Virus record (IMG/VR): IMGVR_UViG_3300020438_000149 | Location: 1-31,865 of that record | Length of the DNA stretch: 31,865 nucleotides | Source: a virus | Reading direction: 5' to 3' (one strand) | Part shown: positions 1-31,865 of the stretch, one piece after another | Position numbering within the stretch: the stretch's first letter is position 1 | Layout of the letters: every line of letters begins with the position of its first letter | The notes under the pieces: generated by a model | What the model was told of the DNA's origin: nothing | The model's input: only the letters and a program-made list of their open reading frames with translations | The model's database searches: none | Translations under genes and position numbers: made by a program

Positions 1-1811
1 TCAGCCTCAACATACACATACTCATTTGTGTGCCCAGTGAACTTGCCCTGTGACTCACCCGCACCAAGTACCAACTGCTGACCTGTGTTATCACGCACTT
101 CGTCAGTTTGGATATAACCGGTTGCCCTAAGGCTTCCAGAGACATCCACCGTAAATGCTGGTGCAGTTTGACCACCGAAACCGACTGAACCATCATTATC
201 AACATGAATTGCAACTGCCAAACCGCCACGAGAAGTGCCCGTCTTGACTTGAATATCATAACCAGTTAAAAAGCCCAACGCAGGAGAATCCGCACCAAGA
301 GTGGTAAACCCTATCTCAGCATAGTTATTAGTTCCAGAGTCCAAAACTGAAACGGCACGGTTCTGCGATGCAACTTGTAAATGACCAGGGGGTGCTGTTG
401 TCCCAATCCCCACACGCCCATTGCCACCATCTATCACCATAGGATAACTCGCAGCACCACTGTTGTCTGCCGCTGTAGACGAAATAAAATACAAAATGTC
501 GCCAGAGTTGCCGATACCCCAGTCAATGCCGCCAGCAGTGCGCCAACGCACCGCAGAGGCTGCATTCAATATCAGACCAGAATCCCAACCATTAGTCGTC
601 CATGTGTCTCCACCAGTAGTAGCAATATCAACGCCCGCAACAGGTGAAGTCGTGCCCACACCAATTTTACCTGTAGATACATCTACAAAAAACTTGTTTG
701 TGTCAATAGTAAGGTCACCATCAATAGTCACTGTACTATCAAACTGAGCCGTGCTATCAAACTGAGCGGCCCCATTAACCTCTATGCCTGTACCATTAAG
801 TAACTTCATCGTCGTGGAGTTGAAGCGCATTGCAATATTGTTAGACCCTGCCTTTTGTAGCATGATCTCTAGAATGCCGTCTTCAGTTGTGTCAGAAGCA
901 TCATCAATTTTACCAGCAATCTTGGCGTATGTGACTTTCTGATCAGCATCATTTTCGGCTTGGAACTTGATCTGGCCTACATAGTCGGCGTCAGCAGGGC
1001 TAGCACTATTTCGATATAACTCAAGTACGGGGGCTGCTGCCGAGCCAGCATCAGTGTCAGTTAGCGTAACTGTAGATGTACCATCAAACGTAAAGTTAGC
1101 AGAGCCTGCGAAAGACCCAGAGTTGTTATACTGTATCTGACTTGAAGATCCACCCGCCGTCGTTGCTGGAGAAAGGTCAGCAATAGACTGTGCAGTCACA
1201 TGCTTAGGATTATCGCTATCGCTTGTGTCAGCAATAACAACCTTGTCATCGGTAGCGACAGTTACAGAAGAAAGTTCTGACGGAGCAAAGTTAACAGTAA
1301 CCGCTCCACTCGTACCACCACCACTTAAAGCGGTTCCAGCAGTAACACCGGTAATATCACCCACGGGAGAAAGATCAACAATTGACTGAACAGTAACAGT
1401 TTTCGGATTGTCACTATCGTCAGCATCCGCAATAACAATTTTGTCAGACGTAGAAACTGTGGCAGACGAAAGTTCTGAAGGCGCAAAGTTAAGTGTAACA
1501 TCACCTGAAGACCCGCCACCACTTAAAGCCGTGCCAGCAATAACTGAATCAATATCACCAGTGTTTGCGTCATTGCTTGTAAATGCTACAGGGTTTGATG
1601 TTTTGCCTTCAATAAAGCCAACAAAGATTTCGTCGGACACTGAAGGCATCGGACCAATCACTGGCAGGTTTTCATAAATGTTAAGTAAACCAAGTCGTGG
1701 GATTTTGACAGAAACGGTACTGCTGCCTACTGCTGTAACTGTTGCCCTATAAATTCCTGTAGGTTTCCTACCTGAATTGTATGTGTTGTTTCTAGAAGTT
1801 CTTCGTGTCAT
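1..1811 (-). CDS. Tail fibre / receptor-binding structural protein, C-terminus beyond left edge
   Basis: The frame opens at ATG 1811 and stays open for 603 codons to the window edge, so the C-terminus is missing. Residues 1-75 (RATVTAVGSSTVSVKIPRLG...DEIFVGFIEGK) look like the small OB-fold seen in baseplate spike or fibre-attachment proteins; this is inference. Two 66-residue Ser/Thr/Gly-rich tandem repeats follow (about residues 85-216). After them come beta-rich segments with GKIGVGTTSP and RVGIGTTAPP motifs. These GIGTT motifs are typical of long phage tail fibres that often end in an S74 self-cleaving chaperone, which would lie outside the window. The start is 5 nt after the stop of the baseplate-hub gene. 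I see only a weak ribosome site, so translation is probably coupled. The role would be host recognition at the tail tip. The structural call is solid; the receptor is unknown. Confidence 0.8.
   Translation of the reverse strand, partial: MTRRTSRNNTYNSGRKPTGIYRATVTAVGSSTVSVKIPRLGLLNIYENLPVIGPMPSVSDEIFVGFIEGKTSNPVAFTSNDANTGDIDSVIAGTALSGGGSSGDVTLNFAPSELSSATVSTSDKIVIADADDSDNPKTVTVQSIVDLSPVGDITGVTAGTALSGGGTSGAVTVNFAPSELSSVTVATDDKVVIADTSDSDNPKHVTAQSIADLSPATTAGGSSSQIQYNNSGSFAGSANFTFDGTSTVTLTDTDAGSAAAPVLELYRNSASPADADYVGQIKFQAENDADQKVTYAKIAGKIDDASDTTEDGILEIMLQKAGSNNIAMRFNSTTMKLLNGTGIEVNGAAQFDSTAQFDSTVTIDGDLTIDTNKFFVDVSTGKIGVGTTSPVAGVDIATTGGDTWTTNGWDSGLILNAASAVRWRTAGGIDWGIGNSGDILYFISSTAADNSGAASYPMVIDGGNGRVGIGTTAPPGHLQVASQNRAVSVLDSGTNNYAEIGFTTLGADSPALGFLTGYDIQVKTGTSRGGLAVAIHVDNDGSVGFGGQTAPAFTVDVSGSLRATGYIQTDEVRDNTGQQLVLGAGESQGKFTGHTNEYVYVEA
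1164..1559 (-). repeat. Two tandem 66-codon repeats in the tail fibre
   Basis: Unit 1 is encoded by 1559-1362 and unit 2 by 1361-1164. Both begin GDI and contain AGTALSGGG, NFAPSELSS and DSDNPK, ending in DLSP. About 50 of 66 residues are identical by eye. This fits duplication of a shaft module in a trimeric fibre. Confidence 0.85.
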
Positions 1812-1816
1812 AATAA

Positions 1817-2971
1817 TTACCCACCGTAAAGGCCAGAAAGGTCACCATCAAACCAAGTGTATGGATCGGCCATCGCCACATCGTCAGGATTCAAGTCTTT
1901 ATTTTTGTCTCTATCAGGCTGAGTGATAGCAACCCTAAGAGGAGGAGTGTAGTTTGTTTTTAATTTTGCCCAATCATCAGCGTCAAATATGCCGTCTGCT
2001 GTAAGACCATTCAACGTTTGGAATTTTTTAACTTGCCTTTGGGTTTGTGGACCCCATATTCCATCAGCCCCAGCATTAACTGCTTGCTGAATTCTCTTAA
2101 CACATTCACCTCTAGAACCCTGCTGGAATGTCTGAATGTCACAAATCATGTCATCAGAATCTTCAGGGGCAGTCCCAGAAATAGAAACCAAGCCAGAATG
2201 AGAAGCATCAAACTTTACTTGATCAACCATAAATGTCATACCAAAGTGTTTGCGCCCTTTAAACTTTACACCAGTACCCGGAAATATTGTTACTGAACTA
2301 TCATTCTTAATCAGGCTAGTTGAAAAGGTTGCAGCATTCTTTCCATCTATTGATCTTCTAAGTTGAGTCTTTGACGAAAAAAACGTGTCGCCCGCTTCAG
2401 AAGGTAAGTTAATCGTAAAGTTTGGTTGATTATCAATCAAGTATTTGTCAGAAGCGAAAAACAATGTTCCGTTTGCTTCAAAAAATTTAAACTCTAATTC
2501 TCTAGCAAGCGTAGCCAAAACATCATATGAAGATTCTTCATTTTTTTCGTTGTACTCTCTAACAATCTGACCATCAACGGCAGAAGGCTCAACAAAAATA
2601 CCTAGCCCAAACTTTTGTGCCATCAGCGTGGCAAAGCCAGAAGGGGATATGCTACCAAAGTTCTTTGATCCTTTATCACGTCTCATATTCTGCATTGCAA
2701 GTGAGCGAGCGGTTATTTCAACTGACTCTATTCCAGCCATGGTCAAACCTACAGCAGCGATCTCAAACTCTAAATTGTTGAATACAACTCTTCTTCCAAT
2801 CATAAAGTAGTTGTTATCATGCATTCGATGGTTTTCGTCATACACCGTAAAAGATATTTGACTAACCATGTTAGCACTCAAGTCATAACTCAAGGCAGTG
2901 CAGGCTTCACGAACGTCAACGTTTCGTTTGCCAATTTCCCCTATGACTAATTGTTGGATGTACTTAGACAT
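1817..2971 (-). CDS. Baseplate hub-like tail protein with peptidoglycan-binding domain
   Basis: This 384-aa protein resembles the gpD/gp27/XkdQ group of contractile-tail hub proteins over its first ~270 residues, with beta-rich segments such as FTVYDENH and the pattern SYDVLATLARELEF followed by a solvent-exposed strand. Residues 285-338 form a clear PG_binding_1 domain (GSRGECVKRIQ, DGIWGPQTQRQVKKFQ, LTADGIFDADDW). The hub sits at the tip of the tail tube and connects to the spike. A wall-binding domain there could anchor the tip in peptidoglycan during injection; that function is inference. It lies 19 nt after the 256-aa gene and 5 nt before the fibre gene. There is no good Shine-Dalgarno before ATG 2971. 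Peptidase residues are not visible, so I do not call it a lysin. Confidence 0.7.
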   Translation of the reverse strand: MSKYIQQLVIGEIGKRNVDVREACTALSYDLSANMVSQISFTVYDENHRMHDNNYFMIGRRVVFNNLEFEIAAVGLTMAGIESVEITARSLAMQNMRRDKGSKNFGSISPSGFATLMAQKFGLGIFVEPSAVDGQIVREYNEKNEESSYDVLATLARELEFKFFEANGTLFFASDKYLIDNQPNFTINLPSEAGDTFFSSKTQLRRSIDGKNAATFSTSLIKNDSSVTIFPGTGVKFKGRKHFGMTFMVDQVKFDASHSGLVSISGTAPEDSDDMICDIQTFQQGSRGECVKRIQQAVNAGADGIWGPQTQRQVKKFQTLNGLTADGIFDADDWAKLKTNYTPPLRVAITQPDRDKNKDLNPDDVAMADPYTWFDGDLSGLYGG

Positions 2972-2990
2972 ACTACTAGTTTAGTAAAAT

Positions 2991-3761
2991 TTAGAACGGA
3001 AAGCCCGCTTGGGCGTACAAGAATGCCTGTTCGGTTAGCCTCTCAATTTCCTCTTGCCGCTGACTGCCCTTAGCGTTACCAGTCGCTTCAAGTGGTTCTA
3101 CTTCCTCTTCTTCCTCTTCCTCCACAACTGGCGCAGGATTACGAGGGGTTACAGAATCTTTTTTGTAAACTGCCCGCAATGCTACCAAATCAGGAAAATA
3201 AAAAGGTCTTTCAGTTAACTGAAGATTTACTTGCGCACGAATCACAGAACCATCATGGTCCCTGTAAGAATCTGTAACAGACAACTGCGTAAGCACACAA
3301 TCATACGGCAATTGATAAAATCCGTACTGAAAAGAACAAGTAAGCGATTCTCTAGCCATTAACGTCAGGCTATCAATAATATCCTCAACTGAAGCAGCAT
3401 CCGAACCAGAAAAACTTTCATATCTAGCATTCTGTGCAATAACCGCTTGAAAACTACACGTTCTTAAAGGTTTGCTCTCTTTAATTAAAAGAGGAGTCAT
3501 ACCGGGTCGAGTAACCTGCTGATTCACAGCAGCAATTTGATCATGCTGTAAATTTTGAGGACCAAACGGGAATATAACTTTAGTGCCCCCAAAAGGAGCA
3601 GGAACCGTTGTATATGTTCCATCTGGTTGTTCAACGGATGCTCCATCAAAAGATTCTAAAACAGCCCGCTCTGGAGGAGCAATAGTTCTAAACGGTAAAT
3701 CAATATCTGCGCCGTCTCGTTGGGATTGTGTTGTTCGTCTAACTCTAAGTTTATTTGCCAT
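2991..3761 (-). CDS. Probable baseplate/tail protein (XkdP-like position)
   Basis: 256 aa. The gene sits 2 nt downstream of the tape measure stop and just before the hub gene, the place occupied by gpU/XkdP-like baseplate proteins in contractile phages. The core has the pattern VIFPFGPQNLQHDQ, PLLIKESKPLRTCSFQAVI and SFSGSDAASVEDIIDSL, followed by DCVLTQLSVTDSYRDHDG, which resembles the N-terminal domain of that group. No LysM domain is present, unlike XkdP itself. A run of eight glutamates near residue 215 marks a flexible linker before a C-terminal amphipathic helix. The assignment rests on context and partial resemblance; the exact family should be treated as unsettled. Confidence 0.6.
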   Translation of the reverse strand: MANKLRVRRTTQSQRDGADIDLPFRTIAPPERAVLESFDGASVEQPDGTYTTVPAPFGGTKVIFPFGPQNLQHDQIAAVNQQVTRPGMTPLLIKESKPLRTCSFQAVIAQNARYESFSGSDAASVEDIIDSLTLMARESLTCSFQYGFYQLPYDCVLTQLSVTDSYRDHDGSVIRAQVNLQLTERPFYFPDLVALRAVYKKDSVTPRNPAPVVEEEEEEEVEPLEATGNAKGSQRQEEIERLTEQAFLYAQAGFPF

Positions 3762-3763
3762 AA

Positions 3764-6700
3764 TTAAATTCCATAACCGCTAGTGTAGTATGATGAAGCC
3801 CTACTGCCCGGCTCCCTAGAAAATCCCGGAACATCCACTGGAGCACGCTCATCATTTGATGGAACAACCAACTCAAGGTTCTGAATACCATCGTTAATCT
3901 GAGACAACAAATCGTTTCTTGCTACATCTGATGGAGCGTCCATAGTAATGAAATCAGTCATAACTTGATTCAGGTCAAAGTCCTCTCCAAATCCGCCAGT
4001 GGCTGCAATGTTCTTTATGTACTCCATGTCAAACTCGCCTGCTTGCATCTGACGATCAACGCCACCGAGCATTCGCATGTCTACACCTGACGATACCATG
4101 TTGTTTTTGAACGCCTTTTGGAATGTTTCGTTTTGAGTAATATCCCCACCATCAATATACTGATTAAACGCATCAGCATCAGTAAAGAAGTCACCAGAAC
4201 GGCGACTCATAGCAGTCATCAATCCTTGCCGAGAAGTCAAACTCTCATCAATCGCCGCAATTCCAGCCTCTCCACCGCCAGCACCCTCGTAAACGCCTCT
4301 CAAAGTAGAAGCGTCAACACCGTACTCTGCACCCATCTGACCAAAGTAGTTAGCCTTAGCAGTATTGATAGTTCCCTGAATCAAAGACTGTTTAGCCACA
4401 TCTCCACCGGAAAGGGCGTCTAGGTTTTCTTCAATTTCAAAAATACCTGACAAAGCACCAAGGTCGGCGCTCATACCAGTTGAAACCTCATACGCAGCCA
4501 TAGAAGATATGGCATCAGAAATCATTGAGGTTGTTACTTCACCCGGTGCAGCAAACTGAAGTGCTTGTAAAGCAGCAGACGCTGAATCACGTCTCTCATT
4601 CTGACCCAACATGGAAGTTGATAAGTCAGGTAAGAAACCTTGGTTTCTATTCATTGGGTTTAGTTGTGACTGGAATATAAGTTCTAAGCCAAGGGCATTC
4701 AAAGACTCTTGAAGGTTGATTCCTAATGCATCAGCCATTCTAGTCACAGAGTCAGCACTAATGTTAAACGTTTCGGACAAATGTGCTACTTGCGAATCAA
4801 AGTTTTCGATTCTGGTTTCTAAACGTTCAATAGCCCCATCTGCCTCATCTAACAACTCTGGTAACCGATCAAATACGGTGTCTTTATCAAACTTTTCACC
4901 AATAATACCAAGTTCTTGCAACATGTCCGTAGCGGCTTTGAACTCTTCAGTGTCCCTACCTACAGTTTCCGCACGCAGTTTTTCTGCTCTTGATTTATTG
5001 TGAGTAAACCTTGTTCTTCGTTTAATTTCTTCTTCAGTAAACTTTCTTTTACCACCAGCAGTAACAGCAGCACCGAGAGTACTTCTTTGATTTGTCAAAG
5101 CCTCAAGTTCACTCCGAGTATCACCGATACCTGTCGTCATGTCCAAACCAACATTGGCAAGAGTATCTAGGTGCTTATCAAGTGCTTTTTCGGTAGCCTT
5201 CTTAATTTTATTACGTCCAATGAATCCAGCAATACCGGAAGCGATTGCGCCAACGGCTGCACCAACGGCTGCACCTACTGGACCGCCGACAGCAAAACCA
5301 GTCATAGCGCCACCGGCCATGCCTGTAAGCATTCCACTAGCACCGCCACCTGATTGGTAAGAACTCAGTACACCACCGGCACCAATGCCTAAACCGGCTA
5401 GACCCATCATTGCTGCTGGGCCACCGCCTTTAAACATCCCTTTCATTCCTGCACCTTTTGGTGCAGACCTAGCAGAGCCTAAAAGACCGCCAGACATAGC
5501 GAAACCACCAGCGGCACGAGCAAATGCCATAGCGCCCCTACCTCTACCAGCCATTGCTTTGAAGCCACTTTTTCCACCGGGTCCGCCAGTAAACATCAGG
5601 CCAGCACCAAGCAATCCTATGCCACCCATACCGCCACCCATGGAAATAAACGCCAATACTCCAGCGAGTGTTTCGGCAAGAACACTGACAACAGGGGCAA
5701 GCATAGTCAAACCGTCAGCCAAAGCGCTGACAACATTAGGAAGTTGCTCCAACACAGGAGTGATAGCGTTCAGAATTTTACCAAGAGCAGGAATCAACTC
5801 TTCACCAATGCGGTTTAAAGTTTCAGACACCCGACCAATATTAGCAAAGAAACCAGACTGGCCTCCAGAAAGCAAATCAAACAAGCCACCAAAAACTCTA
5901 CCAATAGACGCACCAAACTCTTTAAAGCCTTCAGCGTTATCAACAACTAACTTTCTGAAAGACTTAAACAGTCCTCTACCTCCGGCAGTGTCACCCATGG
6001 CTCTAAACATGTCAATCACGACGTTAGCGGCAGGTTCCATTTTCTTTAACCCATCGCCAATACTTACAAAGAAATCACGAACAGCCCTAAAGAAGCCAAC
6101 AAAGTTTTCACCCATTGTTTTAACATCTTGGATGTGGTCATTAACGTTATTCCTAATGAATGCCATCGTTTTTTCAATAATCGTAACAAGAGAAGGAGCA
6201 AATGAGTCAGCACCAAACTTCTGAATGATGCCCATCATTCCCAACAAATCGTTCCGAATAATCTGACCAATCTGTAAGAAAGCATCACGGAATGGGCCAA
6301 GCATAGGCTCACCAAAATCTGCGAACATGGATGTTAAACCAGCAAACTCCGTTTTAAGAGTTCCAATAAAAGTTCTAGCCATGTCATTACCCAAGCCAGC
6401 AAAACCGGCAGAGGTAGCGCCACCGCCACCAACCACGCCTCTCATCCCAGACATGGTTGATACACCTTCAAGAGAACCAGTCCTAAAGCCAGCCGACTGC
6501 TTAATAGCAGTTCGTGCAGCACCAACGTCTTTACCTGCCAAAGCATTAGCCAAACTTTGTGCGGCTTTAGCGTCACCACCAGAAAGATTAAAAATCTGTC
6601 GAACTAAAGCGTTTTGGTTTCCACCAATACCACCACGAGCAAGTGTTCCAGTTATAGCAGAAGTTGCCTCACCGCCAAGTAAGCCACGCATCTGTGTTGA

Positions 6701-7201
6701 AAGACCTCTACCAAGCCGACCAGCCTGCTGCCGTCCACTCATTCCGCCACCAAAATTAGCAGCCATTTGAACTTCACTAAACTGTCGCATAGCAGAAGCA
6801 GCCACCGCTAAACCAGTAGCAACCGCTGCCGCAGTAACCGACAAACCTTTTAATGCAATGTTGTACAGACTCACCGCCGCTCTACCAGTGATGAGTGCAG
6901 CCTTAACACCAAGCAAAGCAGTAGCAAACAAAGCGACTTGACCAGCAAGCGCAATAAAAGAAAACTTACTTAAAGTCATCACGAACTTGCCAAGAGCCAT
7001 CGTTACACGCTTTAGAACATTACCAAATCTACTAAAACGCTTAGCCACTCGATCTAATCCACGATCCATATCTCTCGTGGAACGATTAAGAGATTTATTT
7101 CTGTCATCAAGCGCTTTTAGGCGTTTTTCAATAGCAAGAAGGTCTTTATTGATGTCAGCATCAATATCAACCTTTATTACTACTCTCTCTTCAACAGCCA
7201 T
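3764..7201 (-). CDS. Tail tape measure protein
   Basis: 1145 aa and the longest gene of the tail module. It has a charged, coiled-coil-prone N-terminus (residues 1-65), then hydrophobic helices (about 75-145) and several Gly/Ala-rich hydrophobic stretches in the middle (around 510-690, e.g. GPVGAAVGAAVGAIASGIAGF), followed by a mostly helical, charged C-terminal third. This composition and its place after the tail chaperone are diagnostic. Tape measure length sets tail length at about 0.15 nm per residue, which predicts a tail near 170 nm. A GAGG ribosome site lies 7 nt before ATG 7201. A terminator-like hairpin lies immediately upstream, so the gene may be expressed at a reduced level. No peptidase motif was recognised. 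Confidence 0.92.
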   Translation of the reverse strand: MAVEERVVIKVDIDADINKDLLAIEKRLKALDDRNKSLNRSTRDMDRGLDRVAKRFSRFGNVLKRVTMALGKFVMTLSKFSFIALAGQVALFATALLGVKAALITGRAAVSLYNIALKGLSVTAAAVATGLAVAASAMRQFSEVQMAANFGGGMSGRQQAGRLGRGLSTQMRGLLGGEATSAITGTLARGGIGGNQNALVRQIFNLSGGDAKAAQSLANALAGKDVGAARTAIKQSAGFRTGSLEGVSTMSGMRGVVGGGGATSAGFAGLGNDMARTFIGTLKTEFAGLTSMFADFGEPMLGPFRDAFLQIGQIIRNDLLGMMGIIQKFGADSFAPSLVTIIEKTMAFIRNNVNDHIQDVKTMGENFVGFFRAVRDFFVSIGDGLKKMEPAANVVIDMFRAMGDTAGGRGLFKSFRKLVVDNAEGFKEFGASIGRVFGGLFDLLSGGQSGFFANIGRVSETLNRIGEELIPALGKILNAITPVLEQLPNVVSALADGLTMLAPVVSVLAETLAGVLAFISMGGGMGGIGLLGAGLMFTGGPGGKSGFKAMAGRGRGAMAFARAAGGFAMSGGLLGSARSAPKGAGMKGMFKGGGPAAMMGLAGLGIGAGGVLSSYQSGGGASGMLTGMAGGAMTGFAVGGPVGAAVGAAVGAIASGIAGFIGRNKIKKATEKALDKHLDTLANVGLDMTTGIGDTRSELEALTNQRSTLGAAVTAGGKRKFTEEEIKRRTRFTHNKSRAEKLRAETVGRDTEEFKAATDMLQELGIIGEKFDKDTVFDRLPELLDEADGAIERLETRIENFDSQVAHLSETFNISADSVTRMADALGINLQESLNALGLELIFQSQLNPMNRNQGFLPDLSTSMLGQNERRDSASAALQALQFAAPGEVTTSMISDAISSMAAYEVSTGMSADLGALSGIFEIEENLDALSGGDVAKQSLIQGTINTAKANYFGQMGAEYGVDASTLRGVYEGAGGGEAGIAAIDESLTSRQGLMTAMSRRSGDFFTDADAFNQYIDGGDITQNETFQKAFKNNMVSSGVDMRMLGGVDRQMQAGEFDMEYIKNIAATGGFGEDFDLNQVMTDFITMDAPSDVARNDLLSQINDGIQNLELVVPSNDERAPVDVPGFSREPGSRASSYYTSGYGI

Positions 7202-7214
7202 GTCGCCTCACTAC

Positions 7215-7261
7215 AAAAAAAGAACTGGGAACTTCTGTAACTATTGTACAGAAATTCCCAG
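7215..7261 (-). terminator. Rho-independent terminator between chaperone and tape measure genes
   Basis: On the minus strand, arms CTGGGAA-t-TTCTGTA and TACAGAA-g-TTCCCAG form a 15-position stem with one mismatch and a 7-nt loop, followed by TTC and seven T. It begins 8 nt after the stop of the frameshifted chaperone and ends 14 nt before the tape measure start. Confidence 0.8.
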
Positions 7262-7268
7262 CCCTAAA

Positions 7269-7466
7269 TCAGTAACCACCGCTTACATTTCTACGTTTTC
7301 TATCACGGTCAGCATGATCTTTGCTGAGTGCTTTTGCGCAGGCAACACGGATTAACCACTCGTTGTAGTCTGAATTTAATATTTCAACCGGATCTGTGTG
7401 AAACGCCTCGGCTAGTCGAGCCGCTGAAATAATCCGAACGTCACCGGCTAGTTCTTCAACTAGCCC
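7269..7466 (-). CDS. Tail assembly chaperone -1 frameshift extension (gpT-like half)
   Basis: In the -1 frame relative to the upstream chaperone gene, an open frame of 65 codons runs from the overlap to TGA at 7271-7269. It begins GLVEELAGDVRIISAARLAE and later contains DPVEILNSDYNEWLIRVA. It has no ATG, GTG or TTG codon, so it cannot easily be started independently. The -1 frame has an upstream TGA at 7493-7491, which confines the shift to 7490-7460. The gpG/gpGT arrangement before the tape measure gene is conserved among long-tailed phages: the short form and the fusion coat the tape measure protein during tail assembly. The fused product would be about 239 aa (7984-7269). I infer the frameshift; the slippery codon is not certain. 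Confidence 0.8.
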   Translation of the reverse strand, partial: GLVEELAGDVRIISAARLAEAFHTDPVEILNSDYNEWLIRVACAKALSKDHADRDRKRRNVSGGY

Positions 7467-7478
7467 TGAGTAGGGTCC
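7446..7478 (-). promoter_or_regulatory. Candidate -1 frameshift signal: slippery CCCT plus hairpin
   Basis: The zero frame reads GAC CCT ACT CAG GGC TAG. A perfect 8-bp hairpin (GGCTAGTT, loop GAAG, AACTAGCC; 7465-7446) overlaps the stop codon. It starts 6 nt after CCT, where a tRNA could re-pair on CCC. That spacing matches known -1 stimulators. An alternative is a slip from GGC to GGG with TAG in the A site. Confidence 0.65.
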
Positions 7479-7984
7479 TCTGCGTCCACATCATCGCCAT
7501 ACCCAGCATAATCCAAAACCTTCAAAGCAACTGACTCAAGATGTGGGTCAATCGCATAGAAAGCACGAATTGCATCAGGTAATGGGCGATCAGTATTAGT
7601 CATCTCCATGATTACTGGAGACGCAAAAGTAATAGCATTACCATCGTCATCTAGCACCAGTGAATTATTGAAATAAATTCCTGTAACTGTCTGACCTACA
7701 ACATAGCAAGAAAACTTAATTGAATCAAGTTCGTCTGTCTTTCGGTTTGTAGAGTTTCGTCGCCAAGCCTTCAACTGATCGTTAGAAATATTTGGTGAAA
7801 ATGTCACAGAAACACCCTTACGTTCAGGAACTGCAATCTCAATATCTGCACGAGTTACTTCACGAGCAATCTCTTCTTTCAATTGATCAAGAACAGTAAC
7901 CTTTTGGGTTTTCTTTTTTGGTGCGGGTGCCACTTCATCCGATGGGGTAGAAGCAACTTCTAAAATTTCATCATTAGTACTCAT
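7460..7984 (-). CDS. Tail assembly chaperone, short form (gpG-like)
   Basis: 174 aa. It has a Pro/Ala/Lys-rich N-terminus (residues 1-30), then a compact domain with SNDQLKAWRRNSTNRKTDELDSIKF and ending DAIRAFYAIDPHLESVALKVLDYAG. Its place directly before the tape measure gene, its size and the -1 extension identify it as the chaperone that keeps the tape measure protein soluble and recruits tube subunits. The start ATG lies 7 nt downstream of a -10 box (TATCAT) with a consensus TTGACA 18 nt further up. The nearest purine-rich motif is about 14 nt from the ATG, too far to act as a ribosome site, so the mRNA is probably leaderless. The promoter overlaps the end of the endolysin gene. Confidence 0.8.
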   Translation of the reverse strand: MSTNDEILEVASTPSDEVAPAPKKKTQKVTVLDQLKEEIAREVTRADIEIAVPERKGVSVTFSPNISNDQLKAWRRNSTNRKTDELDSIKFSCYVVGQTVTGIYFNNSLVLDDDGNAITFASPVIMEMTNTDRPLPDAIRAFYAIDPHLESVALKVLDYAGYGDDVDAEDPTQG

Positions 7985-7991
7985 AGTAACT

Positions 7992-8021
7992 ATGATAGTC
8001 CTTTCAATATACCTGTGTCAA
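7992..8021 (-). promoter_or_regulatory. Promoter of tail chaperone (leaderless)
   Basis: -35 TTGACA at 8021-8016 (6/6), an 18-nt spacer, then -10 TATCAT at 7997-7992 (5/6). ATG 7984 follows after 7 nt, so transcription would start at or one base before the start codon. Confidence 0.7.
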
Positions 8022-8756
8022 CTAGTCAACGAGTCTGGCCCAAGTATTGGGACCAACTACACCATCAACAACTATATCTTCATCCTTCTGGAACTGGCGA
8101 ACAGCACGATCAGTCATACGACCAAAATCGCCGTCTACACCAGAATATTTCTTAGGACGGGTTGAAAGTTTATATCCATTCTTATCTAAGAGTTTCTGTA
8201 AGAACTCTACAACAGGACCCTTTGCCCCTTTACGAAGCGTAGTTTTGATCGCTGCGCCAATAAACTCAAACACAGAAGCCTGCTCAGACTTAACCGAAGC
8301 AGCCTTAGGAAGTTTCTTGTCTTTCTCTACAGGGAACCAGTTCATCTTTGTTCCGCTTACACGGCAAGGCTGATGGTGCCACCACTCAGAACGTACTGTT
8401 TTAACAATACCATACTCAGAAGCGATAGCATTAACCTGCGTTGTTGTAAGCCCTTTACCCACGATTCTAAAGTCCACTGCATAGCCATAACCATCAAATT
8501 TAGGTTGGCTCATATGGTAAGACCCTTGGAACCCTGCACCGTTTACTCGATCTGGGTTTGCGGCCAAATTGAACCCCGGACGGCGACTCTTGTACCCGTC
8601 ATAAAGGTACTTTTGCTGTTGATACGTTCTAACGCCAGAAGAAACAGAAACTTTGCCTTTGATTCGTGGGTCTGTAAAGAATGCTTCAAGTCTCTGTTTA
8701 AACTTTGGATGCAGGTCTTTAATGTTGACCCTGCTTGATACTGTTGGGATAGTCAT
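8022..8756 (-). CDS. Endolysin: M15-family peptidase with peptidoglycan-binding domain
   Basis: 244 aa in two domains. Residues 1-140 form an M15 (VanY/D-Ala-D-Ala carboxypeptidase or L-Ala-D-Glu endopeptidase-like) zinc peptidase. It has SSGVRT with Arg43, zinc ligands His81 (SYH) and Asp95 (GYAVD), and Glu124-Trp-Trp-His127 (EWWHH). Between His81 and GxAxD there are more residues than in the usual HxxGxAxD pattern, an insertion of about seven. Residues 173-243 are a PG_binding_1 domain (RKGAKGPVVEFLQKLL, DGDFGRMTDRAVRQFQ, VDGVVGPNTWARL). It would cleave cell-wall peptide at lysis. It lies between tube and chaperone genes, with its own promoter and a terminator just upstream, so it can be transcribed apart from the tail genes. 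No signal peptide is visible; export would need a holin or host route. Confidence 0.88.
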   Translation of the reverse strand: MTIPTVSSRVNIKDLHPKFKQRLEAFFTDPRIKGKVSVSSGVRTYQQQKYLYDGYKSRRPGFNLAANPDRVNGAGFQGSYHMSQPKFDGYGYAVDFRIVGKGLTTTQVNAIASEYGIVKTVRSEWWHHQPCRVSGTKMNWFPVEKDKKLPKAASVKSEQASVFEFIGAAIKTTLRKGAKGPVVEFLQKLLDKNGYKLSTRPKKYSGVDGDFGRMTDRAVRQFQKDEDIVVDGVVGPNTWARLVD

Positions 8757-8796
8757 CTTGGTTCCTTAAAAATTGAGAGATAATAACTACCTAACT

Positions 8797-8825
8797 AGGA
8801 TACTAAAATTTATTGCATTCGTCAA
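8797..8825 (-). promoter_or_regulatory. Endolysin promoter
   Basis: -35 TTGACG (8825-8820), a 17-nt spacer, -10 TATCCT (8802-8797). It lies between the tube-gene terminator and the endolysin start, leaving a leader of about 34 nt with an AAGGAA ribosome site before ATG 8756. Confidence 0.7.
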
Positions 8826-8833
8826 GCAGATAT

Positions 8834-8866
8834 AAAAAAGAAAAGGCACCACCCTTAGGTGGTACC
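8834..8866 (-). terminator. Rho-independent terminator after tail tube gene
   Basis: On the minus strand, GGTACCACC, loop TAAG and GGTGGTGCC form a 9-bp stem with one G-T pair, followed by TTTTCTTTTTT. It lies 28 nt after the tube stop codon and ends the sheath-tube transcript. Confidence 0.9.
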
Positions 8867-8893
8867 TAATCTAATTAGATTTTTATTTAAACT

Positions 8894-9343
8894 TTAGATA
8901 GCGCCAACAGTACTTACTGAGAATGTCAGTGAATAGGCTGCTGGGGCACCTGAAGCGGCATCGCCGTCAGGCTCCGTGAGTCCAACAAGAAGGGCTTTTG
9001 CGTAAGTACGCTCTGAGCCCGGCTCTTTTAGTTCACAGTTTAAAGTATAAATGTTGATGTCGTAGTATGTCATCCCAACCAACTGACGAAGAGAGTTCAA
9101 TTTAGAACCATCATCGTCTGGATCGTAAAACTTACTAACAGTAATGTCACCAATCTCTGCCGGTGCGCATAGTACCTCTGGGAAGGTACTATTACCATCA
9201 TATACTTTTTCTACAGCAGCACTAATCTCGCCACCACTTACAGTTGCAAAGTACTTCGGAAATCCAGGACCCGGAATGTGTCCCGGAACGTCTTGGACCG
9301 GAGCGATCTCCGCAACGATTTGTCTCTGAGTTGCTTTAGCCAT
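8894..9343 (-). CDS. Tail tube protein
   Basis: 149 aa, encoded 12 nt after the tail sheath gene. The order sheath then tube is fixed in contractile phages. The protein is beta-rich, with ISAAVEKVYDGNSTFPEV, DITVSKFYDPDDDGSKLNSL and a C-terminal strand YSLTFSVSTVGAI, consistent with the tube fold that stacks as hexameric rings under the sheath. An AAGGAG-like site precedes the ATG. The transcript ends at the hairpin about 30 nt downstream, so sheath and tube share a unit suited to high copy number. Confidence 0.85.
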   Translation of the reverse strand: MAKATQRQIVAEIAPVQDVPGHIPGPGFPKYFATVSGGEISAAVEKVYDGNSTFPEVLCAPAEIGDITVSKFYDPDDDGSKLNSLRQLVGMTYYDINIYTLNCELKEPGSERTYAKALLVGLTEPDGDAASGAPAAYSLTFSVSTVGAI

Positions 9344-9355
9344 TTACCTTACTCC

Positions 9356-10873
9356 TTAGATTACTGGGGCTGACAAGTTGCTCTTTGTAATTACTATATC
9401 AATTAAGTCTGCGACTCCAGATACTCTTACGCCGACCTGAGCCTTAACTAGACCAGTTGCGAGTTGAGTTGCAGGGTTAATTGTGCCATCAACAATCACA
9501 TTGTAACCAGGATCTACGAGTGCACCGTTTTCATCATATGCTTCGTATAGTCCACCGGCAATGCGAATTGGCTCAAGGAACGCTTTGATAGAGCCACGGA
9601 CTCTACCAAATAGGTTTCCACGGCCATCAATTGTCTCGAATACATACTGTTCCATGCGATCCTCAATACCAATTGTAATGTAATTGAGGGTGTCACGCAT
9701 GGTGATGTATCGCCAGTTTGCCTCGTCGTTTGAAACAGAGCGTGCACCATAAACTCGGATTGAATTTCCGATCTTACGGATAGCATTAACTCTTGCCTCA
9801 TCTAATGCATCACCTGTAGCAGGAGTTACATCAGTTGCAAGGTCTGAAACCGTGTTAGCAGCAGAAATCTGTCCAGCACCTGCACGCCATGGGCCACCTG
9901 CTTCTTGGACTGCTTTCGCACGAGCACCAGCAACAAGCCCCAATGGGGAAATTGTTAGTGTTGATCCTTGAATTGAAGATGTACCAGTAGCCAACTCTGT
10001 TGAGTTAGGGACAGGGACTTTTACCTGTGGCCAGTAGAATGCCATGGATGATGCTTTACTATCAGCATAGAATTCAGCGGCCTTTGATTTCGCATTTGCT
10101 GCTGATTCGCCTGAAGCGAAATCACACAAAGCAATTCTGTTATTAGCATAAGCGTGATCCCTTAGAGCGTTGTAAATTACTCGGCTTGAAGGGGAATCAC
10201 CGTGTCCACGACCCGGAGCAGCGATTGCGCCACTCTTAAAGTTTGGACTAAGTTTAGTAGTGCTTTCAGCGAGAGCAGCAGCAATGTCCGCCTCTCCTAC
10301 AGCAGAACCATTTGAGCCACCAGAAAGTGCCGTTGAGGCTACGGTGGCTGGGTTATTTGCTGAAGTTGTATTATCAACAGCATTCAGCAAATGGCTAACT
10401 GATGAAGCGTTAAGAACGTTTATTGCATCAGTTACGCTTGTAAGGTCCCTAGTTGTAAGTAGTAGTTCACCATCTAGAACGACTTTTACTTTGAATCCTG
10501 CGACATCAGCAACAGCAACCTCGACTTTGAGGTTGTCTGACCAAGCACCAACATTTTTAGCGTTGACATCTAGAGTTGCTGATCCTGAAGAATCGTTTAG
10601 TGTTATGCTACCAGCGGCAGCACTTCCACCCGGAACACGCATTACATAACAGCGTGAACCGCCTTCGTCAAAGTATGTCTTTACATGTGCGTAAAGACTC
10701 CCTGACTGATAATTTCCGTAGTAGGTCGTATAATCGCTGAATGAACGAAGAAGAGTTGGTTCAGTAGTTGAACCTCTCTCAGTTTCACCAACGACAAACA
10801 ACTGACCTGCTACTATGTCCGCAGTACCCACAGGACCAGTACGCACTGCTGTTGTGACGTTTACTCCCGGCAT
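9356..10873 (-). CDS. Contractile tail sheath protein
   Basis: 505 aa. The N-terminus (MPGVNVTTAVRTGPVGTADI, then VVGETERGSTTEPTLLRSFSDY) and the C-terminal domain (IRVYGARSVSNDEANWRYI, IEDRMEQYVFE, then the final strands GVRVSGVADLIDIVITKSNL) are characteristic of phage tail sheath proteins. Subunits form a helical sheath around the tube and contract to drive it through the cell envelope. This gene proves a myovirus-type tail. A GGAGG site precedes ATG 10873, and a leader of about 80 nt contains a perfect TATAAT box upstream. Start, length and neighbours all fit the family. Confidence 0.95.
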   Translation of the reverse strand: MPGVNVTTAVRTGPVGTADIVAGQLFVVGETERGSTTEPTLLRSFSDYTTYYGNYQSGSLYAHVKTYFDEGGSRCYVMRVPGGSAAAGSITLNDSSGSATLDVNAKNVGAWSDNLKVEVAVADVAGFKVKVVLDGELLLTTRDLTSVTDAINVLNASSVSHLLNAVDNTTSANNPATVASTALSGGSNGSAVGEADIAAALAESTTKLSPNFKSGAIAAPGRGHGDSPSSRVIYNALRDHAYANNRIALCDFASGESAANAKSKAAEFYADSKASSMAFYWPQVKVPVPNSTELATGTSSIQGSTLTISPLGLVAGARAKAVQEAGGPWRAGAGQISAANTVSDLATDVTPATGDALDEARVNAIRKIGNSIRVYGARSVSNDEANWRYITMRDTLNYITIGIEDRMEQYVFETIDGRGNLFGRVRGSIKAFLEPIRIAGGLYEAYDENGALVDPGYNVIVDGTINPATQLATGLVKAQVGVRVSGVADLIDIVITKSNLSAPVI

Positions 10874-10961
10874 TTTAAGCCTCCATATTCCTTAGATTTT
10901 AATAATACCAGTATTGAACATGCCCTGAGGGCAAAACGCAAATGCGCCTGCTCTATCCCTT

Positions 10962-10967
10962 ATTATA
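10962..10967 (-). promoter_or_regulatory. Candidate -10 box for sheath-tube unit
   Basis: TATAAT (6/6) at 10967-10962 followed by AAG, in the 133-nt gap before the sheath gene. No convincing -35 is seen 16-18 nt upstream, so the start point is less certain than for the other promoters. The gap otherwise holds only small hairpins (GCCCTCAGGGC, CGCATTTGCG). Confidence 0.45.
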
Positions 10968-11006
10968 CTACACCCGATTGTCTAGAAATCGTTGGAACTA
11001 TAAATA

Positions 11007-11879
11007 CTATACACTTGGAGTGACCCCCAAACTGTTTGCAGAGTATGCTCCGGTTCCGGCTTGATTAATCGCACCAACCCTAAAGAAATATTTAGTTCCA
11101 TTAGTTAAACCAGTTATAGTTCTCGCTGTTTCTGTAGATCCAGTGTCAGCAACCGCATTAGTCCACGAAGCGCCATTATCAGTACTCTGTTGAATCTGAT
11201 AACCCGTAATGTCGTAAACTCCACCATTCCAAGTTGATGTTGTCCATCTAAGAGTGGCTTGTGCATTCCCTGCTACCGCAATAACATTCGTGGGAGCATT
11301 TGCCGTTATGGCCATCTTTGTAACAGTGTTTTCATGTGATTGCATGATACCTAGAGGTGTATGATCAATTACTTCCTCAAGGGATAGATCATATGCAACG
11401 TAAGCACCTGCCAAAAGGCGTTCACCTTTTATTAAGGTCAAGTCGGAAAACTCTTCCCTAATTGTTTCTTCAGCAACCTTAGGGTAACACGGAACAGTGC
11501 TGTCATAAGATGATAAAGATGCGCCATCCATTAGAGATTCACGAACAACCGTAGTTAAGTTGTCTCTTTGCTCTGTAACGGTTTGCGCTCCATTAGCCCT
11601 AGTCCAAACGTAAGTACGCATTTCATACGTTACTCTAAAGTTTGGATCATAGTCATACTCGTATCCTTCTCGATTTAACGATCTAGTGTTTATAACTAAC
11701 GAAATAATCGTCGGCCAAGCATCAAGGGTAAACGGCTCATATGTTAGAAATTTTCGAGGATCAGGTAATTGTGATTCACTCAAACTCCAGTGGTTTCTGT
11801 ATGTTATCAAGCGAGGGGGTAAATCATTAGCCAAGTAATTGCTAACATAAGATTTCGCTAATCTGGGTCCCGACATCAT
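11007..11879 (-). CDS. Neck / tail-terminator candidate with C-terminal FN3 domain
   Basis: 290 aa. Residues 1-180 contain SLVINTRSLN, FRVTYEMRTYVWTRANG, then QRDNLTTVVRESLMDGASL and ERLLAGAYVAYDLSLEEVID. This pattern of mixed strands with one long helix is like tail-terminator/neck proteins that cap the tail before head joining, and the position between the virion-morphogenesis and sheath genes agrees. Residues 195-290 are a fibronectin type III domain (ATLRWTTSTWNGG, ITGYQIQQSTDNGASW, TARTITGLTNGTKYFFRVGA). FN3 domains are common decorations on virion proteins and probably bind cell-surface sugars weakly. The start ATG overlaps the preceding stop (TAATG), so translation is coupled. FN3 is certain; the terminator role is inferred. 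Confidence 0.65.
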   Translation of the reverse strand: MMSGPRLAKSYVSNYLANDLPPRLITYRNHWSLSESQLPDPRKFLTYEPFTLDAWPTIISLVINTRSLNREGYEYDYDPNFRVTYEMRTYVWTRANGAQTVTEQRDNLTTVVRESLMDGASLSSYDSTVPCYPKVAEETIREEFSDLTLIKGERLLAGAYVAYDLSLEEVIDHTPLGIMQSHENTVTKMAITANAPTNVIAVAGNAQATLRWTTSTWNGGVYDITGYQIQQSTDNGASWTNAVADTGSTETARTITGLTNGTKYFFRVGAINQAGTGAYSANSLGVTPSV

Positions 11880-12382
11880 TACGGCTTAAACCCCCTCTTC
11901 AAAAATGCGTATTCTTTTCCAATAGTTCCGTAAACAATATGCTCACCAACTGCACGAGCAGTATCATGAGCCATAAGTTTAGGTAAAAACACAGGTTCTC
12001 TTTGAGCCATATTAGATGTACCTGCTTGATGGAACTTTGCATACCCAATAGTAGTACCAAAATATGCGGTCCGTGCGCCCATATCTCTGACTGCGCCCCT
12101 AGAACTATTCATTGTCAAACTGTCTTTCAAATCACCAGTTCTAACCAATATACCATTTGCGCCGTAGTTTTGTATTTTCCACGAAGCGTACTGTGGGTCC
12201 AACGGTTTCCACACACTTCCACTTTCTGCACCTTGTGACTGAAAGTTTCGCATATGTGCTTTTTGTAATGATTGAAACATCCAACGAAAAACTGGCTTAA
12301 AATCATCAGACCTTCGTGCCATAGCAAGAAAGCGTCTACGAAGTTTGCTTGTGTCTACCTCAACCTTAACTGCAACAGGCAT
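11879..12382 (-). CDS. Virion morphogenesis / tail completion protein (gpS- or Mu gpG-like)
   Basis: 167 aa. The pattern WKPLDPQYASWK, ILVRTGDLKDSLT, then YAKFHQAGT and REPVFLP matches the phage virion morphogenesis family (P2 gpS, Mu gpG), which acts in tail completion or head-tail joining. The N-terminus is helical and basic. It starts 1 nt after the stop of the connector gene and its stop overlaps the start of the FN3 gene, so the three genes form a tight translational cluster. Family-level confidence is good; the exact step in assembly is not shown by the sequence. Confidence 0.8.
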   Translation of the reverse strand: MPVAVKVEVDTSKLRRRFLAMARRSDDFKPVFRWMFQSLQKAHMRNFQSQGAESGSVWKPLDPQYASWKIQNYGANGILVRTGDLKDSLTMNSSRGAVRDMGARTAYFGTTIGYAKFHQAGTSNMAQREPVFLPKLMAHDTARAVGEHIVYGTIGKEYAFLKRGFKP

Positions 12383-12383
12383 T

Positions 12384-13025
12384 TTAGGATACCCTTACTC
12401 GACGGTACCTTTTGACACTCTGTAATTCTCTTTCGCTAAATCCAGTCTCAAGTGGGGCGACATTACGAGTAGTTAAATCTTTCAAGCCAACAGTATCATC
12501 GTGCATGTTTTGAACTTCTCTCGTGGCTGCACGAAGCATCAAAGTCTTGAATACTCTAATATTCGCTCCGTCTAGTCCAGCCGTATAAGTGACCGCAATT
12601 AAATCATTTGCGTATGCGTTGAATAGGTCAAGACCATATTTGCGAGTAATGTAATCTCTTTCAGCAACCTGTGTTGTGGCCGTAGCAGATGCGGATGCAG
12701 GAGTTATTGTTACTGACGCAACTGAAACTACAGGACTATTGTCCAAATACAACGTATATGTAGGTGAATAAATAACGCCAGGCGAAGTTAAAGTAGTCTC
12801 AGGGTTTGTTGGATAATTATAGTAGTATTGTTGATTAACAACGCCTCTACCAATCTCTGGAACCCTGTACGTCTCTGTAAAGGACCCCTGTTCAATTGGT
12901 CTACGCAGATATGCCTCTAGTTCGGACTGTAAACCCTCAATCACCATGCCCACAGCATCTTCCTGTGTATTGGTAAATGAAATATCCATATATGTTGCTA
13001 AGTCAGATACTGTTATCAGTGCCAT
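12384..13025 (-). CDS. Head-tail connector (HK97 gp6-like adaptor)
   Basis: 213 aa. The N-terminus (ITVSDLATYMDISFT...AVGMVIEGLQSELEAYLRRPIE) is the helical head of gp6/gp15-type head-tail adaptors, which form a ring beneath the portal. A beta-rich middle follows, with Tyr-rich and Ala/Thr-rich loops, and then a helical C-terminus (IRVFKTLMLRAATREVQNM). It precedes the morphogenesis gene as in many phages. The portal itself is not in the window and is expected to the right. The family is recognised from its pattern, not from a search. Confidence 0.75.
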   Translation of the reverse strand: MALITVSDLATYMDISFTNTQEDAVGMVIEGLQSELEAYLRRPIEQGSFTETYRVPEIGRGVVNQQYYYNYPTNPETTLTSPGVIYSPTYTLYLDNSPVVSVASVTITPASASATATTQVAERDYITRKYGLDLFNAYANDLIAVTYTAGLDGANIRVFKTLMLRAATREVQNMHDDTVGLKDLTTRNVAPLETGFSERELQSVKRYRRVRVS

Positions 13026-13047
13026 GACACTTCCTCACTAAGTAGAC

Positions 13048-13212
13048 TTATGATTGACCACGATTACGTCGTGCCCTGCCCAAAAGGTTATTGCCACCCC
13101 GTTCAAGAAGATTAGCCAACCTATTCCTTGCCCTCGTAAGTAAACCGGGTCGTCTTGGTCTAGCCGAATCTCTGGGTCTTTCTCTATCCCGAACTCTTCT
13201 CGGTCTTGGCAT
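13048..13212 (-). CDS. Small Arg-rich protein, 54 aa
   Basis: An ORF with a very strong ribosome site (GGAGGAGG, 6 nt before ATG 13212). The product begins MPRPRRVRDRERPRDSARP, and 18 of its 54 residues are arginine. The N-terminal 22 residues are almost all Arg, Pro and acidic residues, and the C-terminal half is a basic amphipathic helix (LLTRARNRLANLLERGGNNL). It lies just before the head-tail connector. Such basic peptides can bind packaged DNA or RNA or act in head assembly, but I recognise no family. The clear start and its position support a real gene. Confidence 0.7.
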   Translation of the reverse strand: MPRPRRVRDRERPRDSARPRRPGLLTRARNRLANLLERGGNNLLGRARRNRGQS

Positions 13213-13289
13213 AAGACGCCTCCTCCATCATAAAAACTAATGTCTGTGTATATGATACCGCATCAATGTTGTTTTCCGTTATTACTTGA

Positions 13290-13766
13290 CTAGTTAGTCA
13301 TCAGCGGGTTGAAAAACGTATCATCCAAAAGCATTAAGCCAATGACTGAGTAGCCCACAATATCAAGGTATGTATCGTGTAGTGACTCATTTTTAGCATC
13401 TTTGCCGTTAGAAACTAAGTTTTCTAAACGAGCAACCTTGTCGTGGAGTCTCAGTAGCAATCCTGATTGTCCAAATCTAGAAATATTATTAGGACCATAG
13501 TCTCTTTGCTTGTCACATAGTGTTGACCAAGTATCAATCTTATCTAGTTGTCCGCTGGCTGTAATGGCTAACTTTGCCATAGTGCGCCAGTCTGCACTTG
13601 CCGGAACCATATCTGTATTGAAGTAATGGTCAATCATGTAATCCAAGTGCCCCCTAATCTGAGCATTAGCATCTTTCGAAGATGGACTTACTTCCATGTA
13701 CTTCCAAGTCTCACTCACATGAATCTTTGCAGACTCTTCCCAACTACCGCACAATATAGTATTCAT
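13290..13766 (-). CDS. Nmad1/DUF1599-like protein, predicted nucleotide-modification associated
   Basis: 158 aa from ATG 13766, chosen because a GGAG site precedes it and it starts 5 nt after the stop of the upstream membrane-protein gene; a longer frame to 13853 overlaps that gene. The core KQRDYGPNNISRFGQSGLLL, RLHDKVARLENLV, then ESLHDTYLDIVGYSVIGLML is the signature of DUF1599, also called nucleotide modification associated domain 1: an all-helical fold with conserved DYG, DK and ESxxDTxxDxxxY residues. Its biochemical role is not settled; it is predicted to act with modified or free nucleotides. The presence of an RNR gene in the same island supports a nucleotide link. Confidence 0.75.
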   Translation of the reverse strand: MNTILCGSWEESAKIHVSETWKYMEVSPSSKDANAQIRGHLDYMIDHYFNTDMVPASADWRTMAKLAITASGQLDKIDTWSTLCDKQRDYGPNNISRFGQSGLLLRLHDKVARLENLVSNGKDAKNESLHDTYLDIVGYSVIGLMLLDDTFFNPLMTN

Positions 13767-13771
13767 TAGTA

Positions 13772-14083
13772 CTACTCCGCTTGTACGCTTGAGAAGGCTG
13801 AGACAATGGCCATCTTGATAATGACGGCAAACCAAATTAGGCCACAAAGCCAAAATGCGTCAGCATATCCGATAGCAGGAGTAAACGCTGTAAGACCTTC
13901 CCAAGCCCTGTTTACAATTTTATTAGCAAACATGAGCAATAGTGCAGTAATCCCATTAAGGAGCGCAAGCGCTAAAAGCCCATTTACTAGATTTACCGCT
14001 TTAGTCATAGTATTTGTTTCCTTTGTTTCATTAGTCAAACTAGAAAGTAGTTTTTCCCAGTCGTTGTCTTTATGTTTATTCAC
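13772..14083 (-). CDS. Two-helix membrane protein, 103 aa
   Basis: The start is GTG 14083, overlapping the preceding stop as GTGA, with GGGAG 5 nt upstream; the longer frame to 14146 would overlap the HTH gene by 67 nt. The N-terminus (NKHKDNDWEKLLSSL) is charged and cytoplasmic-looking. There are two hydrophobic helices, LVNGLLALALLNGITALLLM (about 31-52) and FWLCGLIWFAVIIKMAIV (about 78-98). Size and topology would suit a holin or another inner-membrane effector, but the gene is far from the endolysin and I recognise no family. It is coupled upstream to the HA/HTH gene and downstream to the Nmad1-like gene. Confidence 0.7.
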   Translation of the reverse strand: MNKHKDNDWEKLLSSLTNETKETNTMTKAVNLVNGLLALALLNGITALLLMFANKIVNRAWEGLTAFTPAIGYADAFWLCGLIWFAVIIKMAIVSAFSSVQAE

Positions 14084-14460
14084 ACTGTCTCCCTTACTAT
14101 TTGGTGTATTCGTTGTCTTGAAAGACCGTACTCCCTCGCAATGCAAGACAGGGAATCTCCCTTTTGGTGACGACTTTTTATAACTTGGTTTCGCTCTAAA
14201 ACAATATCTCGTGACTTTGGTCCGGGTCTAACAGGACCCCAATCCCAAGACGAAAGTTCTTCTAGTAGACAAACTCTTTCATTTGATAAGGCGTCTTGTC
14301 GGTATCGAGTTCTCATGTAACTTACCCAATTCCCCAAGTTTATTTCTTCACCTGATTCAATGAATTCAACATGCCCACTTGGTACTAGAGCATCACCATA
14401 GCGTTCGGTATATGTAAGTAAAGCGTTGTAGTGCTTTATCCAGCGTGTATTGTGATTCAT
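14080..14460 (-). CDS. Helicase-associated (HA) domain plus helix-turn-helix protein
   Basis: 126 aa. Residues 6-74 form a helicase-associated domain: RWIKHYNALLTYTERYGDAL, LGNWVSYMRTRYR, LEELSSWDW, with the conserved Trp, Tyr-Gly-Asp, Leu-Gly-x-Trp-Val and Trp-Asp-Trp positions. Residues 92-123 (QVIKSRHQKGDSLSCIAREY then GLSRQRIHQIVRE) form a helix-turn-helix like sigma70 region 4 or a resolvase-type HTH. Both parts suggest DNA binding, so it may be a small regulator or a nucleic-acid adaptor. The start ATG lies 6 nt downstream of a -10 box with a consensus TTGACA, so the mRNA is predicted to be leaderless. It heads a three-gene unit with the membrane and Nmad1-like genes. Confidence 0.75.
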   Translation of the reverse strand: MNHNTRWIKHYNALLTYTERYGDALVPSGHVEFIESGEEINLGNWVSYMRTRYRQDALSNERVCLLEELSSWDWGPVRPGPKSRDIVLERNQVIKSRHQKGDSLSCIAREYGLSRQRIHQIVRETV

Positions 14461-14466
14461 GAAACT

Positions 14467-14495
14467 ATATTAGCGCAAATGACAGATGGTGTCAA
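14467..14495 (-). promoter_or_regulatory. Consensus promoter of HA/HTH gene (leaderless)
   Basis: -35 TTGACA at 14495-14490 (6/6), a 17-nt spacer, -10 TAATAT at 14472-14467 (4/6). Six nt separate the -10 from ATG 14460, so the transcript starts about at the start codon. Confidence 0.75.
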
Positions 14496-14513
14496 ATGGA
14501 CCTTTTGACAAAT

Positions 14514-14867
14514 TTAAACGTGCTCAATAACTTTAGAAAGGTTCCTTATTCGTTGAACTGTTTGGTGTGTCCCTGCTTTTTCAGACCAATAAACTATGTC
14601 AGATTCAACCTCTGCCTCAATTGCTTCCCAGCAATAAATGAACATGGAAAGACTAGGGTTAGGGACTTTGCTTAAAAGATAGTCAAAGTCGTCACTTTCG
14701 CACTTTTGATCTGCCCCACAAATAACTGCCAGAGCATACGGTAAAGATACCTTATCGTCTGCGTCTCTGGGAGAAGTGTGTGAAATGCCGACTAATTCTA
14801 CGAGATCTGCGACATAGTTTAAGTAAATGTTCACTTTACTTTGATGAAATTCTTTAAGGGTCGTCAT
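14514..14867 (-). CDS. Unknown protein, 117 aa
   Basis: I chose ATG 14867 (MTTLKEFHQSKVNIYLNYVA), which is 6 nt after a TACAAT -10 box; GAGG lies too close to the ATG to act as a normal ribosome site, so translation is probably leaderless. An in-frame extension to TTG 15005 would read through a strong hairpin and gives low-complexity sequence. The protein looks soluble and helical, with pattern LPYALAVICGADQ, SKVPNPSLSMFIYCWEAIEA and QTVQRIRNLSKVIEHV. No family is recognised. It lies alone between the RNR terminator and the HA/HTH promoter. Confidence 0.6.
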   Translation of the reverse strand: MTTLKEFHQSKVNIYLNYVADLVELVGISHTSPRDADDKVSLPYALAVICGADQKCESDDFDYLLSKVPNPSLSMFIYCWEAIEAEVESDIVYWSEKAGTHQTVQRIRNLSKVIEHV

Positions 14868-14873
14868 ACCTCT

Positions 14874-14903
14874 ATTGTAACGACAAAGCGGGGTCCGGTT
14901 CAA
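14874..14903 (-). promoter_or_regulatory. Candidate promoter of the 117-aa gene
   Basis: -35 TTGAAC (14903-14898), an 18-nt spacer, -10 TACAAT (14879-14874, 5/6), then 6 nt to ATG 14867. The -35 falls in the loop of the hairpin at 14888-14915, so promoter and terminator overlap. Confidence 0.5.
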
Positions 14904-14915
14904 GCCAGACCCCGC
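14880..14915 (-). terminator. Strong hairpin, probable terminator after RNR
   Basis: On the minus strand, GCGGGGTCTGG, loop CTTGAA and CCGGACCCCGC form an 11-bp stem (one T-G pair), followed by TTTGTCGTT. The T tract is short, so termination may be partial. It lies about 150 nt after the RNR stop. Confidence 0.6.
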
Positions 14916-15063
14916 CGTATAGATGATGATTGCGTTTACATCGGCTACCGGCTTAACCGATATCCACAATCTCCTCCTTTTGGGGTTAGCCTGATTCCGG
15001 TACAATCATAACTTAGTAGAGTAACTTTCACTGAATTGCAACTCTTCCCAATAAGATAATAAA
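14916..15063 (-). other. 148-nt RNR 3' leader/intergenic region
   Basis: I find no substantial gene here. The minus strand carries a possible -10 TATGAT (15010-15005). It also has a strong AAAAGGAGG site whose best-spaced start opens only a four-codon frame (GTG GAT ATC GGT TAA), just ahead of the GC-rich hairpin. It may be a structured 3' UTR or a short leader. Confidence 0.4.
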
Positions 15064-17019
15064 TTATCGAATTGGGCAGGCGCCTGTTGCGCACTCTTCG
15101 TCAAAGTCATCATCACTCATAATCGTAGAACCAGTCAGTTTTTCGCCCAAAGGTGCTGTTGTTGAAAGAACGTTTTCATAGTCTTCCCTTGTAAGTTCAC
15201 CCATTGGAGCCTGATCAAATCCATGCTCACTGTGTAGTAAGAAAGACACAGACTTCATTTCAGACCAATGCTCTGCTAGATACTCTCTGATTACATCTAG
15301 TTCATGGCTACGGTAATACACCGTTACCGAAATAGCGTTATCTGCCCAAACTTTCTGAAGTTTTCTAACCAAATCCATCTGCTCAATAGCAGTCATATCT
15401 TCAGCAAGAATTGTTCCTTCTGGGAAAGCGCATGGGAACTCAACTACTACCGTCCTGTCATCCTCTGTGCCATCAAAGTTTCTCAGAGGCTCTACATAAA
15501 AGCCTTTACTCTTGCAATAATTTACAAGAACATCTGAAGATGCCATCCGCATTCTCTTAACAAAATACTGGCTAAACGCTGGATGCACGCCGGGTGTTAC
15601 ACCGGGCAGTAGGCTCAATGTACCTGAAGGCTTAATAGTTGTAAGCCGAACTGACTCTGGCCAACCACGATGCGCAGACCACTCTGCATCAAACTCACGC
15701 AGAGCAACATATGCTTCATCAAGCCAGTCCACTTTATCCATAGCCTGTGTAACACCAGTTACCCCAAGGCCCAAACGCATATTCTTAGATGTAATCTTAT
15801 CAGATGCTGGGTCAAGGTAAGAAAGTGCTGAAGTTGCTTTTTGTACCTTATACAGGAGTCTTGCAACATCAATCAATTCTTCTGGCGAGTCTATCATGGG
15901 CAAATACAACTCAGACAAGTTGCATGATTCTCTATTGGCCAACGGGATCTCTGCGCAAGGGTTAACACCGACAATAGACGGATCAGGGCGCTCTTCACCC
16001 ATACGCCCGAACTGTCGAGAAGCCTCTAGATTAAAGAAACCGTAAGGCTCGCCGTTCCCCTTGTAACCTTCCCAAATCGTCTCAGGCATGTTCTGCATTT
16101 GCTCAGGTGACACAAATACTGTGTTGTTTGACATCGCACGCTCAATAGGAATGTCTCCCAAGTCCCAGCGCTTTGCCATTAAGTAAGCCTCGTCATCAAG
16201 ACTACCTACAGCAATCTCTGCTGAACGACGAACGTTTCCAGCAACAACAATAGAGCCAATGATATTCATGCAGTCAAGAACTTCAACAGATGTCATTGTT
16301 CTCCCGATAGCACCATCAAGAACTTTACAAATCTTTTCTACACCAGAAATCAAAATATCAGGCCCAGAGGCTGTACCGCCAAAGGTCTTAATTGGGACAC
16401 CGGCAGAACGAACAAGATGCGTAGCATAACTCATTTTTCGTGGGTGGTCGTCATCTCCCAGATAGCACTCAAAAACCTTGCGAATGAGTTCACCCCAACC
16501 CTCTCTTGTGTCAGGGACAATGAAGTCAGAATCATTAGCATCCTGATGCTCAACCCATGCTGAACGCACAGTGCCAAGTCTTTCCGGCTGGTCACACGAA
16601 AACCCTACACCACCACCAAGCATCAACCGCTCAACAGACCATGAAAAGTCCGTGGGCTTTTGGATATCAACAAACCAGCAGTTCACTAGGCTGTCACCAC
16701 CCAGTCGCTTATTGTTGGGTGTGCCAAGTTGCCACAGCATGCGCCCAGCAACACACCCCTTGAGGTTAAAAAGATAATCGTATAGTCGAATAGCCTCATC
16801 TTCAGAAAGCCCTGCACCAATACTCTGTGCTCCATTGACTACACGCTGAACAGTCTCATGCCATTCTTCGGTGCGTTCAATAACATCGCTGTTGCCCTCA
16901 AATATAGGGCGAGCATAAGTTCGCTTATAGGTCACATAACCTAATCCATTGAAACCCCAAGGAGGCATTTTGTCCTCGTAGGTTTTAGCGTGATCGTCTG
17001 AGATGAGGAACGATTCCAT
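15064..17019 (-). CDS. nrdJ: Adenosylcobalamin-dependent (class II) ribonucleotide reductase
   Basis: 651 aa, somewhat shorter than the monomeric Lactobacillus leichmannii-type enzyme (~740 aa). It reduces ribonucleotides to deoxyribonucleotides for phage DNA synthesis, using coenzyme B12 to form the thiyl radical. Visible active-site residues are Cys114 (NCWF), the radical Cys355 and Glu357 in NPCAEIPL, Cys366 in CNLSEL, the GGGVGFS loop (135-141) and TTIKPSGTLSLLPG (460-473). The C-terminal pair Cys643/Cys648 (CATGAC) is the swinging dithiol that re-reduces the active site, so the protein looks complete and active. An AAGGAG site precedes ATG 17019. A promoter with an embedded palindrome and a 5' UTR hairpin lie upstream. 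I assign the RTPR/NrdJ family from motifs; the subtype is less certain. Confidence 0.93.
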   Translation of the reverse strand: MESFLISDDHAKTYEDKMPPWGFNGLGYVTYKRTYARPIFEGNSDVIERTEEWHETVQRVVNGAQSIGAGLSEDEAIRLYDYLFNLKGCVAGRMLWQLGTPNNKRLGGDSLVNCWFVDIQKPTDFSWSVERLMLGGGVGFSCDQPERLGTVRSAWVEHQDANDSDFIVPDTREGWGELIRKVFECYLGDDDHPRKMSYATHLVRSAGVPIKTFGGTASGPDILISGVEKICKVLDGAIGRTMTSVEVLDCMNIIGSIVVAGNVRRSAEIAVGSLDDEAYLMAKRWDLGDIPIERAMSNNTVFVSPEQMQNMPETIWEGYKGNGEPYGFFNLEASRQFGRMGEERPDPSIVGVNPCAEIPLANRESCNLSELYLPMIDSPEELIDVARLLYKVQKATSALSYLDPASDKITSKNMRLGLGVTGVTQAMDKVDWLDEAYVALREFDAEWSAHRGWPESVRLTTIKPSGTLSLLPGVTPGVHPAFSQYFVKRMRMASSDVLVNYCKSKGFYVEPLRNFDGTEDDRTVVVEFPCAFPEGTILAEDMTAIEQMDLVRKLQKVWADNAISVTVYYRSHELDVIREYLAEHWSEMKSVSFLLHSEHGFDQAPMGELTREDYENVLSTTAPLGEKLTGSTIMSDDDFDEECATGACPIR

Positions 17020-17045
17020 TTTGATTTCTCCTTATAGTGCAAGAA

Positions 17046-17066
17046 AGCAGCGACCCTTTCGCTGCT
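17046..17066 (-). promoter_or_regulatory. Hairpin in RNR 5' UTR
   Basis: On the minus strand, AGCAGCGA, loop AAGGG and TCGCTGCT form a perfect 8-bp stem followed by TTTCTT, about 20 nt ahead of the AAGGAG ribosome site. It could protect the mRNA or act as a weak attenuator. I do not see the conserved cobalamin-riboswitch core. Confidence 0.5.
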
Positions 17067-17150
17067 AAGTGATTTAAGATGGTTCTTGTATTCTAAGCAG
17101 GCTTAGACAAAACCAAGTGTCAAGTCCTTACGAGACTTTTAACAATTAGG

Positions 17151-17182
17151 TTGACAGTAACACAGGAACTGTGTTTTGTCAA
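17151..17182 (-). promoter_or_regulatory. RNR promoter with embedded palindrome (operator candidate)
   Basis: -35 TTGACA (17182-17177), a 17-nt spacer, -10 TACTGT (17159-17154, 3/6). The spacer holds the perfect inverted repeat AACACAG-TTC-CTGTGTT, flanked by TTGACA and TGTCAA, making a 32-nt interrupted palindrome (one-base offset). The placement is that of a repressor operator. The -35 overlaps the stop codon of the 240-aa gene. Confidence 0.6.
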
Positions 17183-17901
17183 ATTGTAAGGTGTGCTAAT
17201 TTGGTTGCTAACTCAGTTCTGCTACTAAACAGAAGAAAGATGCCTGCCGGAACAACTTGTATTTCTATTGTTGCCTTACCGGACTTCTGTATCTCCGTGG
17301 AGATCAATCCAACTTCGCACATTTTTCTAACAAAGTCAACAAACTCTAAATCACTTCTAAAGATTGCACTCATTTGTTTGTATGTAGATCCTATTGTATC
17401 CGATAGTTTGCCCCTCGTCAACATACAAAACAAAAGTTCTGAGGCCATATCTTCCCAATGACCAAACAGTGAAAGGGCTGGTCTAGTAGGCTCTAAATAG
17501 AAGAGGGAGGTCTTTACATCTGCTCTACACACACCGGCTTCTAACGCCAAGTCATCTTCCTCTTGAAGCGCCAAATAAAGAATAGAGTTGTCAGACAACT
17601 CCATCCCTACCAAGTTTTGATTATCGTACAAACAATCAATTAGACAAAACTCACTGGCAACTGACACAATAGACTGTGCCTCATCAAAGGTATATTGATC
17701 TTTCAGGGCGTTAACAACAGAATGAACTATAATTGTCAGATCTAAAGTCTCATCTGTAAACGAGCCTTTTTCAGCAATTAGAAATCTGAGAAGTTCAACA
17801 ATTCCCATGGAGAACGAGAAATCAATTGCTTCCAAAACTTCAACGTCATCCATAGTCCACGTTGGTATTGGGAAATCTGAATCATCGTCAAAGATAGGCA
17901 T
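17179..17901 (-). CDS. Unknown acidic protein, 240 aa
   Basis: No family is recognised. The protein is soluble and largely helical, beginning MPIFDDDSDFPIPTWTMDDV. The C-terminal third (FVDFVRKMCEVGLISTEIQK, then GKATIEIQVVPAG) is compatible with a winged-helix-like segment, but this is weak. ATG 17901 sits 5 nt after an extended -10 promoter (TTGATATAAT), so the mRNA is predicted to be leaderless; GGG before the ATG is too close for a ribosome site. It is the first gene after the capsid terminator and its stop overlaps the RNR promoter, which hints at a role tied to the RNR island. Confidence 0.75.
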   Translation of the reverse strand: MPIFDDDSDFPIPTWTMDDVEVLEAIDFSFSMGIVELLRFLIAEKGSFTDETLDLTIIVHSVVNALKDQYTFDEAQSIVSVASEFCLIDCLYDNQNLVGMELSDNSILYLALQEEDDLALEAGVCRADVKTSLFYLEPTRPALSLFGHWEDMASELLFCMLTRGKLSDTIGSTYKQMSAIFRSDLEFVDFVRKMCEVGLISTEIQKSGKATIEIQVVPAGIFLLFSSRTELATKLAHLTI

Positions 17902-17906
17902 ACCCT

Positions 17907-17915
17907 ATTATATCA
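17907..17915 (-). promoter_or_regulatory. Extended -10 promoter (leaderless)
   Basis: TGA-TATAAT at 17915-17907 (TGn plus a 6/6 -10), 5 nt before ATG 17901. No clear -35 is seen; the GC hairpin at 17917-17942 occupies that space. Confidence 0.6.
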
Positions 17916-17916
17916 A

Positions 17917-17942
17917 GACCCCCCTGCCGAAACAGGGGGGTC
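17917..17942 (-). terminator. Second hairpin after capsid terminator
   Basis: A perfect 10-bp stem, GACCCCCCTG and CAGGGGGGTC with a 6-nt loop, followed only by TTGAT. It could be a backup terminator or an insulator in front of the extended -10 promoter. Confidence 0.5.
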
Positions 17943-17965
17943 CTCCTCAGGGGATGCACCACCAT

Positions 17966-18000
17966 GAAAGAAAAAGCCCCCGACCCGAAGGCCGAGGGCT
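17966..18000 (-). terminator. Rho-independent terminator of major capsid gene
   Basis: On the minus strand, AGCCCTCGGCC, loop TTCG and GGTCGGGGGCT form an 11-bp stem with two G-T pairs and a stable C(UUCG)G tetraloop, followed by TTTTTCTTT. It begins 52 nt after the capsid stop codon. Confidence 0.95.
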
Positions 18001-18051
18001 AGATCTTAAATCGTTAGGTCTCTAAGACTTAACTCTCTATTCCGCTAGGGA

Positions 18052-19338
18052 TTAGGGAGCAGCGTCGAAGGAAACTTTCACGAAGGATTCTGGTCGCTTA
18101 ACAGCGAGGGCAATTCTTTCCTCTGCAAGAATCACAATTGCGTTTCTTACGAAGAAGTCTGAATGCTGTTCCGAAATTCGGATTGTAGCAGCCTCACGGT
18201 CATACAACTGAGCGCCTGTACCGAAAGCACCGATAAGAGCAGTACCAGAAGCGATGGCAGGAGTGTCAATGACTGGAATTCTCCAGACTCGTGACTCTGC
18301 GCCACCTGCTACTGACATAGCAAGTAGGTAGGTGCCCTGTGAGTTCTTGGTAAGTTCAATGTCTTCCCAGTCATTTGGGTTAACAATGATACCAGTTGGC
18401 TCATAGTAGGCAAGGTATGCAAGGGTAGCAGCACGACGAATGGCATCTGCTTTAGTGTCTTTCACCGGAGTGGTGGCACCAGCAGACCATGCGTAGGTCT
18501 GAATACCTGTCGTGTTTAGAATACCAGTGAGGTCTTCACCAGTACCAGCGCCTGAAAGGATCTGGTTGTCTTCTGTTAGACGCAGACCGTAGAGAAGTTC
18601 GTTGTCAATGATGGACCGAAGTTGTGGTTCATCTGCAAGAACGTTACGGTGAGCGGCTTCCCAGTGAGCAATGGTCCGAACTGGAGCCTGCTCGCCTTTG
18701 AAGGTCATTGTTGAGTGTGGTTTAGCACCAAAAGCGCTGGAAGCATACTCAGGAACAACAGAAGCGTTGTTCGTAAAACCTGTCTGGCGGAAGTACTCAA
18801 TGATTGCTGAGTTTGTTGTTCGTGCTGGGAAAAGATCCCTAACCCGACTACGACGCTGTGCGATTGGGACAATTCCGTCACGCTCAACGGCACCAAACTG
18901 ACCTGGTGTTCCAGTAGGAAGACCTGAGTAGATATCTTTCTGCTCAAGTGTCTTTGTCTGGAACGGCGCAACCATGTTAGCACCATTTTTACCACCCTGT
19001 AGTGACTTAAACTCTGCTGAGTCTAGGAATGCTGCACCCACAGAACTGTGGTGTGCCTCAACCTCTGCCTCAACACCAGCAGCAACTTCAGCGGCAACTG
19101 ACTTGTAGTCAGCCTCTGAAGACCATGCTGATACGTCACGAAGTGTGGTCATATCATCAATAAGGCCCTTGATCTCTTTGATCTGGGCCATGTTTCCTTG
19201 GAATGCGGCTTTCTTTTCGTCGTCCGCAATGAGGGTTTCACCCTCGAACTGCATCGAATCAGCGATCTCTTGCTGCTCTGACATTTTACCGTTCAAAGCA
19301 GTTTTAAGTTCGTTGAGCCGACTCTCATCAAAACTCAT
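18052..19338 (-). CDS. Major capsid protein, HK97 fold
   Basis: 428 aa. Residues 1-105 form a charged coiled-coil (LNELKTALNGKMSEQQEIAD..., then MAQIKEIKGLIDDM) equivalent to the HK97 delta/scaffold domain, usually removed by the prohead protease. The rest shows the phage capsid family pattern: RSRVRDLFPARTTNSAIIEY, ELLYGLRLTEDNQILSGAGT, then GIIVNPNDWEDIELTKNSQG and a C-terminal SEQHSDFFVRNAIVILAEER. No separate decoration domain is evident. AAGGAG lies 5 nt before ATG 19338, giving strong translation. The gene is a single transcription unit with a candidate promoter about 80 nt upstream and a very strong terminator downstream. The prohead protease is not clearly seen in the window. Confidence 0.93.
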   Translation of the reverse strand: MSFDESRLNELKTALNGKMSEQQEIADSMQFEGETLIADDEKKAAFQGNMAQIKEIKGLIDDMTTLRDVSAWSSEADYKSVAAEVAAGVEAEVEAHHSSVGAAFLDSAEFKSLQGGKNGANMVAPFQTKTLEQKDIYSGLPTGTPGQFGAVERDGIVPIAQRRSRVRDLFPARTTNSAIIEYFRQTGFTNNASVVPEYASSAFGAKPHSTMTFKGEQAPVRTIAHWEAAHRNVLADEPQLRSIIDNELLYGLRLTEDNQILSGAGTGEDLTGILNTTGIQTYAWSAGATTPVKDTKADAIRRAATLAYLAYYEPTGIIVNPNDWEDIELTKNSQGTYLLAMSVAGGAESRVWRIPVIDTPAIASGTALIGAFGTGAQLYDREAATIRISEQHSDFFVRNAIVILAEERIALAVKRPESFVKVSFDAAP

Positions 19339-19414
19339 GTTTTCTCCTTAAGATTAAGTAACATGTTTACTGTTTAAATGACAGGCGACTCAACAAATTA
19401 TCTGGTGAGCACCA

Positions 19415-19443
19415 GTCATATATTATGCTAGCACTGTTGTAAA
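19415..19443 (-). promoter_or_regulatory. Candidate promoter of major capsid gene
   Basis: -35 TTTACA (19443-19438, 5/6), a 17-nt spacer, -10 TATGAC (19420-19415, 4/6), leaving a leader of about 70 nt. A TAATAT overlapping the -10 area is an alternative. The remainder of the 181-nt gap holds an AT-rich inverted repeat (TAGTGT-5-ACACTA) and no gene. Confidence 0.5.
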
Positions 19444-19519
19444 GAAAATCACGGGAACTATTCCAATAATATCTTTAAGACAGACTCGCTACTAGTGTAG
19501 TGTATATAACACTAACACA

Positions 19520-21043
19520 TCAAGCAGTCTTCTTTTTAGTTCTTCGTGGGTGCTTCTTAGGAAGCAAGTCATTATCAGTTGTGTACTTAGGATTTGATGG
19601 TTTACCGCTAGACACGAGTTTTAGGAACGCATTGACACGGCCCATTGCCCACTGCTGTCTTCCCATCTTTGGACGATGAGTAGCGGAGAAGGCACCAGCG
19701 CCTCTTCTCCAAACAGCCTTCAACATACCTAAAGTAACTTTTCGCTCTTTCTTTCCTCGTTTTTCCATCTTTTCGTTGTGCTCTTTTACTTTGTTTTTCA
19801 AAGAAGCCTCAACTTGAGCCGAAAGTTTAATGCCCCCTCTGCTACCAGAAGCACTGCCGGGTTTGTTTCTCCGTGAGCCTCTTATTCGCTCGGAAGGCTT
19901 AGCAGGCGTTTTAGGATCATTTCGCCCATAACGTCTAGCAGCCTTTTCTTCTCGCTTCCAATCTTCTGGAATTAGATCAAGTCGTCCAAGTTGGCGAGCA
20001 CGTTTCATAATGTGCTGTCTTGTTCGCTTTTTGTTTTTACCAAGCCCATACGACTGAATAGCGTTTCTGAGGTCCCCGACTTCTCTAATTGGGTAAGAAC
20101 CGTCAGGCAAAGCCCAACCCCGTTTGGCATATTCCATCCTACGGTTGCGAGTGTAAAAGCGCTTCTCTTCAATAGAGTCAAACGACTTCTCTGTGCCCTC
20201 TACACGAGAAACAATATTCTTAGCCCATGTATATCCCGGATCTCCTCCCCACAAAGCGTGCGCAATGCGTCCGTTCGATGGAAATCCTTTTTCTCCGGGT
20301 CTGAATCCTTGGGCTTTGGCGTCAACCTGATGTCTATCAAAGAACGCCTTCATTCTCTTGACAGTTTTGTAAGGTAAGTTTTTACCATTGGCAATATCTC
20401 TAGCACGAGCAATACCAACAGCAGTCCCACCACGCTTAAACTCTTTACGCCACTCCAAGGCACGCTTCGCTTCTTCCACCATCCCCTTAGTAGGAGTAAA
20501 GGAATCAGATGCGGTAACGCTCTTAGCAGAGACAAGCCCTCCGCCGGGCAGAGTCTCAATACCACGAGGTCCACGACCCCGTAAACGCTCCCAAGTCGGC
20601 TTGTTCGTAATCACTCGTCTAGCAGGTCGCTGTGCACGAATGATTCTACTAGACCGACTAGAGCCAGCATTTGAATGAGCAGCATTATGCTCCTCAGGTG
20701 TACCACAAGGTGCCCAAGCGCCCTGTCGTACCTGATGCGAACCAAAACAACCCATTCTCGCTGCAGCCATTTCTGCTTCTTCACGAGTATTAAACAAGCC
20801 CTTTTTCTTGGCTTTCATTTCCATGAATTCAGTAATGGTCTTTTTCTTTTTCTGGCGAGCCTTCCACTCACGGAAAGCAGGGTTACCTAACTCAATAAGT
20901 TTCAGCAAGTCTCTATTCGACTCGCATGGACCCCAAGCGTCGTCCCCTACACGATGCGCACCAGTACACCCTAGCATGGCTGACAATTTTTGAGCCATCT
21001 CTTTCGTTGGGACTGTTTGATCTTGTAGCGGATCTTTCGCCAT
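19520..21043 (-). CDS. Mosaic basic virion-associated protein, 507 aa
   Basis: Four kinds of module are seen. A Cys motif (GC-x-G-x-H-...-W-x-P-C) appears at residues 25-40 and again at 98-113. Residues 182-275 (EEAKRALEWRKEFKRGG, RMKAFFDRHQVDAKA, ending LWGGD) match a domain I know only as recurrent in phage structural proteins. Residues 297-363 (YTRNRRMEYAKRGWALPDGS, then HIMKRARQLGRLDLIPEDW) resemble DUF6582. Residues 411-495 (LKNKVKEHNEKM, RRGAGAFSATHRP, WAMGRVNAFLKL, DNDLLPKKHP) form another recurrent phage module. The protein is very basic and ends in a Lys/Arg tail. It directly precedes the capsid gene, so a head-related or injected role is likely. No catalytic site is evident. A GGAG site lies 8 nt before ATG 21043. 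Confidence 0.7.
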   Translation of the reverse strand: MAKDPLQDQTVPTKEMAQKLSAMLGCTGAHRVGDDAWGPCESNRDLLKLIELGNPAFREWKARQKKKKTITEFMEMKAKKKGLFNTREEAEMAAARMGCFGSHQVRQGAWAPCGTPEEHNAAHSNAGSSRSSRIIRAQRPARRVITNKPTWERLRGRGPRGIETLPGGGLVSAKSVTASDSFTPTKGMVEEAKRALEWRKEFKRGGTAVGIARARDIANGKNLPYKTVKRMKAFFDRHQVDAKAQGFRPGEKGFPSNGRIAHALWGGDPGYTWAKNIVSRVEGTEKSFDSIEEKRFYTRNRRMEYAKRGWALPDGSYPIREVGDLRNAIQSYGLGKNKKRTRQHIMKRARQLGRLDLIPEDWKREEKAARRYGRNDPKTPAKPSERIRGSRRNKPGSASGSRGGIKLSAQVEASLKNKVKEHNEKMEKRGKKERKVTLGMLKAVWRRGAGAFSATHRPKMGRQQWAMGRVNAFLKLVSSGKPSNPKYTTDNDLLPKKHPRRTKKKTA

Positions 21044-21058
21044 GATAATTACTCCATA

Positions 21059-21418
21059 TTAGTAATTGTAAATAGAATCAGAATTCCTTACATAACTATT
21101 ATATGCGCCAGTGTAGATATCGTAGTTCTCCTCTACACCATTCTTGAAAAAGCCAGTATTGTGCAAATGGCTCTTAAAGTCAGGATAGTCAATGGAATTC
21201 ATGAGATACTTGCTGATAATCTTCCACTGCTTAGGGCGTGCAATGACTCGAAAGCCATAGTCGCTATTAGGCGTGGAGATGATAGGCAAGTCTAGATCAA
21301 CTGCGTCTAGCAGATCGTCTAGGTATTCTTTGTGTCGTGCTCGGACCTGCATACCGTCAAGAGGTTCTTGACGAGACTTAACGCAAGAAAAAGCACCGTG
21401 TTTAGTATACATCCACAT
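21059..21418 (-). CDS. Conserved phage-type small protein, 119 aa
   Basis: ATG 21418 is chosen because AAAAGGAG lies 6 nt upstream; an in-frame ATG seven codons earlier would place this site inside the gene. The pattern MWMYTKHGAFSCVKSR, MQVRARHKEYLDDLLD, DYGFRVIARPKQW, then SIDYPDFKSHLH is a small protein family I have seen repeatedly in actinobacterial and marine phages, but its function is unknown. It has its own promoter just upstream and is followed 15 nt later by the 507-aa gene. Confidence 0.75.
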   Translation of the reverse strand: MWMYTKHGAFSCVKSRQEPLDGMQVRARHKEYLDDLLDAVDLDLPIISTPNSDYGFRVIARPKQWKIISKYLMNSIDYPDFKSHLHNTGFFKNGVEENYDIYTGAYNSYVRNSDSIYNY

Positions 21419-21450
21419 ATTAATCTCCTTTTGTTTCAATGTGTACTTTC

Positions 21451-21479
21451 ATGTTAGCACAGTGACACTATTTTGTCAA
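21451..21479 (-). promoter_or_regulatory. Promoter of 119-aa gene
   Basis: -35 TTGACA (21479-21474, 6/6), a 17-nt spacer, -10 TAACAT (21456-21451, 4/6). The -35 lies inside the last codons of the 111-aa gene. The spacer holds the small palindrome AGTGTCACT. The leader is about 26 nt with a good ribosome site. Confidence 0.7.
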
Positions 21480-21803
21480 GGCTACCCATTCAAGTTCAGC
21501 AAAACGCTTAGGATCTTCAGTAAATCTGCGGATAACCCTAGAGTTCATCTTTGGTGACCGAATATACTCCCAAATCTCTTCATCAGCAAATCCTTTAAGA
21601 TCTTCCATGAATTTTTTGTGATTTCGTGCACTATATGAGTCTGGCTTAAGAAAAACTCTTAGTTGATTTTTCTTTTCATCCCAAGCCCACACCCGCTCTA
21701 TAACCTCATTAGATAGTTCAACTTCATTAACAAACTCTCGTCTAGAACGGCGAAGAGCCTCTGCTCTTGCTGGGGTCATTGGTACTTCATACGCAAGCAT
21801 CAT
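21468..21803 (-). CDS. Unknown protein, 111 aa
   Basis: The start overlaps the stop of the 246-aa gene (ATGA), so translation is coupled. The protein is charged and helical: MTPARAEALRRSRREFVNEV, VIERVWAWDEKKNQLRVFLK, then RVIRRFTEDPKRFAELEW. No family is recognised and no catalytic pattern is seen. Its position between the giant protein and the capsid gene suggests a head or packaging-related role, but that is only context. Confidence 0.7.
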   Translation of the reverse strand: MMLAYEVPMTPARAEALRRSRREFVNEVELSNEVIERVWAWDEKKNQLRVFLKPDSYSARNHKKFMEDLKGFADEEIWEYIRSPKMNSRVIRRFTEDPKRFAELEWVALTK

Positions 21804-22540
21804 GATTGCTCTTCCTCCTCAAGTTCTTCTTTGAGTTGCTCAAACTCAGTTATGCTATCTTTTAGTTTTAGGAACTCTTTGTAATCATCATTCGTTCGAA
21901 TGATAGTATTTACCGCAACTCTATTATCTTCTGCTATGTTTAAATCAGTTTGGTCATCATTGGTGTTTGTCCAAATAACAACTTTTAAATACTCTTCTTC
22001 TTCGGGGGTGGTCTCACGAATTCTAATCTCGTCAAACTTCATACCGTACCACGGGTTTTGATCACCGTCATATATTCGCCTTGCAAGGAAATCGTCAAGA
22101 TCGTTATCGTCAGGGTCAATTGAAGCCATTTCCAAAACCCATTCTTGATCTTCTTTTCCAGCAGTACTCATTTCTGATACGGGAAAAGCAGGAAACATTG
22201 CCATGGACCCTTCTCCACTAAGGCCCTCGTTGGGACTAAAAACTGCAATCACATCTTGTGTTTGCTCTGGATCTTTAACAACATACAAATTGTTTTTAAC
22301 AAGTCCGAAAGGAGATGACTCATCAAAAGGATTGTAACCAATAACCTGCTTAGGCCCAAGGTTATCCTCACCTAGATCTTTAATCTCTACCTTCTTACCA
22401 TTCTTGTAAAACGACATAACAACCGTGGGCAACATGAGGCTGCTCATGTTGTCAAGTTCTCTAACTATTGGGTCAGGTTGAAGCGTTAGATCTAACCATG
22501 CTGGAAGATTGTATTTTTCTACTATTGATAATTTAGCCAT
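21800..22540 (-). CDS. Unknown acidic protein, 246 aa
   Basis: It starts 10 nt after the giant gene with AAGGTG as ribosome site. The middle contains KQVIGYNPFDESSPFGLVKN, VIAVFSPNEGLSGEGSMAMF, then ARRIYDGDQNPWYGMKFDEI. The C-terminus is a glutamate-rich helix (FEQLKEELEEEEQS). It is moderately acidic throughout. No family is recognised. Coupled translation with the 111-aa gene suggests the two proteins work together. Confidence 0.7.
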   Translation of the reverse strand: MAKLSIVEKYNLPAWLDLTLQPDPIVRELDNMSSLMLPTVVMSFYKNGKKVEIKDLGEDNLGPKQVIGYNPFDESSPFGLVKNNLYVVKDPEQTQDVIAVFSPNEGLSGEGSMAMFPAFPVSEMSTAGKEDQEWVLEMASIDPDDNDLDDFLARRIYDGDQNPWYGMKFDEIRIRETTPEEEEYLKVVIWTNTNDDQTDLNIAEDNRVAVNTIIRTNDDYKEFLKLKDSITEFEQLKEELEEEEQS

Positions 22541-22550
22541 AGTTCACACC

Positions 22551-25500
22551 TTACCCTACTTGAACCCCTGTTGTGTCAATTTTTTCAGGTACCCCAGGGT
22601 TAGTTGCAGCGTTACTTGGATCACCTGTACTTACTTGATCTAGAACTCTATAGTCTTTCAGTCTTCCAGTTACTCTACCAGCAACAATTTCGGATGGCGT
22701 AGTTGGTGGTCCGTAACCTGCTCTTGTAACACCATTAGCGTCTTTATAAAACACTGTTAGCCTAACTTCCGCTTCAGACTTATTAGGCCCAAGTAGATTA
22801 CCAGTTGATCTTATGATCTGAGATCTGTTCAAAACATCAATAGGAATATCCTGAACAGATGCTTCAAGTTTTTCTCTATATTCCTCATTGTTTGGAAGTG
22901 TAATTACAGTATCGCTAAACAGCACTCCACCCTTCTGAACTGTTTCTTTATAACCGCCGTTACCTTGCCCAAAGTGTGTAATTTGACTAGGAATCTGCGA
23001 GCCATGATGTTCATTGCCCCAACCATCGGCATTAATGTCTACTGACAACAGGTTGCCTGCATATGAATCAAGCATCATAATCACGCCCCCAGAATGATTA
23101 TCTGTGTTGGTCATTCCAGACTCTCCGGCCTTATAGACGTTAAAGTATGTGGAATCTCCAGAACCATTACCTATGTCATCCTCTACGGATATTCCGGCAC
23201 TGGCACCAGACCCAGTTACTTTTCTGTGAACAGAAGAAGACGTTGATCCATCCCTAAAGAAAATTCTAACAAACCTATCTACATCATCTTGGGAGCCTTT
23301 TACGCTCATTCCGTTTTGAAGGTCATCTCCATGGAAGGTATGCTGTACCTTAAGTTGAAGGTTACCGCTAGTTAATAACTCTGGCATATCTTCAATCGGA
23401 CCACCTGTAGCCATCTGGGCAGCAATTTCATTTCTTTTCTGTGCTGTTAACCCTACTCGTGGGCGACCATCAATTAATTCAATGGTGACATCTGAGGGTT
23501 TAACGTCCCAGTCTTTCCAACCCGGTGAGTTAAATAAGTCGTCAACGGCCTTAGTCGTTGTGTAGTCATAACCGAATACACCATTTGCCGCTAGACCCGA
23601 ATCACCCCTTGTTTGAAAACGAATCAAATCTCTAGCAGCACGATCACGAACTTGAGTTTCACTAGGAGGTCGAGCATCTACACCCACGCTCTTCATGATG
23701 TCTTGGTAAAGTTTTTGTACGGCCTCGTCATCTCCTGCTTCTGCTAATGCTTGCAGTTGTTTCCGTTTTTCACCAACAACAAAGACCTGCATAGTGTTAG
23801 AAGTACTTGTTTTATTATTTCCACTACTGTTTAAGGTATCAGGGGTTAACACTACTTTTACATCACCCAAGTCAGCAACAGTATACTTTGAAATTTCTTT
23901 CTGCAATATTTCATCGCCTATGGAGTTTTTCCAAGACCCTCTATCAACCTGAAGCCCAATGGAGGAATCTTTCTTTCCATCAAATTCAGCCTTAACCTCA
24001 GGTGTAATACCTAAGTTTAAGCCTTGTTTACCGTTAACCTTCAATATCCCTCGACCACCGGATTGACCTGTAGTTTCAATTTGGTAACTCTTATCTGGAT
24101 CTGCTAACAGGACTTTTTCAACATGCTTTTGAGCATGCGGATTCAACTGCATCATAAACATTGTACTGTCTTCCGCTTTATTATTTCCCCCTGAGGTTTT
24201 ACCAGTATTTATACGAATACCGTCAGAAACCATACCAGTTGAACCAGCAATATCTGGGCCATCCACAACCATCTGCGTGGCATTTTTGCCCTCTGACGCC
24301 TTTTCAGATTTACCAAGCGTCATTGCCTTTTTAATAGACTGCCCATTAGAAAGTCGGACATACTCCATTTGCTCTGGTGTTAATGTCATCTCCGTAGCAA
24401 CCACAGCAACACCATCCGCATAACTACTTGGGTCTAAAGGATCGGCGTCTCTTGCCGCTACCTTACCACCAGTAGGAGTTGCATCAATCTTTGGAACTGA
24501 GCCAAGTTCTTCTCTAAGTATCTTAGGACTAGGTGGATCTTCATAGAAATCAGGATACGCTTTCTTTAGCGCTGCCTGTCCCTCAAGCAAGCGTCCCTTA
24601 ACAAACTCAACTTGCTCCAATGAGCGCTCTTGCTCTTCTGGAGTAAGCCTCTTCAAAGCCTCTTTAGAGCGTGCTTCGAATTCATCAATACCAAACTCGC
24701 TAAGTGCTCTCTGAGCAGCAACAATAACTTGTTTCTTATCATCATCTGACAACCCTTGCAATTCAGTAGAGAACATTCCACCAAACTGTTCTTCACCAAA
24801 CTTAGTGTCCCATGGAACGAATGCTTTACCAGCATCAAACGGAATAACAATAGTTTCGCCGTCTTTGCCTTTCAAATTAATTCGATTACCACCATGGTTG
24901 TCAGTCTCACCAATCAAGTACTGTTGAGCCAAGGCGGCACCAAGCGCATCAAGTTTCTTCTTGCCGGTGCTACCCGTTCCATTTACATCAAGATAGTTTT
25001 CGGAATGCTCAATAATGATGATTCGGTTCGTCGTCTCAAGACCACCTTTAGTAATCTCCTGACCCGCATACTTGCTTCCCTCAGGTGCTGTTGCACCGGC
25101 TTCAACTTTGTAAGCGGCACTAGCAACTGAAGGTACCTTTGTGGGCATTCCGACCTGCTCGGCAACAATCGCTGCATTCATCTCAGCAACATGCTCTTTG
25201 TCGTTTCTAGCAGGTTGTTTAATAACATATTTTTTACCAGTGACTGTATCCCTAACCACCATAGTTGGATATCCAACCCAGTCATTAATTCCTGTTTCAG
25301 TAGGCAGTTTCTCAAACCGTTCAATCTCGTCGGCTTGAATTGCCTTAACAACATTCTCTAAAGCCGCTTGACCTTCAGGAGTATCAGAATACTTTCTGTC
25401 AGGGGTAGCAGTACTTGGGCTTATTCCGTGGAGTAAATGATCTAGAGTGACATCTGCATTTTGGTTGAAGACCACATCCCAACCAGCATAATCACCAGTG

Positions 25501-28500
25501 TAATCATCTGGGGTATTCTTGGCCATGTCTTCAAGTTTCTTAATATCTTCATAACCGCCCTCTGGTCCAACCCAAGCGTCTTGCTTGATAGGAATATCAA
25601 GTTTTTCAGAGTTCGCTACAGCCTTATCCCATTCAGATCCTGTGGCTGTCTTTGCTAAGAGAGCAGGATCTGACTTGTTGTCTTTAAGTCGCTTCGGCGC
25701 TTTATTTGTAGACTGCTTAACTGTTGGAGGACCATCGCCCCAAAGGTAAACAGGGTTGCCTGTGCTCACGTTGTAAGCGGAACCATTCCAATCCTCTTGG
25801 AAATCTAGGAAACTGTTTAGTTCTTTTACAATATCAAGATCTCTCTTAACGCCGTCTTTGTTCTCGTTCATAGCGGGAAGCGCATTTACGAGTTGATTAG
25901 AATTTAAATACGCCAAGTGTTTAGTTTCGGGAGTGCCCTCTGGAGGATCAAATGAAATAGCACCCGAACCGTCTACTTTATCGCTACCATGAAGTTCACT
26001 AGCATTTACTGTAGCAACAAAGAAATAGTTTTTAGAAAAGTCTCCATCGTCTGTTTGACTACCTATAAACTTCTTATTAAGTTGACCCTTTAATTTCATT
26101 TGCTCTGGTGTGACTCCCATTTCCTCCTGAACTTCACGAAGTGCGGCTTGAAGTGGGTTCTCACCTTTATCAATACCGCCCTTTGCAAAGGTCAGTTGAT
26201 ATCCATCGTACCCTAACTTGCCCTCTTCGTCTGCGGGAGCACGCATCAAAATCTTACCGGTCTTTTCATCTATAAGGATAATGCCTACACGAGTGTTATC
26301 ATCCTCGATGTCAAAGTCTTCGAACAACGCAGTCCCATTAACATCAACATCAGTTGGCTTGCTTAACTCTTGGAAGTCATCGCTTCCAAATGCTTCAAAC
26401 GTCGCAGGATATAATTTATTCGCTTCGTCTTCTGCTGCTTTCTCATTTACAAGATCTTCAATTTCTGGACTGTCTGGAATGTTTAGGTCTGGGTCGTTAA
26501 TAACGGCTTCAACATCGTCATCGTCTGCTGTGCTCGGAGTTTTACCATCGTAAGCATTTTGACCATCTGGGTTAAGTTCTTTCTTAGCCTGCTTTTTCTT
26601 GGCACGCTTATATTGCTCTGCGGCTATTTTAGTACCAATCGTAGTCGTAGAACCAGTGGTAGCGACTTCGTCAAAGTGTGCTTTCTTCCAGACTTCTAAA
26701 GTTTCATCATTTGCTGTTTCAATAATTAAGTCGTCGTCATAACCAACTTTTGAACTTTGGTCCTCAAAGTTTTGTATGATTGCGTCGTTGTCTCCCTCAG
26801 CAATCGCTTTTTGCAAACTAGGAGAAAGCATTGAACCCGGCTGGAGATAATCAGGTGGTCCGCCCGACAGGTTATTGTTGTTTGTGTTGATGTCTATAGA
26901 AGAGTTTTCGTTTTTCTTTGCACGCTTATCTCTCTCGTCACGAGCGGCCTTAAGAGCAAACGCAAGTTTATTGTTTAGTTCTCCGGGTTTAACACCAGAC
27001 TCAAGTGTTGCTATAAGTTGATCAAGTTCTTCGTCATCGACATTCTTAAAATTACTCCACTCTTTATTGTATTCATTGGTGGCTTTCTGAATGGCTTCAT
27101 CTAGAGTCATTGCAGGTACACCGTCTGGAGTTACATCAGGGGTTACGTCTGGGGTTACATCAACGGCAGGAGTCTCTGGAGTCGCATCACCCTCAGGATT
27201 AGGAACATTAACATCAACATCAACAAGTTCGCCATCAACAACTTGTTGTGTACCTGAGCCAAGAACAGGATTAAAGAAAGACTCTCTTCTATTTGGAGCA
27301 AGACGAGTAATGTGATCTTCGTAATCCTCATTCGTGGCAGTGCCCTTATCAACCTTATCTGCGAGGTTGTTCATTTCGAGCCAATCCCTATAACGCCTTT
27401 CATTCATGCGCTGTTTGCCAGGGTTCTTCTTCTTATCTTTACGGATAAACCTACGAATATCTTTTTCAGAGAAATCGTTTGGACCATCAACACCAAGGCG
27501 CTTTGCCCAGAAAGTAGAAAGTTCAGTGAACTCCTGATCAAGTATGTCGTTCTTTTTCTTCCTATCGTTTTCATTCATGCCAAGCAACTGCTTACTTAAA
27601 GCAGGAACGTTAGCCTTCTGTGTTCTACGGCGGAGTTTCAAAAACTCTAAAGGCTTACGAGGCTCTAAACCATCAGGAGTCACCACACTAGCAGTAGGCG
27701 TAATGACATTGCCGTCATCATCTCTACGACGACGACCACCCTCATCCTTACGGATAATGTCAGACAACCTCAAAAGAAGGTTTCCAAATATTTCCTGAAT
27801 CCTAGCACGCATGTTACGTTGCTTGGGAGTCTTAACAGGATTGTCAGTGAGCCTACCAGCCTCTAACTTTGACGCTTCCTCAACCTGCTGATAGGCTTTC
27901 TTAATCTCAGCCATATTAGCATTCTCAAAATCCTGCTCATCCAAAACATTCTGAAGGTTCTGCAATGCATTAGCAAGGCTCTCCCCCTCTAAAAGGTTCT
28001 GTTGCTCAGGCGTCAAATCAGTTCTTCTCGCACGTTCTTGCAAAGTTGGGCCAATGTTACCCGGACTTCTCTCCTCAGTTACCCTGAGAATGTCAGCCAA
28101 GTCTTTCATCGCTGTTCCAAGTTTCTCTTGAACGTTAGCAAGTTTCTCTTTATAGGCGGCACCTAATCTGGAACGCAAAGAGCCACGCTCTTCACGTCGC
28201 TGACGACGACGCTCCATGGCATCTTCAATCCGCATACCCACATCAACCAACTGATTAACAATAGTACGAGGAAGTGAATAGCCACAATTGCGACCAAACT
28301 GATCAGAGAACTGACCAGCGTTTCTAGTGCCCGGAGGACACCTAAACCCGTTAATGTCTGGATCAAAGATTGCCCTTGCTCTACCACCCTTAGGCTTATT
28401 CGGTACAGCGCCTCTACCTATCCTCTTCCCAATCTTTTTGACTTCAATATCTGCATTCGCTGTCTTTCGAGACTCAGCAAATAAAGCAGCCCTCACTTCA

Positions 28501-30173
28501 ATTGTGTCGTGGTAAGATGATGACTTTGCAATGACATTACTAACGGACTTAGTGGAGATCATGAAAGGATTAACTGATTTAGATGATTCTTCAATAATCT
28601 CAAATATTGGATCGCCCGTGGCTCTACGAGGAGCAGACCGTGAAAGGAATGTTTCGTACACCCACCGAGGAACCATTAACGTTTGTCGTCCAGACTGAAC
28701 TCTGATTCTTTCGTCCTTAGACTCTTGTGCTTTTTGGAATCGGTTATTTTTTAATTCGCCTATCTCAACCTCAAACCGACCATTTGTAACGTCTTGAAGA
28801 TTGTAGATTGACGCAGACGGGTCAGGTAAGTCAGCACTCCTTCTTAAAGATGTTGGGTATGTTCGTTGAACAGCATCCATTTCATCTGGAGTTAATTCAC
28901 CACCAACCCTGCTAACTTTTACAACTGTCGGAGTATCAGGAATACCAATATAAACATCTCTTAATCCTGCACCAAAAGCAGGAACAAGATCTTTACCTAT
29001 TTGACCATCGTTATATCTATCAACAAGGCTACCATCAACCATGTCGTCAAACTCGTTCATGTCACCAAGTGCTTGCAACGACACTACTGGTTCAAGGATA
29101 ACCCCGTCTCTACGAACAAACCTTGTCGTAAACTCTTGCTCACTAATTCTAGCAAGAACCAAATCAACAGATGTTTGTCGTCTAGTTGCGCTGCCTTTTT
29201 TAGGAGCAACAGGAATTTGGGCAGCACGAATAATGTCAATAGCGTTTCGGTTCTTTCTAAGGTCGCCAATGTTTCTTACCAAGTCAGCACTCTGTGCTAA
29301 CCTAGCAAGCGCTCTCTGGGCACCTTCGTTTGGCGCACCCGGACCTGAAGATGGAATCCCCAAAACCTGTGCACCACAAGTGCTGAACTCTCTATTCGTA
29401 AAGGTCCCACCCTTTTGGAAACCCGGTGGACACCTGAACTTGTTTCTTGCACCTCTTCCTACACCCGGACGCCTTAGTAGGCGACGAGCACTAGGGAGCC
29501 TATCTCTTCCGCCACCCGGTGTTAGCGTCTCATAAATTTGTGAACGAATCGGGCTACGAATATCAGAAAAATCGCCGGGTAGGAGGAACGTACCAACACC
29601 TTGAATCGTTTGCCCAACTCTTCCTCGGCTACCTACAATGCCACGTTTCTTTACTTCAATCTGACCATCTACAGGAAGAGCAGAAGAAGAATATTGTGCA
29701 AACATGGCGGTCTTCATTTCGACAGCGCCCTGTCGTCCAGCAATAGGCTGAACTAGAATGCCTTGAACGTCTCTTGCTTCTCTGACCGCCAATCTCATGG
29801 CGGACACTTCCACTACGCTCTCGTTAAAATCAAGTGACTTCTTCCTTCTACCTGCACGCCGTACACTTCTGGTTAACTTACGGCGTCTGCGACGTTTCTT
29901 ACCTCGCCCATGATGGTTACCCTCATTGGGCCACTTTCCAGTCAACTCGTGGTGAAGCCAAGCACAAATACGCTGAGGTCTACCAGCAAACTGAGGTTTA
30001 TCCATAAGAATAACGACACAACGACGAAAGCCACCGGGCTTTTTCATGATTGGACGCCAATACTTCAGCAGGTCCTCAAGATTACCACGACGAGGACCAC
30101 GACCACGAGTAAGACTAGTTAAAGCATCTGCGTTGGGGCCAATCTCTGGTCTTGCTTTAATCTCAGTCAGCAT
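22551..30173 (-). CDS. Giant polyvalent-type protein with Nudix and kinase-like domains, 2540 aa
   Basis: The largest gene here. In order: residues 30-85 have a Trp/Cys/His module (YWRPIMKKPGGFRRC, then ICAWLHHELTGKWPNEG); 89-112 are almost all Lys/Arg; 247-267 and 611-631 are paired Cys motifs (RCPPG...TCG and RCPPG...NCG); 640-1290 are charged, helical and disordered, with a VTPD repeat at 1006-1017; 1293-1400 is a Nudix hydrolase with a perfect box (Gly1332, Glu1338, REVQEE 1346-1351, Gly1353); 1630-1860 is kinase-like (Lys1652 in KYVIK, Asp1758/His1760/Asn1763 in TDNHGGN, Asp1780 in PFDAG); 1920-2540 is a beta-rich region I do not recognise. Proteins of this kind are packaged and injected in some phages; the packaging is inferred from the position beside head genes. 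The frame is unbroken and overlaps the 59-aa gene by 11 nt. Confidence 0.85.
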   Translation of the reverse strand: MLTEIKARPEIGPNADALTSLTRGRGPRRGNLEDLLKYWRPIMKKPGGFRRCVVILMDKPQFAGRPQRICAWLHHELTGKWPNEGNHHGRGKKRRRRRKLTRSVRRAGRRKKSLDFNESVVEVSAMRLAVREARDVQGILVQPIAGRQGAVEMKTAMFAQYSSSALPVDGQIEVKKRGIVGSRGRVGQTIQGVGTFLLPGDFSDIRSPIRSQIYETLTPGGGRDRLPSARRLLRRPGVGRGARNKFRCPPGFQKGGTFTNREFSTCGAQVLGIPSSGPGAPNEGAQRALARLAQSADLVRNIGDLRKNRNAIDIIRAAQIPVAPKKGSATRRQTSVDLVLARISEQEFTTRFVRRDGVILEPVVSLQALGDMNEFDDMVDGSLVDRYNDGQIGKDLVPAFGAGLRDVYIGIPDTPTVVKVSRVGGELTPDEMDAVQRTYPTSLRRSADLPDPSASIYNLQDVTNGRFEVEIGELKNNRFQKAQESKDERIRVQSGRQTLMVPRWVYETFLSRSAPRRATGDPIFEIIEESSKSVNPFMISTKSVSNVIAKSSSYHDTIEVRAALFAESRKTANADIEVKKIGKRIGRGAVPNKPKGGRARAIFDPDINGFRCPPGTRNAGQFSDQFGRNCGYSLPRTIVNQLVDVGMRIEDAMERRRQRREERGSLRSRLGAAYKEKLANVQEKLGTAMKDLADILRVTEERSPGNIGPTLQERARRTDLTPEQQNLLEGESLANALQNLQNVLDEQDFENANMAEIKKAYQQVEEASKLEAGRLTDNPVKTPKQRNMRARIQEIFGNLLLRLSDIIRKDEGGRRRRDDDGNVITPTASVVTPDGLEPRKPLEFLKLRRRTQKANVPALSKQLLGMNENDRKKKNDILDQEFTELSTFWAKRLGVDGPNDFSEKDIRRFIRKDKKKNPGKQRMNERRYRDWLEMNNLADKVDKGTATNEDYEDHITRLAPNRRESFFNPVLGSGTQQVVDGELVDVDVNVPNPEGDATPETPAVDVTPDVTPDVTPDGVPAMTLDEAIQKATNEYNKEWSNFKNVDDEELDQLIATLESGVKPGELNNKLAFALKAARDERDKRAKKNENSSIDINTNNNNLSGGPPDYLQPGSMLSPSLQKAIAEGDNDAIIQNFEDQSSKVGYDDDLIIETANDETLEVWKKAHFDEVATTGSTTTIGTKIAAEQYKRAKKKQAKKELNPDGQNAYDGKTPSTADDDDVEAVINDPDLNIPDSPEIEDLVNEKAAEDEANKLYPATFEAFGSDDFQELSKPTDVDVNGTALFEDFDIEDDNTRVGIILIDEKTGKILMRAPADEEGKLGYDGYQLTFAKGGIDKGENPLQAALREVQEEMGVTPEQMKLKGQLNKKFIGSQTDDGDFSKNYFFVATVNASELHGSDKVDGSGAISFDPPEGTPETKHLAYLNSNQLVNALPAMNENKDGVKRDLDIVKELNSFLDFQEDWNGSAYNVSTGNPVYLWGDGPPTVKQSTNKAPKRLKDNKSDPALLAKTATGSEWDKAVANSEKLDIPIKQDAWVGPEGGYEDIKKLEDMAKNTPDDYTGDYAGWDVVFNQNADVTLDHLLHGISPSTATPDRKYSDTPEGQAALENVVKAIQADEIERFEKLPTETGINDWVGYPTMVVRDTVTGKKYVIKQPARNDKEHVAEMNAAIVAEQVGMPTKVPSVASAAYKVEAGATAPEGSKYAGQEITKGGLETTNRIIIIEHSENYLDVNGTGSTGKKKLDALGAALAQQYLIGETDNHGGNRINLKGKDGETIVIPFDAGKAFVPWDTKFGEEQFGGMFSTELQGLSDDDKKQVIVAAQRALSEFGIDEFEARSKEALKRLTPEEQERSLEQVEFVKGRLLEGQAALKKAYPDFYEDPPSPKILREELGSVPKIDATPTGGKVAARDADPLDPSSYADGVAVVATEMTLTPEQMEYVRLSNGQSIKKAMTLGKSEKASEGKNATQMVVDGPDIAGSTGMVSDGIRINTGKTSGGNNKAEDSTMFMMQLNPHAQKHVEKVLLADPDKSYQIETTGQSGGRGILKVNGKQGLNLGITPEVKAEFDGKKDSSIGLQVDRGSWKNSIGDEILQKEISKYTVADLGDVKVVLTPDTLNSSGNNKTSTSNTMQVFVVGEKRKQLQALAEAGDDEAVQKLYQDIMKSVGVDARPPSETQVRDRAARDLIRFQTRGDSGLAANGVFGYDYTTTKAVDDLFNSPGWKDWDVKPSDVTIELIDGRPRVGLTAQKRNEIAAQMATGGPIEDMPELLTSGNLQLKVQHTFHGDDLQNGMSVKGSQDDVDRFVRIFFRDGSTSSSVHRKVTGSGASAGISVEDDIGNGSGDSTYFNVYKAGESGMTNTDNHSGGVIMMLDSYAGNLLSVDINADGWGNEHHGSQIPSQITHFGQGNGGYKETVQKGGVLFSDTVITLPNNEEYREKLEASVQDIPIDVLNRSQIIRSTGNLLGPNKSEAEVRLTVFYKDANGVTRAGYGPPTTPSEIVAGRVTGRLKDYRVLDQVSTGDPSNAATNPGVPEKIDTTGVQVG

Positions 30174-30342
30174 TTGAGTCCCCAGTTTCTGCTAAAGGAA
30201 TGAATTGATGCAACAATCCGTCACTATCTAAGTATTCTACATCGTCTTGGTTCCAAACGTCACCAAGAAAATGCGTCGCACCTATTTCCAGAAGGGCTTC
30301 GTTAGCAAGGCTAATCCGTTCCCCAATTATGTTGGCTTTCAT
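30163..30342 (-). CDS. Small protein, 59 aa
   Basis: ATG 30342 is preceded by GGAGG with 5-nt spacing. The product begins MKANIIGERISLANEALLEI and ends acidic (ETGDSNAD). It fills the gap between the acidic multidomain protein and the giant gene, whose start overlaps its last 11 nt. No family is recognised. The ribosome site, gap-free packing and soluble composition support a real gene. Confidence 0.7.
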   Translation of the reverse strand: MKANIIGERISLANEALLEIGATHFLGDVWNQDDVEYLDSDGLLHQFIPLAETGDSNAD

Positions 30343-30359
30343 TTAAGCCTCCAAACTAA

Positions 30360-31865
30360 TCAGGAAAGTCCTTCTTCTTCCTCCAACTTAAGACTTTCAA
30401 ACTCTTCAAGAGCACTTAACATTTCCTCATCAATAGCGGCTTTCTCTGCCCCTTCTTGAGGTGCTGCTGGTGCTTCTGCTTCAGGTGCTTCTGGTACCTC
30501 TGCTTCTGAGTTGCCTTCTGCTTGTCTTACAGCAGCAGCAAATCCCTCAGGAAGTCTTTCTTCTATCCCAAGTTCAGTTGCCCTTTTCAGAATATGTGCA
30601 GCAGCAGCGTTCTGATCTTTCGCTCTTGGAAGTGCAGCAAGTGCATTCTCAAGATCAGCAGCATCAGAAATTGGGAATGAACCATCAGGAAGTGCTTCCC
30701 CAGATTCAGCCATTGATTGACGTTGCTCACGAGAATACATTCTCTTGATTTCGAGTTCTGCTTCTAGCGCTTTGATCTCGTCTTCTTCGGCCAATTCTGT
30801 AGTAGATTCAACTTCATACTCATCGTAACCTAGGACTTTGCCATCAATACCAACGAAGAAATCATAACTTTTCTCTTCGCCGTCAATCTCAACAACGTAA
30901 ACATCTTCATCTGCGAAGACATCAACCATGACACCCATTACTTCGCCTTTGGCATCAAGTGATTCTAGTGCTTTAACAGCAACTTCTTCTGCATCTGACT
31001 TTGTGATTACCTCAATGCCCTCAAGAGATTTACCATCAATAAGGTCATCGTCAAGTCGCAACCATCCAAGTTCTTCACCTTCGCCAGAAAGGAATACTTC
31101 AATAGCAGATCCATCTTCACGCTTGATGTCAATCACAAACATGTCGTCAACATTTGAGTATCCAGAACCAATAATCTCTGAACCGCTGTAAGCATCTTTA
31201 ACAATTAGTTCAATGTCTTGAAGACCGGGTAGTCCCTCTTCTGGGGCACACCCACCACGACATACATCACATGGCTGTTGTACTGACTTGCGCTGTTGAC
31301 CACAAAGGAAGTCTTCTGACTTTTCTCCACCAGTAGCGGTTTGGTATGCTTCCATGCTTGCACATGGCATGAACATTCCATCACTATGCTGGTGTGATCC
31401 TTCACAGCCGATTTCGGCGGCACGAGCAGTGGCCTCTGCGGCAGTCTCAAACATATCCTTAGGCATCTCTGCTTTTTCTTCAGCGTCTTCAATAACCTCG
31501 TCATCTTTACGACGTGAGTCACGCTCTAGTGGGCTACGGCGACGGTAACGCATGCCGTATCCTTTGCCAGTCCCTTCTTCAAATACCTGAACAGCCTCGT
31601 ATGCCTCTTTGGCATCATCGTCAAGTTCCATGTATTTGGCTTCAGGGATAATCTCATAGTCTTCTTCAGCATCCACTAGGGCTGATTCTTTGAACCACAA
31701 CATAGGCATGTCAGTGACAGTCTCTTCTTCAGCCATTCGTGCCATGATTGAAGCCGCTTTCTCGGAAACTTCATCGTCTTCTTCAGACTCTTCAGTATCG
31801 TCAGCCTCTTCGGACTCTTCAGCCTCTTCAGATTCGTCAGCCTCTTCGGACTCTTCAGCCTCTTC
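30360..31865 (-). CDS. Acidic multidomain head-region protein, N-terminus beyond right edge
   Basis: The frame is open from the window edge, so the true start is outside; ATG 31745 is probably internal because 40 in-frame acidic codons precede it (EEAEESEEADES...). Numbered from that Met: 112-128 is the Cys motif GCEGSHQ...FMPC shared with the 507-aa protein; 148-166 is a Cys cluster (C148, C159, C162, C166); about 175-235 and 250-312 are two PepSY-like alpha/beta repeats (VYVVEIDGEEKSYDF); 334-402 is the DUF6582-like module (RQSMAESGEALPDGSFPI, HILKRATELG). The C-terminus is Glu/Ala/Pro-rich. Acidic low-complexity sequence plus a position upstream of the capsid would suit a scaffold, prohead-protease or portal partner, but no catalytic motif is visible. 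Confidence 0.65.
   Translation of the reverse strand, partial: EEAEESEEADESEEAEESEEADDTEESEEDDEVSEKAASIMARMAEEETVTDMPMLWFKESALVDAEEDYEIIPEAKYMELDDDAKEAYEAVQVFEEGTGKGYGMRYRRRSPLERDSRRKDDEVIEDAEEKAEMPKDMFETAAEATARAAEIGCEGSHQHSDGMFMPCASMEAYQTATGGEKSEDFLCGQQRKSVQQPCDVCRGGCAPEEGLPGLQDIELIVKDAYSGSEIIGSGYSNVDDMFVIDIKREDGSAIEVFLSGEGEELGWLRLDDDLIDGKSLEGIEVITKSDAEEVAVKALESLDAKGEVMGVMVDVFADEDVYVVEIDGEEKSYDFFVGIDGKVLGYDEYEVESTTELAEEDEIKALEAELEIKRMYSREQRQSMAESGEALPDGSFPISDAADLENALAALPRAKDQNAAAAHILKRATELGIEERLPEGFAAAVRQAEGNSEAEVPEAPEAEAPAAPQEGAEKAAIDEEMLSALEEFESLKLEEEEGLS
31804..31865 (-). repeat. 36-bp tandem repeat encoding acidic Glu/Ser/Ala repeats
   Basis: The first unit starts at 31804 and the next at 31840 (36-bp period); the 26 bases of the second copy inside the window are identical to the first. 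It encodes EEAEESEEADES-type sequence and continues beyond the right edge. Confidence 0.85.

Follow-up and report, generated by a model that had tools for sequence, protein, structure and literature searches.

A putative programmed -1 ribosomal frameshift at an invariant C_CCU tetramer in a phage tail assembly chaperone gene

Background

The -1 frameshift between G and GT of phage lambda is conserved in dsDNA tailed phages, according to the work of Xu et al. (2004) as cited in a review (PMC5009743). Gordonia phage GMA6, a relative of the phage described here, is annotated as having a chaperone frameshift, and Gordonia members have already been described in this way (PMC4524720). The tail chaperone -1 frameshift is thus in itself an already known system. 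A separate body of work concerns tetramers of the form Z_ZZN. With a strong pseudoknot downstream, six such tetramers, C_CC.U among them, show at least fourfold the background in E. coli and span 0.26 to 5.6%; tetramers alone are barely active (PMC4066793). The search rule of the same study places a hairpin 4–10 nt past the motif, with G-C as the first pair and a stability of at least 7.6 kcal/mol.

Gene arrangement and sequences compared

The stretch of DNA analyzed here, referred to as the window, is the whole of IMG/VR virus record IMGVR_UViG_3300020438_000149 (31,865 nucleotides). On its minus strand this 31.9 kb record carries the genes of a contractile-tail set, which encode tail sheath, tail tube, endolysin, chaperone and tape measure. 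As in phages of the G/GT type, two overlapping frames sit between the tail tube and tape measure genes, and the first of them matches known tail assembly chaperones. The features of the overlap are as follows.

7460..7984, minus strand: tail assembly chaperone, zero-frame product of 174 aa with a probable lambda G-like role (PHROG 5088, E=2.8e-19)
7491..7493, minus strand: TGA in the -1 frame, the upstream limit of the shift window
7472..7475, minus strand: predicted slip site C_CCU, the last C of GAC and codon CCT (Pro171), assigned from its invariance in relatives and as a Z_ZZN tetramer active in E. coli (PMC4066793)
7460..7462, minus strand: zero-frame stop TAG, within the 5' arm of a hairpin
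7269..7472, minus strand: -1 frame extension after the predicted slip, 67 sense codons from TAC (7472-7470), with stop TGA at 7271-7269
3764..7201, minus strand: downstream tape measure gene, identified by PHROG 167 (E=1.2e-5) and by position; its ORF starts at 7201

An endolysin-like gene with a peptidoglycan-binding domain (8022-8756, minus strand) separates the tail tube and chaperone genes, and its position differs from that in the Gordonia and Arthrobacter relatives. The gene for a B12-dependent (class II) ribonucleotide reductase (15064-17019, minus strand) is found inside the structural gene region. A search for tRNA genes in the window returned none, and a search of genome contigs for relatives also returned none.

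Searches with the chaperone first identified 34 close marine relatives. Wider searches added phages of Gordonia, Arthrobacter and Brevibacterium, whose chaperones are 18–30% identical, and further IMG/VR contigs. Removal of duplicates left 62 sequences, comprising 30 marine (the window included), 25 Arthrobacter-type, six Gordonia and one Brevibacterium; these 62 lineages share ancestry and are therefore not 62 independent events, a limit that does not affect the contrast with neighbouring columns.

The -1 frame extension

The first-pass annotation of this DNA had proposed that the 174-aa gene is continued by a start-less -1 frame to just before the tape measure gene, with the shift falling within 7490-7460. 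Both proposals hold. The -1 frame opens at 7490, directly after the TGA at 7493-7491, and runs for 73 codons to the TGA at 7271-7269, 64 of them beyond the zero-frame stop, which itself ends at 7460. Neither ATG, GTG, TTG nor CTG was found in the window's extension, the one sequence checked for start codons. A shift at the predicted site would give a fusion of 171+67 = 238 aa.

The extension is homologous and open across relatives. In all 62 distinct sequences the -1 frame stays open for 53–69 codons past the zero-frame stop, and the first 50 of these codons hold no stop in any of the 62, whereas in the 30 marine sequences the remaining two frames contain 104 and 221 stops. Homologues with an extension closed by stops, which had been named as grounds for abandoning the proposal, were looked for, and the frame is open in every homologue. 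Differences among the marine extensions are distributed 30/15/55% over positions 1/2/3 of the -1-frame codons, and this weight on the third position indicates that protein selection acts in the -1 frame. Extensions from different clades align from the proline of the slip codon onward and have a common core, DP...L...R.A.

Several relatives carry the extension in their records as a separate protein, not as a frameshift product (Cantare gp23, Abba gp17, Zartrosa gp18 and Hanem gp48). In the Arthrobacter phage EastWest, gp19 (L049, 1658-1840) is annotated in the +1 frame, where it overlaps the true -1 extension.

The slip site

The 3' end of the zero-frame ORF (7984-7460, minus strand) reads GAG GAC CCT ACT CAG GGC TAG. 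A comparison with homologous phages for a conserved site, as the first-pass annotation had recommended, found C_CCT in 62 of 62 sequences, always in the zero frame and within the overlap, as expected of a Z_ZZN site. Codon 171 is thus invariably CCT with a preceding C. The codon ahead of it is GAC in 61 sequences; Brevibacterium phage Cantare has AGC, and there too the C before CCT is kept. Pro171 is one of only five invariant residues among chaperones down to 18% identical, and the remaining conserved residue columns all use several synonymous codons, unlike CCT. This codon accounts for 49% of proline codons in the marine clade, 11% in the Arthrobacter-type phages and 13% in Gordonia phages. 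The invariance of CCT may come partly from the -1 frame, in which its T is the first base of a Tyr, Phe or Ser codon; this may account for CCC not serving as an alternative.

The codon after CCT is free to vary (ACC, ACG, ACT, ATT, ATG, CAC, CAG, TTG, TTA). Only the Gordonia and Brevibacterium phages carry the canonical heptamer C_CCU_UUR. A tree of the tube and chaperone proteins groups Gordonia with Brevibacterium (support 94), so that one change suffices for the difference between heptamer and tetramer, the tree being unrooted. A canonical X_XXY_YYZ heptamer was sought in the window and is absent, as the two tRNAs cannot both re-pair at either G_GAC_CCT or C_CCT_ACT. The earlier description of the site as non-canonical is therefore correct. 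The suggestion that went with it, that the mechanism may be unusual, does not stand, since the site fits the described Z_ZZN class and sister phages have C_CCU_UUR.

Stop codons in the -1 frame narrow the position of the shift. A TGA lies one codon ahead of CCC in many marine relatives, and in Gordonia phage DalanDe it abuts CCC, so that the shift in that phage must occur at CCT or later. The CCCT that had been put forward as a sequence that could slip is, by comparison of relatives, raised from a tentative candidate to a near certainty as the slip site. In-frame C_CCT is not avoided in the window's genes (27 seen, 25 expected) and thus cannot be very slippery alone, which fits the weak activity of tetramers alone in E. 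coli.

Slow termination after Asp-Pro is mentioned in a review (PMC5009743), and the near-invariant Asp-Pro at this site may add a pause; we offer this only as a lead. The Shine-Dalgarno-like GAGGA upstream, beside CCCT, was considered and rejected because it is not conserved (relatives have GAAGAC or GCAGAC). A +1 shift was likewise rejected, as the +1 frame of the window closes within a codon or two.

The downstream hairpin

The first-pass annotation had also noted a perfect 8-bp hairpin with a 4-nt loop over the zero-frame stop, 6 nt past CCCT, and this structure is present.

7446..7465, minus strand: hairpin GGCTAGTT-GAAG-AACTAGCC, beginning 6 nt past CCCT, -11.2 kcal/mol

All eight pairs are Watson-Crick, and the hairpin (7465-7446) encloses the TAG at 7462-7460, which is the fourth codon past CCT in every marine and Arthrobacter-type relative. 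Perfect 8-bp stems with loops of 3–8 nt occur at about eight distinct places on the minus strand of the window, and we estimate the chance of such a stem starting 4–10 nt past a given point at about 0.002. With its spacing of 6 nt, G-C first pair and 11.2 kcal/mol, the window's hairpin falls within the search rule of PMC4066793; those of several relatives do not.

The stability of the hairpin was compared with that of recodings that preserve the extension protein and the zero-frame stop. By this test 21 of the 30 marine sequences, including the window (P=0.01), have an unusually stable hairpin (P<=0.025); two relatives with a weaker hairpin are borderline (L101, L105). Across the marine clade 86.6% of cells are paired at this hairpin, compared with at most 48% when the pairing is slid. 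One of the eight pairs shows compensatory changes from G-C to A-U, in four sequences, and these two results lend the hairpin moderate support. Taken together, the comparisons indicate a genuine 8-bp hairpin that is under selection in marine phages, though it is not universal.

About nine of the 30 marine relatives have a weak near hairpin or none. In seven of these (L025, L059, L060, L068, L089, L101, L105) the wider 64-nt region is more stable than recodings (P 0 to 0.044), and its fold uses the same 5' arm as the near hairpin; in L015 and L033 the wider fold does not differ significantly from recodings. A longer pairing of the 5' arm with CTAGCC or CAGCRGCCC, 40–50 nt downstream, is possible in relatives whose near hairpin is broken. 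As a clade-wide helix it shows weak or no covariation and was rejected. An RNAalifold consensus in which the slip CCC pairs with GGG was also set aside: it comes without compensatory change and probably reflects the invariance of two blocks. In this pairing, which is available to marine relatives (7478-7462, minus strand, in the window), the slip CCCT meets an AGGG 4 nt on, and it cannot form together with the downstream hairpin. A search of Rfam near the slip site gave three hits, all below threshold.

Outside the marine clade the picture differs. The mean z for excess structure is -1.83 in marine sequences and -0.47 in the Arthrobacter-type phages, where it is mixed; no excess downstream structure is seen in the heptamer-bearing phages of Gordonia and Brevibacterium (mean z about 0), and neither Cantare nor many Arthrobacter-type phages have selected structure there. 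The near hairpin is thus confined to most of the marine clade. By this comparison the slip site is the ancient, invariant part of the signal, and the probable stimulator is clade-specific.

Proposed mechanism and alternatives

Given this arrangement, we consider it very likely, with a probability of about 0.9 on the evidence of the sequences compared, that the chaperone gene contains a programmed -1 ribosomal frameshift of the G/GT arrangement at C_CCU. Most ribosomes would read GAC CCU ACU CAG GGC UAG and terminate to give the 174-aa chaperone. A smaller fraction would move back one base at C_CCU, where tRNA-Pro would leave CCU and re-pair with the overlapping CCC, and would then read UAC UCA and onward to 7269 to give the 238-aa fusion. 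Re-pairing would be needed by one tRNA only: in the window and most relatives GAC to NGA and ACU to UAC cannot re-pair, which makes this a Z_ZZN tetramer site. The slip would most likely occur while CCU is in the A site or is being translocated to the P site, and the 6-nt spacing, measured with CCU taken as the motif's final codon, corresponds to the geometry expected for such a slip. The hairpin 6 nt downstream probably acts as the stimulator in marine phages. By homology with lambda G/GT (PMC5009743), coating of the tape measure protein is the expected role of the short form, and the longer form should in addition recruit subunits of the tube; in the fusion the chaperone part would do the coating and the extra domain would probably do the recruiting.

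Of all the explanations considered, a slip of tRNA-Pro from CCU to CCC is the one that fits all lineages. It is improbable that the ribosome instead undergoes classic tandem slippage or shifts at another spot in the 31-nt shift window, such as GGC_TAG, with CCCT kept by two-frame coding only. GGGCTA is invariant in the 30 marine sequences and both frames code there; however, GGGC is absent outside the marine clade, its GGC bases are accounted for by the hairpin arm, and tRNA-Gly on GGC re-pairs poorly to GGG. The shift window of DalanDe holds only CCT, TTG and GAT, and GAC is kept in 61 of 62 sequences even though GAT would preserve the zero-frame Asp. Decoding of a doublet by a non-cognate tRNA, in which tRNA-Thr reads just the CC of CCU, would lead to the same -1 frame with Thr replacing Pro, and this chemistry is known from MS2, where E. 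coli tRNA-Thr acts in this way at CCN codons (PMC5009743). Such decoding requires neither the C before CCU nor the U, both of which are invariant in 62 of 62 sequences, and we regard it as very unlikely.

We give just as little credence to the idea that the -1 ORF is a separate gene with its own initiation, or with reinitiation past the zero-frame stop, even though the records of several relatives list it as a hypothetical protein (Cantare gp23, Abba gp17, Zartrosa gp18). The conserved part of the extension already begins at the slip codon, ahead of the starts that those records annotate, and the window's extension lacks all four start codons sought. Least probable of all is that the frames are joined through transcriptional slippage or through an error of sequencing or assembly. 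Polymerase slippage needs more than a run of three C residues. The window is a single metagenomic record, but the arrangement is identical in 62 distinct sequences, isolate genomes among them, and by this comparison an error of sequencing or assembly is refuted.

Structures at the start of the tape measure gene

A stem of 7–22 bp is present in all Arthrobacter-type, Gordonia and Brevibacterium relatives examined; its 5' arm begins 2–11 nt past the stop of the -1 extension (in EastWest it overlaps the stop by one base) and its 3' arm falls inside the tape measure ORF, with the start of that gene bracketed between them. The stem is located 0–105 nt past the extension stop in L040, L049, L036 and other non-marine relatives. 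Its arms are wholly different between lineages, with complementarity kept. In an arm-swap test of 21 sequences less than 75% identical position by position, own arms score a mean of 12.2, a value that drops to 6.5 when arms are swapped (0 of 20,000 permutations) and to 6.0 in control stretches. In Cantare and EastWest, but not in GMA6, it is the longest perfect stem with a 20–100 nt loop in 50 kb. Many Arthrobacter-type phages have a likely ribosome-binding site inside the 5' arm. An Rfam search with the stem matched no family. Phage TM4 was dropped as a comparison for the tape measure start because the long ORF that follows and overlaps gp16 is an annotated endolysin.

Most marine relatives, the window included, have a terminator-like hairpin soon past the extension stop in place of this bracketing stem.

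7221..7265, minus strand: terminator-like hairpin with a U tract (T7), located past the -1 extension stop and ahead of the tape measure start

Its 14-bp helix has 99.4% of cells paired in 11 relatives (0 of 500 shuffles), and four of the 14 pairs are changed on both sides in these relatives. The conserved TAGAATA/ACAATA in its loop could also be a -10-like element.

The extension stop is reached only by frameshifted ribosomes, and the simplest idea is therefore that tape measure expression is coupled to frameshifting. A ribosome completing the fusion would open the stem or block the terminator, so that one slip event would give one fusion chaperone and permit tape measure synthesis. We put forward only tentatively, as a somewhat doubtful hypothesis, that the frameshift in this chaperone's phage family also sets the amount of tape measure protein; the structure may instead be a plain terminator or an mRNA-stability stem. 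If the coupling is true, a stem past the extension stop would explain how chaperone, fusion and tape measure stay in proportion.

Comparison with known frameshift systems

The locus has in common with lambda G/GT the order of tube, chaperone, -1 extension and tape measure, the -1 direction, and a short start-less C-terminal extension. However, its slip site is the tetramer C_CCU where that of lambda is a heptamer, it has a contractile-tail gene set and a PHROG 5088 chaperone, and its marine versions have a hairpin over the zero-frame stop. Lambda's tape measure gene H starts inside T, which would couple those two genes more directly.

The +1 sites of Listeria phages PSA, A118 and A500 (CCC_UGA, CCC_UCC) are also located in phage structural genes and move tRNA-Pro between CCC and CCU, but in the opposite direction (+1, CCC to CCU) and in other genes. 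The Z_ZZN tetramers, represented by A_AAG in IS1222 and the E. coli set of PMC4066793, are similar in that one tRNA re-pairs from ZZN to ZZZ and in being weak alone and aided by structure 4–10 nt downstream, with C_CC.U among the six active ones. The tetramers that PMC4066793 names as common in IS elements are different: A_AA.G, U_UU.[U,C] and A_AA.A. We did not find a natural -1 site consisting of a bare C_CCU, or family-wide conservation of one, in the open-licence literature searched. The program PRFect, going by its published -1 motif names, seems not to look for bare tetramers (PMC10885494). Considering this list and the extensions deposited as hypothetical proteins, in one case in the wrong frame, current annotation probably under-represents such sites.

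Also close are Gordonia phage GMA6 and the Bendigovirus/Chidieberevirus phages, which have a homologous chaperone (26–30% identity) and extension, with C_CCU at the homologous codon and a frameshift annotated in several records. They differ in having the canonical heptamer C_CCU_UUG and no selected downstream structure that we could find. Together with the window and its relatives they form, within a single homologous gene, a natural series with the C_CCU half fixed and the following codon free. Such a series separates the requirement for one tRNA from what two tRNAs add.
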